Shown piece after piece: positions 1 through 51,180 of a stretch of DNA of 51,180 bases. Under the pieces are notes generated by a model. It ran no database searches. It was given only the letters and a program-made list of their open reading frames with translations, and had not been told where the DNA came from. Both the position numbers and the translations under genes were made by a program. Within the stretch, counting starts at the first letter, position 1. The number at the start of each line of letters is the position of its first letter. Source of the stretch: a virus. The DNA is taken from positions 1-51,180 of IMG/VR virus record IMGVR_UViG_3300043331_000297, one strand, 5' to 3'.

Positions 1-110
1 GGCGCGAACCTCACGCCGGGTAGGCACTCGTCCGCCCAGGCCACCGGCGAGTTCATCCACCGGGACAGCCGGGTCCGGCTGAGCACCTTCCCGGCCAGGT
101 CCACGATCAT
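1..110 (-). CDS. terL: Terminase large subunit, N-terminal fragment
   Basis: Partial gene: ATG at 108-110 on the minus strand, running off the left edge after 36 codons. The visible peptide includes SRWMNSPVAWADECLP, which resembles the short segment ahead of the ATPase domain in actinophage large terminases. The start overlaps the small-terminase stop (ATGA), the usual terS-terL arrangement. The enzyme would be the packaging motor ATPase and headful/cos nuclease, but none of its catalytic motifs are in the window. The call rests mainly on gene order. Confidence 0.65.
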   Translation of the reverse strand, partial: MIVDLAGKVLSRTRLSRWMNSPVAWADECLPGVRFA

Positions 111-841
111 TTCTCGGTCCCGCTCCCCAGCGCGGTCACGTCGATGTTGGACAGGTGGCGCGTGACCAGCTCCGGGACCTTGCGCTCCTGTTCGGGCGTC
201 AGCTCCAGCCCGGCCAGGATGAGCGTGATCCGCCCGGCCACCACGTCCCCCCAGCGCTCAGCCAGGTTGGTCAGCCGCTCGCTGATCCCCATGTCGTGCG
301 CGGTCTTGGCGAACCGGACCACGCGGTCACGCTCGGCGGCCTCCAGCGCCACCAGCGCGCGGACCTCCTCGCTCTGGGCGTAGATCGTCCCGTCCTTGCC
401 CGCCGCGCCGTACTTGTACCCGATCAGGCCGCTGGCATGGACCTCGCCCTCCGGGTCGAACCCCTCGCGGTCCGGCTCCGGCGGCGCGTCGCGGGCCACC
501 TGTTGCCGCAACAGCTCGCTGTACGCGGCCAGCCGGAGCCAGGTCATCTGGAGCGTGCCGAGCACGGCCATCCCGGGCTCGATCTGGTCTCCACGGGCCG
601 CTCGGCCCAGCGCGCTCCAGGCCGTGATCCGGGCCTCGCCCTTGGCCTTCAGCACCTCCAGCCGCTGGCCACCGTGGGTCTTGCAGGAATCCGTACCCCG
701 GACGGCTCCGCCGTGGCACGGGCCGCCACCCTGGCGCGCGCTCCGGTTCTTCACGCACTCCAGCCGCCGGTGGTCCTCGCACCACCGGGCGTTACCCGGG
801 TTGTTGTTCGGGCCGAGCCGTGGACCGGGGTTACCAACCAT
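107..841 (-). CDS. terS: Terminase small subunit-like protein
   Basis: A 244-residue protein. The first ~60 residues hold a Cys/His cluster (CEDHRRLEC, then GGGPCHGG, then CKTHGG), a zinc-binding start common in actinophage small terminases. A long helical region follows, including GYKYGAAG and ALEAAERDRVVRFAKTAHD, and the end resembles the ERLTNLAERWGD...LILAGLELT block of that family. It would bind phage DNA and load it onto the large subunit, whose start it overlaps. ATG at 841 is chosen because an AGGA lies upstream. A leaderless-type promoter motif (848-875) lies just before it. HNH or other zinc proteins share part of the cysteine pattern, but position favours terS. Confidence 0.72.
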   Translation of the reverse strand: MVGNPGPRLGPNNNPGNARWCEDHRRLECVKNRSARQGGGPCHGGAVRGTDSCKTHGGQRLEVLKAKGEARITAWSALGRAARGDQIEPGMAVLGTLQMTWLRLAAYSELLRQQVARDAPPEPDREGFDPEGEVHASGLIGYKYGAAGKDGTIYAQSEEVRALVALEAAERDRVVRFAKTAHDMGISERLTNLAERWGDVVAGRITLILAGLELTPEQERKVPELVTRHLSNIDVTALGSGTEK

Positions 842-847
842 GCCGTC

Positions 848-875
848 ATCCTATCCCGGAGTCAGGGGGCATCTC
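848..875 (-). promoter_or_regulatory. Late-type promoter motif, GAGATGCCCCC class
   Basis: On the minus strand GAGATGCCCCC (865-875) is followed after a short spacer by TAGGAT (848-853), with the terS ATG six bases further on. The same arrangement recurs before 21815, 35510 and 49110. Confidence 0.5.
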
Positions 876-888
876 GTCCTAGACGCCA

Positions 889-904
889 TGACAGTGAAGT
901 GTCA
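889..904. promoter_or_regulatory. TGAC-N8-GTCA operator-like site
   Basis: Exact copy of the dispersed inverted repeat, lying ~50 bp upstream of terS. Read on the minus strand it gives a CTGACA -35-like box, but no good -10 follows. Confidence 0.6.
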
Positions 905-920
905 GGAGGTGGCAAGCACC

Positions 921-963
921 GAGGCCCGGCCAGGGGACGGGGAGGTCTGCCTGGCCGGGCCTC
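921..963 (-). terminator. Hairpin terminator after the lipoprotein gene
   Basis: GAGGCCCGGCCAGG (921-934) pairs with its complement at 950-963, leaving a 15-nt loop. It lies downstream of the minus-strand gene ending at 1018. No U tract is present, as is common in high-GC phages. Confidence 0.6.
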
Positions 964-1017
964 GGGCTGGGCGGCCCGCACGTTCCGGATCAACGGGCCG
1001 CTATCTGTGTGGGCGGG

Positions 1018-1647
1018 TCAGTTCGGCGGCACCACGGCCGCCACCTTGCAGTCTCCGAACGCCTGGGTGATCACCAGATCGATCGGGACCTTCTTACCGC
1101 CCCTGATGATGTAGATGGCACACATCAGCGTGGACGGGCCGGTGATGTGCTCCACGGTCATGTTGACCGCGTGCCCGATCTCTACCTCCACGCACTCGGT
1201 GAAGATACCCCAGGTCCCGCTACGCGGACCCTTCTCGCGCCGGGGCGTCTGCCACTTGTACCTCAGCTCGCGCTTGGGGTCGCTCACGAAGTCGAAGCAC
1301 ACCGTACGGGCGTTCCGGTCCTGATCGTTCCGCTTGGGGTCCCGCCGGGGCGGGTTGATCTCGGGGGCTGGCTCCGGCTCCTCGTCCTCGGCTTCCTTCT
1401 TGCAGTCGGGCCACCGGTCACCGATCTGGCACACGGCGTACTCACTGCGGTCCAGCTTGATCCAGTCCGAAATCTGGGGCTTGCCGTTCTCGTCCGGCTC
1501 GTCCTCCTTGTACTTGATCTCGTACTGTTGGGCTCCGTCCACGGTGGTCACCCGGCGGTTGCACACGGTCCCGCTACACCCGAGGACCAGCACCGCGCCA
1601 AGCACCAGGGCCGTGATCCGGCCCCATCGTCCTCTGACCCAGCTCAT
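1018..1647 (-). CDS. Predicted secreted lipoprotein
   Basis: A 209-residue protein with a basic N-terminus (RGRWGR), a hydrophobic stretch and a lipobox-like VLGC at residues 21-24, so it probably becomes a lipid-anchored surface protein. The mature part is charged, with an acidic/proline linker (EAEDEEPEPAPEINPPRRD) in the middle and several further cysteines. ATG at 1647 follows GGAAGGGGAGC. It has its own promoter (1693-1721) and is followed by a strong hairpin. Together with the LPXTG protein and membrane protein to its right it forms a small surface-protein module. The function is unknown; superinfection exclusion or a change to the lysogen surface are guesses. Confidence 0.7.
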   Translation of the reverse strand: MSWVRGRWGRITALVLGAVLVLGCSGTVCNRRVTTVDGAQQYEIKYKEDEPDENGKPQISDWIKLDRSEYAVCQIGDRWPDCKKEAEDEEPEPAPEINPPRRDPKRNDQDRNARTVCFDFVSDPKRELRYKWQTPRREKGPRSGTWGIFTECVEVEIGHAVNMTVEHITGPSTLMCAIYIIRGGKKVPIDLVITQAFGDCKVAAVVPPN

Positions 1648-1667
1648 CCGCTCCCCTTCCCAGCTCC

Positions 1668-1743
1668 GGGGGCCTCTCCCCCGTACCCCTCCACCTTACA
1701 GGATAGACTGTGAAGTCTCAACCCCAGGGGAGGAGAGGCCCCC
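1668..1743. repeat. 12-bp inverted repeat flanking a promoter
   Basis: GGGGGCCTCTCC (1668-1679) and its exact complement (1732-1743) bracket the promoter of the lipoprotein gene. The pair could fold as a large stem-loop or act as two half terminators. Confidence 0.45.
1693..1721 (-). promoter_or_regulatory. Promoter for the lipoprotein gene
   Basis: Minus-strand TTGAGA (1716-1721), 17-bp spacer, TAAGGT (1693-1698). The -35 side carries a degenerate copy of the operator repeat (TTGAG-ACTTCACA-GTC). Confidence 0.7.
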
Positions 1744-1749
1744 GTCCGG

Positions 1750-2592
1750 TCACGCCCGAAACTGGACCCGGCGACGCCGGGACAGCACGAACAGCAGCAC
1801 GCCGGAGCCCAGCGCGGCGAGCCCGGCCAGCACCATCCACAGCGTGGTGGAGGAACCCGTGATGGGCAGGGTCGGCACCGGCGCGGCCGTGCCGCTGGGC
1901 TCCGGCGTCGCGGTCCCGCCCGGCTCCGGCGTGCCGGTGGGCTCGGGCTGGGCGGTCTGGGTCGGCGTGGGCGTCGCGGTCGGCTCGGGCTCCGGGCACC
2001 CGGTGAACAGGACCGGCCGCGTCCCGATCTTCAAGTCCGAGAACGTCACGGAGCCGCTGGAGCTGTTGCTGGCGTCGTACACCATGCCCAGCGTGCCCAG
2101 CGTCTTCCCGGCCGGGATGGTCAGCACGAGGTGGCCGGACTCGCTGGCGGCCACGGCCGGGCCGTACGTCGGCGCGTCGTTCAGCGTGTCCGCGTCCTGG
2201 GCCGCGTACCCGAACAGCCGGATGGCACCGGCCGCCGTGGTCGCGCCGTCGTCCGTCGCGTAGTCCACGCCCACCAGGAGTTCGTTGTCCGCCGGGGCCT
2301 GGATCTCCAGGTCGAACGCGGCGAACTCCACCCCAGGCTGGACGCCCTCGGCGGGCTTGACCAGCTTGGCGAAGTGGTCCCCGATCGTGGAGCCCGGCGG
2401 CGGCCCGCCGAACGTCACGTCCGGGTACGCGCCGGTGGCACCGCGCATCTTCCAGGTGGCCTCGCACACGGGCTCGGGCTGGGTCGCGCTGGCGTGAACG
2501 TGGTTCGTGGCCTGGGCGGGGGCCACGCCCACCAGCCCGGCGGCCAGGAGCGCCGCCATCGCGGCGAGCGCGGCGGCCAGTCGGGATCTCAT
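1750..2592 (-). CDS. LPXTG-type cell-wall-anchored surface protein
   Basis: A 280-residue protein with a complete sortase-substrate layout: a signal peptide with an Ala-rich core ending near AQA (about residue 28), a ~165-residue extracellular domain, a Pro/Thr/Glu linker (PEPTATPTPTQTAQPEPTG and on), LPITG at residues 242-246, a hydrophobic helix and a C-terminal RRRR tail. A host sortase would link it to peptidoglycan. ATG at 2592 follows GGAAGGAC. The globular domain was not recognised; its mixed beta-type sequence could be a binding domain. Few phage proteins carry a sortase signal, which suggests action on the host surface rather than in the virion. Confidence 0.85.
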   Translation of the reverse strand: MRSRLAAALAAMAALLAAGLVGVAPAQATNHVHASATQPEPVCEATWKMRGATGAYPDVTFGGPPPGSTIGDHFAKLVKPAEGVQPGVEFAAFDLEIQAPADNELLVGVDYATDDGATTAAGAIRLFGYAAQDADTLNDAPTYGPAVAASESGHLVLTIPAGKTLGTLGMVYDASNSSSGSVTFSDLKIGTRPVLFTGCPEPEPTATPTPTQTAQPEPTGTPEPGGTATPEPSGTAAPVPTLPITGSSTTLWMVLAGLAALGSGVLLFVLSRRRRVQFRA

Positions 2593-2632
2593 CGGGATGT
2601 CCTTCCGTCGATGGTCATTCGGTCGGGGCGGA

Positions 2633-2662
2633 ACCTTACAGGGTTGCCGGGGAGGTGGTCAA
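2633..2662 (-). promoter_or_regulatory. Promoter for the LPXTG gene
   Basis: Minus-strand TTGACC (2657-2662), 18-bp spacer, TAAGGT (2633-2638). It lacks the second half of the operator repeat, so it may escape whatever binds there. Confidence 0.65.
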
Positions 2663-2946
2663 CTGAGCCAGGCGGCCAGGCCCACTCCTCCGGCCACGCA
2701 CACCAGCGCGGAGCCCACCAGCACGGCCACGAGGGTCCACGCCGGGATGATGCTGGCGGGCTCCTCCTCGGCCCAGGGCGGCGGTCCCGGGCTGATCCAG
2801 GGCCGCTCGTACCGGCCCGACTCGTCCGGCCGGATCGGCGGGCTGGGTGGCGCTCCCCAGTCGGCCAGCGCGCGCATCGGGTCCCGCTGTGGCAGCGGGT
2901 ACACCGGGGCCACGCCCGGGTCGAACCGCTCGCGTCGTGTGTCCAT
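2659..2946 (-). CDS. Small single-pass membrane protein
   Basis: A 95-residue protein. The first ~65 residues are Pro/Arg/Glu rich (PPSPPIRPDESGRYERP) and the last ~25 form one membrane helix (TLVAVLVGSALVCVAGGVG), so the polar part is probably cytoplasmic. ATG at 2946 follows AAGGAC. It lies beyond the replicase terminator and just before the LPXTG gene promoter. It was not recognised as a known family. Confidence 0.65.
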   Translation of the reverse strand: MDTRRERFDPGVAPVYPLPQRDPMRALADWGAPPSPPIRPDESGRYERPWISPGPPPWAEEEPASIIPAWTLVAVLVGSALVCVAGGVGLAAWLS

Positions 2947-2960
2947 CGGCCTGTCCTTCT

Positions 2961-2977
2961 TGATATTGAACTGTCAA
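2961..2977. promoter_or_regulatory. Degenerate operator-like site
   Basis: Minus-strand TTGAC-AGTTCAAT-ATCA, one mismatch from the dispersed inverted repeat, just upstream of the small membrane protein gene. Confidence 0.35.
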
Positions 2978-2984
2978 GGTTGAC

Positions 2985-3010
2985 GGGGCCGGTCAGCATC
3001 GACCGGCCCC
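2985..3010 (-). terminator. Terminator after the replicase gene
   Basis: GGGGCCGGTC (2985-2994) and its perfect complement (3001-3010) with a 6-nt loop, directly after the replicase stop at 3025. Confidence 0.7.
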
Positions 3011-3024
3011 CAGCTCCGGGGCTT

Positions 3025-6000
3025 TCAGCCCTTTTCGTAACACTTGCTCCAGTCGGTCCCGGGCGGGCTCACGTCCGCCAGGATCGGCACGCCGCGCCAC
3101 TCGAACGAGAGCGCTTCCACCACGGCGCGGCCCACCTCCTGGACCTCGCCCACCGGCACGGAGAGCACGATCTCATCGTGGATCTGAGCCCGGAGCATCG
3201 GGAGGATGCGCGGGTCCAGCCGGAGAAGACCGGTCATCATGATGTCCCGGGCCGCGCCCTGGCCCATCAGCGCCGGGCCTTGCGTGTGCGCCCGGTGCGG
3301 GTCCGGCCGCATCAGCCGCCCGAACCCGTTGTCCAGGAGCGCGCCGCTCTCGGCCATCGCCCGGACTTCTTCCTGCCACTGGACCAGCCGGGGGAACCGC
3401 TCACGCATCGACCGGTCGAACTGGCGGACCAGCGCCGGGTCGATGTCGTTGCCCTCGCTGATGGCCTTGATCCCCCGGCCGTAGTTCCAGCCGTGCCCGA
3501 TCGGCTTGGCCACCTCGCGGAGCGCCGGGTCCCCGAACAACAGCCGCGCGATCTCGGCGTGCGGGTCCTCGTGGCCCAGCATCTCGATATAGGCGTGGTC
3601 CTGGCTCAGCCCGGCCACGGCCCGCATGTCCACCTGGCTCAGGTCCGCCGAGACCAGCACCTCTCCACGGTCCGGGAGGAGGACCGCGCGCTCCACGTGG
3701 CGGCCCCCGCGCTTGCCCATCACGGTCAGGCCCGGCTCGGTCAGGCTCCAGCGGCCGGTGGATTGCTTGAACGACACGCGGGGGTGGACCCGGCCGTCCG
3801 GGGCCATCGTGTGCTGGATCGTCTCGTACACGGAACGGGCTGAAACGATCCGGTACACGTTCTTGGCGATCTCCCGGACCTGGGGGAGGTGGGCGTACTC
3901 GCGGCCCAGGTGGCGCATGTGCTCGGCCGAGACCGCGATCTCCCCGGTCTTCTCGGTGCGCCAGATCGAGGTGGCCCCGGCCGCCCGGAGCGCGGCCTCC
4001 AGCGCGGCCTTCCCGGCCTTGGTGGCCAGCGGGCTGGCGTACGCCCTCCCCTTGCCGTCCACGGTCGGGATCGCGCACTCGGCGGCCAGCCAGGCCATCG
4101 CCTGGGCCTTGCGCTCCTGGATCTCGGTCACGCGCTGGGCGAGGAGATCCTGGTCCACCAGGAACCCGTTGACGCTCATCTGGGTGGCCAGCGCGGCCAC
4201 CCGGTGCTCGCGGGCCAGGTACTCCGGCACCGTGCCGCCCAGCCGCTCCAGGAGCGCGCCGTACAGCCGCCGGGACAGCTCCACGTCCTGGACCATGTAC
4301 GCGATGAACGCGGCGGCATCGGCCGCGCGCTGGGGCTCCGGGTCGTCCGGGTCGATCGGGATCAGCGTCCAGCCGCCGTACTTGCGGGCCAGGGCCTTGG
4401 ACACGTCGGTGTACTTCTCGCCCAGGCCCAGCTTCACGGCCAGCGAGCCCAGGTCGTACCGGCGCTCGGCGTCCACGCCCTTGTCCCGGGCCATCGGCGG
4501 GTCCAGGTACCGGGCGGCCAGGAGGGCATCGAACAGGCGGCCCTTGCTCGCCAGCTCGTGGACCTCGGTCATCGTCATGGCACCGGCCCTGACCAGCGCG
4601 GGGAGGTCGAACGCCATGATGTTGTGCCCGGTCAGGGTGTGACCCTGGCGGATGTTGCTCGCCACGCTCTCGGCCACCTCGGCCCCACCGAACCGCTGGA
4701 CCTCGCGGTCATCGTGCGCCACCGCACCGATGCGGACGTACGTGGACCCGTCCGCGTGGTAGAGCTGGTCAGCGTCGCCGGTCTCCAGGTCGAACACGGC
4801 CAAGTCCGCCACCGGCTCCACCTCGGGCTGGACGGGCTCGGCGTGCCGGTGCTCCTCGAACGCGCGCCGGGCCTCGGCCTCGGTGGCCAGTCCGGTCCGC
4901 CAGTGCTCCGAGCACGCGCGGCACCGGCTGGACCAGCCACGCTCCGGATTGCTCGCGCTGACCCGCTTCACCAGCGTGATCACGGCGTCCGGATGCCGCT
5001 CGGGCCAGTTGTCCACAGGCTCGTCCACAGGCTGGGGATCGGGGTCCGGGCTTGACGTGTCAGTGTCAACCGGACGGTTGTCCGGCTTGGGCTCCGGCGC
5101 GACGGGAGGAGCTGGCTCGCTCTCGCCCTCCTCGAACACGGTCCAGACGCTCACGTGCCCGTGGCCGGTGCCGGTGCGCTCGATCCACAGCCGGTCATAC
5201 CGGCGGCCCCGGAGCCGCGAGTACGCCTCGCCCAGGGCCTTCCCGTACCCCTTCTCGCTCGGGTCGTCCAGCTTGGGCGGGGCCGGGTACGCCTGGGGGT
5301 CCGTCATCGCCTTCTCGCGGACCTTGCCCGTGGTGAACGGCGCGTCTCCGAACGTCTCGCGGAGCCAACGGAGGTGACCCGTCCAGTATTGGGTGTCAAA
5401 GTCCGATTCGGACCGCCACACCTTCAGGTTGTCCAGGAACCCGGTCAGCCCGGCGGTCTCCACGATCCCGCCCACGATCTTCTCCCAGACCTCGAACGAG
5501 CCGAACGACACGCCGCGCGCCGGGCGCGGAGCACCGGCCGCGAACCAGGCCCGGACCAGCGTCAGGATCGCGGTCATCAGCTCGCGCCGGTGCTTGCGGG
5601 TCCAGCTCCCCAGATCGAGCCCGGACTGGCCGGGGTGGCGGAATGAGCTGGCCGGGCGGTCCTGGGGGTTGGCGTACCGGGGCCGCAACGCGATCCGGTA
5701 GACCCGGCGGGTCAGGTCACCCTTGACCTGGACCTGATTGCCCAGGCTCACCCACGTGATCACGTTCGGGAAGTTGGCCATGTTCGACACGCCCAGGATG
5801 CGGTCTTGCCAGGTGGCGGCTGTCAGGGCCTGGGCCAGCGGAGCGCCCTCAATCGTGTGGGCCTCATCGAACACGAAGAACTCCGCGCCGGTGCGGAACG
5901 CGGCCGTGATCTGTTTCCTCAGCTCGTCCGCCTCGGGGACCCAGTTCATCGGCTCGGCGGCCTGGCCGGTGTAGACCGTCAGGAGGCTGTCCGCCAGGAG

Positions 6001-7377
6001 GTTCTTGCCCACGCCCATCTGGAGGCCATCGACCACGGCCAGCGGCACCTTGGGGCACATGCCCCGGATGGCCGGGGTCACGATCAGCGCCATCACGTTG
6101 GCCCGGTCGGTGTCCGAGTCGAACGGGAAGTCCCCCAGCCACTCGGTCAGGATCAGCTCGCGCGCCGCCGTGATCTCCTCCGGGCTCGGGTCCTCGGGCA
6201 CCTTCAGCCCCTCGAACACTGGGTCCGGGATGAGCATGGTCCGCGTGGCCTCGTCGTACCCGGGCTCGGTGACCACGGTCCCGTCCTCGCGCACGAACGG
6301 CGCGTGGGAGATCCGGTCCAGCGGCGCGAAGTGGTCCGCGCGGCTCAGCGTGGCGGACATCGTGCTGGGGTCGGGCCACGCGTAGCTGTAGGTGGTGCCG
6401 TTCGCGCCCTCGTTCTCGTTGACCGTGATCGCGGTCTCCTGAATCAGGTCGTTGAACGAGCCCTTGTCCACGGGCTTCATCCCGGTGGCCTTGCGCCGGG
6501 AGATCACGCCACCGTGACAGAACAGCTCCCGGGCGTTCCAGCGGTCCAGGAGGGCCTTGGTCAGGTCGTTGATCACGGCGTACCGGTCCCGGTTGACGAT
6601 GATCGTCGTACGGCCGTCGTCCGCCGTGGGAGCCTCACGTGGACGCTTCTTGCCGGTCGGCTTGGCATCAGCGGGCTTGGGCTTGGCCTTCTCGATCACG
6701 CGGGCCAGGTAGTCCGCGCGCCGGTCGGCCGGGCGAGCGCCCAGCACATCGTCCAGCCCGGACTTGTTGCCCCCGGGGAGGCGGCCGAACGTGACCTTGG
6801 TCGCGCCCTCCATCATCAGGGCCTCGGCCAGCCCGGTCCCGGCCTCGTACACCTGGGGGTTGTCGGCCGCGTCCGCGTCCAGGATCACCACGACCTCGCG
6901 GCCGTCCGCCACCACGAGGTCCGGGATCGGCCTCCCCTCGATCTGCCACATGCGGCACCCGGCGATGCCGTACACGCCCACGCCGGGCGGCGCGTAGCTG
7001 GCGGCGGCCAGGCATTGCTTCGTGCCCTCCACGATCACGATCCGCTCGGCGCTGGGCACCGGCCGCACGGCCCAGAGGATGGGCGTCATGTCCTTGCGGA
7101 ACACGTACTTGCGAGCCCGGCCCCGGCCGTCCGCCGTGGGGTTGTCCGGCCGGACCTGGAACTCCACCTGACCGGCCTCGTTGCGCCACGGGAACAGGAT
7201 GGCCGGATGGTTCGCCCAGTTGCCCCAGACGCCCTCCTGGGGGTTGTCCTCGCGGCTCAACAGCGAACGCACGCCCAGCGCCAGGGCCAGCTCCACGTCC
7301 ACGGCCTGGGTCTCCAGGAACGTCCGGTGGTCGTCGCTGAGCTGTCCCATCGGTGGAGCTGTGTTAGGGTCCGTCAC
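3025..7377 (-). CDS. Multidomain replicase: TOPRIM, helicase, 3'-5' exonuclease, DNA polymerase I
   Basis: One 1,450-residue chain. Residues ~1-230 look like a primase/TOPRIM-type domain ([25 protein letters not shown]). A basic linker (KKRPRE) follows. Residues ~270-640 form a viral primase-helicase: Walker [10 protein letters not shown] (~450) and Walker B FFVFDEAH (~500). A Cys pair (CRAC, ~820) precedes a DnaQ-type exonuclease (FDLETGD ~861, GHNIMAFD ~919, YMVQDVEL ~1027). The C-terminus is family A polymerase: motif [12 protein letters not shown] ~1242, motif [12 protein letters not shown] ~1290, motif C HDEIVLS ~1399. GTG at 7377 follows GGAAGG. It would drive leading-strand synthesis, and probably unwinding and priming, in one protein. 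The Walker A ends KN rather than KS/T. An operator-like site lies inside the gene at 5052. Confidence 0.88.
5052..5069. promoter_or_regulatory. Intragenic TTGAC-N8-GTCAA site
   Basis: Exact 5-bp-arm inverted repeat within the replicase coding sequence, in the low-complexity linker between helicase and exonuclease domains. No -10 box follows on either strand, so it looks like a free-standing binding site. Confidence 0.6.
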
Positions 7378-7411
7378 AGTTCGGTCATCCTTCCAAAGGT
7401 TGATCTCTCCG

Positions 7412-7441
7412 GGCCGGTTCCCCTCACGGGGTTCCGGCCCG
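7412..7441 (-). terminator. Terminator after the coiled-coil gene
   Basis: GGGCCGGTTCCCC and GGGGTTCCGGCCC form a 13-bp stem with a two-base internal mismatch, just after the stop at 7458. Confidence 0.55.
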
Positions 7442-7457
7442 GCTCCGTCTCCAGAGA

Positions 7458-8150
7458 CTACGCCTGTGACGTGGCCCGGCCGGGGGGACTGGGGAGACTG
7501 GGGGAACCCAGCGCGTCCCGCACGGCGTGAATCGCTTCCGCCATCGCGCGGGCGTCCGCGCGCTCCCAGGTGGTCCGGAGCGCTCGCCAGACCTCATCCG
7601 AGTGGACCGCGCCGGAGACCCGGCCAAGCTGGCCGCTCAGGATGTCGATCGCGCGCCGGGCGTCCGCCAGCTCGCACGCCATTTCGTCCAGCTCGCGGCG
7701 ACCCTTGAACGCCACGTGGGCGTTCGGTCGGCACGTCTCCACGCACACGTGGCCCTTGTTCAACCGGTCCAGCTCGCGCTTCATCTCGGCGTTGCGCTCG
7801 CGCTCCCTGATCAGCTCGTCCCCGAGCGTGATGGCCTGGCGGCGGCCCAGGCTGGCCTCCTCGGTGGCCGTGGCCAGGAGCCGGTCCCGAGCCGCGATGC
7901 TCTGTCGGGCGTCTGACAGTTCGCGCTCCAGCCGGTCCGCTCGCTGGCGCTCGTCCTCGCGGGATGACCATGCCTGGCTGAGCTGGCGGGACAGCTCCGC
8001 GATCCGTGCCCGGAGCGGCGCGGCCACCAGCTCGGCCTCGCTGGCCTGGGCGTTGCCCACCTCGGTCGCCGTGTAGAGCCGTGCGCCGTTGACCTCCACC
8101 GTGACCCGTGTCTCCCGAGCCTGATCCAGCGTCTTGATCGTGATCTCCAT
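7458..8150 (-). CDS. Coiled-coil protein of unknown function
   Basis: A 230-residue protein. Residues ~45-135 are strongly helical with heptad-like Leu/Arg/Glu spacing (RIAELSRQLSQAW, RADRLERELSDARQS). A Cys/His patch follows (HVCVETCRPNAHVAF), then a second helical part (ELADARRAIDILSGQLG). The last residues (GSPSLPSPPGR) are encoded by a G-rich GGGGACTGGGG-type sequence that also forms the ends of two intergenic repeats. ATG at 8150 follows GGGGAGG. It lies between replicase and helicase with its own promoter, so a replication-linked scaffolding role is possible, but no family was recognised. Confidence 0.7.
   Translation of the reverse strand: MEITIKTLDQARETRVTVEVNGARLYTATEVGNAQASEAELVAAPLRARIAELSRQLSQAWSSREDERQRADRLERELSDARQSIAARDRLLATATEEASLGRRQAITLGDELIRERERNAEMKRELDRLNKGHVCVETCRPNAHVAFKGRRELDEMACELADARRAIDILSGQLGRVSGAVHSDEVWRALRTTWERADARAMAEAIHAVRDALGSPSLPSPPGRATSQA
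7482..7509 (+). repeat. Single G-rich arm of the 135-bp repeat family
   Basis: Plus-strand runs of G separated by ACT/AGACT, nearly the same as one arm of the elements at 21867 and 49174. No partner arm is nearby. Confidence 0.5.
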
Positions 8151-8177
8151 TCGGACCTCCCCGTCCTGTCGGTCCCG

Positions 8178-8202
8178 GGCGGGGGCCTCGCGGCCCCTCG
8201 CC
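8178..8202 (-). terminator. Terminator-like hairpin after the helicase
   Basis: GGCGGGGGCC, TCGC loop, GGCCCCTCGCC. It lies between the helicase stop (8256) and the next gene start, just past that gene's promoter. Confidence 0.4.
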
Positions 8203-8213
8203 TGGGAAGTGAA

Positions 8214-8243
8214 ACCTTACAGCTATGCCGGTAGGGTCGTCAA
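8214..8243 (-). promoter_or_regulatory. Promoter for the coiled-coil gene
   Basis: Minus-strand TTGACG (8238-8243), 18-bp spacer, TAAGGT (8214-8219). There is no second operator half. Confidence 0.65.
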
Positions 8244-8255
8244 CGGCCGTTCGGC

Positions 8256-9956
8256 CTACAGCTCCACGCCCAGCTTCTTGACCGCCCGGCGGCCCTGGAT
8301 GCGGGTCAGGAGGTTCGCGGCGTCGCCCTTGGTCCGCACCCGGGGGAGGTGGCGCTCCGGCAAGCCCTCGCGGACCAGGCGGCCCTTCTGGGCGTCCGTG
8401 GCGGGCTCGTTCAGCCAGCGCGCGGAACGCTCCACCAGCTTCTGGAACGCCTTCACCCGGTCCTCACCGATGCCCATCGCCCAGTCCACCGGGATCTCGG
8501 AGTGAAGCACCTCCACGCGGCCGTTGCGGTACGTGGCCAGCCGCCACGTGTCCAGCCCCTCGGGGACCATCACCACCACCTCCTGGCTGGAGCCCAGCAC
8601 CCACGCCGGACCGACCGGGAGCCAGCGGAGCCGCGAGGTCCCGAACACGTCCACCCGGCCGCCGGTGCTCGCGTGACAGTTGTCGTGCCGGTTGCGGCCC
8701 TCGGCCACCACGCGGATCGGGAGGTACCGGTGGCACAGCGCGCACCGGTGCTCAGGCACGTCGCACGGCTCCTCGCACACCGGGCACGCCTGGCGCTCGA
8801 TCTCGTCCGGGTTGCGCTTCTTGCGGGGGTCGTCCAGGTCCAGCCCGAGGTCCACCACGCCCACCAGCTCGTGACGGTTGCTCGCGCCCACGATGTCCAG
8901 GACCAGGAGATCCTTCTTCCCGGGGTGGAGCCGCGTGCCCCGGCCCACCATCTGGACGTACAGCCCGTGGAACTTGGTCGGCCGCGCGACGATCACGCAA
9001 CTGATCGAGGGCTCGTCAAACCCCTCGGTCAGCACCGCACAGTTCACCACCACGTGGGTCTCGCCGGTCTTCAGCCGTGTCAGGATGGCCCGGCGCTCGT
9101 CCGCCCCGGTGCTCCCGTCCAGAGCCTCAGCGGCCACGCCACGCGCCCGGAGCGCGGCGGCCAGGGCGTGCGCCGTGGCCACGGTCGGCGTGAACGCCAC
9201 GGCCTTGCGGTCCTTGGCGTGCTCCACGTACGCGTCCGCGATCTGGACGATGGCCCCGGACTCCTCCAGCTCGCGGCCCAGGTCCCCGTCCGAGTAGTCC
9301 CCGCCGGTCTTGCGCACCCGGCCCAGGTCCATCTCGGTCTCCACGACCACGGCCGGGAGGATCGGGACGAGATACCCGCCCTCGTGGCCATCGGCTCCCC
9401 GCTTGCCGTTGCCGTAGATGGCCTCCCGGATTGACATATAAGAGACAACTTTCTCCCATACGCCCAGGGTCTTGTTGTCGCGCTCCGGGGTGGCCGTGAA
9501 CCCGATGGTCAGCGGCCCGTACGGGCTGAACGAGCCCAGCGTGGTCAGGATCTTGGTCCACGTCGGAGCCGGTGCGTGGTGGGCCTCGTCCACCACCACG
9601 GTCTCGATCGGACCGGCCGCGAGGAGCTGGGACAGCCGGGCGTCCCGGTGGAGCGTCTGGACGCTGGCCACCACCACGTCCCGGTCCACCTCGTTGCGCT
9701 CGGCCTTCACGATCCCGGTAGACAGCTCCGGGGCCACAATGCCGATCTTGGCGCACGTCTGGGCGGCCAGCTCCTCCCGGTGAACCAGGACCAGCGAGCG
9801 GCCCAGCGCCGCGCGGTTCTTGATCGCGTGGCTGAACGTCACGGTCTTGCCGGTGCCGGTCGGGTGAACCACCAGCGGACGCTTCACGCCCTCGCGCTCG
9901 GCGGCCTCGATAGCCTCCAGCGCCTTGCGCTGGTACGGGCGGAGGTCCAGTGCCAT
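8256..9956 (-). CDS. DEAD/DEAH-box superfamily 2 helicase
   Basis: A 566-residue ATP-dependent helicase. Walker A HPTGTGKT (~31), motif II VVVDEAHHAP (~118), motif III GFTATPER (~153) and motif VI QMVGRGTRLHPG (~333) are all present, giving two complete RecA-like lobes as in the UvsW/RecG-like phage SF2 helicases. After motif VI there is a zinc-ribbon-like segment (CPVCEEPC...HRCALCHRY, ~388-412) and a ~150-residue C-terminal domain of unknown role. ATG at 9956 follows GGAAGGAC. It probably serves replication restart or branch migration with the replicase, YqaJ exonuclease and RuvC-like resolvase. It has its own promoter. Confidence 0.88.
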   Translation of the reverse strand: MALDLRPYQRKALEAIEAAEREGVKRPLVVHPTGTGKTVTFSHAIKNRAALGRSLVLVHREELAAQTCAKIGIVAPELSTGIVKAERNEVDRDVVVASVQTLHRDARLSQLLAAGPIETVVVDEAHHAPAPTWTKILTTLGSFSPYGPLTIGFTATPERDNKTLGVWEKVVSYMSIREAIYGNGKRGADGHEGGYLVPILPAVVVETEMDLGRVRKTGGDYSDGDLGRELEESGAIVQIADAYVEHAKDRKAVAFTPTVATAHALAAALRARGVAAEALDGSTGADERRAILTRLKTGETHVVVNCAVLTEGFDEPSISCVIVARPTKFHGLYVQMVGRGTRLHPGKKDLLVLDIVGASNRHELVGVVDLGLDLDDPRKKRNPDEIERQACPVCEEPCDVPEHRCALCHRYLPIRVVAEGRNRHDNCHASTGGRVDVFGTSRLRWLPVGPAWVLGSSQEVVVMVPEGLDTWRLATYRNGRVEVLHSEIPVDWAMGIGEDRVKAFQKLVERSARWLNEPATDAQKGRLVREGLPERHLPRVRTKGDAANLLTRIQGRRAVKKLGVEL

Positions 9957-9986
9957 CTCCGATGTCCTTCCTCGTGTGTACCTGTC

Positions 9987-10015
9987 ACCTTACCGTCAGG
10001 ACTGCAAGGTGTCAA
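9987..10015 (-). promoter_or_regulatory. Promoter for the helicase gene
   Basis: Minus-strand TTGACA (10010-10015), 17-bp spacer, TAAGGT (9987-9992). Only part of the second operator arm remains. Confidence 0.75.
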
Positions 10016-10020
10016 GTCGA

Positions 10021-10050
10021 GAGGCCCGGCCCGTGCTCGGACCGGGCCTC
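10021..10050 (-). terminator. Terminator after the 10063 gene
   Basis: GAGGCCCGG (10021-10029) pairs with CCGGGCCTC (10042-10050); 12-nt loop. Confidence 0.55.
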
Positions 10051-10062
10051 AGTCGGGGAGGG

Positions 10063-10407
10063 TCACGCCGGTACGGGCTCGCGCCGCGCGGCCTGGCCGG
10101 ACTCCTCAGCGGGCCAGAGCTGGACCGTCTCGGTGACGTGCCGGACCCAGACCACCTCGCGGCCGTCGCGCTCCAGCCACCGCTCCACGGCCCCCCAGCC
10201 AGCCGCCTGGGGGTTGCGGCCGTTCGTGCCGCTGACGTACCAGAGCCCGCCGGATTTCATGATCACGTAGGTGTAGACCTTGGCCAGCGTCGGGGCTCCG
10301 GAGGGCGTCCGCGCGGTGCCTTCCTGATCTCCCGGGTACCGGATGCCGAACAGCAGGACCGTCCCCTCCGGGACCGCTCGGCTGTCCAGCTTGAACTTGA
10401 CAGTCAT
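10063..10407 (-). CDS. Conserved-type small protein, WYV.G family
   Basis: A 114-residue protein. The core YTYVIMKSGGLWYVSG, a later WLERDGREVVWV and ETV match a pattern in the 126-residue protein at 12644-13024 (YVYIAYKARDRWYVTG, WLVTQGRRLV, ETV), so the two look like diverged paralogues. The alternating hydrophobic strands and Trp/Tyr residues suggest a small beta-rich domain. ATG at 10407 follows AGGAAGG. The start codon lies inside an operator repeat (10397-10414). The function is unknown. Confidence 0.65.
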   Translation of the reverse strand: MTVKFKLDSRAVPEGTVLLFGIRYPGDQEGTARTPSGAPTLAKVYTYVIMKSGGLWYVSGTNGRNPQAAGWGAVERWLERDGREVVWVRHVTETVQLWPAEESGQAARREPVPA

Positions 10408-10414
10408 CCGTCAA
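10397..10414. promoter_or_regulatory. Operator-like site overlapping a start codon
   Basis: On the minus strand TTGAC-GGATGACT-GTCAA contains the ATG of the gene at 10063-10407 within its spacer. The site lies between the upstream terminator and the coding region. Confidence 0.6.
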
Positions 10415-10436
10415 CCTTCCTGGTCTCAGACGGGAC

Positions 10437-10467
10437 GGGCCGCCCGGCGCGTACTGCCGGGCGGCCC
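10437..10467 (-). terminator. Terminator after the SSB-like gene
   Basis: Perfect 12-bp stem GGGCCGCCCGGC / GCCGGGCGGCCC with a 7-nt loop, just downstream of the stop at 10484. Confidence 0.75.
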
Positions 10468-10483
10468 TGGGAGGGGAGGAGGG

Positions 10484-10930
10484 TCACTCGCCCTTGCGCC
10501 GCACGACCACACCGAAGTGCTTGTACGGCTTCCCGGCGAACCGGCCCTTCTTGATCGGCTTCTCCCCGAAGTATTTGACCGCGATCCGGTCACCCACGCG
10601 GGGGTCCGCGTCCTGGAGTTCCCGCTTCAGGACCGCGCCGTACCCGATCACCCGGAACTTGTCGCCGGTCCTGGTCTGGATCGTGACGGTCGGGACCATC
10701 GGGTTCTCCCCGTCGTTGGCGAAGTCGGAGCGCGTCTCGCCCACCTTCACCACCACACCGGCGATGCCCTCGCCCTTCTCGGTCGGGACCCAGCCCTCCG
10801 AGTCGTCCTCCTCCACCTCGTTCAGGAGGTCGTCCACGTCCGCGAAGTCGTCGGCGTCCGGGGCCGGGGCTCCGAACATCTCGTCCACCTCGTCCTGGCC
10901 GGTGCTCTTGCTCTTGGTGCTGGGGGCCAT
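10484..10930 (-). CDS. Single-stranded DNA-binding-type protein
   Basis: A 148-residue protein with a very acidic N-terminus (APAPDADDFADVDDLLNEVEEDDSEGW) and a C-terminal beta-rich domain (GIAGVVVKVGE, TVTIQTRTGDKFRVIGYGAVLKRELQD, VGDRIAVKYFGEK) that reads like an OB fold. This resembles phage ssDNA-binding proteins annotated next to replication genes in actinophages. Unusually the acidic tail is N-terminal rather than C-terminal. ATG at 10930 follows GAGGTGGG. Its mRNA would begin with a ~370-nt structured leader that contains a tRNA-like fold. The family assignment is by pattern only. Confidence 0.6.
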   Translation of the reverse strand: MAPSTKSKSTGQDEVDEMFGAPAPDADDFADVDDLLNEVEEDDSEGWVPTEKGEGIAGVVVKVGETRSDFANDGENPMVPTVTIQTRTGDKFRVIGYGAVLKRELQDADPRVGDRIAVKYFGEKPIKKGRFAGKPYKHFGVVVRRKGE

Positions 10931-11304
10931 TAGGACCCACCTCTCTGTCGGTAGTTAGCTAGTGAGCTGGTCTTTCGTGGGTGTCGGGCCTCTTAACCCC
11001 GCCCGGCGGTAGGGCGTCCGCCTTGAGTTGTTCGGACCGGTCGTGGGCGAACCTCGGACCGCTCGTGCGCTCCCCCGGACTTGAACCAGGAACCTCACCC
11101 GCGAGGGCTATGCGTTGCCAGTCTGCATCGGAGCGCTAGCGCCGGGAGCCGCGCCGCGAAACACGGCTCCCTGGGGGTTCTGGTCGGCTCCGCCCCTATC
11201 CGGAGTTCACCCCGGCCGAAACAGCACCGGGACGCCAGGCTGAGCCGCCGCGAAACGGCCCAGGTGAGAGCTGATCGGGGGTCGTTGACCAGCTCGCGCG
11301 GATC
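10931..11304 (-). ncRNA. Long structured leader upstream of the SSB-like gene
   Basis: No protein gene fits these ~370 bp. Transcription from the promoter at 11305-11333 would run through two hairpins built on related sequences (GAGCCGCGCCGCGAAACACGG near 11146-11168, and GAGCCGCCGCGAAACGGC near 11241-11258), then the tRNA-like fold at 11068-11137, before reaching the ATG at 10930. The repeated CGCGAAAC loop segment suggests a duplicated structural unit. Confidence 0.4.
11068..11137 (-). tRNA. tRNA-like gene, possibly degenerate
   Basis: On the minus strand the ends pair as a 7-bp acceptor stem (GCGCTCC / GGAGCGC). A canonical T arm, CCTGG-TTCAAGT-CCGGG, directly precedes the 3' acceptor strand. 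A short D-arm-like TGC...GCA with GG in the loop follows the 5' strand. The expected anticodon arm is only ~20 nt including the variable loop, and forms a 4-bp stem with a 6-nt loop lacking U33, so no anticodon can be assigned. Total length is 70 nt. It may be a decayed tRNA or a tRNA mimic in the leader of the downstream gene. Confidence 0.5.
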
Positions 11305-11333
11305 ACATTACAGCCTTTGCGGCAAGGTTGCAA
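11305..11333 (-). promoter_or_regulatory. Promoter of the structured leader
   Basis: Minus-strand TTGCAA (11328-11333), 17-bp spacer, TAATGT (11305-11310). A full operator repeat lies just upstream at 11336-11352. Confidence 0.7.
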
Positions 11334-11335
11334 CC

Positions 11336-11352
11336 TTGACGCTCACGTGTCA
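11336..11352. promoter_or_regulatory. TTGAC-N8-GTCA operator-like site
   Basis: Exact copy of the dispersed repeat, between the promoter at 11305-11333 and the stop of the exonuclease gene at 11350, which it overlaps. Confidence 0.6.
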
Positions 11353-12462
11353 GGACTTGCCGGTCTTCATCGCCTTGGGGACCGTGATGGTCAGCCGCCG
11401 GTGGGTGGACCGCTCGGTGACCGCCTCGGCCACCTCCGGGAATTCCGCCTTCAGCCGCTCCACGTTGATCCTGGACGTGTTCACGGCCGGGTAGCTGACC
11501 ACCTTCTGGTCCCCGAGGTAGCCCGCCCCGGCGTCGCCGGTCCACATCCGGAAAAAGTTCTTGATCTCATCCAGGTCCCGGTTGGCCTTCTCGGCGGCGG
11601 CCTTCGCGCGCTGGTAGTCCGCCAGCCACTCGGTCGCCTCCTCGGGGAGGTCCACGCTGGGCTTGACCACCACGGGGTGGATCTTCTTCAGTAGCTCCTC
11701 GGTCTTGGGATGGCGGAGGTCGTGCATCGGCGGCTCATCCGCCAGGATGTGCTTGACCCAGAACCGCTCCGCCTCGTCCACCATCTCGCGGAACCACTCG
11801 GGGTCGAAATCGATCTCCACCACGTAGAAGTCCCGGGCCTGGTTCGACACGTAGCAGCCCAGCCAGCCCTTGCGTAGGCCCAGGATGCCCATCTGCCACT
11901 GGATCTGAGCCTGGTAGGACAGCGGCGCGCGGCCGGTCCCGTTGCCGCCCGGTGTGATCGAGCCGGACTCCCACTCGTCATCATCTCCGGCGGTCTTGCA
12001 CTCGATCACGCCCAGCGCCTTCCAGGCCCGGGGCTTGGTGGCGAACCGGTCCGGCGTCACCCGGAGAACCGGGTTATCGATCCTGGCCCAGAGCCCACCG
12101 GCGAACCGGGAGACCAGGCCGATGGTCTCGGCCACCTCCTCGGCCACCGCGTCCTCGAACCGGTGGCCCCACTTCACGGCGGCCACGCCGGAGAGATCCT
12201 TGCCGCCGGTCTTCTTGGCGTTGAACACGGAGAACGGCGTCTCGTACTCGGACACGCCGATCAGCGCGCCCACCTCGGACCCGCCGATGCCGCCCTCCCG
12301 GGCGGCCAGCCAGCGCTCGCGCCCGGCGCACTCGGGGAGGATGATCCGCGCTGGGCTGTCCGGCACCTGGGCGAACCGGTGGACGGGATGGGGGCACGCC
12401 AGGCGGCCCCCGGAGCGAGCCAGGTAGCGCTCCACCTGGCTCGCCACGGCGGTCTCGGTCAT
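11350..12462 (-). CDS. YqaJ-type viral recombinase/exonuclease
   Basis: A 370-residue nuclease of the YqaJ/lambda-exonuclease (PD-(D/E)XK) type: REGGIGGSEVGALIG (~54-68), a helical WGHRFEDAVAEEVAE (~105), a TPDRF strand with Asp, ECKTA (~152, the E-x-K catalytic strand) and YQAQIQWQM (~182). It would resect double-stranded ends for single-strand annealing recombination. It lies in a recombination block with an SSB-like protein and a RuvC-like resolvase. The C-terminal ~100 residues are helical (YQRAKAAAEKANRDLDEIKN). ATG at 12462 overlaps the upstream stop by one base. Confidence 0.87.
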   Translation of the reverse strand: MTETAVASQVERYLARSGGRLACPHPVHRFAQVPDSPARIILPECAGRERWLAAREGGIGGSEVGALIGVSEYETPFSVFNAKKTGGKDLSGVAAVKWGHRFEDAVAEEVAETIGLVSRFAGGLWARIDNPVLRVTPDRFATKPRAWKALGVIECKTAGDDDEWESGSITPGGNGTGRAPLSYQAQIQWQMGILGLRKGWLGCYVSNQARDFYVVEIDFDPEWFREMVDEAERFWVKHILADEPPMHDLRHPKTEELLKKIHPVVVKPSVDLPEEATEWLADYQRAKAAAEKANRDLDEIKNFFRMWTGDAGAGYLGDQKVVSYPAVNTSRINVERLKAEFPEVAEAVTERSTHRRLTITVPKAMKTGKS

Positions 12463-12644
12463 CAGTCCAGAACCTCCACGGTCACCCGGATCTTGCCCGG
12501 GAATCCCTTGACGCCCTCCCGGCGGAGCGCGTCCTTCCTGACGTACAGGTTGCTGAACGGGAGCCCGGCCCGGTCGGGGAGGGCGTACATCACGGCCCCC
12601 TTGGTCTCCCGGTCCTTGATCAGGTCCAGCGTGATCTTCTCCAT
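12462..12644 (-). CDS. Small protein, unknown function
   Basis: 60 residues, MEKITLDLIKD...TVEVLD, probably a small beta-rich fold: MYALPDRAGLPFSNLYVRKDAL, then GKIRVTVEVLD. ATG at 12642-12644 overlaps the upstream stop (ATGA), and its own stop overlaps the exonuclease start, so it is translationally coupled in the recombination operon. Similar small proteins sit by YqaJ/RecT genes in many actinophages; it may be an accessory to recombination. Confidence 0.7.
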   Translation of the reverse strand: MEKITLDLIKDRETKGAVMYALPDRAGLPFSNLYVRKDALRREGVKGFPGKIRVTVEVLD

Positions 12645-13024
12645 CAGCCGGTCCGGCCGTACGCGCCGTTCCGGGCCACGTCCGCCAGGAGCGCGCCCAG
12701 GTCCACGGCGGACACGCCCACCTCCACGGTCTCGATCTCCGCGATCACGGCGGCGCTGACCAGGCGGCGACCCTGGGTCACCAGCCACTCGGCCAGGTCG
12801 TCCGAGGTGGCCCGGTTCGGGCTCCGCTCTCCGGTGACGTACCAGCGGTCCCGGGCCTTGTACGCGATGTAGACGTACGGCCGGGAGCGGCCCAGGACCA
12901 CGCTCAGCGCCACCACGGAGCCGTCCACCAGGGCCTCGAAATCCGGGAGCGCGTCCAGCTTGGCCAGCTCGCGCTCGCGCCGCGCGATCTCGGCCCTGAG
13001 TTCGGCCTTCCTGTCCTCGATCAT
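12644..13024 (-). CDS. Small protein with helical start and WYV.G domain
   Basis: 126 residues. Residues 1-30 form a charged coiled coil (DRKAELRAEIARRERELAKLD). The rest (PYVYIAYKARDRWYVTG, WLVTQGRRLV, EIETVEVG) matches the pattern of the protein at 10063-10407, so they look like paralogues. ATG at 13024 follows GGAGGG. It lies between the resolvase and the 60-residue protein in one operon. The function is unknown; the domain may bind nucleic acid or a replication partner. Confidence 0.68.
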   Translation of the reverse strand: MIEDRKAELRAEIARRERELAKLDALPDFEALVDGSVVALSVVLGRSRPYVYIAYKARDRWYVTGERSPNRATSDDLAEWLVTQGRRLVSAAVIAEIETVEVGVSAVDLGALLADVARNGAYGRTG

Positions 13025-13031
13025 CGTTCGG

Positions 13032-13529
13032 TCAACCCTCCATTACGATCTTGCTCAGGGACTCCCGGTTCAGCGCCGGGAGCGTGAACGGGGCCAGGCC
13101 CAGCCGGTCCATCGCGGCCACCCAGAGCCACCACGCGTCACACGAGTTGTCGTCGGTGAACTCCAGCTCAGCCCGCTTGTACGCGGCCAGCGCCATAGCC
13201 CGCTTGTCGGTCTTGCTGCCACCGTTGCCGGTGGCGTACTTCTTCAGGCTGGACGGGGGGATGGTGCCGTACGGGATGCCCTCCTCCAGGAGGAGCGCCC
13301 GGACGGCCCCGTGAACCATGCCGCTGACCCCGGCGGTCTTGCTGTGGTTCAGGTAGCCCTCGATCAGGACCAGCCCAGCCCCCTGGACGATCGGCCCGAG
13401 CCGCGCCCGGATCTCCACCAGCCGCGCGTCTCCCTTGGTCCGGGTCCGGATGAGCGGCCCGCCCTTGGGGTCCGCGCATGTGCCGGTGGCCGTGATCGAG
13501 AGGTCCAGGCCCACAACCTTGACACTCAC
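13032..13529 (-). CDS. RuvC-like Holliday junction resolvase
   Basis: A 165-residue RNase H-fold nuclease of the RuvC type. The first strand VVGLDLSITATG carries the first catalytic Asp (~residue 9), VLIEGYL the Glu (~55), and the C-terminal helix DNSCDAWWLWVAA the last Asp (~130). The length fits the family. It would cut branched replication or recombination intermediates before packaging. The GTG start at 13529 overlaps the upstream stop (GTGA). The start codon falls inside a near-perfect palindrome that is one of the dispersed operator repeats. Confidence 0.85.
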   Translation of the reverse strand: MSVKVVGLDLSITATGTCADPKGGPLIRTRTKGDARLVEIRARLGPIVQGAGLVLIEGYLNHSKTAGVSGMVHGAVRALLLEEGIPYGTIPPSSLKKYATGNGGSKTDKRAMALAAYKRAELEFTDDNSCDAWWLWVAAMDRLGLAPFTLPALNRESLSKIVMEG

Positions 13530-13536
13530 GTGTCAA
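13519..13536. promoter_or_regulatory. Operator-like site overlapping the resolvase start
   Basis: CTTGACAC-GTGA-GTGTCAAG on the minus strand: 8-bp arms, and the spacer holds the GTG start of the resolvase gene. It is one of the most symmetrical copies in the window. Confidence 0.65.
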
Positions 13537-13939
13537 GGCTCCGGTACGGCCCCACCGACTGGCACCCGTCCGCGTAGTCGCGCACCGGCTCCGCGCCCTC
13601 GAACGCGCTGGGCGTCTCGTTGACCACGGCCGCGCCGTGGTCGCACGTCGGCCCGGCCACCGGGGTCAGCGGCGCGGACCACCTGGACGGCAACGGCGGA
13701 AGTTCGGCCGCGCCCTCCTCGATCTGGCCGTGGACCTCGATCCGCTGGAGCCGGGTCATCAGCGCCATGAACGCGCGGACGGGCATCTCCACGTGCCGGG
13801 GGCTCAGCTCGGCGGTCAGCTCGAACTCCACGCACACGCGGACCGCGCCCTCCGGGATCTCGTACTCCGGCTGGAGGTTGTCCTGGAGGTGGTCCCACTG
13901 CCTGAGCGTCAGGTCCATGACCTTGATACGGGTCCGCAT
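13526..13939 (-). CDS. Hypothetical protein
   Basis: 137 residues. The N-terminal ~85 residues look like a compact alpha/beta domain (IKVMDLTLRQWDHLQDNL, VRVCVEFELTAELSPRHVEMPVRAFMALMTRLQRI). The rest is Pro/Ser rich with two cysteines and probably disordered. ATG at 13939 follows AAGGAGGG. It is the first gene of an operon that continues into the resolvase, YqaJ and partners, driven by the promoter at 13967-13995. The family was not recognised. Confidence 0.65.
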   Translation of the reverse strand: MRTRIKVMDLTLRQWDHLQDNLQPEYEIPEGAVRVCVEFELTAELSPRHVEMPVRAFMALMTRLQRIEVHGQIEEGAAELPPLPSRWSAPLTPVAGPTCDHGAAVVNETPSAFEGAEPVRDYADGCQSVGPYRSLDT

Positions 13940-13966
13940 CGGCGGCCCTCCTTCCTGTCGCTGGAA

Positions 13967-13995
13967 ACCTTACAGTCTTAACGGCAAGGTGTCAA
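13967..13995 (-). promoter_or_regulatory. Promoter of the recombination operon
   Basis: Minus-strand TTGACA (13990-13995), 17-bp spacer, TAAGGT (13967-13972). The second operator arm is one base off (GTTAA). Confidence 0.75.
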
Positions 13996-14008
13996 CCGGG
14001 GAGGTGGG

Positions 14009-14527
14009 TCAGCTCCGCAACGGGCCACCGGCCGCGCGCTGTTCCCGCCGGGCCGCCGTGTTGCTCGGCCGCTTCAGGTGGGCCGGGATGCGGTCACGCT
14101 CGGCCCTGTGCGGGCCGTCCTCGTGGAACCCGCCGGTGGCCTGGCACGTCGGACAGGCACCGGCCGCCGGGCCGTCCTGGGCCGTCTGGCCGGGCCACGG
14201 GTACGCCAGGAGCGCGCTCAGGTCCGCCACGATGTTCTCGGAGACCTCGCCGGTCATGGTCTTGACGGCTTCCGGGAGCTGGTCCACGTACCGCTGGAGC
14301 GCGTCCGCCAGCGTGGTGGGCTCGCCCTCGGTCAGCTCCAGGACCGCCTCCTGGCCCATCGACGCCATCGCGTCCATCATGTCCGTGACGGTCCGGCGGT
14401 CCTCGCCGGTCTCGCGCATCACCTCGCGGATGGTGGCCTCCCGGATCAGCGCCGCCTTGACCTCCTCCAGGTCGTCCACGCTGGCGAGCGCGTCCGCCAG
14501 GCTCTCGTACCGGTTCCGGTCGATCAT
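14009..14527 (-). CDS. Hypothetical protein with C-terminal zinc-like motif
   Basis: 172 residues. The first ~100 are helical (SLADALASVDDLEEVKAALIREATIREVMRE and on), followed by CPTCQATGGFHEDGPH, a possible CxxC...H...H zinc site, and a basic tail. ATG at 14527 follows GGGGAGGG. It is monocistronic, with its own promoter (14573-14601). It might bind DNA or act as an adaptor; no family was recognised. Confidence 0.62.
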   Translation of the reverse strand: MIDRNRYESLADALASVDDLEEVKAALIREATIREVMRETGEDRRTVTDMMDAMASMGQEAVLELTEGEPTTLADALQRYVDQLPEAVKTMTGEVSENIVADLSALLAYPWPGQTAQDGPAAGACPTCQATGGFHEDGPHRAERDRIPAHLKRPSNTAARREQRAAGGPLRS

Positions 14528-14572
14528 GCTCTCTACCCTCCCCTAACGGCGGGGCCTATCCCACCGTGCATT

Positions 14573-14601
14573 ACATTACAGCCATTGCTGCAAGGTGTCA
14601 A
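14573..14601 (-). promoter_or_regulatory. Promoter for the 14009 gene
   Basis: Minus-strand TTGACA (14596-14601), 17-bp spacer, TAATGT (14573-14578). Confidence 0.72.
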
Positions 14602-14615
14602 CCCCACACGCGGAA

Positions 14616-14644
14616 GCGGCCCGCCCCGGGGAGGGACGGGCCGC
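14616..14644 (-). terminator. Terminator after the SprT-like gene
   Basis: GCGGCCCGCCCC pairs with GGGACGGGCCGC (one bulge) directly after the stop at 14657. Confidence 0.55.
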
Positions 14645-14656
14645 GCGCCGGACCGC

Positions 14657-15895
14657 TCAGGCGGCCGTGAACAGCTCCTCGCACTCGTCGCACCGGATGA
14701 CGCCCAGGTCCAGCACCTTCCGGCTGGCCCGGATGATGTTGGGCTCCGCGCATCCGCACGTGGCCTTCAGGTTGCCGCTCTGGGGCGTGGTCGTGGTGGC
14801 CTTGCGGCGGCCCCCGCCGATGAACTCCCCGCCCTGGGGCTCGTCCTCGTCGCCCTTGGCCTGGCCCGTGCCCCAGAACGAGGGGAGGTCCACCACCAGC
14901 CGGATCTCGCGGTCCAGCTCGTCCAGGAGGTCCGCGTACTTGGCCTCGGTCTCGGCGGTCAGGGTCACGAACGAGAACCCATGCTGGGCGTCCGCGCTAG
15001 CCCGCTTGTGCTCCAGGCCCAGCTCCTCGGCCATCGCCTTGAACGTCTTGTTGTGCCAGCGGCCCTGGCGGCTCGTGTCCTTCAGGTCCCGGACCCGGGC
15101 CAGCACGTGCGCGCCCTCGTGGAGCATGGTCTCCAGAACCTGGCGCGCGCCCTTGGCCAGCGTCTCCCCGGCCATGAACATCTCGCCCAGCGCCAGGTTG
15201 GTGGCGGCCTCCTCGCCCTCCGCCCGAGCCTTCCAGCCGTTCGCCCGGAAGTGGCCCCAGCGCGCCGGGCCGATGAACGCGGTACCGGTCACGATCACCA
15301 CGGCCGGGAGTTCCGGGTGGTTCTCGCGGATGCGCTCCCAGACCTCCTCCATCAGCTTGACCACGGCGGAGCCGGTCATGTCGCCAGTCACCGGCGGTGC
15401 CGATGCGGGCTTGTCGGTCTCGGTGGCCTGGACCTCGGTGGTCTCGGTGCTCATCTCGTCCCCCTCGGGCTCGTCCTCGCTGTTGACCTCAACCTTACAG
15501 TCCTGACTGTCAAGTGTCAAGTCCTCGGCGGGCTCCTCGGTAGCCACCGGCGCGGCCGGGGCCGGGATCTTGATCTGGGAGAGCTGGACCGCCGTGTCCG
15601 CTACGCGGATGCTCGCGCCGCCCTGGCCGTGCCGGATCGCGTCGTCAAGAGCGCCCTGGGTCGTGAAGACCACGGTGGCCTTGGTCCGGCCCAGCTTGGC
15701 CACCACGCCCCGGCGGAGCCGGTCGCCCAGCGCCCAGACGTGGACGATCTGGCCCACGCTCAGCTCGCTCACGGTGGCCGGGGAGACCCAGCCGTCCGGC
15801 GTGCGCTCCAGAGCCTCGATCAAGCTGATGATGTCGTACTCCCGGCCGCCGATCTCGAAAGCGCGGGCCTGGCTAACGGTCAGGTACTGGGCCAT
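14657..15895 (-). CDS. SprT-like metallopeptidase with an N-terminal fused domain
   Basis: 412 residues from ATG 15895 (preceded by AGGAGG). The N-terminal ~120 residues (MAQYLTVSQARAFEIGG..., VSPATVSELSVGQIVHVWALG) form an unrecognised beta-rich domain. The C-terminal part has HEGAH (~257), ARVRDLKDTSRQGRWHNKTF and a terminal zinc ribbon (CGC...CDEC), the SprT/Spartan-like pattern, so it may cleave DNA-crosslinked proteins or be a transcription-linked zinc protein. The two halves are joined in frame through what looks like a complete promoter (15492-15520). A second start with a GAGGGGG ribosome site lies at 15454, giving a 265-residue protease alone. Both forms could be made. Confidence 0.72.
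   Translation of the reverse strand: MAQYLTVSQARAFEIGGREYDIISLIEALERTPDGWVSPATVSELSVGQIVHVWALGDRLRRGVVAKLGRTKATVVFTTQGALDDAIRHGQGGASIRVADTAVQLSQIKIPAPAAPVATEEPAEDLTLDSQDCKVEVNSEDEPEGDEMSTETTEVQATETDKPASAPPVTGDMTGSAVVKLMEEVWERIRENHPELPAVVIVTGTAFIGPARWGHFRANGWKARAEGEEAATNLALGEMFMAGETLAKGARQVLETMLHEGAHVLARVRDLKDTSRQGRWHNKTFKAMAEELGLEHKRASADAQHGFSFVTLTAETEAKYADLLDELDREIRLVVDLPSFWGTGQAKGDEDEPQGGEFIGGGRRKATTTTPQSGNLKATCGCAEPNIIRASRKVLDLGVIRCDECEELFTAA
15492..15520 (-). promoter_or_regulatory. In-frame internal promoter and operator within the SprT-like gene
   Basis: Minus-strand TTGACA (15515-15520), 17-bp spacer, TAAGGT (15492-15497), with a full operator repeat at 15504-15520. It is translated as part of the long form and is followed by an RBS and the internal ATG at 15454. 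Confidence 0.7.
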
Positions 15896-15935
15896 CGGTC
15901 TGTCCTCCTGGGTGGTCGTCTCGGTTACAAGAAGA

Positions 15936-15964
15936 ACCTTACAGGCGTGACGGTTAAGTGTCAA
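15936..15964 (-). promoter_or_regulatory. Promoter for the SprT-like fusion gene
   Basis: Minus-strand TTGACA (15959-15964), 17-bp spacer, TAAGGT (15936-15941). Full operator at 15948-15964. Confidence 0.78.
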
Positions 15965-15990
15965 CCCCACAGCCGTGACTTCTTTCACCC

Positions 15991-16020
15991 TTGACATCCT
16001 TGACGCCACGCCTGTAAAGT
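15991..16020 (+). promoter_or_regulatory. Plus-strand promoter of a small RNA
   Basis: TTGACA (15991-15996), 18-bp spacer, TAAAGT (16015-16020), diverging from the promoter at 15936-15964. The operator's second arm is degenerate. Confidence 0.65.
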
Positions 16021-16021
16021 C

Positions 16022-16097
16022 AGAGACGGTGGAGAAGGCGCATCCTGGGTAAGCCAGCCGGGCGGCCCGGACCCTCCAGGAGGTCCGGGCCGTCCAG
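16022..16097 (+). ncRNA. Small RNA with GGAGAAGGC...TAAG motif and terminator
   Basis: About 75 nt lie between a plus-strand promoter and a strong hairpin. The transcript holds GGAGAAGGC (16031-16039) and GGGTAAG, also seen twice in the RNA locus at 36010-36170. No start codon with a sensible reading frame follows. The hairpin GGCGGCCCGGACC / GGTCCGGGCCGTCC (16061-16095) ends it just before the convergent gene stop at 16108. A regulatory RNA or a short attenuated leader are both possible. Confidence 0.5.
16061..16095. terminator. Bidirectional terminator hairpin
   Basis: GC-rich stem of about 12 bp between the small RNA (plus) and the gene ending at 16108 (minus). It can serve both. Confidence 0.65.
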
Positions 16098-16107
16098 GGG
16101 GAGGCGG

Positions 16108-16701
16108 TCAGAGCATCGCGTCCACAGCCGCGAAGTCCGCCAGCCGCGTGACGTGCGCGCCCTCCTCGAACGTCCACGTCCGCACGGCCCAGCCCGGCCG
16201 TGGGCCGTTCGTGCCGGAGTACCGGTCGATGACCTTCTCCATCACGTCGCGCCGGTCGGACACGGCCAGCGCGCCGTGGTGCTTGGCGATGGCCCCGTTC
16301 GGTAGCTCGATCACGAACAGGATCTCCCCGGCCCGGGTGTGATCGCGGTACCAGCGCTCGCGCTGGTTCTTGCCGCGCGGCGCGCGCTCGTAGTTCGGGC
16401 GGTCGGTGGTGGTCTCGGGGGTCGTGGTGGTCATCGCGGGGACCTCCTGGGTCTCGGTGGCCGGGGTCTCGGTGGCCGGGGTCTCGGTGACGGTCTCGGG
16501 CGTCCAGCCAGCCTCCTGGGAGCCGTTCTCCCGGGCCTTCAGACAGGTCTTGCACGTGGCCTCGGCCTCGGTGGCGTGCTTGGCGGTGCCGCTCTCCTCG
16601 GCGCGCTTCCACGCGCCACAGAGGCTCGCGCCGCCCCGGTTGCGGACGGTCAGGTGGACGGTCTTGGCCTTGCCGTAGGTCACGTTCCCGGTGCTCGTCA
16701 T
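16108..16701 (-). CDS. Two-domain small protein, Cys-rich N-terminus
   Basis: 197 residues from ATG 16701. Residues 1-60 hold LCGAWKR and CKTCLKARE, a possible zinc site. A Thr/Pro/Glu linker (ETVTETPATETPATETQ) joins this to a C-terminal domain with ILFVIELPNGAIAKHHG and WAVRTWTFEEG. A second start at 16434 (ATG after GGAGG) would give the C-terminal domain alone (108 residues), so this may be a fusion of two former genes or a gene with two products. ATG 16701 lies only 7 nt after the -10 box, so the long form would come from a leaderless mRNA. The function is unknown. Confidence 0.62.
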   Translation of the reverse strand: MTSTGNVTYGKAKTVHLTVRNRGGASLCGAWKRAEESGTAKHATEAEATCKTCLKARENGSQEAGWTPETVTETPATETPATETQEVPAMTTTTPETTTDRPNYERAPRGKNQRERWYRDHTRAGEILFVIELPNGAIAKHHGALAVSDRRDVMEKVIDRYSGTNGPRPGWAVRTWTFEEGAHVTRLADFAAVDAML

Positions 16702-16708
16702 GGGAACT

Positions 16709-16737
16709 ACATTACAGCCATGACTGTGAAGTGTCAA
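16709..16737 (-). promoter_or_regulatory. Leaderless promoter for the 16108 gene
   Basis: Minus-strand TTGACA (16732-16737), 17-bp spacer, TAATGT (16709-16714), then 7 nt and the ATG. Full operator at 16721-16737. Confidence 0.75.
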
Positions 16738-16752
16738 CCCCTGGACGCCAAC

Positions 16753-16778
16753 GAGCCCCTGACCTGGGTCAGGGGCTC
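16753..16778. terminator. Perfect 12-bp terminator hairpin
   Basis: GAGCCCCTGACC / GGTCAGGGGCTC with a 2-nt gap, downstream of the HTH gene and just upstream of the next promoter on the minus strand. Confidence 0.6.
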
Positions 16779-16860
16779 GTGTGGCTAGCTGGCGGGCTTG
16801 CGCTCTATCGGTGCCCGGCACTCCCGGGAAGACCTCGCGGACGAGGCCCCACCATCACCG

Positions 16861-16888
16861 GACCCCCACGCTGTGGGGGCTGGGGGTC
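16861..16888 (-). terminator. Hairpin after the HTH gene
   Basis: CCCCCAC-gct-GTGGGGG, with GACCCCC and GGGGGTC available for an alternative pairing, at the stop of the HTH gene (16887). The stretch 16779-16860 shows no gene. Confidence 0.5.
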
Positions 16889-17126
16889 ATGCGGCGGCCG
16901 GAACGAGGTCCGTCCGCGCGCCCTGGCCGGGCCGGTCAGCCTTCCACCGGTCCAGCTCGTCCTTGGTGAACACGGGCAGGTTGTACTGTCCCTCCACCTG
17001 ACGGTGGTCGATCTCGGGGCCGATGCCGCGCGCCACGTAGCTGGAGAGCGTGTTCCGTCGCAAGCCCAGGTACTCGGCGGCTGGCCCGTAGCCCACGAAC
17101 TCCGTCGTCTCGCCCTGGCTCGTCAC
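16887..17126 (-). CDS. Helix-turn-helix DNA-binding protein (excisionase/MerR-like)
   Basis: 79 residues. GYGPAAEYLGLRRNTLSSYVARG (~12-34) is a winged-helix-type HTH as in AlpA/excisionase and MerR-like phage proteins, followed by the wing-like YNLPVFTKDELDRWKADRPG. It probably binds DNA as a regulator or recombination directionality factor. The GTG start at 17126 follows GAGAAGG. The upstream promoter (TTGTCA, 18 bp, TATAGT) lacks the operator repeat used elsewhere, so this gene could be expressed while the others are repressed. No integrase is visible nearby, so a regulatory role is somewhat favoured. Confidence 0.7.
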   Translation of the reverse strand: MTSQGETTEFVGYGPAAEYLGLRRNTLSSYVARGIGPEIDHRQVEGQYNLPVFTKDELDRWKADRPGQGARTDLVPAAA

Positions 17127-17160
17127 GGTCTCACCTTCTCTCGGGGTCCAGTCCGGATCT

Positions 17161-17190
17161 GACTATACCGGCACGCCTTCCTAGTTGACA
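17161..17190 (-). promoter_or_regulatory. Operator-free promoter for the HTH gene
   Basis: Minus strand: a TTGTCA box near 17185-17190, an 18-bp spacer and TATAGT near 17161-17166, a better -10 than at most promoters here. Confidence 0.55.
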
Positions 17191-17217
17191 AGTTCCCGTA
17201 TGCCCCGATCCGAGCGC

Positions 17218-17275
17218 TTGACACTTCACAGTCAAGCCTGTAATGTAGTCCGCGTGAGGGGGGCAGGCCCCCTCC
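17218..17275 (+). promoter_or_regulatory. Plus-strand promoter, operator and shared leader
   Basis: TTGACA (17218-17223), 17-bp spacer, TAATGT (17241-17246); full operator 17218-17235. The leader GTAGTCCGCGTGAGGGGGG continues into a hairpin (GAGGGGG / CCCCCTC). The same promoter and leader precede the plus-strand genes at 41495 and 42049. Confidence 0.8.
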
Positions 17276-17295
17276 GAACGGAAGGACCACCGACG

Positions 17296-17790
17296 ATGAA
17301 CGCCAAGACCGCCCACATCACCGGTACCGCCATCATCGTGACCGAGACCGAGGCCCTGACCGGCCGCAAGGTCACCGTGGCCACCGAGCCGCGCCCGGCC
17401 ACGTTCGCGGACGCGGACACCTTCCTGGCGGTCCACAGCCTGGGCCGGACCGACGCGTGGGAGCTGGGCGAGTCCGGCATGGTCTCGGCCCCGGTCGCGC
17501 CGGTGGACAACCGGTTCAACGGCACCGTGGCGGCGCGGCTGGACCAGGCCGTGGGCACCACCCACCACGAGTTCGTGATGATGACGGCCCGGGACCTGGC
17601 GTGCGCGGAGCTGGAGGGCCAGCTCATCACGGACTCCGAGCGTCAGGGCGTGTACGTGGTGGCAGGCTCCAGCCTGGACGGAGACGTGGCCAAGATCCAC
17701 ATGGTAGGTGAGGGCGGGACCTGGGAGACCCGGTTCACCGGCGAGTTCCACCCGAGCCGGATCGTCTGGGTGGCCAACCGGATCAAGTGA
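17296..17790 (+). CDS. Plus-strand moron-like gene, unknown function
   Basis: 164 residues, one of four genes on the plus strand. ATG 17296 follows GAAGGACCACC. Sequence: an N-terminal strand-rich part (TAHITGTAIIVTETEALTGRKVTVATE), a helical middle (FADADTFLAVHSLG) and a C-terminal part with WETRFTGEFHPSRIVWV. No motif was recognised. The gene has its own operator-bearing promoter and a strong terminator, and is transcribed against its neighbours. This is the layout of a moron, so expression in a lysogen or early in infection is possible. Confidence 0.72.
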   Translation: MNAKTAHITGTAIIVTETEALTGRKVTVATEPRPATFADADTFLAVHSLGRTDAWELGESGMVSAPVAPVDNRFNGTVAARLDQAVGTTHHEFVMMTARDLACAELEGQLITDSERQGVYVVAGSSLDGDVAKIHMVGEGGTWETRFTGEFHPSRIVWVANRIK

Positions 17791-17804
17791 TCCGCCCCGG
17801 CCAG

Positions 17805-17838
17805 CGGCCCGGCTCCCCCGAGGGGAGCCGGGCCGTTT
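17805..17838. terminator. Strong terminator, 14-bp stem with T run
   Basis: CGGCCCGGCTCCCC / GGGGAGCCGGGCCG with a 3-nt loop, then TTT on the plus strand. It ends the 17296 transcript and separates it from the convergent gene ending at 17838. Confidence 0.85.
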
Positions 17839-18173
17839 CAGTCCCGGTTCCGGTCGCGCGCCGGACTGACTCCGGACTCCAGCTCCTGGCAGTGCAACGC
17901 CGCGCGGTACTCGGCCATCAGGTCCCGAAAGTGCCTGGCGCGCTCGCCCTCGGGACCAGGCGGCGGCTCCGGCGCGTCCACGAACGCGCGCACGATCGCG
18001 CACATCGCGCGGTCCTGTTCGAGCTGGAGCCGGGTCTCCTCGCGCTCCTGGTCCTGTTCGTTGTACCAGATCCAGAACGACAGGAGCCCTGCGATAGCCA
18101 GGACCGCCAGGCCCCAGCTCATCAGGATGAGCCAGATCCTCCGAGGGATCTCCCAGTCCCGCTGATCAGTCAC
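17838..18173 (-). CDS. Membrane protein with coiled coil, possible lysis protein
   Basis: 111 residues: a membrane helix at ~12-36 (IWLILMSWGLAVLAIAGLLSFWIWY), then a charged helix (NEQDQEREETRLQLEQDR) and a soluble tail. One N-terminal anchor plus a coiled coil is the general form of spanin-like or holin-accessory proteins. The GTG start overlaps the stop of the next membrane protein (GTGA), so the two make a pair. Lysis is inferred only from position after the tail and glycosyltransferase genes; no endolysin is adjacent. Confidence 0.6.
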   Translation of the reverse strand: MTDQRDWEIPRRIWLILMSWGLAVLAIAGLLSFWIWYNEQDQEREETRLQLEQDRAMCAIVRAFVDAPEPPPGPEGERARHFRDLMAEYRAALHCQELESGVSPARDRNRD

Positions 18174-18445
18174 GGCCGGGCCTCAGCTTCCGATACCCGA
18201 CCGGACGGCCCAGGCAATGACGAGGGCGGCGGCCCCGGCGGCTCCGCTGGCAGCGAGCCAGGACTGGGCGGGGTACCGGGACCCGAGAGCCAGAGCCTGA
18301 GAAATCCGGGACCCAGCATGGTGGCGGCGCTGATCAGCATCAACGGCCACGGTCCAGCGGTGATCACGGTCCACGTCCCCCAGGCCCCTCCGATCACGAG
18401 GAACGCGAGGTCCCGGCGTAGTGGTGGCAGTCCTCGCCTGGTCAC
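18170..18445 (-). CDS. Two-helix membrane protein, holin candidate
   Basis: 91 residues. Two hydrophobic segments (LAFLVIGGAWGTWTVITAG and PLMLISAATMLGPGFLRLWL, ~14-53) are followed by a Pro/Ser-rich tail (SGPGTPPSPGSLPAEPPGP). Size and layout fit a small holin. GTG 18445 overlaps the glycosyltransferase stop (GTGA), and its stop overlaps the start of the next membrane protein. The neighbouring frame also has a long reading frame but lacks hydrophobic order. Confidence 0.58.
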   Translation of the reverse strand: MTRRGLPPLRRDLAFLVIGGAWGTWTVITAGPWPLMLISAATMLGPGFLRLWLSGPGTPPSPGSLPAEPPGPPPSSLPGPSGRVSEAEARP

Positions 18446-19179
18446 GCACCGTGCCTCCCTGTCTCGCGGCGACGAACCGAGCGTAACCGGGAAGGTCCTG
18501 ATCTCTGCGGTCGTCTCCGCGCCAGTATCGGGTCTGTCACCACTCCCCCGGACCAGGAGAGATCCAGGGCCGAGCCAGGGTGCCACCGGCGGGCTACCCG
18601 ATCGTGCGCCCGGTGCTTGGTCAAGCTGGGCACCTTCCGGTGATCGACCAGGGAGGGCCAGGAGTACCAGACCTCACGGCCCGTCCGTTCGGCCCATCCT
18701 GCCACCCGCATGTCGTCCGGGATGCCCGCCCTTCGGTCAGCACGGTCGATCATCTCCGAGATCAGCCGGACGGGGAGGATGATGCAGACGCCCCACATCA
18801 GTTTCCCCGTGCGTACCCAGCTCGCTCCGGCTGAATCAGCGGCGCGCGCCAGGGCCTCCCAGCGGATCGGCACCGTGCGCCCCGTCCCGAGGTAGCCCGA
18901 GACCACGGCGTCCGGCGGCACGTGCTCCAGGGCTCGCTCCAGCCCCGCCAGGAGGTCCGCGCACGGAACCGCGTCATCCTGGATCAGCGCGTGCCAGTCG
19001 GCCGCCGGGTCCGCCAGGAGCCACGCGCCGCGCGCCGTACGCCAGACCCGATCGGCCTTGCCGTTCGGCGGCCCCTCGTTGTCCCAATGGACCGGCACCG
19101 GCCGATCCAGCGCGGCCAGGAGCTGGTCCACCTCGGCCTGTCGGTCCGGGTGCGCCATCACGCTGGCCGAGAGCTTCAT
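18442..19179 (-). CDS. Glycosyltransferase-like protein
   Basis: 245 residues. WHALIQDDAVPCADLLAGLE (~63-82) has the QDD/DxD-type acidic motif of nucleotide-sugar transferases, and the flanking pattern (VMAHPDRQAEVDQLLAALDRPVPVHWD at the start, AVVSGYLGTGR in the middle) resembles the small glycosyltransferase-like proteins found in actinophages. The C-terminus is Arg-rich. It is the first of three transferase genes at 18442-21815. It may add sugars to virion or host glycans. ATG 19179 overlaps the upstream stop. Confidence 0.65.
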   Translation of the reverse strand: MKLSASVMAHPDRQAEVDQLLAALDRPVPVHWDNEGPPNGKADRVWRTARGAWLLADPAADWHALIQDDAVPCADLLAGLERALEHVPPDAVVSGYLGTGRTVPIRWEALARAADSAGASWVRTGKLMWGVCIILPVRLISEMIDRADRRAGIPDDMRVAGWAERTGREVWYSWPSLVDHRKVPSLTKHRAHDRVARRWHPGSALDLSWSGGVVTDPILARRRPQRSGPSRLRSVRRRETGRHGA

Positions 19180-19403
19180 GGCGCGGCCCTCAGCCGGCGA
19201 ACCTCCGCGATCAAAGACCTCAATACGTCATGATCGTGATAGCTGGGTCCATCTGTTCCACCGTTAGCCATCTCGGAATAAAGCCGCAACAGATCCCAAA
19301 CCGAGGATCTTTCCGACGTTTCCGGATCAGGGTCAATGCTGGCCGACAGCATCGCCAACGTGCCGTCGTCCACCGGGAACGGGGGGAGAACTGCCCGACT
19401 CAC
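19176..19403 (-). CDS. Small hypothetical protein
   Basis: 75 residues, mostly polar helices (SSVWDLLRLYSEMANGG, HDVLRSLIAEVRRLRAAP). The GTG start overlaps the upstream stop and its own stop overlaps the next start, so it is translationally coupled within the glycosyltransferase operon. Base composition is less GC-rich than its neighbours. The function is unknown. Confidence 0.6.
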   Translation of the reverse strand: MSRAVLPPFPVDDGTLAMLSASIDPDPETSERSSVWDLLRLYSEMANGGTDGPSYHDHDVLRSLIAEVRRLRAAP

Positions 19404-21148
19404 TCCCCGGCCTCCAGGGCGGCCACCATGTCTGCCTTCTTGTCCTTGCGCGTACCCAGCACGATCCCCCGGACCTTCGCCAGCGCGCGGAGCTGGGCCG
19501 TGTTCAGGTCCCCGATCGCGGTACCGGCCGCCACGCCCTCCAGCTCCCCCTCGGTCACCACGGTCCGGTTCGGCGCGTGAACGGTTGACACTTCACTGTC
19601 AGGCTGTGGCGTACGCTCGCCCTCCTCCGGCCAGGGCATCTCCAGCTCGCGGCCGGTCGGCTGGTCCTTGTCCTTGCACCACGGGTCCGAGCACGGTTCC
19701 CCAGTCGCGTGCTCAAACGGGTCAGCGGGCTCCGGGGAGGGGTGAACGCCCTCGCTCGTCACGGCCGTGGTCCGGCCGCTGTCCGGCGTGGTGGCCAGCC
19801 GCGTGACCGCCAGCGCGCCGTGGAAGACCTCCACGGGCTCCAGGACCCCCTCGTCCACGAGCGCGTCCACGGCGGCCTTGACGCCGGGCCAGTCCGGGTG
19901 CCCGTAGTCGTCCACCGCGATCCGCGCGCCCGGGGCCAGGTGCGGTGCCCACAGTTCGATGTCCCGGCGCGCGCCCTCCTCGGAGTGGTCCCCGTCCACG
20001 AACAGCAGACCGACCGGCGGCCCGTCGTACTCGGCCGCCGCGTCCTGGGAGAACGCCTGGATCAGCCTGATGTCCCGGGCGTACCCGAGGGTCTTGACGT
20101 GGTGGTGCGCCCACCGGCGCGCGCTCGGGTCGGTGAACGGGGCATCGTAGGTGTTGCCCGGGAGGTCCCAGGGGTCGATGGCGGTCACGTGCGCCCGGCC
20201 GCCCTGGCGGGCTCCCCAGGCCATCTGGAGCGCGGTCCGGCCGTGGAACACGCCCAGCTCCACGATCTCCTGGTCACCCGGGACCTGGGCCGCGAAGTCC
20301 GCGAGCGCGATCATCACATCCTCGGGCGTGGCGGCGCGTACGCGCCGGAAGAACCTCGGAGGCTTCATCATGATCCTTCCCTGTCGTCTGGCTGTGCGGA
20401 CCGGCCGCCGGGCGGCGGCCCGCTGTTCGGCCTGACCGGCCCGGAGCGCTCGAACGGTCGCTACCTGGGAGGCCAGCGTGGCGACTTGCCACGCTCGGAA
20501 CGTACGCCGGTCCCGGCTCATCTGCTCACGGCTGTTGACCCGCTGGTACTGATCGTCCGTGGTGGCCTTGCCCGCGTACGGGTGCATGTGCTCGATCCGG
20601 ACCTCCGGGAGGTGTCGGACCGCCCCGGCCGCCAGGAACAGCTCCAGGACCGCGTTGTCACAGAACATGTGCTCCACCGGGGCCGGGACCATCCGGCCGA
20701 GCGCGCGCACCACGTCCGAGGTGATCGCCCACTCGGTGGACAGCTTGGCTCCCTGGTACCCGTCGTCCCCGTAGACCATCCCGGTCCCCAGCTCCCGGAG
20801 GACCGCGAGGTACCGCGCCGCCCAGCCGATCGTCTGGGGGAGGTGGTCGTCACCGGCGAAGCCCACGGCCCAGTACAGCTCCGCCATCTCGCGCGCCGCC
20901 AGGTCCAGCTTGTGGACCATCGGCATCCAGCGCGGGACCTCCAGGAGCCGGACCAGGGGCTGGCCGGTGTCCGGGTGCTCGGTGCTCTCCACGAGGTCCC
21001 GGTAACCCTGGATCTCGGGGTCGTCCGCGTCCGCCACCAGGACCAGATCCGCGTGGTCCCACGCGTTCGTGAAGTCCCAGGCCGAGATCACGCGCTGGAC
21101 GTTGCCGGGCCTCCCCCGGGTCGGGACGATGATGGCCAGGTCAGGCAT
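19400..21148 (-). CDS. Glycosyltransferase-methyltransferase-SAP fusion
   Basis: 582 residues in one frame. Residues 1-259: GT-A-type glycosyltransferase (LAIIVPTRGRPGNVQRV, LVADADD, GFAGDDHLP, VYGDDGYQG). Residues ~260-460: class I SAM-dependent methyltransferase of the Methyltransf_24 type (IVELGVFHGRTALQMAWG, AIDPWD, LLFVDGDHSEEGARRDI, DDYGHPDWPGV). The C-terminus has a SAP/Rho-N-like helix pair (NTAQLRALAKVRGI...KKADMVAALEAGE). An internal ATG-ATG at 20371 follows GGGAAGG and would give the methyltransferase-SAP part alone (323 residues). The fusion may be a lost stop codon, or the protein may be made in two forms. Probably methylated glycan synthesis on virion or host surface. Confidence 0.75.
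   Translation of the reverse strand: MPDLAIIVPTRGRPGNVQRVISAWDFTNAWDHADLVLVADADDPEIQGYRDLVESTEHPDTGQPLVRLLEVPRWMPMVHKLDLAAREMAELYWAVGFAGDDHLPQTIGWAARYLAVLRELGTGMVYGDDGYQGAKLSTEWAITSDVVRALGRMVPAPVEHMFCDNAVLELFLAAGAVRHLPEVRIEHMHPYAGKATTDDQYQRVNSREQMSRDRRTFRAWQVATLASQVATVRALRAGQAEQRAAARRPVRTARRQGRIMMKPPRFFRRVRAATPEDVMIALADFAAQVPGDQEIVELGVFHGRTALQMAWGARQGGRAHVTAIDPWDLPGNTYDAPFTDPSARRWAHHHVKTLGYARDIRLIQAFSQDAAAEYDGPPVGLLFVDGDHSEEGARRDIELWAPHLAPGARIAVDDYGHPDWPGVKAAVDALVDEGVLEPVEVFHGALAVTRLATTPDSGRTTAVTSEGVHPSPEPADPFEHATGEPCSDPWCKDKDQPTGRELEMPWPEEGERTPQPDSEVSTVHAPNRTVVTEGELEGVAAGTAIGDLNTAQLRALAKVRGIVLGTRKDKKADMVAALEAGE
19585..19601. promoter_or_regulatory. Intragenic TTGAC-N8-GTCA site
   Basis: Plus strand TTGAC-ACTTCACT-GTCA within the linker before the SAP motif. 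No -10 follows. Confidence 0.6.
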
Positions 21149-21815
21149 GTGGGCTCCACGTGAAGTACGGGCTGGCGACGCTGGCGCGCTCGCCTCTGGT
21201 GATCCGCCGGGGTTGCTGCCACCGGGAGCCGGACCCGGCGGTCCGGTTGGTCGAATACAGGTAGTGGTACAAGATCCGGGGGACCACCACCTGGGTCCGG
21301 AGCACGCGCGCCCGGCGGAGCTGGTCCACCCAGACGCGATCCTCCGCGCGCCCGGCGCGCGCCAGCGAGAAGTCCGCCCGTAGAGCGAGCCGCGTCCGCA
21401 TCGGGTTCAGGTGGGAGATGTCCCGTTCATACCGACCGGGGAAGTTGCGCCAGCGCCGGTACTCCAGCGAGTGGTACGCCACGCCGATCGGTGCGCCGTC
21501 CGAGTAGCACTGGACCTGGAACCCCACGTAGTCCGGCCGCTGGCCCAGCGCGGCCATGATCTCGGCCACGTAGTCCCGGCTCACCAGATCGTCATCGTCC
21601 ACGAACGAGACGTACTCGGTCCCGGCGGTCTCCACCATCCGCTGGCGGATCTTGGGCAGTGGCGGACTCCCGTTGTTGAACCAGCCGATCACCCGGACCG
21701 CTCCGGCGTACGGATCGAGCTGGGGGAGGAGGGTCGCCATCAGCCGCTCGAACAGCGGGCGGCGCTCGCCCAGGGTCGGCACGAGGATCGCCCACGTTGG
21801 CGGCGCGGCTGTCAT
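21141..21815 (-). CDS. Family 2-type glycosyltransferase
   Basis: 224 residues. WAILVPTLGERRPLFERLM at the start and FVDDDDLVSRDY (~72-83) form the nucleotide-binding and DxD motifs of GT-A enzymes. FQVQCYSDGAPIGVAYHSLEY and the AEDRVWVDQL block match actinophage glycosyltransferases. It probably modifies virion proteins or host teichoic or cell-wall sugars. The start ATG 21815 lies only 7 nt after a -10-like TAAGGT, so the mRNA may be leaderless. Operon order on the minus strand: this gene, GT-MTase fusion, 75-residue protein, third transferase. Confidence 0.85.
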   Translation of the reverse strand: MTAAPPTWAILVPTLGERRPLFERLMATLLPQLDPYAGAVRVIGWFNNGSPPLPKIRQRMVETAGTEYVSFVDDDDLVSRDYVAEIMAALGQRPDYVGFQVQCYSDGAPIGVAYHSLEYRRWRNFPGRYERDISHLNPMRTRLALRADFSLARAGRAEDRVWVDQLRRARVLRTQVVVPRILYHYLYSTNRTAGSGSRWQQPRRITRGERASVASPYFTWSPHA

Positions 21816-21822
21816 GTGTCCC

Positions 21823-21848
21823 ACCTTACCGGAACCAGGGGGCATCTC
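21823..21848 (-). promoter_or_regulatory. Late-type leaderless promoter motif
   Basis: Minus strand GAGATGCCCCC (21838-21848), 9-bp gap, TAAGGT (21823-21828), 7 nt, ATG 21815. It lies next to the G-rich repeat at 21867. Confidence 0.6.
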
Positions 21849-21866
21849 GGCGCGGCCTGGCCGCTC

Positions 21867-22001
21867 GGGGACTGGGGGGACTGGGGGGACCCGCCCGAAC
21901 CTCGCGGCCTTACACGTATACGCGCGTCACGCGCGCCACATACAAGGCACTTGGTCCAACGCGCCAAGGTGGAGAGGGTCCCCCCAGTCCCCCCAGTCCC
22001 C
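21867..22001. repeat. 135-bp element with 26-bp G-rich inverted ends (copy A)
   Basis: The left arm (21867-21892) has three G-runs separated by ACT; the right arm (21976-22001) is its perfect 26-bp complement. Between them lies ATACGCG-CGTCACGCGCGCC (21918-21937), an odd-centred palindrome also in copy B. It could form a cruciform, a G-quadruplex or a strong terminator. It separates the 22008 gene from the glycosyltransferase promoter. Confidence 0.75.
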
Positions 22002-22007
22002 CCGGGG

Positions 22008-22256
22008 TTACGGGGTCGGCTCGTCCGCCGTGACCGCGTGCCCCTCCCTGGCCATCTTGGTGGCCGTGATTGTCACGCCCTCGGCCAGGTCCGGCCACGA
22101 CTGAAGGTGGTTCACCAGGGACTGAAGCGCCGCGTCCACGTCCGTCCCGCTGGAGACCGCCGTGTACGGCTTGACCTCGAACTCCACGCCGTTGACGTGG
22201 CGGACCCAGAACGGCTCGTACTGGGCCTCAGCGGGACCGGTGGGTGTGCTGGGCAT
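22008..22256 (-). CDS. Small hypothetical protein
   Basis: 82 residues from ATG 22256 (after AGGAGGGG). The core PFWVRHVNGVEFEVKPYTAV...DVDAALQSLVNHLQSWPDLAEGVTITATKM suggests a small alpha/beta fold. It follows the tail genes on the minus strand and is followed by repeat A, so it is the last gene of the tail operon. Not recognised. Confidence 0.6.
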   Translation of the reverse strand: MPSTPTGPAEAQYEPFWVRHVNGVEFEVKPYTAVSSGTDVDAALQSLVNHLQSWPDLAEGVTITATKMAREGHAVTADEPTP

Positions 22257-22266
22257 GGGACCCCTC

Positions 22267-22782
22267 CTACGGTGCGTAGATCGCTGTCCATTGATGAGCG
22301 GTGCTGAAAGTGGCATTCGTGCTCGGTCGGTACCCGAACAGCGTGAACCCGGTCGTACTGATGTTGATCGCCCGATAGTTGAACTGGGCCGTGTCTCCGG
22401 CCCCGTTGTTCAGGTTGATGTGGACGTTCGGCACGCCCGGGAACGTCATTCCGAAGCTGGCGGCCACGGTGTACGAGGTGGCGTTCGACGGTCCCCCCGT
22501 GACCGATCCGGTCTTGACGATCGCGCCCATCGCGCCGGTGCTGCCCACCGCGCCGATCACCAGGAGCGAGCCGCGTAGCGAGATCATCTGAACGGCCGCG
22601 CCGTCCGGCGCGTACGCCGTGGCCAGCTTGGGCACGCTCGGCACGATGATCCCGCCGGACATCATGATGTCCAGGGTCCCGTCCGAATTGACGGCATCGA
22701 CCGTCCCGGTTCGTAGATGGGTGTGCGGCTCCCCGTCCCGGTCCGGGCTCAACTTCTTCAGCAGCGAGGTGTAATCGATCAT
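22267..22782 (-). CDS. Minor tail protein, baseplate/needle-like with lectin-type end
   Basis: 171 residues. GTVDAVNSDGTLDIMMSGGIIVPSVPKL (~27-55) and SLRGSLLVIGAVG resemble the OB-like module of tail-tip proteins. The C-terminal half (SFGMTFPGVPNVHINLNNGAG, YRAINISTTGFTLFGY) matches H-type-lectin-like repeats found at the ends of phage tail proteins, which may bind host surface sugars. ATG 22782 follows GGGAGC. It lies directly after the DUF5047-type gene, two bases apart, in the tail operon. Confidence 0.7.
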   Translation of the reverse strand: MIDYTSLLKKLSPDRDGEPHTHLRTGTVDAVNSDGTLDIMMSGGIIVPSVPKLATAYAPDGAAVQMISLRGSLLVIGAVGSTGAMGAIVKTGSVTGGPSNATSYTVAASFGMTFPGVPNVHINLNNGAGDTAQFNYRAINISTTGFTLFGYRPSTNATFSTAHQWTAIYAP

Positions 22783-22784
22783 GG

Positions 22785-23858
22785 TTACAGCTCCCTGACC
22801 TGTAGGGATGTCTCCCCGGCGAGGTCCAGAGTCACGGCGTCCACCGCGAGCGCCGAGCCGTCCACGCTCACCACGTCCCCGGCCGTGATCGTCGGGTCGT
22901 ACGGCCGGGTCAACGTGTACGTGGCACCGGCCCCGACGTGGCGGGCCAGGATCGTGTTGGCGGCGCTCTGGGCCTGGCTGACGGTCTCCAGGAGCGGGGA
23001 GGCGAAGAACTCCGTCACGCGGCCGTACGGGCTGGTTCCCGGCCCGGTCCCGGCGTACGTCGGGCTGGACGGGTCGTCATCGATGGCCGTGGCCTGGACC
23101 GGCGCGCTCCCGTCCTGGGGCTCGCCGCGCGCCACGATCACGTTCGGGGGCCGCGTGTCGAAGTCGGCCGAGAGCGAGGTGAGCGCGTCCAGCGGGTACG
23201 CCGTGGCCGGGTCCGGAACGATCGTGCCCACCTGGATCTCGCCCACCCGGTCGTACCACGCGGTCCGGCTGAAGCCCGCCAGCACGTCCAGGATCTCGGC
23301 CCACGGGGCCGTGGACGGGTCCAGCCCGAATATCCGGTCCGCGCCCAGGGTCGCGCCCACCAGGCTCACGCCCGGGTTCACGCCCACGCGGTTGGTCACC
23401 ACCGTGTTGATCATCGTGCCCAGGTCGGTCCCGGCCGCCACGGTCAGCGCGGTCTCGAACCGGTAGCGCTCCACCCGGTCCGAGATGTCGATCAGGCCCA
23501 CCTCCACCACGCGCTGGTCCGCCTCGGTCCGGGTCCGGCTGGACGCGATCTCGTACGTGCCGTAGGGCACGGTGGCCACCGAGCCGTCCAACAGCTCCAG
23601 GCCCAGCTCCACCTCCACGCGCGTCCCGAACGGCGTCAGGAGGTCACCGGGCCGGTGCGGGATCAGCGAGTGGCTGGCGAACGTGAGCCGCCCGTCCCAG
23701 CGCGCGTTCCGCCGGGCGTCCTGGGTCAGCGAGCCGGAGATGGGCTCCAGCTCGCGCGTGACGCCACCGCGCGAGAACGTGAAGCGGGACCAGCGCCGGT
23801 ACCCGGTCGGCGTGCTGAGCGCGGCCTGGTGGCGCGCGGAGCTGAAGCGAGTGGCCAC
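22785..23858 (-). CDS. Minor tail protein, DUF5047-type
   Basis: 357 residues, resembling the tail-tip family DUF5047 of actinophages: FTFSRGGVTRELEPISGSLTQDARRNARWDGRLTFA near the start, then an EVELGLELLDGSVATVPYGTYEI strand block and a SDRVERYRFETALTVAAGTDL segment. It probably forms part of the distal tail hub joined to the tape-measure end. The GTG start at 23858 follows GGGGAGGTAGGC, the same ribosome-site sequence as at the portal gene. The upstream 300 bp is non-coding RNA on the plus strand. Confidence 0.78.
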   Translation of the reverse strand: MATRFSSARHQAALSTPTGYRRWSRFTFSRGGVTRELEPISGSLTQDARRNARWDGRLTFASHSLIPHRPGDLLTPFGTRVEVELGLELLDGSVATVPYGTYEIASSRTRTEADQRVVEVGLIDISDRVERYRFETALTVAAGTDLGTMINTVVTNRVGVNPGVSLVGATLGADRIFGLDPSTAPWAEILDVLAGFSRTAWYDRVGEIQVGTIVPDPATAYPLDALTSLSADFDTRPPNVIVARGEPQDGSAPVQATAIDDDPSSPTYAGTGPGTSPYGRVTEFFASPLLETVSQAQSAANTILARHVGAGATYTLTRPYDPTITAGDVVSVDGSALAVDAVTLDLAGETSLQVREL

Positions 23859-23892
23859 GCCTACCTCCCCGAAAGAATCTTGAGCGGACCGT

Positions 23893-23921
23893 TTGACACT
23901 TCACAGTCAAGCCTGTAATGT
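23893..23921 (+). promoter_or_regulatory. Plus-strand promoter of the tandem RNA
   Basis: TTGACA (23893-23898), 17-bp spacer, TAATGT (23916-23921), with a full operator repeat at 23893-23910. It points into the structured RNA, away from the gene at 22785. Confidence 0.8.
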
Positions 23922-23952
23922 TCTCCGTGTAAGGCAAACAACTCCACAGAGA

Positions 23953-24048
23953 CCTCCACCGGGGTAGAGAACCGGGCCTGGCAAGCCCGGGAGGTACGAG
24001 CCCGAGGGCAGGGACCGGAGCGCTCCGGTTGCCTGATCCCGGTGGAGG
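23953..24048 (+). ncRNA. Structured RNA unit 1 (96 nt)
   Basis: Closed by an 11-bp stem CCTCCACCGGG / CCCGGTGGAGG. Inside are a hairpin CCGGGC-CTGGCAA-GCCCGG with a 7-nt loop, a linker GAGGTACGAGCCCGAG, and a second hairpin GGCA-ggg-ACCGGA...TCCGGT-TGCC. The core is identical to unit 2, while the outer five pairs and one pair of the first hairpin differ in a compensated way. No reading frame is present. The strand is set by the promoter at 23893. Confidence 0.72.
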
Positions 24049-24052
24049 GCCG

Positions 24053-24148
24053 GAGGGACCGGGGTAGTGAACCGGGGGTGAGCGCCCCGGGAGGTACGAG
24101 CCCGAGGGCAGGGACCGGAGCGCTCCGGTTGCCTGATCCCGGTCCCTC
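24053..24148 (+). ncRNA. Structured RNA unit 2 (96 nt)
   Basis: Same length and core as unit 1, four bases further on. Outer stem GAGGGACCGGG / CCCGGTCCCTC; first hairpin CCGGGG-GTGAGCG-CCCCGG. Changes from unit 1 preserve pairing (the five outer pairs switch together, and a C-G pair becomes G-C), while the 7-nt loop is new. It ends five bases before the stop of the convergent tail gene at 24154. Confidence 0.72.
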
Positions 24149-24153
24149 GCTCA

Positions 24154-26967
24154 TCACAGGAAGTCCGCCGGGTCGGAGGTCTCCGGCCAGTCCTGGCGGA
24201 CCATCGTCACCTGGACCACCTTCACGTCCGGAGCCGGAGCGCGGACCGTCCAGCCGGACGGAGCGAACCAGCCGGGCGTCCCGCCCACCGGGCTCCAGTA
24301 CACAAGCTGGTTGGCCAGCATCTCCTCCAGCTCGTTGATCGCCGGAAGGCCCTCCACCGCGATGACCAGGGTCATGTCCTCCCCGGCCAGCGTGGTGGAG
24401 ACCGAGGGGAGCCCGCCATCCAGCGGCACATCGTCCGTGACCAGCCGGGGGAAGTCGTGCGACCGGTCGGTGGCCACCGCGATCCGCGCCGTCATGGACG
24501 AGAGCCGGTCCAGGTCGTCCCCGTACGTGAAGCTGGGCACGGTCACGCTGGCGAAGTCCGAGACCTTCAGCTCCGGCACCGGCAACGGGCCGCCGGTGAT
24601 CGTGCCGTCCAGCCGGACGAAATGGGCCTCCCGGTACGGGGGGAGGTGAGAGACCGAGTTCGTGTTCCCGGAGCCCGAGTTCGAGCGCGTGGGCGTGGCC
24701 GTGGCCGTGCTCCCGGCCGAGTGCGTGTGCCCGGTGGTGGGGCTGTCGCCCAGGTCCCCGAACGACGGAGCCTCGAACGAGCCGGTGGTGGAGACGCCCA
24801 CGTTCGTGTCGTGCGAGTGGGCCGCTATGCCGTGGGTGTGGGCTGGCACCGAGTGGCTGTGTGAACTGGAGCCGCCGGTGGAGTTCACCGAGTCCGAGCC
24901 CCGGTCCCGGGCGAAGTACGTCCGCATGTCCGGCGTGCCGTTGTTCCCGTCGCACAGCGTCAGGAGCGGATCGAGGTCCGCCACGGCCCCGAGGTACAGC
25001 CCGATGATCCGGGTCTGGGTCCCCCCGCCGGTGTTGCGGAGCACCCTCAGCCGCCGGTTGGGTGGCTCCAGCGAGCCGGAGCCGGTCGTCCCGCCACCGG
25101 CGGAGGTCAGGTTCCCGGTGCTCGCGGCCACCACGTCCATCGGGTGCGTGTGCCTCGGGAGCCAGCGCGGCGTGGAGGAGCCGTACCCGGCCTCCTGGGA
25201 GCTGAGCGGGTTGGACAGGCTGGTGGCCCCGATCGAGTGGTCATGGCTGAACCCGGTGTGGGTGTGCGCGTCCACGGTGTGCGTGTGCGTCGCGCCGCCG
25301 GAGTTCGTCCCGCCGTTCCCGGCCGCCGGGGCACCCTTCAGATACCGGCCGGACGAGTCCGCGTCGTCCGTCCAGCCGGACACGCTCTCGGTGGCCCAGC
25401 CCAGCACGCCGGTCGGGTAGTTGGCCTGGGAGCCGTCCGAGGAGATCCAGATCACGGTCCTGGTGGGCGGGACGTTGTTCCCGGTGTTCGTGCCCGGCGC
25501 GCTGGAGCTGGAGTTCCCTCCGGCGTGCGAGCCGGTGGCGCTCGGCCGCGTGTGGCTGTGCGGCTGGTCCGCCTGGCTCTGGGTCGCGCCGTTGAACCGG
25601 GCGGAGGTGGTGGAGGAGTTCGAGGTCCCGGTGGAGCCGCCCACCGAGTGGCTGTGCGCGCCGATGGCGTGCGTGTGGCTGACCCCGGTGTGATCGTGCG
25701 TGGTGGAGCCGCCGGTGGCGCTCGGCGCGGCCGTGGTGCTCGCTCCCCGGGGGTACCGGTCGTCCAGCGCCGTGACGCGCGTCCAGCCGCTCGGGATGGT
25801 CCCGGCCGTGCCCGGCCAGGCCAGGATCAGGTCCGCCGGGATCGTGTCCGGTAGCTCCACGAATGTCGAGACGTACCCGTGGTAGCGGACTCGGTACGTG
25901 ATGTCACACGGTTCGCTTGACACTTCACAGTCAGGACCGGGCACCGGCTGGGGGTCAAGCTGGGGGATCGCTAGATCCAGGTACGTCCCGTTCAGGCCAT
26001 CGGGCACCGTGGCGATGCGCTGGGAGCCGGTGCAATCGTCGCGCCAGACCTCGGCCACCACGTAGTCGTTGTCCCACGCCTGACCACCCGGGTTGCTCCA
26101 GCTCACCCGGTACCCGCCGAACTCCGGCTCCACGGTCACCAGGGGAGGCGAGGGCGGGGGGACCTCGTTGGCCACGTCGAACGCGAGCGTCTGGGAGTGC
26201 TCGAACGGGTCCGCGCCGCGAATGGTTGACCGGACAACGAACTCCGCCGTGTACGAGCCGTCATCCAGGCCCGTGGTCTGGACCTCGCTGGGCGGAATCC
26301 CGGAGCCGGAGCTGGAGAACACGGTGGCCAGCGCCGCGTCCTTCACGGTGACGGACCAGTCCAGCGCCGGAAGCCCGTCGTACCCGGGCGAGCCGAAATA
26401 GAGGTCCGGCTGGTTGGTGTCCGTGATGGTGCCGCCGGTCTGGTCCACCCCGGCGTTGTCGCGGACCTCGGGCGAGTAGTCCGGCCGCGCCCGGCAGTCG
26501 ATGTCCACGTAACACTCGGCGGTCCGGAGTTCGGCCGCGCCGCCGGTCTCCGAGTCCGGCCAGCCCCCGCCGATGTTTAGGTCCGTGAGAGCGCCAGCCG
26601 TGTCCAGGCCGAATGCCAGGTCTTGGTACCAGCTCCCCGTCCGCTCGGTGAACGAGGTACTAACCGGTACCGTGTCGAACTCCAGATAATCCTCAGTACC
26701 TCGACCGAGGTCAATATCTTCTGTGATCGTCCCGGCGTCACAACGAATACGGACCCGGCCCCTGATCCGGTGCCGCTGGTGATTCGCCGGAGGAGTGTGC
26801 GACGCGACGCGAAGATTCCAGTTGTCCCCGTAGTCTGCCAGGTTGAAATCGATATACGTCGCGTCGGAATCGTCGTCGGTAACGGAGTCGAGAGTCCCGG
26901 AGGGCACGGCGGTTCCGGCTCCGGCCTTGCGCACGGAGATGGGCCGGAGCGTGTCCGTTACCGCCAT
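24154..26967 (-). CDS. Tail fibre-like protein with His-x-His repeats
   Basis: 937 residues. N-terminal ~330: beta-rich modules similar in order to those of the 312-residue protein at 29891 (DTLRPISVRKAG... and a shared VTDDDSD start). Middle ~400-780: repeats with H-x-H runs (THDHTGVSHTHAIGAHSHS, ATHTHTVDAHTHTGFSHDHS, SSHSHSVPAHTHGIAAHSHD), a pattern known in trimeric tail fibres that bind metal along the axis. C-terminal ~150: a domain similar to the end of the 837-residue neighbour (GEDMTLVIAVEG...). Probably a receptor-binding fibre. ATG 26967 follows GAGTGAGGGGG. It carries an intragenic operator-like site at 25917. Confidence 0.72.
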   Translation of the reverse strand: MAVTDTLRPISVRKAGAGTAVPSGTLDSVTDDDSDATYIDFNLADYGDNWNLRVASHTPPANHQRHRIRGRVRIRCDAGTITEDIDLGRGTEDYLEFDTVPVSTSFTERTGSWYQDLAFGLDTAGALTDLNIGGGWPDSETGGAAELRTAECYVDIDCRARPDYSPEVRDNAGVDQTGGTITDTNQPDLYFGSPGYDGLPALDWSVTVKDAALATVFSSSGSGIPPSEVQTTGLDDGSYTAEFVVRSTIRGADPFEHSQTLAFDVANEVPPPSPPLVTVEPEFGGYRVSWSNPGGQAWDNDYVVAEVWRDDCTGSQRIATVPDGLNGTYLDLAIPQLDPQPVPGPDCEVSSEPCDITYRVRYHGYVSTFVELPDTIPADLILAWPGTAGTIPSGWTRVTALDDRYPRGASTTAAPSATGGSTTHDHTGVSHTHAIGAHSHSVGGSTGTSNSSTTSARFNGATQSQADQPHSHTRPSATGSHAGGNSSSSAPGTNTGNNVPPTRTVIWISSDGSQANYPTGVLGWATESVSGWTDDADSSGRYLKGAPAAGNGGTNSGGATHTHTVDAHTHTGFSHDHSIGATSLSNPLSSQEAGYGSSTPRWLPRHTHPMDVVAASTGNLTSAGGGTTGSGSLEPPNRRLRVLRNTGGGTQTRIIGLYLGAVADLDPLLTLCDGNNGTPDMRTYFARDRGSDSVNSTGGSSSHSHSVPAHTHGIAAHSHDTNVGVSTTGSFEAPSFGDLGDSPTTGHTHSAGSTATATPTRSNSGSGNTNSVSHLPPYREAHFVRLDGTITGGPLPVPELKVSDFASVTVPSFTYGDDLDRLSSMTARIAVATDRSHDFPRLVTDDVPLDGGLPSVSTTLAGEDMTLVIAVEGLPAINELEEMLANQLVYWSPVGGTPGWFAPSGWTVRAPAPDVKVVQVTMVRQDWPETSDPADFL
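25917..25933. promoter_or_regulatory. Intragenic TTGAC-N8-GTCA site
   Basis: Plus strand TTGAC-ACTTCACA-GTCA within the tail fibre gene. It is followed by GGACC, with no -10. Confidence 0.6.
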
Positions 26968-26999
26968 GATGCCCCCTCACTCCAGCTCATGGTGACATC

Positions 27000-29513
27000 C
27001 TACGTGCCCACATCGGCGGTCTGGGGCGGCGGCTCCGGACCGGTCCCGATGAACGAGGCCGTGACCTGGCGAATCCGGCCGATTTTGACGATCCGGATGG
27101 ACTCCTGGACCGGCGCGGCCCAGACCTCGTTCGCGTCGCTCGGGCTGATCAGGACCAGCGGCCGGGCCAGCACCGCGCGGAGTTCGGCCAGCTCGTCCTC
27201 GCTCTCCACGGCGGCCGTCATCGTCAGGTCCCGGCCGCTCGGCGGCGCGCTGGTCACGAACCGCGAGCCCATCACGCCGGTGGCGGCCGTGAACGGCCGG
27301 GCCACGGACCACTCAAACCGGCCCAGGACCACGGCGTACATCGGCCCGTCCGGGCCGGTGGTCCTGATCAGGTGCTCGTCCTCGCTCCAGTCCAGACAGA
27401 ACAGCTCCTCCCCGGACCCGGCGCTCCAGTCCGAGACCAGGAGCTGTCCGTCCGAGCGGACGATGGTCCGCGCCCGGTAGTACGAACAGCACTCGCCCGG
27501 CTGATGCTCGCACGTCGCGCCGACCCCGGACCGGGGGAGCGTGAAGTCCGTCCACTCGGCGCATTCGTCCGTGGCCAGCGGCCCGAGGATGGCGACGCTG
27601 GTCAGGCCCTGGGAACTGACCAGCGCGGCGGCCGGGTTCACGGTCCAGGCGTTGCCGGTGTCGTCGGTGAACATCTCGGTCCCGGCCGCGTGGTTGGTGA
27701 AGTCCACGGCGGCCAGGATGTCCCCGGTCCGGCCCACGCGGACCTGGAACGAATAGGCCCTCCCCGCGAAGTTGTCCACCTCCGTGAACTGGGCCTCGTC
27801 CAGGTACAGGAGGTTATTGGCCGGTGGCGTGCCGGTCATGTAGAACCGGGGTCGCGCGAACGCGGTACCGGCCGGAGCCGTCCAGGTCTGGGTGATCAGG
27901 GTCCACGTGTTCGCGGTCACGGCCGTGGTGAAAGCGGTACTCGTGGTGGTGAATACCTGATCCGCGTCGTACCACGCGATATCGATGCTCACGTTCCGCG
28001 AGACAGCGCACCGGACCCAAGTTGACACTGTATAGTCAACCAATTCCGTGACCGGCGTGAATGCCGTCATCTGAGCGCGCGAGGTGGCGTCCACTCCGCT
28101 CGGGGTGAGCAACAGGCTCGCCACGCCCTGATGGAATTGCGCGGTAGAGCGCGCCACCGATCCGCCAGCCGCGAACCAGTCCGTGGCGTCGGTCTCGAAG
28201 TACGGGTTCAGGTTCAGCGGGTCCCGGCCCTGGACCGCGCCCACCGTGGTCTCGGCCACGCTGGAGGGGTGGAGCACCGAGGTAGGCGAGCCGGTCACCG
28301 GGTCCCCGATGGCGGCCCAGTCGCCGTTCTCATCCAGGTACTCGAACACCACGGTCCAGCCACCGGAGCCGTTGCTCACGTCCAGGAAGACCCGGAGGTG
28401 GACCCGGCCGAGCGGATCGACCGGAGCCCGGTCGGTGGCGTACGCGGTCACCACGTTGGCGGCCGTGCCGTCCGGGGACCAGGCCAGCGCCAGCCGCCCG
28501 GCCAGCGCCGGGTCTCCTCCCCCGTCCGCGTCCAGGAACAGCCGCCAGACGCGCTCCTCCTCGGCGTCGCTGGCCAGCCACTTGGCGGCCAGCGTCTGAT
28601 CCTGGGCGGGCCGCCAGCCGTCGTCCCGGGCCACCAGGAGGGTCAGCTCCAGGTCTTCCGACTGGACCGGCTCGATATCGGCCGTGGCGTCCAGGGTGAT
28701 ACCCACCGTGGGCTCGGTGCTGATCTCTTTCGAGATCACGGCGGTAGCGCCCAGCTCCAGGCCCGCGCTCGGGGAGCGAGAGTGTGTGCCCGAGGTGGCG
28801 GCCGTGGCGTCCAGCGTGAACTCGGCGCGCGGCGCTATCGAGGTGGCCCCAGGGCGGAGCGCCAGGGTCACGGCGGCCCAGCGCCGGGCCTGGGTGGACA
28901 CGGCCGTGTACGGGCCACGGACCCCGGCCGTGGGGTTGTCGTAGTCGTACGAGACCACGGCGGCCTGGTTGCCGGTGCCGTCCGTGGAGCACGAGATCAA
29001 CTCATTGTTCGCGCCGGACGGGTCGGTCCAGCTCGTGATCGTGGTCCCGGAGCTGGTCGGCTGGCCGTGGATCGAAACGGTCCAGGCTCCGGCCGTAACC
29101 GTCGTGATGGCCGGGGCCACCACGTTGGCGCTGTCCACGTCATCGGAGTCGATCTGGGTAGTGGCGTCCAGCGGCGTGGTGGTGTCCACCGAGTGGTAGA
29201 CCCGGACCTGGACCACCATCCGCCCGGTGCCGGTGCTCAGCGTGGGCGTGACCGTGGTCCCGCCCTCGGTGCCAGCGGCCACCTTGGTCCACACGCCGAG
29301 CCGGAACGCGGCGGAGCCCGCGCGCTCGTTGGCCCTGTTGGTGTACCCGCCCACGGCGGCGGACAGCGTGCTGTTGAACGTGTTCGAGGAGCTAGCCCCC
29401 GCGATGACCACGATGAAGTCCCCGGCCTGGGTGCTGGCCGGGATCGTCGCGGCAAGAGACGCAACGGCGGACGAGGACTCAACCTCGGCCGTAGCCCTCA
29501 GCGGAGGAGCCAC
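27000..29513 (-). CDS. Large minor tail protein with carbohydrate-binding-like domain
   Basis: 837 residues. N-terminal repeats of a ~100-residue beta domain (ATAEVESSSAVASLAATIPAS and on), short tandem linkers with LDATA..., then a middle domain (FETDATDWFAAGGSVARST...SVRCA-like NVSIDIAWYDADQVF) with the pattern of carbohydrate-binding module family 4/9. The C-terminus (GRDLTMTAAVESEDELAELRAVLARPLVLISP) matches the end of the fibre protein at 24154. Probably part of the tail tip, binding cell-wall sugars. GTG 29513 follows AGGAGG. Intragenic operator-like site at 28022. Confidence 0.72.
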   Translation of the reverse strand: MAPPLRATAEVESSSAVASLAATIPASTQAGDFIVVIAGASSSNTFNSTLSAAVGGYTNRANERAGSAAFRLGVWTKVAAGTEGGTTVTPTLSTGTGRMVVQVRVYHSVDTTTPLDATTQIDSDDVDSANVVAPAITTVTAGAWTVSIHGQPTSSGTTITSWTDPSGANNELISCSTDGTGNQAAVVSYDYDNPTAGVRGPYTAVSTQARRWAAVTLALRPGATSIAPRAEFTLDATAATSGTHSRSPSAGLELGATAVISKEISTEPTVGITLDATADIEPVQSEDLELTLLVARDDGWRPAQDQTLAAKWLASDAEEERVWRLFLDADGGGDPALAGRLALAWSPDGTAANVVTAYATDRAPVDPLGRVHLRVFLDVSNGSGGWTVVFEYLDENGDWAAIGDPVTGSPTSVLHPSSVAETTVGAVQGRDPLNLNPYFETDATDWFAAGGSVARSTAQFHQGVASLLLTPSGVDATSRAQMTAFTPVTELVDYTVSTWVRCAVSRNVSIDIAWYDADQVFTTTSTAFTTAVTANTWTLITQTWTAPAGTAFARPRFYMTGTPPANNLLYLDEAQFTEVDNFAGRAYSFQVRVGRTGDILAAVDFTNHAAGTEMFTDDTGNAWTVNPAAALVSSQGLTSVAILGPLATDECAEWTDFTLPRSGVGATCEHQPGECCSYYRARTIVRSDGQLLVSDWSAGSGEELFCLDWSEDEHLIRTTGPDGPMYAVVLGRFEWSVARPFTAATGVMGSRFVTSAPPSGRDLTMTAAVESEDELAELRAVLARPLVLISPSDANEVWAAPVQESIRIVKIGRIRQVTASFIGTGPEPPPQTADVGT
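28022..28039. promoter_or_regulatory. Intragenic TTGAC-N8-GTCAA site
   Basis: GTTGAC-ACTGTATA-GTCAAC, 6-bp arms, within the 837-residue tail gene. This is one of the AT-richest spots in the region. Confidence 0.62.
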
Positions 29514-29527
29514 GATGTCCTCCTGGA

Positions 29528-29878
29528 CTAGACGAGGTTGTCAGCGTCAACCGTGGGGGTCACGTTCAGCACGCCCGCCGAACCGAACCCCTCGGAGGGC
29601 GATATCTCGAACCCGCCCCGGAACGTGCCGCCGGAGCTGGCGGACCAGATCCCCCAGTGCGTGACCGTGGTCCCGGCCGGGATGTCGATGCTCACCTGGG
29701 AGCCGGTCTGGTCACCCGAGGCGGCGGCCCCCCAGGTGGTCTGCTCACGTGCGTACGTGCCGCCCGCAACCTCGTTCGCGCCCGTGGTGCCCGGGTCGCC
29801 GGTGTGCGCTGAGATCCAGCTCCCCAGCGCGGTAACCGCGCCCACAGCGGCGTTGAGCGCCGCGTCCGTGAACCCCAT
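29528..29878 (-). CDS. Small tail protein
   Basis: 116 residues, the GSWISAHTGDPGTTGANEVAGGTYARE...VTHWGIWSASSGGTFRGGFE pattern common to a small tail protein family of many phages. ATG 29878 follows AGGAGG. It lies between the two large tail proteins and is probably a tip or fibre accessory. Confidence 0.75.
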   Translation of the reverse strand: MGFTDAALNAAVGAVTALGSWISAHTGDPGTTGANEVAGGTYAREQTTWGAAASGDQTGSQVSIDIPAGTTVTHWGIWSASSGGTFRGGFEISPSEGFGSAGVLNVTPTVDADNLV

Positions 29879-29890
29879 GTCCTGGTCCTC

Positions 29891-30829
29891 CTATACGTCC
29901 GGTGTGGATGCGTAAGCGCCGTTCGTGCCCGGTAGCAACAGGTATCCGCCCTGGGCACAGTCCACCCGCTGGATCTCCAGCCAGCCCTCCGCACCGTCGA
30001 ACGCGTCCACGTCCGGAGCGCACGCGTTGATCACGTAGAACGGGGCCTCCTCGGTGACCGCTGGCGGGTCGGGAGCCGGGATCGCGCCCACCGAGACCGT
30101 GAACTCCAGGGTCTCCTCGTCACTGGCGTACGCCGTGTTCGCGCCCAGCGTGCTCCAGACCTGGAGGTGGGCCACATAGTCACCGTTGTCCAGCGGCGTG
30201 GTCTGGCGGTTCACCGGGGAGCCGGAGACCGTGCCGGTGTCCCAGACGATCGCGCCGTTCAGGGTGACCCAGTACCGGTACTGGCGCGCGGCCAGGTCGT
30301 CCAGGTCCAGCCCATCGGTGCGGATGGTCGGCTGGGCCGTGTCGGAGATCGTGGTGGTGACCGCGCCGGAGCCGTCCAGGATCTGGGGCGTGAAAGTGGG
30401 GGCCAGGCGGCTGTCCACGTCCAGGTACAGCTCGGTGATCCGGACGCCGGTGGTCTGCCCGGTCACGTACGTGTAGAGCACCGTGGAGCCGTCCGCCGGT
30501 GCGCCGGTGCCCCAGGAGCCCACCACGGTCTCCGGGGAGGCACCGAACAGCGCGGCGGCCCCGGCCACCAGCGAGCCCGAGGAGAGCCGGACCGCCCACC
30601 ACGCGCTCCCGTCCTCCCCGCGCGCCCGGAGCCGGACCTGATGGCGGCGCTCGCCATCCGGCGGCGCGTCGGCCGGTGTGGCCAGGATCAGCGCCGAGCC
30701 GTCGCCACCCCATGCCGCGTACGTGAGGTCCGAGTCGTCCGAGGTCACGCCGTGGAGCGTGCCGGTGCTCGGCGTCCAGCCGACCCCGGAGGAGGTGGCG
30801 GACGGTCTCAGCGTGGTGATCGTGCCCAT
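29891..30829 (-). CDS. Minor tail protein, fibronectin-like modules
   Basis: 312 residues, beta-rich. The first ~110 residues resemble the start of the fibre protein at 24154 (TLRPSATSSGVGWTPSTGTLHGVTSDDSD), suggesting duplication. The rest has repeated beta-sandwich-like segments (TFTPQILDGSGAVTTTISDTAQPTI, DDLAARQYRYWVTLNGAIVWDTG) and a C-terminal short motif (GYLLLPGTNGAYA). Adjacent to the tape measure, so part of the tail-tip complex. ATG 30829 follows GGGGAGG. Confidence 0.7.
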   Translation of the reverse strand: MGTITTLRPSATSSGVGWTPSTGTLHGVTSDDSDLTYAAWGGDGSALILATPADAPPDGERRHQVRLRARGEDGSAWWAVRLSSGSLVAGAAALFGASPETVVGSWGTGAPADGSTVLYTYVTGQTTGVRITELYLDVDSRLAPTFTPQILDGSGAVTTTISDTAQPTIRTDGLDLDDLAARQYRYWVTLNGAIVWDTGTVSGSPVNRQTTPLDNGDYVAHLQVWSTLGANTAYASDEETLEFTVSVGAIPAPDPPAVTEEAPFYVINACAPDVDAFDGAEGWLEIQRVDCAQGGYLLLPGTNGAYASTPDV

Positions 30830-30841
30830 CTCACCTCCCCG

Positions 30842-33151
30842 TCATCGTGCCAAGGTAGCAGCGCCCAGCCGCTCCAGGACCGCCTCGGCGGCTTCCAGGC
30901 CAGCCTCTCGGCCCTGGCCCTGGATGACGATGGCCCCGGCCTGAATGGTCACGTGGACGCCCGCGCCGAGCGCCGCGCCGTCGCCACCGCGCGGACGGCC
31001 CGGCGCGACGTTGAACGTGGGCGTCCCGTCCAGGGCGATGGACGGAACGATCTTGCGGACGGCCTTGTCCACCACGCCCATGTTCTTGGTGATGCCTTGG
31101 GCCACGCCGGGCGGAATCCAGCGGCCCACCTCCAGCTCGGCCACCTTGGACGGGGAGCCGATGCTCAGGGCGTCCTTGAACCCGTCCACGATCCGCTTCG
31201 CGGCGTTGCGCGCGGCGGCCACCGCGCCGGAGATCGCGCTGGTGATGCCGTTCTTCACGCCCGCGATGATGTTCCGCCCGGCACCCACCAGCCAGGAGGC
31301 GGCTCCGCTGAACGCGCCGGTCACGGCCGAGCGCACGGTGGACAGCGCGCTCCGGATCTTGCCCGGAAGCTGGCGGATGATGTTGATGGCCCCGGAGACC
31401 AGGCTGGACGCCTGGTTCCGCGCGGCGCTCCCGGCGGAGCTGAACACGGATGAGACGATCGAGATCAGCGAGGAGATCGCGCTCCGGGCGCGACCGGGCA
31501 GGGACGCGAAGAACCCCACCACGGCCGAGATGCCCGAGGAGACGATCGAGCGCGCCGTGGACCACACGGCCGTGAACACGCCAGCCACCAGGCCCGGGAT
31601 CGCGCGGATGGCGCTCATGATCCGGCCCGGCAGATTGATGAAGAATGAGACGATCGTCCCGAGCCCAAACCCGATCAGATAGGCGATATTCGATACGAGG
31701 TTCGAGAAGAAGCCAGCGATAAGACCGGGGAGCGCGGCCAGCGCGCTCATTATCCGGCCCGGGAGCGACGTGAAGAATCCCATTACCGTGGTCACCAGAT
31801 TGGTGACGAACGAGGTAATGGCGCTCCAGATATTCGAGAAGAACCCGGTAATGGCAGACCAGGCGGAGGAGACCGCGCCCGGGATTCCGGCGAAGAACGA
31901 ACCGATGGCCCTCGCCACGCCGACGATGGCAGGCCACGCCGTTCCCACGAGCCAATCGATCGCGGCAGCCCCGCCAGCCTTGATCGCGTTCCAGGCGATA
32001 ACCAGTCCGTCCAGCACCTTGGACAGGCCATAGATCGAAACCGCTATGTTCGTGATGACCTGTTCCAGCGCGCCGAACAACAGCCCGATATTGCGGACGT
32101 TGTTTTCATTCGACGCGAATAGCGCGAATACCTCTCCGAGGAGAGTGCCGAGCCGGGGGAGGTTCTGGCCCAGCGCTATCAGCGCGTCGCGCATTCCCTC
32201 CAGCGTCTTGGGGTCCGAGGTGAGAACCTTCAGGAACTCCTCGACAAACCCGGCCATTCCCTCGGTCAGCGGACCGATAGCGGGGGCCAGTCCCTCGAAT
32301 ATGCCGTGGAGGAGCGGCGTCAGTTCCAGCGCCTTATCGGCTAGGAAATTGAGCGCGTCGGTGAACGGCTCCATCAGCGGCGCGGCGGCGGACTTGCCGA
32401 CGTTCTTCAGCGTGTCGCCCAGCCGCCGCAAAGAGCCGTCCAGCTTCTCGAACGCGGCGTTGTCCTCCACGGCCGCCTGGGCCTTGGCCAGCTCCGCGCG
32501 AGCCTCGGCCAGCGAGCGCTTGGCGGCGGCCGTGCCGCTCTTGGCCCGTTGCTGGGCCTTGCGGACGCGCTCCTCCGCCTTGTCGAGATCGGCCTGGGCC
32601 TCGTCCCGGGACTTCTTGGCCCCGAACAGCGCGGCGGCCCCGATGCCCAGGAAGACCGCGCCGAGCCCGGCCGTGGCGATGGCGGCGGCGAACGCGCCCA
32701 CGAACGCGGCGGCGGCCGTACCGGCCACCGCGATCACGGCGGCCCCGATCGGCGTGGACAGCGCCGCCGCGAACGGCGCGCGGAGCGCGGAGAAGGTGGC
32801 CGTGTCCGGGGTGAACGCGCGCTTCAGGAAGCTGGAGAACCGGCCCTTGCCCAGGGCGTCCCCAGCGCCCTTCTCAGCGCCCTCCCCAGCGGCGCGGCCA
32901 GCCTCGCGGCCCATGCTGACGAACTTGCCGCGTGAATCCCGGAGCCGCCCGTCAGCGCCGCGCGTGATGCCCTCGGCCAGACCGGCCCCGGCCTCCTCGC
33001 CGGACTTGCGGATGCCCTCGCTGTCAACCTCGACTTTGACCGGATCTAGCTCGATTCGTGACAATGCACGGTCAAGGTCTTGTTCGGTCTGGCGCGCGAA
33101 GTTGCGAACATCGCCCCTGACCTCGACCTCTGCCCGGCCAACATCCGTCAC
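30842..33151 (-). CDS. Tape measure protein
   Basis: 769 residues from GTG 33151. Long helical stretches (FARQTEQDLDRALSRIEL, SRDEAQADLDKAEERVRKAQQRA), hydrophobic membrane-like segments at ~150-180 and ~420-500, and repeated FFSNIWSAITSFV / FFTSLPGRIMSALAALP-type units mark a tape measure. The length predicts a tail of roughly 115 nm (about 1.5 angstrom per residue). It is cut by an operator-like site (33059-33075) close to its start. Codon use in the middle part is less GC-rich. An upstream in-frame TTG at 33196 is possible but lies inside a promoter-like motif. Confidence 0.9.
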   Translation of the reverse strand: MTDVGRAEVEVRGDVRNFARQTEQDLDRALSRIELDPVKVEVDSEGIRKSGEEAGAGLAEGITRGADGRLRDSRGKFVSMGREAGRAAGEGAEKGAGDALGKGRFSSFLKRAFTPDTATFSALRAPFAAALSTPIGAAVIAVAGTAAAAFVGAFAAAIATAGLGAVFLGIGAAALFGAKKSRDEAQADLDKAEERVRKAQQRAKSGTAAAKRSLAEARAELAKAQAAVEDNAAFEKLDGSLRRLGDTLKNVGKSAAAPLMEPFTDALNFLADKALELTPLLHGIFEGLAPAIGPLTEGMAGFVEEFLKVLTSDPKTLEGMRDALIALGQNLPRLGTLLGEVFALFASNENNVRNIGLLFGALEQVITNIAVSIYGLSKVLDGLVIAWNAIKAGGAAAIDWLVGTAWPAIVGVARAIGSFFAGIPGAVSSAWSAITGFFSNIWSAITSFVTNLVTTVMGFFTSLPGRIMSALAALPGLIAGFFSNLVSNIAYLIGFGLGTIVSFFINLPGRIMSAIRAIPGLVAGVFTAVWSTARSIVSSGISAVVGFFASLPGRARSAISSLISIVSSVFSSAGSAARNQASSLVSGAINIIRQLPGKIRSALSTVRSAVTGAFSGAASWLVGAGRNIIAGVKNGITSAISGAVAAARNAAKRIVDGFKDALSIGSPSKVAELEVGRWIPPGVAQGITKNMGVVDKAVRKIVPSIALDGTPTFNVAPGRPRGGDGAALGAGVHVTIQAGAIVIQGQGREAGLEAAEAVLERLGAATLAR
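33059..33075. promoter_or_regulatory. TGAC-N8-GTCAA site near the tape-measure start
   Basis: Exact copy within the first 100 bases of the tape-measure gene. Confidence 0.55.
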
Positions 33152-33174
33152 GGTCCCAGCGTACGGACCAGGGA

Positions 33175-33216
33175 ATGCCCCGTCACTCCGGTACAAGAGG
33201 GCATCTCGGCTAGGCT
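33175..33216. promoter_or_regulatory. Divergent promoter region, GAGATGCCC-type inverted pair
   Basis: GAATGCCCC (near 33173) faces GGGCATCTC (33199-33207), so a GAGATGCCC-like box points both ways. On the plus strand TAGGCT lies 7 nt before the ATG at 33224, a leaderless arrangement. Confidence 0.45.
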
Positions 33217-33223
33217 GTCCGTC

Positions 33224-33652
33224 ATGGATGTGTCACGCGCTCAGCTCTCGAACCTCGGGGACGAGGTGGAGCTGGTGGACCCTGGGTTCCCGTGGACCGT
33301 CCGGGTCCGGCTGTCCGAGGATGCGGACCGGCCGGTGGTCCTGGGCCTGACCGTGAAAGCCCGCGACGGCCAGGCCATCACGTCCACGGCGCTGGCCCAG
33401 ATCCCGGTCCGCCAGCTCGCTAGCGTGGCCGCGAGCGCGCTCCGAGGGGAGGGGGAGGCCCAGTACCGGATGCTGGCTCAGCCGCGTCCTCCGGGCTCGC
33501 GGAGCTGGCCTCCCGAGCACTTCCGGCGCGTCCAGCGCGTGGCGGCCTGGGCGAAGCAGACCGGCCGCCCTGGCGGCGCGGCTGGGGCCGTTGCCGAGTT
33601 CTGGGGCGTCCACTACCGGACCGCTCGCCGGTGGCTACGACACCCGACGTAG
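33224..33652 (+). CDS. Plus-strand helix-turn-helix protein
   Basis: 142 residues from ATG 33224. The N-terminal ~90 residues form a beta-rich domain (EVELVDPGFPWTVRVRLSED, VVLGLTVKARDGQAITSTALAQIPVRQLASVAASAL). The C-terminus ends in a helix-turn-helix, VAEFWGVHYRTARRWLRHP. It is divergent from the tape measure and convergent with the tail chaperone, whose last 233 bp overlap it on the opposite strand. Transcription may be leaderless. It could be a regulator, possibly the protein that binds one of the two repeated motifs, but no partner evidence is visible. Confidence 0.7.
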   Translation: MDVSRAQLSNLGDEVELVDPGFPWTVRVRLSEDADRPVVLGLTVKARDGQAITSTALAQIPVRQLASVAASALRGEGEAQYRMLAQPRPPGSRSWPPEHFRRVQRVAAWAKQTGRPGGAAGAVAEFWGVHYRTARRWLRHPT

Positions 33653-34187
33653 GCCGTGGCCCGGCCATCGCCTCGAACTCGTCCTGGACCTTCTCGCGCT
33701 GGCGCTTGGTGGGCTTGCCCCGGGTCAGGGCCTCGTTGTCCAGGAGCGCCAGGAACTTGTCCAGGTTTTCCTTTTCCATGCGAGACGTGAGGATTTCATA
33801 TATCGCATCCAGCGCCGCGCCGATCGGCTGGAGGTCCCAGCGGAACCCGGCCTGAGCCAGCACTCCGCCCACCGTGCCCCACTGGGCTTTCGCCACCACG
33901 GCCAGCACGAACGCGGCGTGGAACGAGCGCCCGGTGACCTCCTCGATCGCGTCGTTCGCGGCCTCGGTCAGATCCTCCCCGGAGACCTCTCCGGCCAGGA
34001 GGAGTTCGTCCAGGTTGTCAGGGTCATCCGGACTTGACGCTATAAAGTCAAGAACCTGGGCGAGGTCCCCGGACGCGATTACCGGCCACCAGTCCACGGC
34101 CGGAAGGGCCGGGATCTCGAACTCCCGGCCCCCCAGCGTCAGCGTGATGGCCCAGCACCGCATCGACGCGAGCGGGTCCACGTCCAC
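33420..34187 (-). CDS. Tail assembly chaperone-like protein
   Basis: 255 residues. The first ~175 match tail chaperone (DUF7426-like) proteins: VDWWPVIASGDLAQVLDFIAS..., LLLAGEVSGEDLTEAANDAIEEVTGRS, LQPIGAALDAIYEILTSRMEKENLDKFL. The last ~80 residues are low-complexity Arg/Pro/Ser and lie opposite the plus-strand HTH gene, so they look like read-through into its antisense strand after loss of an earlier stop. GTG 34187 follows AAGGA. It should help assemble the tail around the tape measure. Confidence 0.75.
   Translation of the reverse strand: MDVDPLASMRCWAITLTLGGREFEIPALPAVDWWPVIASGDLAQVLDFIASSPDDPDNLDELLLAGEVSGEDLTEAANDAIEEVTGRSFHAAFVLAVVAKAQWGTVGGVLAQAGFRWDLQPIGAALDAIYEILTSRMEKENLDKFLALLDNEALTRGKPTKRQREKVQDEFEAMAGPRPTSGVVATGERSGSGRPRTRQRPQPRRQGGRSASPRPPRAGRAGSAREASSASPEDAAEPASGTGPPPPLGARSRPR
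34034..34051. promoter_or_regulatory. Intragenic TTGAC-N8-GTCAA site
   Basis: CTTGAC-GCTATAAA-GTCAAG, 6-bp arms, within the chaperone gene. Confidence 0.6.
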
Positions 34188-34190
34188 GGC

Positions 34191-34712
34191 TCAGTCCTTC
34201 GCCCGGCGTGCCCACTCCAGGAGCCGGGTCACCGTGTCGCCCGGCCCGGCCCCGTCCCAGCGCGGCGCGTGCTCGCGCTCCTCCACGCCGCTGAAGTCGT
34301 CCCAGTGCGCCAGCTTGTAGTGGTACGTCACGGTTCCGGTGGGTAGGTCGATGCCCACGATGAAGTACCCCGGGAACATCGGGTCCCCGTCCGGATGGTG
34401 GGCCTTGCTCCGCCAGGAGGGCATCGACACGGCCAGCGCGGCCGTGAGCGCGCGCCGGTGGTCGTACAGCTCCCCGAACGTGTGGTACCCGTCCGTGATC
34501 TCGCTGGCCCCGCCCGGGAGCGCGCGAAGCGCCTGGTTCAGCAGCGCGCGCAAGGTGGGCGCGTCGTGGTTGGTGGCGGCCCGGAGGTCCAGCGGGTCCA
34601 GGCTGGTGGCTACCACGTACGCGTACGGCATCCCGCCCGCGAGCGCGTCCAGGACCGTGCTCTCCGCGTCGTCCGGCTCGGCCACGCTCTCGACGTACTT
34701 CGCCTCACCCAC
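34191..34712 (-). CDS. Accessory protein of unknown function (WDG-type)
   Basis: 173 residues. The core MPSWRSKAHHPDGDPMFPGYFIVGIDLPTGTVTYHYKLAHWDDFSG and the following APRWDGAGPGDTVTRLLEWA match a pattern I know from small proteins of many phages, often near accessory genes. The function is unknown. GTG 34712 overlaps the upstream stop. Together with the next gene it interrupts the usual tail-chaperone to tape-measure order. Confidence 0.65.
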   Translation of the reverse strand: MGEAKYVESVAEPDDAESTVLDALAGGMPYAYVVATSLDPLDLRAATNHDAPTLRALLNQALRALPGGASEITDGYHTFGELYDHRRALTAALAVSMPSWRSKAHHPDGDPMFPGYFIVGIDLPTGTVTYHYKLAHWDDFSGVEEREHAPRWDGAGPGDTVTRLLEWARRAKD

Positions 34713-35064
34713 GCTCGGCCTCCAGCCTGGGCGGGTCCACCACGACCTGGGGCCGCGCGACCGGCCCCGGCCGCCCGGTGGCGTCGCGGATGCCCGCGCG
34801 GACCCCGGCGTCCTTGGCCTCCACCAGCTTGTTCAGCGCCGTGGTCAGCTCGGGCGAGTCCGTGAGCACCGTGCGGACCAGCTCCACGGCGGCCACGTAG
34901 AACGGCTCCGAGTAGCGCCGTAGCGCCTCGGGGAGGTGGGAGAATACGAGCCACTGGAGCGCGGCCTGGGTGCCCGCGTGGCGGCCCTTGGTCACGTGCC
35001 AGGCGTGGTCCGCCGTGCCGAACTCCGGCGGCGGCCCGTCGTCCCTGGTACCTACGGGTTTCAC
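34705..35064 (-). CDS. Possible Acb2/Tad1-type hairpin protein (anti-CBASS candidate)
   Basis: 119 residues. LPEALRRYSEPFYVAAVELV...DSPELTTALNKLVEAKDAGVRAGI (~42-93) resembles the helical hairpin domain shared by Acb2 and Tad1 cyclic-oligonucleotide sponges, which phages use against CBASS and Thoeris defence. The tail is Pro-rich. The GTG start overlaps the chaperone stop. The resemblance is by pattern only, and key ligand residues could not be assigned. Confidence 0.5.
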   Translation of the reverse strand: MKPVGTRDDGPPPEFGTADHAWHVTKGRHAGTQAALQWLVFSHLPEALRRYSEPFYVAAVELVRTVLTDSPELTTALNKLVEAKDAGVRAGIRDATGRPGPVARPQVVVDPPRLEAERG

Positions 35065-35510
35065 TTCGCGGCCTTCTTCCCGGCCGCCTTGCGGACGGCC
35101 TTCTTGGTGGTCTTCTTGGCGGCGCGGCGCTCGGCGCGCGTGCCGTGCTCGGCCTTCTCGCGCTCGGCCGCTTCGGCGTACGCCTCCACGGTCTTGTTGA
35201 TGATCTCGGCCGTGCCCTTCAGGTCCACCCGGCCGTCCAGCATCTCGTCATCCAGCCAGGTCACGTCCACCGGGTTGACCAGCACCGAATCGATGATCCG
35301 GCGCGTACGCTCCAGCGCCGTCATCACCTGTTCGGCGTTCCAGTCGTCGGTCTCGGCGCTCTGGAGCTGGCGGAGCGTGCGCTTCCAGACCAGGAGCTGT
35401 TCGGGCTTGGGCAGACGGACCCACAGCGTCCGGCCCATGAACTCGATCTCCAGCTCCGGCGGCATCTCCGGCGCGGCGGCCTCCTGGGCCTCGGCATCCT
35501 GTTCGGTCAT
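35061..35510 (-). CDS. Tail assembly chaperone (G-type)
   Basis: 149 residues. Acidic N-terminus, then IEFMGRTLWVRLPKPEQLLVWKRTLRQLQSAETDDW, AEQVMTALERTRRIIDSVLVNPVDVTWLDDEMLDG and a Lys/Ala-rich end (KKTTKKAVRKAAGKKAAK), the form of actinophage tail chaperones. Usually a second chaperone is made by frameshift from the end of this gene; here the next two genes are accessory, and a chaperone-like gene follows at 33420. ATG 35510 lies 6 nt after TATGGT, so the mRNA is likely leaderless. Confidence 0.75.
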   Translation of the reverse strand: MTEQDAEAQEAAAPEMPPELEIEFMGRTLWVRLPKPEQLLVWKRTLRQLQSAETDDWNAEQVMTALERTRRIIDSVLVNPVDVTWLDDEMLDGRVDLKGTAEIINKTVEAYAEAAEREKAEHGTRAERRAAKKTTKKAVRKAAGKKAAK

Positions 35511-35516
35511 GGTGCC

Positions 35517-35544
35517 ACCATACTCCAGGATGAGGGGGCATCTC
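35517..35544 (-). promoter_or_regulatory. Late-type leaderless promoter motif
   Basis: Minus strand GAGATGCCCCC (35534-35544), then TATGGT (35517-35522), then 6 nt and ATG 35510. Confidence 0.58.
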
Positions 35545-35959
35545 AGCCGATGGTGACCGTGAATCCCTCCTGGGGGGCCACCTCGCGGAGCGCCTGGGCG
35601 AGGTACGGCCGCCCGGCACGGGCGGGCTGGTGGACCTGGCGCGCGTAGACCGTCCGGCCGCCCACGGTGAACCTGAGCCGTCCGCCGGGCCGCCTCGGGC
35701 GGATGGTGAGCGCGCGCCGCCCCTCGTGGACGGCCGCCGCGTACCGCGCCGAGTAGGTCACTCCGCCGATCACGAGCGCGCCAGCCACTCGGGCCAGGTC
35801 CATCCGGCCGGACGCCCGGAGGTACCCGGTGTCCACCGGGACGAGGATCTGGCTACGCGTGTACGTCCGGCGGACCACGCGGTTCACGCGCCGCTGGGCC
35901 TCGTCCGTTCCCACGGCCTGGAGCTGGGCTCGATCGAGCCGGAGCCGGTACGCCACCAT
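35543..35959 (-). CDS. HK97 gp10-like tail completion protein
   Basis: 138 residues. VPVDTGYLRASGRMD...YSARYAAAVHEGRRALTIRPR...GRPYLAQALREV is the classic HK97 gp10 motif set, found in the head-tail joining region. ATG 35959 is close to a divergent plus-strand promoter (35976). It acts at the tail's top end. Confidence 0.82.
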   Translation of the reverse strand: MVAYRLRLDRAQLQAVGTDEAQRRVNRVVRRTYTRSQILVPVDTGYLRASGRMDLARVAGALVIGGVTYSARYAAAVHEGRRALTIRPRRPGGRLRFTVGGRTVYARQVHQPARAGRPYLAQALREVAPQEGFTVTIG

Positions 35960-35975
35960 GCCGCGAGCGTACCGC

Positions 35976-36004
35976 TTGACACTTTACCGCCATGCCTGTA
36001 ACGT
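35976..36004 (+). promoter_or_regulatory. Plus-strand promoter of an RNA locus
   Basis: TTGACA (35976-35981), 17-bp spacer, TAACGT (35999-36004). The second operator arm is degenerate. Confidence 0.68.
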
Positions 36005-36009
36005 AGTTG

Positions 36010-36170
36010 GTGAGCGAGGCCCCCGGCGGAGAAGGCGATTGAGTCGCGCCCCGGGTAAGTCCTCGCTCCACAACAAAAGTCGGGTCTTGCGGCGGAGAAG
36101 GCTCGCCTGTTAAGTTCGAGACCACGAGAGCGGTGGCCCCCGGCCGGTTCGAGCCCCCGGGGGCTACCTG
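36010..36170 (+). ncRNA. Plus-strand RNA with two GGAGAAGGC elements
   Basis: No protein gene fits. Element X (36012-36068): outer stem GAGCGAGG / CCTCGCTC, inner CCCGG / CCGGG, with GGAGAAGGC and GGGTAAGT inside. Element Y (36083-36123): outer stem GGTCTTG / CGAGACC with GGCG / CGCC and again GGAGAAGGC...TTAAG. The same motif is in the small RNA at 16022. It ends in a strong hairpin (36133-36167). Confidence 0.6.
36133..36167 (+). terminator. Terminator of the RNA locus
   Basis: GTGGCCCCCGG / CCGGGGGCTAC, 11-bp stem with one mismatch and a 13-nt loop, before the convergent stop at 36174. Confidence 0.65.
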
Positions 36171-36173
36171 CCG

Positions 36174-36719
36174 TCAGGATGAGGTTGCCCCGGTCTCGGC
36201 GCAATCGCACGCTGGCCCCTGGATCGTCACCGGCAGGATGCCGCCCACGCACGCGCCCTGAACGTCGATCGGTTGCCAGACCCCGGTCAGCACGCGGCCC
36301 GAGCGCCGGGGGTTGGCGTCGATGAAACAGCAGATCGCGCGCCGCATAGCCGCCGCGTCGTCCATCACGGCCTGGACCGTGGCCTCCCACTGATCGCCGG
36401 TCGGGATCGCGTTCTCGTCCCCCACCGGCGCACAGCGGACCGCGCCCAGCTCCAGCGTGACCGCCCAGGCCCGCGTCCCGCCCTTGACCGGCTGGGCGTC
36501 CTGAACCGGGAACGTGGCGGAGCTGGGGAAGAACGCAGACGGCCGGACCCAGGCCAGGCCCTCGCAACACTCGTCCTCGTACGTGCTCAGGAGGTGGGCC
36601 ACCACGTTGCCCGGCCGGAGCTGGACGTACGCGGGCGGGCTGGCCACCTTGGCCAGCTCCTGGTCCAGGCACGCGAGGAGTTCCTGGGCCAGCGGCATGA
36701 CCAGCGGGTCCGCCACCAT
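36174..36719 (-). CDS. Head-tail connector, stopper/terminator type
   Basis: 181 residues. LAQELLACLDQELAKVASPPAYVQLRPGNVVAHLLSTYEDECCEGLAWVR, then WAVTLELGAVRCAPVGDE and a Cys-rich end (ICCFIDANPRRSGRV...ACDCAETG). Position between the adaptor and gp10-like genes fits a tail terminator or stopper. ATG 36719 overlaps the upstream stop. The family was assigned by gene order. Confidence 0.65.
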   Translation of the reverse strand: MVADPLVMPLAQELLACLDQELAKVASPPAYVQLRPGNVVAHLLSTYEDECCEGLAWVRPSAFFPSSATFPVQDAQPVKGGTRAWAVTLELGAVRCAPVGDENAIPTGDQWEATVQAVMDDAAAMRRAICCFIDANPRRSGRVLTGVWQPIDVQGACVGGILPVTIQGPACDCAETGATSS

Positions 36720-36720
36720 G

Positions 36721-37533
36721 TCAGCTCCCCGCCGGGACGATGGTCACCCGGTCGCACGCCTCGGGGAGGTCCAGCGAGAGCACGACCGGCGGACGCTGGC
36801 GGCGGCCCGGGTTGTACGTGGTGATCACGTCGTCCACCTCGCGGATGCCGGTCTTCCCGTCCGCCGGTGCGGGCGGCTCCAGCTCCACCTCCACGCCCTG
36901 GCGGGACAGCCGGGTCATCTTGGCCGGGAGCCGACACGCGCCACCGGCCAGGGCCTTGGCGTACTCGCACGCGAGCATCGCGGCGGCCACCTGGAGCGGC
37001 ACCGGCACCGCGCGGCCCTGGCCGTACGTCACCACGAACGCGCCGGTCTCGCCCTCCTCGGCCGCGAAGTTCTGGCACAGCGGCCAGCACTCGCCATCGG
37101 TGCGGACCAGGAGCCAGGTCCCCCCGGCCACGTCCACGCGGTACGCGCTGGCCGGGATCACGTCCTCGCCCACCAGCACCTCGTCCACGCTGGCGACCGG
37201 CCCCCGGAGCACCACGGCGCACGCGCTCTGCCCGCAACACGCGGACGCACACCCGGCGTTGAACCAGCGCCCGGAGAACAGGAACGGGCCGCCCGGCACG
37301 CCGAGCCCGCCCAGGCCCGGACCGACCGGGAACGCCTGGTACGCCAGCTCCGGCCCGGCGGGCTGGCCCGGCCGGACCGTCACCGGGCAGACCCCGAACT
37401 GGCGGCCGGTGGCAGCCCACAGGAACGAGGAGGCCAGCGCCAGCGCGGTCTCCTGGCGCTCCGCCGGAACTTCCGCCCAGCCGTCGCACACGCCCAGCTC
37501 TATCGGGTCCACGTCCCAGTTGCACGGTGCCAT
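36721..37533 (-). CDS. Head-to-tail adaptor-like protein
   Basis: 270 residues. Starts with CNWDVDPIELGVCDGWAEVPAERQETALALASSFLWAATGRQFG, the helical opening common to head-tail adaptors, followed by a beta-rich middle (FNAGCASACCGQSACAVVLRGPVASVDEVLVGEDVIPASAYRVD) with many cysteines. It probably forms the ring under the portal. ATG 37533. Confidence 0.7.
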   Translation of the reverse strand: MAPCNWDVDPIELGVCDGWAEVPAERQETALALASSFLWAATGRQFGVCPVTVRPGQPAGPELAYQAFPVGPGLGGLGVPGGPFLFSGRWFNAGCASACCGQSACAVVLRGPVASVDEVLVGEDVIPASAYRVDVAGGTWLLVRTDGECWPLCQNFAAEEGETGAFVVTYGQGRAVPVPLQVAAAMLACEYAKALAGGACRLPAKMTRLSRQGVEVELEPPAPADGKTGIREVDDVITTYNPGRRQRPPVVLSLDLPEACDRVTIVPAGS

Positions 37534-37576
37534 CGCGGCCTCCTCGTCCTGTTCAGGCCCAGCGTACGGGAGCCGA

Positions 37577-37609
37577 CAGGCCCACCGGGAGACCTCCCCG
37601 GCGGGCCTG
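37577..37609 (-). terminator. Terminator after the tail tube gene
   Basis: CAGGCCCACCGGG pairs with CCCCGGCGGGCCTG with one mismatch, directly after the stop at 37624 on the minus strand. An operator repeat overlaps its edge. Confidence 0.55.
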
Positions 37610-37626
37610 TTGACAGTCGAGTGTCA
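37610..37626. promoter_or_regulatory. TTGAC-N8-GTCA site at the tail tube stop
   Basis: TTGAC-AGTCGAGT-GTCA overlapping the stop codon of the tube gene and next to its terminator. Confidence 0.6.
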
Positions 37627-38316
37627 GGAGCTGAGCGACTGGCACCCGCACTCGGGCTCCGGCGGCGCGAGCTGGGTCCAGATCGGGAGGTGGTGCGTGT
37701 CGCTCGGAATGGCGCTGGGGAGCGGGGCCGGGTCCCCGTTCGTGTCCACCACCACGTCGTACGGGCCGGTGGCCCACGGCGTGCCCTTGCGCGTCCGGCC
37801 CACCACCGTGAACGTGATCAGGTCGTTCGCAATCACGATGTCCTCGGAGAGCGCGCCCTCCACGACCCACGGCAGGAGGTTGTACCCGTAGAACGGGAGC
37901 GGGTCACCGGGGAGGCATTCCTCCTCGGCGTTGCCCATCCACGTCTCCAGCGCGAAGTTGGCCGTGGCGAAATCGCTCTCTGTGACCGGGAACCCGATCA
38001 CGTTGCCGTCCGCGTCCTCGTACGCCTGGAGCCCGGTCACGATCGTGAACAGCTCCGGGTCCACTTCCTGGAACACGATCGACACGTCGTACCAGTTCAG
38101 GCTCGGTGCCCCGCGCTGGTTGACGATCGCGCGGCCTCGGGCGTTGCGCTGGAGGAACCGCTCCCCCTCCTCCACGTTGGGGGTCATGGTCACGGACACG
38201 AACCCGTCCGAGACCGCGTACGCGCACTCCCCGAACTCGGGGTTGCCGCACTCGTCCAGACGGGTGACCCGGATGGTCTCCCCCTGGAGCGGCTTGGCAC
38301 ACAGCAGATTGGCCAC
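37624..38316 (-). CDS. Major tail (tube) protein
   Basis: 230 residues. LQGETIRVTRLDECGNPEFGECAYAVSDGFVSVTMTPNVEEGERFLQRNARG and FQEVDPELFTIVTGLQAYEDADGNVIGF match actinophage tube proteins. C-terminus DTHHLPIWTQLAPPEPECGCQSLSS. GTG 38316 shares one base with the upstream stop (TAGTG), after GGAGGAGG. It polymerises into the tail tube. Its position ahead of the adaptor genes is unusual but holds together. Confidence 0.78.
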   Translation of the reverse strand: MANLLCAKPLQGETIRVTRLDECGNPEFGECAYAVSDGFVSVTMTPNVEEGERFLQRNARGRAIVNQRGAPSLNWYDVSIVFQEVDPELFTIVTGLQAYEDADGNVIGFPVTESDFATANFALETWMGNAEEECLPGDPLPFYGYNLLPWVVEGALSEDIVIANDLITFTVVGRTRKGTPWATGPYDVVVDTNGDPAPLPSAIPSDTHHLPIWTQLAPPEPECGCQSLSS

Positions 38317-39131
38317 TAGGAACCCACCTCCTCCAGAGGATCGAACTCCGCCCGTCCGGCGAAGCACTCGAAAGCGACGGCGTACGCGCGCTCGGCCACC
38401 AGGACACGCTCGTTCGTGGCCTGGTTCAGCGCGTCGTACACCTGGATCTCCGGCGCGCGCCAGACGGCGGTCTGACCGGTCACGATCAGCGAGCCCGCCG
38501 GGTATGCGCCGAACGCCCAGACGCTCCCCAGCGGCGTGACCTTGCGCGGACCGTCCTGGACGATCAGCCCGGCCTCGGCCGCGAACGCGGCCACCTCCAC
38601 CGGCGCGTGGAGATACGCCACCCCGCCGTACCCGTTGTCCGTGTACGCGTAGCGCTCCAGCGCGCCCACCACGTCCGTGATGAGCGCCGGGTCATACCCG
38701 CTGGCCAGGTTTGACGCTTCAACGTCAAGAGCCAGGATGTCCAGCGAGTTGCCCTCCAGGTCCAGCCCGGACCAGAACGCGCGCTCCACGGCGGGCTGTT
38801 CGTTGGCCTCCAGGCGGCGGAGCACCTTGCCCCGGTACTCCTCCAGGCTGTAGCCCGGAGCGCCACAGTTCAGCGTGGCGAGCACCGCGAACACGCCGGA
38901 GCCCACCTCGTCCACGTCCGTGTCCAGCGGCTTCTCCGGCGCGGCCACCTCGCCGGAGTAGCACGTCACGCCGTAGGCGTACGCCTCCCCGCACGTGACC
39001 GGGACGTACCGGACACCTCCGCCCTCCCCGTGCGTGGGAAGGTCGATCGGGCCACTGGCCGCGTCGAACAGGCCATACCGTCGCCGGAGCGGTTCGGGGG
39101 CCGGGACGATCCGGCCCGGGATGATGGTCAC
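38316..39131 (-). CDS. Structural protein, probably capsid-associated
   Basis: 271 residues. GLFDAASGPIDLPTHGEGGGVRYVPVTCGEAYAYGVTCYSG at the start, EEYRGKVLRRLEANEQPAVERAFWSGLDLEGNSLD in the middle, LVAERAYAVAFECFAGRAEF at the end. These are general features of HK97-fold-like coat or head-protein relatives, and it directly follows the major capsid gene. It may be a second capsid or decoration protein. GTG 39131 follows GGAGGTGA. Operator-like site at 38711. Confidence 0.6.
   Translation of the reverse strand: MTIIPGRIVPAPEPLRRRYGLFDAASGPIDLPTHGEGGGVRYVPVTCGEAYAYGVTCYSGEVAAPEKPLDTDVDEVGSGVFAVLATLNCGAPGYSLEEYRGKVLRRLEANEQPAVERAFWSGLDLEGNSLDILALDVEASNLASGYDPALITDVVGALERYAYTDNGYGGVAYLHAPVEVAAFAAEAGLIVQDGPRKVTPLGSVWAFGAYPAGSLIVTGQTAVWRAPEIQVYDALNQATNERVLVAERAYAVAFECFAGRAEFDPLEEVGS
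38711..38728. promoter_or_regulatory. Intragenic TTGAC-N8-GTCAA site
   Basis: TTGAC-GCTTCAAC-GTCAA within the 271-residue structural gene. Confidence 0.6.
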
Positions 39132-39167
39132 CCTCGATCACCTCCTCGGTCTTGCTCGGGGCGTGCC

Positions 39168-39191
39168 CCGGCCGGATCGAGGTCCGGCCGG
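39168..39191 (-). terminator. Hairpin between capsid and next gene
   Basis: CCGGCCGGA / TCCGGCCGG, perfect 9-bp stem with a 6-nt loop after the capsid stop (39208). It may attenuate downstream expression. Confidence 0.55.
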
Positions 39192-39207
39192 GAGCCCAGG
39201 GAGATGA

Positions 39208-40893
39208 TCAGGCGGTCGGGCAGCATCCCACGATGCCCGCCGGGTCCACGCCGACCTCGTACAGGCGGCTGTCCGCGCACATCTGGAGCACGTTGAACCC
39301 GTCCTCCGCGAACAGCGCGGTGTACTGGTTCTGGGTCAGGAGCGCGTTGTCGTACACGGTGTCCAGGTTCACCACGTCGCGGACGGCCTTGACCCAGGTC
39401 CCGGCCGGGTAGACCAGGAACTGGACCTCCTCGGGGAGGGCGGTCAGGGACGTGGCCGCGCCGGGGCCGCCCACCAGGCCGCTGTACGCGTCCTGCCAGT
39501 CGTACACGAACCGGGGGACCGCGCCGCGCGTGGTGAACGCGGCCAGGATCTCGGCGTTCGTAACGTTGATCGCCATCACGCCGCGCCGCCGGGCGAGCGC
39601 CGCCCGGATCGGCACCATGACCCACGCCGGGAGCACGACCTCCATCGTGGTCCCCCGGCCCATCCGGTGCCGGTACCGCATGTCCTCGATCGCCAGCTCC
39701 ACGGCGCTCAGGAGCGAGCTGGCCGCGTCGTCGGAGTCCGCCACCTGGGGAATGGTCACCGGCGCACCCGAGCCGGTCACGATCCGGGAGATCACGGACT
39801 CGTTGATCTTGTGGGCCAGCGCGACCATCGCGCCCCGGCTGAACCGGGTCACGGCCTCGGGGTAGCCCCGGCGCTGGAGGAGCGAGCCGGTGATACAGAC
39901 GTACGCCACGTCCAGCCGGACCTCCACGAAGTCCGGGCACGGGATCTCCACGCACACCTTGGCCGTGTCGTTCTGGACGTCGTACTCCGTCAGGATCACG
40001 TCCCCCCCGTCACCGATGGAGTCGTAGATCGTGGAGAAGTCGGGGCCGCCGTTCTCCGGGATGAAGAACCCGCCCCGGGTGGCCTGGACCTCCGCGATGT
40101 CCAGAAGGCCCTCCATCGTCTCCAGCTCGCACAGGTCGTAGATCGTCTCCGAGGGGGCACACCAGCCCACGGCGGCGGTCAGCGAGCGCCCGGCGGAGAG
40201 CTGGCGCTCCATGCTGGCGGTCAGCGAGCCGCCGGGGAGGCGGCTCTCCCGGCTCGCGTAGTCCAGGATGCTCAGCGCATCCTTGCCGTCGCGGATGACC
40301 AGCTCCTCCGGGAACTCCCGGCGGAACGCGACGTTGCCGTGGCGGGTCAGCGACCGGCCGCCGATGACGTACCGGTTGCGGCCCGGCGCACGCCGGGCGC
40401 GGCCGTTGCGCGTGGTGGAGCTGGAGTACGTGGCCAGGCGGCGCTCGATCAGCGCACCGGCGTCGGAGAACGTCGGGATGACCGCGCCCACGTTCTGGGC
40501 GTCCACGCTGGCCACCATGCTGGCGTAGCGCTCGGGCTTGGTCTCCGGGGCCGGGTCCAGGGTCGAACCGCTCGGCTGGTTGGCCGGGACCGGCTCGGTA
40601 CCGGTCGGCTCGGGGGCCGGGACCGGCGGGGCCGGGGTCGGCTCGGGCTCGGTGGGCGCGAGGCCGGCGGCCAGCTCGGCTCGCGCCGCCTGGGCGGCGG
40701 CGGCCAGCTCGGTCCGGCGGGTCTCCTCGGCGGTCACACCGGCGAACAGGTCACGGGTCGCCACCAGGACCTCGGCGCTGGCGGTCTGGTCCTCCGCGAT
40801 GGTCTGGGCGTGGGTCCGGACCTGGGCCAGAAACGCGGCGAACTCCTCGGCGGAGAGCGCGGTCAGGTCGGCCGGGATCTCGAACGGGAACAT
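39208..40893 (-). CDS. Major capsid protein with N-terminal scaffold-like domain
   Basis: 561 residues. Residues 1-100 are helical (FAAFLAQVRTHAQTIAEDQ, AAAAQAARAELAAGL), then a Pro/Thr linker (EPTPAPPVPAPEPTG), the form of a delta (scaffold) domain that the maturation protease removes. Residues ~130-561 are the HK97-type coat (ILDYASRESRLPGGSLTASMERQLS, FSRGAMVALAHKINESVIS, VLPAWVMVPIRAALARR, GTWVKAVRDVVNLDTVYDNALL). ATG 40893 follows GGAGGAC. An operator repeat and a late-type promoter motif lie upstream. Confidence 0.85.
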   Translation of the reverse strand: MFPFEIPADLTALSAEEFAAFLAQVRTHAQTIAEDQTASAEVLVATRDLFAGVTAEETRRTELAAAAQAARAELAAGLAPTEPEPTPAPPVPAPEPTGTEPVPANQPSGSTLDPAPETKPERYASMVASVDAQNVGAVIPTFSDAGALIERRLATYSSSTTRNGRARRAPGRNRYVIGGRSLTRHGNVAFRREFPEELVIRDGKDALSILDYASRESRLPGGSLTASMERQLSAGRSLTAAVGWCAPSETIYDLCELETMEGLLDIAEVQATRGGFFIPENGGPDFSTIYDSIGDGGDVILTEYDVQNDTAKVCVEIPCPDFVEVRLDVAYVCITGSLLQRRGYPEAVTRFSRGAMVALAHKINESVISRIVTGSGAPVTIPQVADSDDAASSLLSAVELAIEDMRYRHRMGRGTTMEVVLPAWVMVPIRAALARRRGVMAINVTNAEILAAFTTRGAVPRFVYDWQDAYSGLVGGPGAATSLTALPEEVQFLVYPAGTWVKAVRDVVNLDTVYDNALLTQNQYTALFAEDGFNVLQMCADSRLYEVGVDPAGIVGCCPTA

Positions 40894-40951
40894 GGTCCGT
40901 CCTCCGATAGTCGGTCGTCGCTAGTGATCGACTTCCAGCCGGACCGAAACC

Positions 40952-40968
40952 TGACGCTGGTGTGTCAA
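40952..40968. promoter_or_regulatory. TGAC-N8-GTCAA site upstream of the capsid gene
   Basis: TGAC-GCTGGTGT-GTCAA between the late-type promoter motif and the capsid start, well placed to block transcription of the capsid gene. Confidence 0.6.
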
Positions 40969-40998
40969 GCGAGATCGTAGCACCGGGGCGGCCATCTC
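40969..40998 (-). promoter_or_regulatory. Possible late promoter for the capsid gene
   Basis: Minus strand GAGATGGCCGCC, then TACGAT. A variant of the GAGATGCCCCC motif, here not leaderless because the ATG is about 75 nt away. Confidence 0.4.
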
Positions 40999-41398
40999 AG
41001 TCCGAATGCCCTGCCAGGTAGCGGATCGCTGCTGCCAAGATCTCCGGATCGTCCTTGAAACAGCCCAGTCCTTGGTTGCACTTGTGACACAGCAATTTAC
41101 GAATCTTGCCTGAAACGTGACAATGATCAACCGCCAGGGCGGCCATCGAAACCTGGATACCGTCAGTAGTCCTCTTACCCGGCGGACGCGGTAGATCATT
41201 TTCATGCAGCCCGCATACAGCGCACCGGTAGTTCTGACTAGCGCGCATCGAGTTGTACTGGTCCAAGGTGATCCCGTGTCTACGGCGGAGATTCCAATCC
41301 CGGTTCTTCTGCGTGTGTTCTTCCCGGTTCTTCTGCCGGTCCAATCGTCGGCGCTCGGTGTTTCTGGGCTGGGCATCCTTGGGATTCTTGTACGGCAC
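40997..41398 (-). CDS. Endonuclease VII-type HNH nuclease
   Basis: 133 residues. HGITLDQYNSMRASQNYRCAVCGL...LAVDHCHVSGKIRKLLCHKCNQGLGCFKDDPEILAAAIRYL carries the zinc cysteines (CAVC, CHKC), the DH pair and the asparagine of the endonuclease VII family. It is less GC-rich than its neighbours, as with a recently acquired or homing gene. The GTG start at 41398 lies 7 nt after TAATGT, so the mRNA is probably leaderless. It lies between the capsid gene and two plus-strand genes. It may be a debranching or homing nuclease. Confidence 0.82.
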   Translation of the reverse strand: MPYKNPKDAQPRNTERRRLDRQKNREEHTQKNRDWNLRRRHGITLDQYNSMRASQNYRCAVCGLHENDLPRPPGKRTTDGIQVSMAALAVDHCHVSGKIRKLLCHKCNQGLGCFKDDPEILAAAIRYLAGHSD

Positions 41399-41437
41399 GG
41401 GAGTAACATTACCAGGAAATGTCCCCTCCCCGGAGGG

Positions 41438-41490
41438 TTGACACTTCACAGTCATGGCGGTAATGTAGTCCGTGTGAGGGGGACAGGCCC
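41438..41490 (+). promoter_or_regulatory. Plus-strand promoter, operator and shared leader
   Basis: TTGACA (41438-41443), 17-bp spacer, TAATGT (41461-41466), operator 41438-41454; leader GTAGTCCGTGTGAGGGGGAC as at 17241 and 41981. Confidence 0.82.
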
Positions 41491-41494
41491 GACA

Positions 41495-41905
41495 ATGATC
41501 ATGCAGCGCACTGCCCTTCGCGGCGTTGAGGTCCCCTCGCTCCGGAACCTCCGGGTCCCGGCGAGCCTGGTACCCGAGATCGAATGGACCGGCCAGTACG
41601 AGGTCAAGGTGACCGCCACCGGCGTCCGGTGCGGCAACCACGGTCGGACCGCCCCCGGCGAGCACGTTCACCACGCGAACCCGGCCAGCGTGCGGGCCTG
41701 CTACCGGGCCACGGCCGAGATGGAAGCGGACCAGGCGGCGGAGATCGCGGCGGAGCTGGCGTACGAGCGCCACCTGGAGGACCGGGGTTACTGGGACGCC
41801 AGGGCTCAGGAGGACTGGGAGAGCCGGAACGGCGTGATCCAGTTCGAGGACGCGTACCGGATGGCGTGCCCGGAAGCGTTCGAGGACATGCCGATCGACG
41901 CGTGA
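41495..41905 (+). CDS. Plus-strand moron-like gene
   Basis: 136 residues. VRCGNHGRTAPGEHVHHANPASVRACY (~44-70) has a Cys/His cluster and a conserved-looking NPASVRACY end, then a long acidic helix (AEMEADQAAEIAAELAYERHLED) and EDAYRMACPEAFEDMP. ATG 41495 follows GAGGGGG; ATG 41501 is also possible. It has its own operator-bearing promoter and terminator. It may bind zinc. Unknown role. Confidence 0.72.
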   Translation: MIMQRTALRGVEVPSLRNLRVPASLVPEIEWTGQYEVKVTATGVRCGNHGRTAPGEHVHHANPASVRACYRATAEMEADQAAEIAAELAYERHLEDRGYWDARAQEDWESRNGVIQFEDAYRMACPEAFEDMPIDA

Positions 41906-41925
41906 CCAGCACGGACAGCGAGACC

Positions 41926-41949
41926 AGGCCCCCGGGAAACCGGGGGCCT
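41926..41949 (+). terminator. Terminator of the 41495 gene
   Basis: AGGCCCCCGG / CCGGGGGCCT with a 4-nt loop and a CTCTCT tail. Confidence 0.75.
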
Positions 41950-41957
41950 CTCTCGTG

Positions 41958-42010
41958 TTGACACTTCACAGTCAAGCCTGTAATGTAGTCCGTGTGAGGG
42001 GGACAGCCCC
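41958..42010 (+). promoter_or_regulatory. Plus-strand promoter, operator and shared leader
   Basis: TTGACA (41958-41963), 17-bp spacer, TAATGT (41981-41986), operator 41958-41975. The leader GTAGTCCGTGTGAGGGGGAC is shared with 41466. Confidence 0.82.
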
Positions 42011-42048
42011 CGAACCGGTTGAAAACTACACAGAGAGGCGCATCGGAG

Positions 42049-42279
42049 ATGATCGAGAAGTCCGTGAAGGTGATCGTGGACATCAGCACCGACCCCCGCG
42101 TGAACGGCCGGTACTTCGCCCAGCTCGTGGACACCACCCACGGCACCGCGAACCAGCTCACCACCCGGGTCCGCGACCTGGACGAGATCCGCGAGTTCAT
42201 CGGAGAGGTCAAGGCCCAGGCGGAGCCCATGAACATCCGGGTGGACGTGGAGGACCGGACCGGTGAGCTGGGGCTCTGA
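42049..42279 (+). CDS. Plus-strand moron-like gene
   Basis: 76 residues: VKVIVDISTDPRVNGRYFAQLVDTTHGTANQLTTRVRDLDEIREFIGEVKAQAE..., a small alpha/beta protein. ATG 42049 follows GAGAGG. Own promoter, operator and terminator. It follows 41495 with the same arrangement, so the two form a module. The fold resembles small regulatory or antitoxin-like proteins, but no family was recognised. Confidence 0.7.
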   Translation: MIEKSVKVIVDISTDPRVNGRYFAQLVDTTHGTANQLTTRVRDLDEIREFIGEVKAQAEPMNIRVDVEDRTGELGL

Positions 42280-42295
42280 GCCCCAGGGTGAAACG

Positions 42296-42324
42296 AGGCC
42301 CCCAGCCGCTGGCTGGGGGCCTCG
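42296..42324. terminator. Bidirectional terminator
   Basis: GAGGCCCCCAGCC / GGCTGGGGGCCTC, 13 bp with a 3-nt loop, between the plus-strand gene and the minus-strand gene ending at 42383. Confidence 0.8.
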
Positions 42325-42382
42325 CCGCGTCCGTACCGCTCGGGGGGACCGGTCCGGTTCACGCGGTCTCGGGGGAGGAGGG

Positions 42383-43438
42383 TCAGCTCTGGGCCTGAGC
42401 CCAGGTGACCACCTCCGTGAACGCCTGGGCGCGACCGGCGGCCAGGCCCTCGTCCCGTGCCGCCTGGAGCCGCGCCGGGACCGTCTCCAGCTCGGCGCTG
42501 GCGTCGTCCAGCTCCCGGGTCAGCTCGGCCACGCGGAGTTCCAGTTCCGCCACCTGGCCGCAACACGGGTCCGGCTCGTCCACCTGGGCCGCGTCCGCCA
42601 TGATCTCCTCCAGCGCGGCCCGCGTCAGCAGGCGGCCCGGTCGCTGGCCGGACGGGTCAGCATAGGCGTTGTTGTGGTTGTTGTACCAGACCATCGCCCA
42701 GAAAACGGCGTCGATCGTGTTCTGGTCCTTGGCGTACGCCCAGTGCTCGCGGACCGCCTCGGCCACGTCCTCGTTGTCCAGCGCCGTGTCCACCGGGACC
42801 ACCTGGCCCCACTCGCGGATGATCAGCTTCCGGCCCTCGCGCCGGGCGAACTCCAGCGGCTTGGCGAACATCTCGGCCCCGGTGCGGTACACGGACCGGC
42901 CGATGTTGAAGCAGTCGAACGCCACGCCGTCGATGCGCGGTTCGGCCGCTATCGTGCCGCCCCAGTTCGCCTCCCAGACCGCCGTGTCCGTGCGGTACCG
43001 GTCCTCGGTGAAGCACACCCAGTGCTGGACCCAGAGCCGCCACGGCGCGGCCTCGCGGAGGTCCGCGAAATCGATCTGGCGCTGAATCCAGACGCTCGGG
43101 GCCGGGTCGCTACGCGGGTCGGTCGGGGAGCGCCACTGGTCCGGCTCGTGGTGGAGGAACAGGAACACGCGGCCCCGGAGATGTTCGGGCATCGTCGCCA
43201 CGCAAGCGCCGATGGCGGCCACGTTCGTGTGCTTGATCGAGACCAGGAACACCACGTCCGGCCCGGCCTCGGTGAACCACGCCTCGGTCCAGGTGGGCAG
43301 CTTGGTCCCGTCGTAGTAGTCGCTCCAGACGCCCAGGTCCGGGAAATCGGCGTGGACGCGTCGCCACGCCTCGGTCTTGGTCTCCCCGGTGACGGTCGGG
43401 TACGTGAGCCCGAACCGGGGCTTGACGGCCGTGGCCAT
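42383..43438 (-). CDS. Glycoside hydrolase-like protein with C-terminal coiled coil
   Basis: 351 residues. The first ~265 look like a TIM-barrel glycosidase of GH26 type: VFLFLHHEPD (~94-103) and KLIIREWG (~200-206) place the usual acid/base and nucleophile glutamates, with repeated strand-helix units between. The last ~70 residues form a coiled coil (VAELELRVAELTRELDDASAELETVPARLQAARDEG). In this genome it lies where a scaffolding protein usually sits, between protease and capsid genes. It might degrade host polysaccharide as part of the virion, or serve lysis, since no other lysin is visible. ATG 43438 overlaps the upstream stop. Confidence 0.65.
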   Translation of the reverse strand: MATAVKPRFGLTYPTVTGETKTEAWRRVHADFPDLGVWSDYYDGTKLPTWTEAWFTEAGPDVVFLVSIKHTNVAAIGACVATMPEHLRGRVFLFLHHEPDQWRSPTDPRSDPAPSVWIQRQIDFADLREAAPWRLWVQHWVCFTEDRYRTDTAVWEANWGGTIAAEPRIDGVAFDCFNIGRSVYRTGAEMFAKPLEFARREGRKLIIREWGQVVPVDTALDNEDVAEAVREHWAYAKDQNTIDAVFWAMVWYNNHNNAYADPSGQRPGRLLTRAALEEIMADAAQVDEPDPCCGQVAELELRVAELTRELDDASAELETVPARLQAARDEGLAAGRAQAFTEVVTWAQAQS

Positions 43439-43590
43439 CACGCGGCCTGAGCTGGCTTGATCACGGTGGAGCCCGGGTGCCGCGCGGCGAACGCCGTGGC
43501 CTCCTGTTCGGTCCGCTTGGTCACGGTCAGCCCGCCGGGCAACTTGACCTTGAACTTCTTCGCGGCGGCTCCCTTGCACGCACAACCCAT
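43438..43590 (-). CDS. Small basic protein
   Basis: 50 residues starting MGCACKGAAAKKFKVKLPGG. Basic and Cys-containing. ATG 43590; the stop shares bases with the next start. Its place between sulfotransferase and hydrolase genes suggests a small structural or regulatory role; similar MGCACK-type proteins occur near actinophage head genes. Not otherwise recognised. Confidence 0.65.
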   Translation of the reverse strand: MGCACKGAAAKKFKVKLPGGLTVTKRTEQEATAFAARHPGSTVIKPAQAA

Positions 43591-43593
43591 CGT

Positions 43594-44262
43594 TCAGTCC
43601 TCCTCGTCCTGGTAGCCCAGTATCCGTGCCAGCCCCTGGGCTCGGGCGGCCAGGTCCAGGTCATGCCTGTCCCAGCCCGGCTCGTACGTCTCCCCCGTGC
43701 GCTCCCGGCTGGGCTCGTGGCGGTTGCACCGGGGCTCGGCCAGGGCCTCCTCGGCGCGGCGCGGATTGCCACCAGCCCAGGCCAGGAACCGGCCGAACAG
43801 CTCCGGGTCCTGGCGCACCACCTCGAACCGGAGCACCATCTCTGCCCTGGTCAGGGCGGCGCTGTTGAGCTGGACCCACGCCTCCAGCGCCCGGTTTTCC
43901 GGCTCGGCCCAGTCGTAGACCTCGGGGAACGCCTCGGACAGCGGCTCGTGGTAGAGGTTGGTCAGGTCCCAGGAGAAGAACCCGATCTCCACCATGCTCT
44001 TGACCACGGCCAGCGGATGGCGGACCAGGAGCGCGACCGGGAGCCCCTGGGCGTCCACCGCGTCCAGCTTGCACGCGGCCACCCAGGAGACCTCCGCCCG
44101 TAGCTCGTCCGGCCACTCCCCCGAGCGCCACGGGCTGAACACATCCTCGTGACCGGTCGGGATGCCTACCCTGGTCAGCGCGCGGGCCAGCCACGTGGTA
44201 CCGCACCGGCCGGAGCCGGTCACCACGAACCGGTCCCGCATGACCAGCGGCGTGTCACGCAC
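43594..44262 (-). CDS. Sulfotransferase-like protein
   Basis: 222 residues. TGSGRCGTTWLARAL (~15-29) is the 5'-phosphosulfate-binding loop, and LLVRHPLAVVKSM (~77-89) the 3'-phosphate-binding block, of PAPS-dependent sulfotransferases; the rest (FFSWDLTNLYHEPL, WVQLNSAALTRAEMVLRFEVVRQDPELFGRFLAW) fits the family. It would transfer sulfate from PAPS to a carbohydrate or tyrosine. It lies inside the head gene block next to a glycoside hydrolase, which suggests action on a virion or host glycan. GTG 44262 overlaps the protease stop. Confidence 0.82.
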   Translation of the reverse strand: MRDTPLVMRDRFVVTGSGRCGTTWLARALTRVGIPTGHEDVFSPWRSGEWPDELRAEVSWVAACKLDAVDAQGLPVALLVRHPLAVVKSMVEIGFFSWDLTNLYHEPLSEAFPEVYDWAEPENRALEAWVQLNSAALTRAEMVLRFEVVRQDPELFGRFLAWAGGNPRRAEEALAEPRCNRHEPSRERTGETYEPGWDRHDLDLAARAQGLARILGYQDEED

Positions 44263-45715
44263 CGGGCGGACCCACCAGCTCCGCCAGCTCGGCGCGCGCC
44301 AGCTCGGCGCGCTCGCGCTCGGCGGCCAGCACCGGCTCCAGCTCGGCGGCCAGCTCGGCGCGGGCGGCCTGGGCCGCCGCGCGCTCGGCCTGGCGACGCT
44401 CCAGGGCCTCGGCCAGCGCGTCCACGTCCACCAGCGGCCCCGAGGAGCGGAGCACGGTCAGTCCGTCCGGGTCCGGCCCGAGCGCGGCCGTGAGCGCCAC
44501 CTGGCGGCCCGCCCGGCTGAACGTGCCCGGGATCGGGAACCCGGGCTCCGCGTGCTGGCGCGGCCCCGGGGAGAGGGCAAGCACCTCCACCAGGCTCAGC
44601 CCGGCCGGGGTCTCGCGCCAGTCGCCGGAGACCTTGCGGCGCTCCAGGATGCTCCGGGTGCTCGTGTCCAGCGCGGACTCGATCACCCCGGCCACCACGA
44701 TCCCGTGCGCGTCGGAGTACGCCCGCACGTGGGCGGCCACGGCCTTCCCGTCGTACTGGGCCATCGTGGCGGCGGCCGTCAGGTTCAGGCTCGGGTGCCG
44801 TCCGCCCACGGTGATCCGGCCCGCCCAGATCGTGCCCCCGTCCGAGGTCTCCACCGGGAACCGGTTGAACCAGGCGTACTCGCCGGTCTCGTCACGCGGC
44901 GCGGTCACGCACACGTCGGCGTACCCGACGTGGCACGTCCGCCAGGTGGCGATGTGCCCGAACACGCGGCCGGTCTCCCAGTCCCACGTGATCGGGGTCG
45001 GGCCGGTCAGCGCCGGGAGGTCGAACGCGGCCACGGCCGGGAGCGGCGCGGTGCCGACCGAGGCCACCAGTGCGGCGGCGCGCTCGGTCTCGGCGGCGGC
45101 CTGGGCGGCGCGCTCGGCCTCGTCCTCGGGCACCTCGTCCGGGATCAGCTCGAACGGCCGGGAGGTCTCCGCGAACGCCGGGATCGAGACCAGCGTGGCC
45201 GCGCGCACGCGCCCGGCGGTCACCAGGAGTTCGATCGCGGGCTCCTCGCCGGTCTCCTCCAGGATCTCCTCGTACCGCTCCCAGGTGACCTCCTCGTCCG
45301 TCCCGGCGAGCACCGGCACGCCCTCGAACGAGTCCAGGTCCACGGACGGCCCGAGCGTGCCCTGGCCCGCCAGGTGCATGGCCTCGGCCACGTCCTCGGC
45401 CAGCCGGGGCATCTGGTCACGGTCGATGCCGTCGAACATCTCGCCGCGCGCCCAGACCGCCATCATCGCCTTGTCCAGGCCCTTGGCGGCCTCGGCGGAG
45501 ACCCACTCCCCGGCCAGCGCGTCCTTGACGGTGGCCACGGTGGCCTCCTGGACCGCGCCCACGACCACGGCCCCGTTGTGCCCGCCCTCGCGCTCGCGCG
45601 CCCACTCGAACGGGAACGGGGCGTCCGCCAGCTCGATAGCGCCGTCCTTGAACCGGCGGCCGTCGCTGGTGGACAGGCCGATCGGTGCGAGCATCGTCCG
45701 GAACTTGGTACCCAT
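44255..45715 (-). CDS. Capsid maturation protease
   Basis: 486 residues. PFPFEWAREREGGHNGAVVVGAV near the start, then ARGEMFDGIDRDQMPRLAEDVAEAMHLAGQGTLGPSVDLDS, and the strand LLVTAGRVRAATLVSIPAFAET, all matching prohead proteases of actinophages. It also holds a helical C-terminus rich in Ala/Glu (AEALERRQAERAAAQAARAELAAEL) that may act as scaffold. It cleaves the delta domain of the capsid protein. ATG 45715 follows AGGAGG. Confidence 0.85.
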   Translation of the reverse strand: MGTKFRTMLAPIGLSTSDGRRFKDGAIELADAPFPFEWAREREGGHNGAVVVGAVQEATVATVKDALAGEWVSAEAAKGLDKAMMAVWARGEMFDGIDRDQMPRLAEDVAEAMHLAGQGTLGPSVDLDSFEGVPVLAGTDEEVTWERYEEILEETGEEPAIELLVTAGRVRAATLVSIPAFAETSRPFELIPDEVPEDEAERAAQAAAETERAAALVASVGTAPLPAVAAFDLPALTGPTPITWDWETGRVFGHIATWRTCHVGYADVCVTAPRDETGEYAWFNRFPVETSDGGTIWAGRITVGGRHPSLNLTAAATMAQYDGKAVAAHVRAYSDAHGIVVAGVIESALDTSTRSILERRKVSGDWRETPAGLSLVEVLALSPGPRQHAEPGFPIPGTFSRAGRQVALTAALGPDPDGLTVLRSSGPLVDVDALAEALERRQAERAAAQAARAELAAELEPVLAAERERAELARAELAELVGPPGA

Positions 45716-45738
45716 GACTGCCTCCTGTCCGTACCAGG

Positions 45739-46560
45739 CTACCGGCCGCGCCGGAACTGGCGATTGCTGAGATCAACGAACTCCCCGGGCTCCACCAGGA
45801 GCACGGTGCATCGGCACTGGATGACCTCCTGGGGAGGGCCGGACGGGTCGCCAGGGAAGGCCAGCGGGAACCCGCCCACGATGAACGGCGCGGCCAGCGG
45901 CACGCGCTGTCCGTCCGCCACGTCATGCGTCGGCCGGGTGCGCCGGTCGTCGGTGGCCAGCCACAGCTTCTCGAACGTCTCGCCGGTCTCCTCGGCCACG
46001 GCCGCGAACGCGTCCGAGCGCCCGGCGTTCAGCGCGCCGATCGTCTCGGTGCGCGCGATCACGGTCGCCCGGTTCGGCCAGCGCTCGCTCCCCGAGGTTG
46101 ACAGAACACTGTCAACCCGGGCGGACAGCTCCGGGATCGTCTCGCCCAGGTTGGCCCCTCGGACCACCTCGGCGGCCACGAGGTCGTACACCTCGTCCGG
46201 CACGCGGACCAGCCGGTTCCGGACCTCGGCCAGGTACCGGGTCATTGCCGGACGCTGGTCCCAGGCGTAGCCCCGGCCCAGTAGCTTCTCGAACGCCAGC
46301 GCCAGGGCCTTCCAGACCTCCCCGGCCAGGATCAGCTCCACGGCCTCGCGCCACGCCGGGACGCGCGCCCAGATCGCGTCCAGGTCTGGCGGCCGGTCCG
46401 TGCGCACCACGCGGCGCGCGGTCAGCGTCAGCCACTCGGCCAGCGCGGCCCACACGGCGGCGCGGATGTCGCGCTCCACGCGGGCGGCCTCCAGCCGGGC
46501 GTCCAGCCGGGCCGGGAGCCACGGGTCCCGGCCGCGCCCGTCCCAGACCGGCCCGGTCAC
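45739..46560 (-). CDS. MuF-type head morphogenesis protein
   Basis: 273 residues from GTG 46560. IARTETIGALNAGRSDAFAAVAEETG...WLATDDRRTRPTHDVADGQRVPL...QEVIQCRCTVLLVEPGEF is the C-terminal MuF domain; helices precede it. It is packaged or acts in head assembly next to the portal. It carries an operator-like site at 46098. Confidence 0.87.
   Translation of the reverse strand: MTGPVWDGRGRDPWLPARLDARLEAARVERDIRAAVWAALAEWLTLTARRVVRTDRPPDLDAIWARVPAWREAVELILAGEVWKALALAFEKLLGRGYAWDQRPAMTRYLAEVRNRLVRVPDEVYDLVAAEVVRGANLGETIPELSARVDSVLSTSGSERWPNRATVIARTETIGALNAGRSDAFAAVAEETGETFEKLWLATDDRRTRPTHDVADGQRVPLAAPFIVGGFPLAFPGDPSGPPQEVIQCRCTVLLVEPGEFVDLSNRQFRRGR
46098..46115. promoter_or_regulatory. Intragenic TTGAC-N8-GTCAA site
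   Basis: GTTGACAG-AACA-CTGTCAAC, 8-bp arms, in the MuF gene. Confidence 0.62.
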
Positions 46561-46850
46561 CCGGGCCTCTTGATCGGCTCGTACCGGGGCTCGCCCTCGG
46601 AGCTGAAGGTCAGCCGGGTGTACCGCGTGCCGCCGGAGCTGGCCAGCTCCACCAGGATCATGATCGGGAGCCAGAGGCCCACGGTCAGGACCAGGAGGAT
46701 CAGGTGGACCCCGGTGGAGATGCCGCTCCCCGAGCCGCCGCTGGCGAAGATCGCGCCGTCCGGCTCGCGTCGGTGGAGCCGCCACCCGGCGGCCGTCATG
46801 AGCTGGACCTCCCGGAGGAGCCGGTCCTCCTGGCGTGGCGTCGTGATCAT
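46557..46850 (-). CDS. Small membrane protein
   Basis: 97 residues with a hydrophobic region (GVHLILLVLTVGLWLPIMILVEL) at ~47-69, and a charged N-terminus (TTPRQEDRLLREVQLMTAAGWRLHRREPDG). ATG 46850 overlaps the portal stop. Its role in the head operon is unclear; membrane anchoring of assembly is one guess. Confidence 0.65.
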   Translation of the reverse strand: MITTPRQEDRLLREVQLMTAAGWRLHRREPDGAIFASGGSGSGISTGVHLILLVLTVGLWLPIMILVELASSGGTRYTRLTFSSEGEPRYEPIKRPG

Positions 46851-48796
46851 GCGGCCTTCACCAGCCCATCGCCTCGGTTGGCCACGCTCAGCGCGGCGAA
46901 CAACAAATCATCATGGTGGCGGATGCCCCGGGTCAGGAGTTCGTGGACGTACCCGGACAGGAGCCGGTGGAGGTCGTCGGCGTTGACGCCCAGGTCCGAG
47001 GCCACCAGGCCCACGTGGGTCCAGGCCCCCTCGGTGACCTTGGCGGCCTTCTCCGGCGTGATCGGCCCCACGTGGTGGTGGAGTTCGTGCCGGGGCACAC
47101 CGGACCACCGGCCGCGCCGCTCCTGGGGCGTGGTCAGCCGACCCCCAGCCAGCTCCAGCGCCCGGTACACCATCAGCTTGGCGCTGGCGTTGAACACCTC
47201 GGCCGGGGAGGGCGGCGCGGCCACGCGCGTGGCGGCCAGCTCGATCCGGCGGTCCAGCGCGGCCGTGATGGCGCGCGCCGAGCCGTCGTCGTCCGGCGGG
47301 TCCGGGGCCTCGCCGTCGTTGGGCGGCCCGTCCTCGGCGGGCTCGTCCTCGGGGTCGTCGGCGTCCGTGTTCTGGTCGGCCGTGGCCGGAAGGCCCACGC
47401 TCTCGATCCGGGGCAACCCGAGGAGCCGCTGGACTTCGGGGTCCAGGAGGAGGTCCGGCTGGGTCATGGCAGCGCGGAGGAGGATCTGGGCGGCGCGCTC
47501 CTGGACGTTGGGCATCTGCTCGGGGTCGAACGCCCCAGCCTTGACCACCTCGTCATCGCGGATCAGGAACCGCTCGTGGAGCTGGATCGCCTCGTCCAGC
47601 CGGTTGGGCTTGGCGGCCAGGGTGGACGTGTCGAACGCGAACGCGTAGCGCTCGGGGTTGGCCACGCCCATCGACTCCAGCGCGCGCCGGAGGAACCCCC
47701 GGGTGAGCGCGTCGGCCACCAGCCCGAGGTAACCCCTGATCCAGCGAATGCCCTCGTCCGAGATCAGCCAGGCGGTCCAGTGGTTCGAGTCCGCGATCCC
47801 GGTCAAGACCTCTTGCGGGATCTCGGCCATGCTGGCCACGCGGCTGATCGCCTTGTCCTTCATCGGCGTGATCTCGGCGCTCAGCTCGGACCAGAAGTTG
47901 ATCGGCTGGAGCTTGTCCAGGTGCTCGATCAGGTGGTCCGGGAGCGTGGCCATGATCGGCACCATGCTCCGGGCGTCGCCCTGGTTGGTCATGCTCGCGG
48001 CGGCGGCGCGCTGAAGGTAGGCCATGAACCCAGCCAGGCCCTCGGGGTCGTCCTCCTGGCGAGGGAAGTCCACGCCCTCGGGGAGGAACATGATCCCGGC
48101 CCCGGTCAGGCGGCTGTCCAGCTCCGCGAACTCGCGCTTGGTCAGGAGTTCGATCTCCCGGAGCGGCACGATCGCGGAGCGCGTGAACGAATCCGCCTGG
48201 TCCGTGTCGTTCGGGTGCGGACGCCAGCACCGGATCAGGATGTCCGTGCCGTCCTTCAGGGTCAGCTTGGAGCCGCCCCGGATCTGGGGCCGCTTCACCT
48301 GGAGGTCGTCGCCCAGGCGGCTGAACGCCGCGCCGGTGACCACGAACCAGGAGCCCTCGGCCGCCTCGGGGTTACGGGCCGCGCCCTCGCCCACGATCCA
48401 GCACTCCCCGCCCACGGCCAGGTCGATCCCGGCCAGGCGGAGGTTGTCGTCCCGCTGGCTCCCAGTGCCCAGCGGCACGGCGGCCAGCCGCTTGATCCGC
48501 TCGTCCGAGACCTCGCCGGTCTCCTCGCCGGTGTCGTCCACCTCGGTCACATAGAGCCGGGCCTGGGCCAGGCTGTCACCGACACGGCCGCTCAGCTTGT
48601 GGAGTTCGCCCACGATGTCGTAGAGCCGCCACGCCTCGGCCTGCCAGTCCTTGTTCCCGAACTTCCAGGTCTTCCAGGAGGAGTTCCCTCCGAAGTCCAC
48701 GATGGCGGTAGCACCGGCCAGCGCGGCGCGGCGCTCCATCTGCCGGGTGCCGAACGGGTCGGGCGCGTCCTTGACGCGCTGGCGGCGGAGGGCCAC
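46847..48796 (-). CDS. Portal protein
   Basis: 649 residues from GTG 48796 (after GGGAGGTAGGC). WKTWKFGNKDWQAEAWRLYDIVGELHKLSGRVGDSLAQARLYV, GECWIVGEG, DSRLTGAGIMFLPEGVDFP, YLQRAAAASMTNQGDARSMVPIMATLP, MAEIPQEVLTGIADSNHWTAWLISDEGIRWIRGYLGLVADALTRGFLRRAL are typical of actinophage portals. Acidic C-terminus (DDPEDEPAEDGPPNDGEAPDPPDDDG) followed by a further ~100 residues. It forms the dodecameric DNA gate. Confidence 0.92.
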   Translation of the reverse strand: MALRRQRVKDAPDPFGTRQMERRAALAGATAIVDFGGNSSWKTWKFGNKDWQAEAWRLYDIVGELHKLSGRVGDSLAQARLYVTEVDDTGEETGEVSDERIKRLAAVPLGTGSQRDDNLRLAGIDLAVGGECWIVGEGAARNPEAAEGSWFVVTGAAFSRLGDDLQVKRPQIRGGSKLTLKDGTDILIRCWRPHPNDTDQADSFTRSAIVPLREIELLTKREFAELDSRLTGAGIMFLPEGVDFPRQEDDPEGLAGFMAYLQRAAAASMTNQGDARSMVPIMATLPDHLIEHLDKLQPINFWSELSAEITPMKDKAISRVASMAEIPQEVLTGIADSNHWTAWLISDEGIRWIRGYLGLVADALTRGFLRRALESMGVANPERYAFAFDTSTLAAKPNRLDEAIQLHERFLIRDDEVVKAGAFDPEQMPNVQERAAQILLRAAMTQPDLLLDPEVQRLLGLPRIESVGLPATADQNTDADDPEDEPAEDGPPNDGEAPDPPDDDGSARAITAALDRRIELAATRVAAPPSPAEVFNASAKLMVYRALELAGGRLTTPQERRGRWSGVPRHELHHHVGPITPEKAAKVTEGAWTHVGLVASDLGVNADDLHRLLSGYVHELLTRGIRHHDDLLFAALSVANRGDGLVKAA

Positions 48797-48798
48797 GC

Positions 48799-49110
48799 CT
48801 ACCTCCCGAGGTCGGAGATCATGCCGGTTACCTGGCTGAAGGCCAGGGCCAGCGCCAGGACCAGCATGACGGGCCAGTCCCCCCAGAACCAGACCAGGGG
48901 AGCGGCGGCCAGGCTGACCCACATCCCGGCGCACCACGGGCACGTGATGAGCGTGGCGAACCACTCCCCGGCGGAGCCCGGCGTGTCGTCCAGCCAGCCC
49001 ACGATCCGGTCCCGGATCGGCTCGGTGATCGCGTCGGCCGTGATGAGCCCGGTCACCCTGGCCACGGCCAGCGCGTACACGAGGAGCTGGAGCCAGGGCG
49101 GGATCGTCAT
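48799..49110 (-). CDS. Membrane protein, DUF1360-like
   Basis: 103 residues with three hydrophobic segments (LLVYALAVARVTGLITADAI, CPWCAGMWVSLAAAPLVWFW, MLVLALALAFSQVTGMI); the ITCPWCAGMWVS block is a signature of the DUF1360-type family. ATG 49110 lies 7 nt after TACCAT, a leaderless arrangement. Function unknown. Confidence 0.75.
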   Translation of the reverse strand: MTIPPWLQLLVYALAVARVTGLITADAITEPIRDRIVGWLDDTPGSAGEWFATLITCPWCAGMWVSLAAAPLVWFWGDWPVMLVLALALAFSQVTGMISDLGR

Positions 49111-49117
49111 GTGCCAC

Positions 49118-49143
49118 ATGGTACGGCGTCCAGGGGGCATCTC
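49118..49143 (-). promoter_or_regulatory. Late-type leaderless promoter motif
   Basis: Minus strand GAGATGCCCCC (49133-49143), TACCAT (49118-49123), 7 nt, ATG 49110. It lies next to repeat copy B and starts the head operon. Confidence 0.6.
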
Positions 49144-49173
49144 GGCTCAGCCGCCCCGGTGCGACTTCACAGT

Positions 49174-49309
49174 GGGGAGACCGGGGGGACTGGGGAGACT
49201 ACCCCGGAGCCTCCAGCCCTATACGCGTGTCACGCGCGCCGCGTAATACAAGACCCTGTTTTGCAATGCGTGTAGGCATAGGGTCCCCCCAGTCTCCCCG
49301 GTCTCCCCG
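49174..49309. repeat. 136-bp element with G-rich inverted ends (copy B)
   Basis: The left arm (49174-49200) and right arm (49281-49309) are near-complementary G/C-run sequences with GAGAC/GACT spacing; between them ATACGCGTGTCACGCGCGCC (49221-49240) matches the core of copy A except for one base. Same length and same place beside a GAGATGCCCCC promoter. Confidence 0.75.
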
Positions 49310-49321
49310 TTCGGACATACC

Positions 49322-49666
49322 TCACGTATCCCAGTAGTCCGTCCCGTAGTCCAGGTCATAGGTCCGCCGGTACTCACGGTCCAGCTCGGTCCTATAACCC
49401 GAGCCCAGCCGGGGTCTCGGCGCTGACCCGGTGAACCGGTACCCGCACCACGTACAGCACCCGTCGCGCCGCGAGCCCTCGTCATGCGCCCCGATCACGC
49501 TGGCCGGGCACCACGTGGGCGTAGCGCGGCGAGCCGCCTGTGAGGTTGACCCGGAGTCATGGCCCCCAGTACGCGCGTACGGTTTTGCGCGCTCGGCGCT
49601 CGCGGCCGGGGTCTCCGAGGGGTGGACCGAGGGGGCGGAGGGGACGGACAGGTCAGCGGACGGCAC
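49322..49666 (-). CDS. Small zinc-site protein
   Basis: 114 residues from GTG 49666, preceded by GGAGGTGG and overlapping the upstream stop. The first half is Pro/Ser rich, then WCPASVIGAHDEG...CCTWCGYRFTG forms a possible zinc site, and an acidic-aromatic tail (YRRTYDLDYGTDYWDT) ends it. A shorter form starts at 49498. Function unknown. Confidence 0.55.
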   Translation of the reverse strand: MPSADLSVPSAPSVHPSETPAASAERAKPYARTGGHDSGSTSQAARRATPTWCPASVIGAHDEGSRRDGCCTWCGYRFTGSAPRPRLGSGYRTELDREYRRTYDLDYGTDYWDT

Positions 49667-49883
49667 GGCGCACCACCTCCACGTACCAGTCCCGCACCGC
49701 CTCGAACGTCTCGGCCAGGGGGAGGTACACCACGGCGGCGGCCACCAGCGGCCCGCCAACGAACACGGCCAGCACGCCCAGCACCACGGACCCGGCCACG
49801 CGCGTGGCGCGCTCCTCGTCCTCCTGACGGCGCTGGCGCGCGGCCTCGCGCTCCAGGCCCGGGTACCGCTTGGCTCGCGTCAC
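49653..49883 (-). CDS. Small membrane protein
   Basis: 76 residues: a charged helix (KRYPGLEREAARQRRQEDEERATR) followed by a membrane helix (VAGSVVLGVLAVFVGGPLVAAAVVYL) and an amphipathic end. GTG 49883 overlaps the stop of the preceding 56-residue gene (GTGA). Function unknown. Confidence 0.6.
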   Translation of the reverse strand: MTRAKRYPGLEREAARQRRQEDEERATRVAGSVVLGVLAVFVGGPLVAAAVVYLPLAETFEAVRDWYVEVVRRAVR

Positions 49884-50050
49884 CGGAACCACCGGCCCAG
49901 CACGCACGCCAGCACCGGCAGACCCACCACGAGCCAGCCCAGGCACGCCAGCCCGAGCGCGGGCAGACAGCCCGAGCGCACCGGCGGGTAACCCACCTCC
50001 GGCCCCGGTGTCCGGTACCCGACAACCCTTCTCCTCCGTCGCGTCATCAT
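49880..50050 (-). CDS. Very small membrane protein
   Basis: 56 residues. The start RRRRRVVGYRTPG is basic, and the end holds one membrane helix (LPALGLACLGWLVVGLPVLACVL). ATG-ATG at 50045-50050 overlaps the upstream stop, and its stop overlaps the next GTG, which supports its being real. Function unknown. Confidence 0.58.
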   Translation of the reverse strand: MMTRRRRRVVGYRTPGPEVGYPPVRSGCLPALGLACLGWLVVGLPVLACVLGRWFR

Positions 50051-50229
50051 CTCGGAACCCCATCAATCAGTCGTTTGGTGTGAATCCAGGACACCGGGGT
50101 CCGGCCGTTGACCTCCTTCAGGAACCGGACCTGAGCCCGGCCGCCCTCCACGGCCAACAGCTCGGCCCGGACCACCTCGCCCATGCCCGAGCGCACGCGC
50201 ACCACTACGGGCTCGGCCAGCTCGCTCAT
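50047..50229 (-). CDS. Small beta-rich protein
   Basis: 60 residues: VVVRVRSGMGEVVRAELLAVEGGRAQVRFLKEVNG, then VSWIHTKRLIDG, strand-rich like an SH3-type fold. ATG 50229 follows AGGAGGGCG. It lies after the HNH gene in the same operon. Function unknown. Confidence 0.62.
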   Translation of the reverse strand: MSELAEPVVVRVRSGMGEVVRAELLAVEGGRAQVRFLKEVNGRTPVSWIHTKRLIDGVPR

Positions 50230-50561
50230 CTCGCCCTCCTGACCCGGCCCCCGGTGGAGCTGTTGCACGGCCCGCACGCTGGCCGGATGTTCGAGCGCCG
50301 GTACGTGCCGCCCAGCGCGCCCGGGATGATCCGGTCCACGGTCACGGTCTCCACGGTCAGCAGCACGCCGCACCGGTAGCACCGGCACGCGGGCTCGCCC
50401 TGGCCCAGCCGGGTGTCCAGCCGGATCTCGGTCCCGTTGCCCAGCCGGACCACCAGGACATCCAGGTTCGCCCGGTACGTCTGGACCAGCCAGGCCCGGC
50501 GGCGCTGGCGGTCCGTCACGCTCCCCCGGGCGTTGCCGTTCGTGGTGCCTCGTCTGGCCAC
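50226..50561 (-). CDS. HNH endonuclease
   Basis: 111 residues. CRCYRCGVLL and CGPCN provide the zinc cysteines around VDRIIPGALGGTYRRSNIRPACGPCN, the HNH/ββα-metal fold; the usual DH is DR here, as in many actinophage versions. Proteins like this work with the terminase in packaging. GTG 50561 follows AGGAGCC; other GTG starts are possible upstream. Confidence 0.78.
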   Translation of the reverse strand: MARRGTTNGNARGSVTDRQRRRAWLVQTYRANLDVLVVRLGNGTEIRLDTRLGQGEPACRCYRCGVLLTVETVTVDRIIPGALGGTYRRSNIRPACGPCNSSTGGRVRRAR

Positions 50562-50603
50562 CGGCTCCTGAATCCCCAGGTCCGGGGACGTGTCCTCGGT
50601 CCC

Positions 50604-50642
50604 CTGGTAAGGACCAGCTAGTGAGGCTCCACCCCTTACCAG
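50604..50642. repeat. 9-bp inverted repeat between two small genes
   Basis: CTGGTAAGG (50604-50612) and CCTTACCAG (50634-50642) with a 21-nt loop, in the gap before the HNH gene. It could be a binding site or weak terminator. Confidence 0.4.
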
Positions 50643-50650
50643 CCCGGCGG

Positions 50651-50887
50651 TCACTGGGTGTCCAGGAAGCGCGGCGTGTGCTTGGCCCCCTGGCGGCCCT
50701 TGCCGCGCGGAGCCCGGCCCTTGATCCGGCCCACGTGCCAGTGCCCGCACTGGTTACACCAGTAGGTGTTCGAGCGCTCGCGCGTCCAGCCGGACGACGC
50801 GATCAGCCCTTGCCGTTGCTCCTCGGCGGCGGCCTGGGTCGCGTGCCGCTTCTTCCGGCCGCACTTGGCCAGGTAGCCCGCGCTCAC
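50651..50887 (-). CDS. Small zinc-finger-like protein
   Basis: 78 residues from GTG 50887 (after GGGAAG). KCGRKKRHATQAAAEEQRQGLIASSGW and YWCNQCGHWHVGRI hold C...CxxC...H, a possible zinc finger, with a basic Gly/Arg tail. This type recurs in actinophages next to HNH genes. It may bind DNA. The GTG overlaps the upstream stop. Confidence 0.68.
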   Translation of the reverse strand: MSAGYLAKCGRKKRHATQAAAEEQRQGLIASSGWTRERSNTYWCNQCGHWHVGRIKGRAPRGKGRQGAKHTPRFLDTQ

Positions 50888-51180
50888 TTCCCAGCCCTCC
50901 GCGCGTCGCGCATGGCCATCCGCCGCTCGGTGTCCAGCGCCAGCTCGGGGTCCTCCAGCACGGCCTCGGCCAGCCAGAGAGGGATCTCCTGGTCCAGCCG
51001 ACGCACCCACGGCGCGGCTGACGTGCCCATGATGATCTTCCCGGCCACCAGCGTCAGGAACGCGTGGGCGTGGTACGTCGGCTCCGGCCAGTCCCGCTGG
51101 TGGTAGTCCGGCGTCTCGCGCGTCCAGGTCCGCCGGATCGTCGCCTCCCCGAACCGTGAGGGCAGACGCTCCCACGGGCT
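50884..51180 (-). CDS. Partial gene at the right edge, unknown product
   Basis: The last 98 residues of a gene whose start lies outside the window. It includes RRTWTRETPDYHQRDWPEPTYHAHAFLTLVAGKIIMGTSAAPWVRRLDQEIP and a helical end (LAEAVLEDPELALDTERRMAMRDARRAGK). Its stop overlaps the start of the next gene (GTGA). It is not in the frame that the left-edge terminase would continue in, and no family was recognised. Confidence 0.6.
   Translation of the reverse strand, partial: SPWERLPSRFGEATIRRTWTRETPDYHQRDWPEPTYHAHAFLTLVAGKIIMGTSAAPWVRRLDQEIPLWLAEAVLEDPELALDTERRMAMRDARRAGK

Follow-up and report, generated by a model that had tools for sequence, protein, structure and literature searches.

Several structured RNAs of viruses and bacteria resemble, in one respect or another, the element described here. 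In the xrRNAs of flaviviruses and plant viruses, which sometimes occur in tandem, a three-way junction has conserved bases and a hairpin loop pairs 3′ of the closing stem; a flaviviral xrRNA (three-way junction and loop-to-downstream pseudoknot) stops bacterial RNase J1 in vitro (PMC5760640). The put element of phage HK022 is a promoter-proximal folded phage RNA (PMC9378689). Riboswitches and protein-binding leaders combine a conserved junction with variable helices, between a promoter and a Shine-Dalgarno sequence (SD). The ToxI RNAs of type III toxin-antitoxin systems form tandem pseudoknotted repeats behind a promoter, with units of about 36 nt.

The locus studied lies in a 51-kb viral record, kin of Actinoplanes phage phiAsp2, whose whole length (51,180 nt) is called the window below. 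Its RNA shows no sequence similarity to xrRNAs and differs from them in carrying the pairing loop on the first arm, in belonging to a DNA phage, in its position near the predicted 5′ end of early-type transcripts and in having one member without the pseudoknot (L045); in the other seven of eight units a hairpin loop does pair 3′ of the closing stem, with covariation. Like put it is a phage RNA that folds and lies close behind an early-type promoter, but put has two stem-loops in about 70 nt and lacks the present junction, and the element is also found at places where antitermination would be useless. Unlike riboswitches and protein-binding leaders, which would be expected before one gene class and with an expression platform, it precedes two unrelated genes or none and has no Rfam match. 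It differs from ToxI by units of about 100 nt, by its single copy elsewhere and by the lack of a toxin gene after the repeats, no gene at all following them in the window and L009. As judged by sequence comparison, it is a new RNA family within the broad known kind of structured phage RNAs. A family that is absent from Rfam, with clear covariation, a pseudoknot, a near-invariant junction and a size small enough for in vitro work, could shed light on the use of RNA by actinophages against host proteins or RNA decay, an area little explored.

Fold and relatives of the tandem units

A first-pass annotation had described two tandem 96-nt units in 23953-24148, which is correct: they lie on the plus strand at 23953-24048 and 24053-24148, spaced by 100 nt (Table 1). 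Comparison defines a closing helix P1 of 11-13 bp that holds two arms, P2 and P3. The switch of the outer stem between units, from CCUCC/GGAGG to GAGGG/CCCUC, and the flip of the closing pair of the first hairpin from C-G to G-C are both real. The 7-nt loop, thought to change completely, goes from CUGGCAA to GUGAGCG and keeps two of its seven positions. The true unit is longer than 96 nt because five to six bases 3′ of each outer stem (24049-24053 and 24149-24154) pair with the hairpin loop. A short CC-YGMG-GG element, read by eye, recurs after the second junction; it is possibly a mini-hairpin with a YNMG loop and competes with the outer P3 pairs in the window units. The base of P2 may form a kink-turn.

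Table 1. Positions of the RNA units, promoters and flanking genes in the window.
Feature	Position	Strand	Remarks
Tail gene, PHROG 1887	22785..23858	-	downstream member of the operon holding the inserted cassette
Operator-promoter TTGACACTTCACAGTCAAGCCTGTAATGT	23893..23921	+	-35 TTGACA, 17 nt, -10 TAATGT
Leader between promoter and RNA	23922..23952	+	sequence ending ..CTCCACAGAGA
Unit 1 (A type)	23953..24053	+	fold including loop partner
Unit 1 P1	23953-23963/24038-24048	+	
Unit 1 J1/2	23964-23971	+	GTAGAGAA
Unit 1 P2	23972-23977/23985-23990	+	loop CTGGCAA, 23978-23984
Unit 1 J2/3	23991-23999	+	GAGGTACGA
Unit 1 P3 outer	24007-24010/24030-24033	+	
Unit 1 P3 inner	24014-24019/24024-24029	+	
Unit 1 TGAT	24034-24037	+	
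Unit 1 loop partner	24049-24053	+	GCCGG
Unit 2 (B type)	24053..24154	+	P3 as in unit 1
Unit 2 P1	24053-24063/24138-24148	+	
Unit 2 P2	24072-24077/24085-24090	+	
Unit 2 loop	24078-24084	+	GTGAGCG; GTGAGC part pairs with GCTCAT, 24149-24154
Tail gene, PHROG 5795	24154..26967	-	upstream tail gene; stop codon abuts the unit 2 loop partner
Other operator-promoter sites	17218, 41438, 41958	+	among about 12 in the window
Other operator-promoter sites	16737, 15964, 15520, 14601, 13995, 10015	-	among about 12 in the window

The near-identity of the cores, also reported at first, holds as 91% over 86 nt, but this likeness probably results from recent copying between the units. A comparison of one unit with the other is of little value as proof: over 58 nt of the 3′ half (23986-24043) they are identical, and single sequences fold only moderately better than shuffles (z about −2.3; −2.9 and −3.2 for the reverse strand), a difference that makes folding energy alone insufficient as proof. 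The case is settled by relatives. These were identified with DNA patterns and, as the first-pass annotation had suggested, a covariance model (R1) in six other viral records: an identical pair in L008, a diverged pair in L009, and units in L035, L036, L037 and L045. Matches of R1 in relatives have E-values from 1e-13 to 1e-24. The seven records, two of which are identical over the element, provide a small set of eight distinct units, among which the one of L045 is 66-71% identical to the others.

The proposal of a selected plus-strand fold is borne out by these covarying homologues. Two-sided changes are found in 17 of the 27 pairs of the model alignment, compared to 7.8 ± 1.6 after shuffling (none of 500 shuffles was as high); 95% of the cells pair, the covariation score is 0.54 (0.18 shuffled), and the signal is lost when the partner is slid by one to three columns. 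The hand alignment, with the loop-flank helix included, gives two-sided changes in 23 of 32 pairs (P1 7/11, P2 3/6, outer P3 4/4, inner P3 5/6, loop-flank 4/5) and has only 2 unpaired cells out of 237. P3 and the loop-flank helix were aligned partly by hand, which gave a better placement of P3 in the window units. In the junctions, GUAGUGAA, GAGGYACGA and GAU are nearly invariant across units; GUAGNGAA, GAGGYACGA and GAU change very little, L045 included, while the surrounding helices are rewritten. G-U pairs occur at varying positions (P1 in L036, P3 in L035, the loop pairing in the window) and support the plus strand because they would read A-C on the opposite one.

The P2 loop pairs with the bases right after P1 in seven of the eight units, always from the first of these bases (offset 0). 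The paired sequences are CUGGC/GCCGG in unit 1 of the window and of L009, UGGC/GCCA in L035, GAGCA/UGCUC in L036 and GUGAGCA/UGCUCAC in L037; unit 2 has GUGAGC/GCUCAU in the window and L008, and GUGAGA/UCUCAC in L009. Taken singly, the match is not significant for the A type (P 0.05-0.17) and has a P of 0.0004-0.024 for the B type; what makes the pairing convincing is that the A type is swapped for the B type on both sides together. The P2 loop that differs between units is predicted to be one strand of a pseudoknot. Its earlier interpretation as an exchangeable loop for recognising host or phage RNAs does not hold, as the loop pairs and covaries with its own 3′ flank in the same seven units, and a function as antisense guide was ruled out on this ground. 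The exception is L045, which has a GCGA tetraloop, a longer P1 and no pseudoknot. Loops and flanks of the A and B types show low cross-pairing, which may allow the two units to fold side by side.

Units 2 of the window and L008 on one side and of L009 on the other have no plus-strand gene after them and stand behind an identical promoter and leader. They differ in P1 (GAGGG/CCCUC versus GGAGC/GCUCC) and in the loop helix, yet both versions pair, which shows that the fold is maintained without a gene. Unit 1 is similar to L035 (A type) and unit 2 to L036 and L037 (B type). Unit 2 of L009 keeps an L036-like P3, as in the single-copy relatives, whereas unit 2 of the window carries the P3 of unit 1. 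This pattern points to an old A+B tandem with recent copying of unit 1 into unit 2, and the pair is probably of this origin and no fresh duplication.

Promoter, insertion site and mobility

The promoter at 23893 overlaps a palindrome of the type ACAGnC..GnCTGT that extends over the spacer and the −10 region. Its initial description as a strong operator-bearing promoter stands for the operator palindrome and the perfect −35 sequence; “strong” is unproven, the −10 sequence agreeing with TATAAT at three of six positions. Three identical copies of TTGACACTTCACAGTCAAGCCTGTAATGT (including those at 17218 and 41958) and about nine degenerate ones are present in the window, and more than 200 copies of the operator-promoter in related phage loci. 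An ATG, leaderless or behind an SD, follows 164 of 212 copies, compared to 8% of random positions; the copies mostly drive genes, and it is this recurrence in front of genes that leads us to take the element at 23893 as a promoter. With a palindrome over its spacer and −10 it looks like a repressor-controlled early promoter, from which we infer repression and early timing. The dispersed palindromic operator-promoters define a putative regulon of phiAsp2-like phages, and many of its genes appear leaderless or short-leadered. The promoter was correctly placed opposite to the neighbouring genes: those checked around the cassette (19400 to 33196) are all on the minus strand.

The cassette separates two tail genes. 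The product of the downstream one (PHROG 1887) has a phiAsp2 homologue 80% identical in sequence and 24 matching loci among viral contigs. Most phiAsp2 relatives have the two tail genes joined, with no cassette, and a few have other sequence in the gap, which is an insertion-prone site. Other inserts are present in this gap, upstream of the PHROG 1887 homologue, in L013, L014, L021 and L029; some of them resemble homing-endonuclease genes by eye.

The order in L035, L036 and L037 is promoter, RNA, SD and gene, with the RNA about 20-30 nt before the gene. L036 and L037 have orthologous genes in this position, and the gene of L035 is unrelated to them; neither the L035 nor the L037 gene belongs to a PHROG or Pfam family. 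In L166 an orthologue of the L036/L037 gene stands behind the same promoter with no RNA, as does a more distant orthologue in L114. There is no clear gene after the RNA in the window, in its close relatives L008 and L009, and in L045, a 101-kb phage in which the RNA lies beside a tRNA-like sequence. A leader similar to that of the window (..AACTACACAG..) is found without the RNA at 41958 of the window and in L172, and in a CTCCACAG form in L141. The AACTACACAG-AGAGG leaders at the first two sites look like the empty form of the L037 arrangement (AACTACACAG-RNA-CACAG-AGAGG), in which CACAG may be a target duplication or a recombination site. The RNA is best described as a portable cassette that moves between phages under operator control.

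Candidate function and competing explanations

The function that we favour, with a probability of roughly 0.45, is that of an early-expressed autonomous folded RNA whose junction would bind one specific partner. The RNA would be made early from the repressor-type operator-promoter and would function by itself as a stable molecule. Pairing of the P2 loop with the bases immediately after P1, present in most members, folds P2 back against P1 and braces the junction of nearly invariant bases. This junction would bind its partner, for which a host or phage protein is the likeliest candidate, to titrate or modify it. The two copies of the window would raise the dose, their distinct loop/flank pairs preventing each unit from pairing with the flank of the other. 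Where the RNA stands in front of a gene it would be a passenger or a secondary leader. An autonomous RNA is preferred over a leader on account of the gene-less copies. As a search for a terminator behind unit 2 was negative, the 3′ end of a discrete RNA would have to arise in another way; the three of seven records with the RNA just before a gene also count against autonomy.

These same records keep alive, as a possible but doubtful explanation, a cis-acting 5′ leader that would bind a protein or small ligand and control translation or expression of the next gene. Their promoter-RNA-SD-ATG arrangement and a conserved junction typical of a binding pocket are what such a leader would have, but the L035 gene is unrelated to the others, orthologues do without the RNA, in the window, L008, L009 and L045 it is followed by no clear gene, and inspection revealed neither a common terminator nor an alternative helix masking the SD. 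It is unlikely that the element stabilises a 5′ end, with P1 and the pseudoknot blocking RNase J so as to protect downstream RNA or leave a stable small RNA. The three-way junction, a loop that in seven of the eight units pairs immediately behind the closing stem, the predicted distance of about 10-25 nt to the start site and the in vitro arrest of bacterial RNase J1 by a flaviviral xrRNA (PMC5760640) agree with it; against it, mosquito-borne flavivirus xrRNAs use a later arm (L3) for the pairing that is made here by the first, L045, with its GCGA loop, lacks the pseudoknot, and there is neither a sequence relation to xrRNAs nor a sign of a ring round the 5′ end. That this pseudoknot-braced phage RNA would be a movable xrRNA counterpart, blocking or sequestering host RNase J 5′-3′ decay, is rather improbable.

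A put-like element, one that would bind RNA polymerase so that the enzyme passes terminators on early operons, would likewise be a promoter-proximal folded phage RNA, as in HK022. We regard it as very unlikely because it would drive antisense transcription through the tail genes of the window, because L036 and L037 have one small gene followed by a GC-rich hairpin and a convergent gene, and because of the smaller two-stem-loop architecture of put RNAs. Least credible of all is an element of the opposite strand, a structure between cistrons of the late tail mRNA: the cassette does lie between tail genes and its reverse strand folds slightly better against shuffles, but elsewhere the RNA follows a plus-strand promoter, the G-U pairs exist on the plus strand only, and in most relatives the element is missing between these genes.

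Database searches and other structured RNAs

The first-pass annotation knew of no fitting RNA family, and no Rfam 15 family matches at the gathering threshold; in the window, L045 and L037 the best sub-threshold hits (E about 0.2 to 10) are implausible, and the Rfam riboswitch and ribozyme families gave no match. A tRNA or tRNA mimic was rejected: ARAGORN predicts no gene in the window, L009, L035, L036, L037 or L045, a T loop is lacking and the closing stem has 11-13 bp. By blastn, the 3′ half of unit 1 weakly matches a tRNA-Cys region. The Y RNA YrlA was also rejected. Its model matches only the adjacent tRNA-like sequence in G025, with a score under the cut-off, and gives matches in control genomes too; a weak YrlA/tRNA-like match adjoins the L045 copy while the element itself does not match, and no Ro (TROVE) gene was found in the 17 records searched.

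No RNA homologue was detected among INPHARED phages, phiAsp2 having only the promoter in common, and 69 other promoter-bearing phage loci held no further clear copy. The search of bacterial genomes relied mainly on a single sequence pattern; across 84,980 species it retrieved 17 stretches, each of which the model scores showed to be a chance match. A model search in 395 genomes of one class, weak in that only 9 candidates were scored per genome, found none. Plasmids gave one match, due to chance.

Other structured RNAs were observed in these phages. A second orphan cassette in the window (35976-36130, plus strand) has the same operator-promoter, is oriented opposite to the late genes and consists of two tandem structured units that share GCGGAGAAGGC...TAAGT, with closing stems AGCGAGG/CCTCGCT and GTCTTG/CGAGAC. 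It has no Rfam match, and its exact pattern is absent from 26 other related records; a relative with GGTGGAGACGG...TAAGT lies behind a similar promoter at about 7051 of L109. Strings of T-arm-like motifs (GGTTCGATTCC) that are not ARAGORN tRNAs occur on the minus strand near 6375 of L157 and at 1131-1252 of L045, one set directly behind an operator-promoter variant; they are possibly decayed or unusual tRNA-like RNAs. Near 7604 of L131 (minus strand) a structured leader, unrelated in sequence to the present element, follows a variant promoter and has a stem GTAAGGCAGG ... CCTGCCTTAC around about 60 nt.
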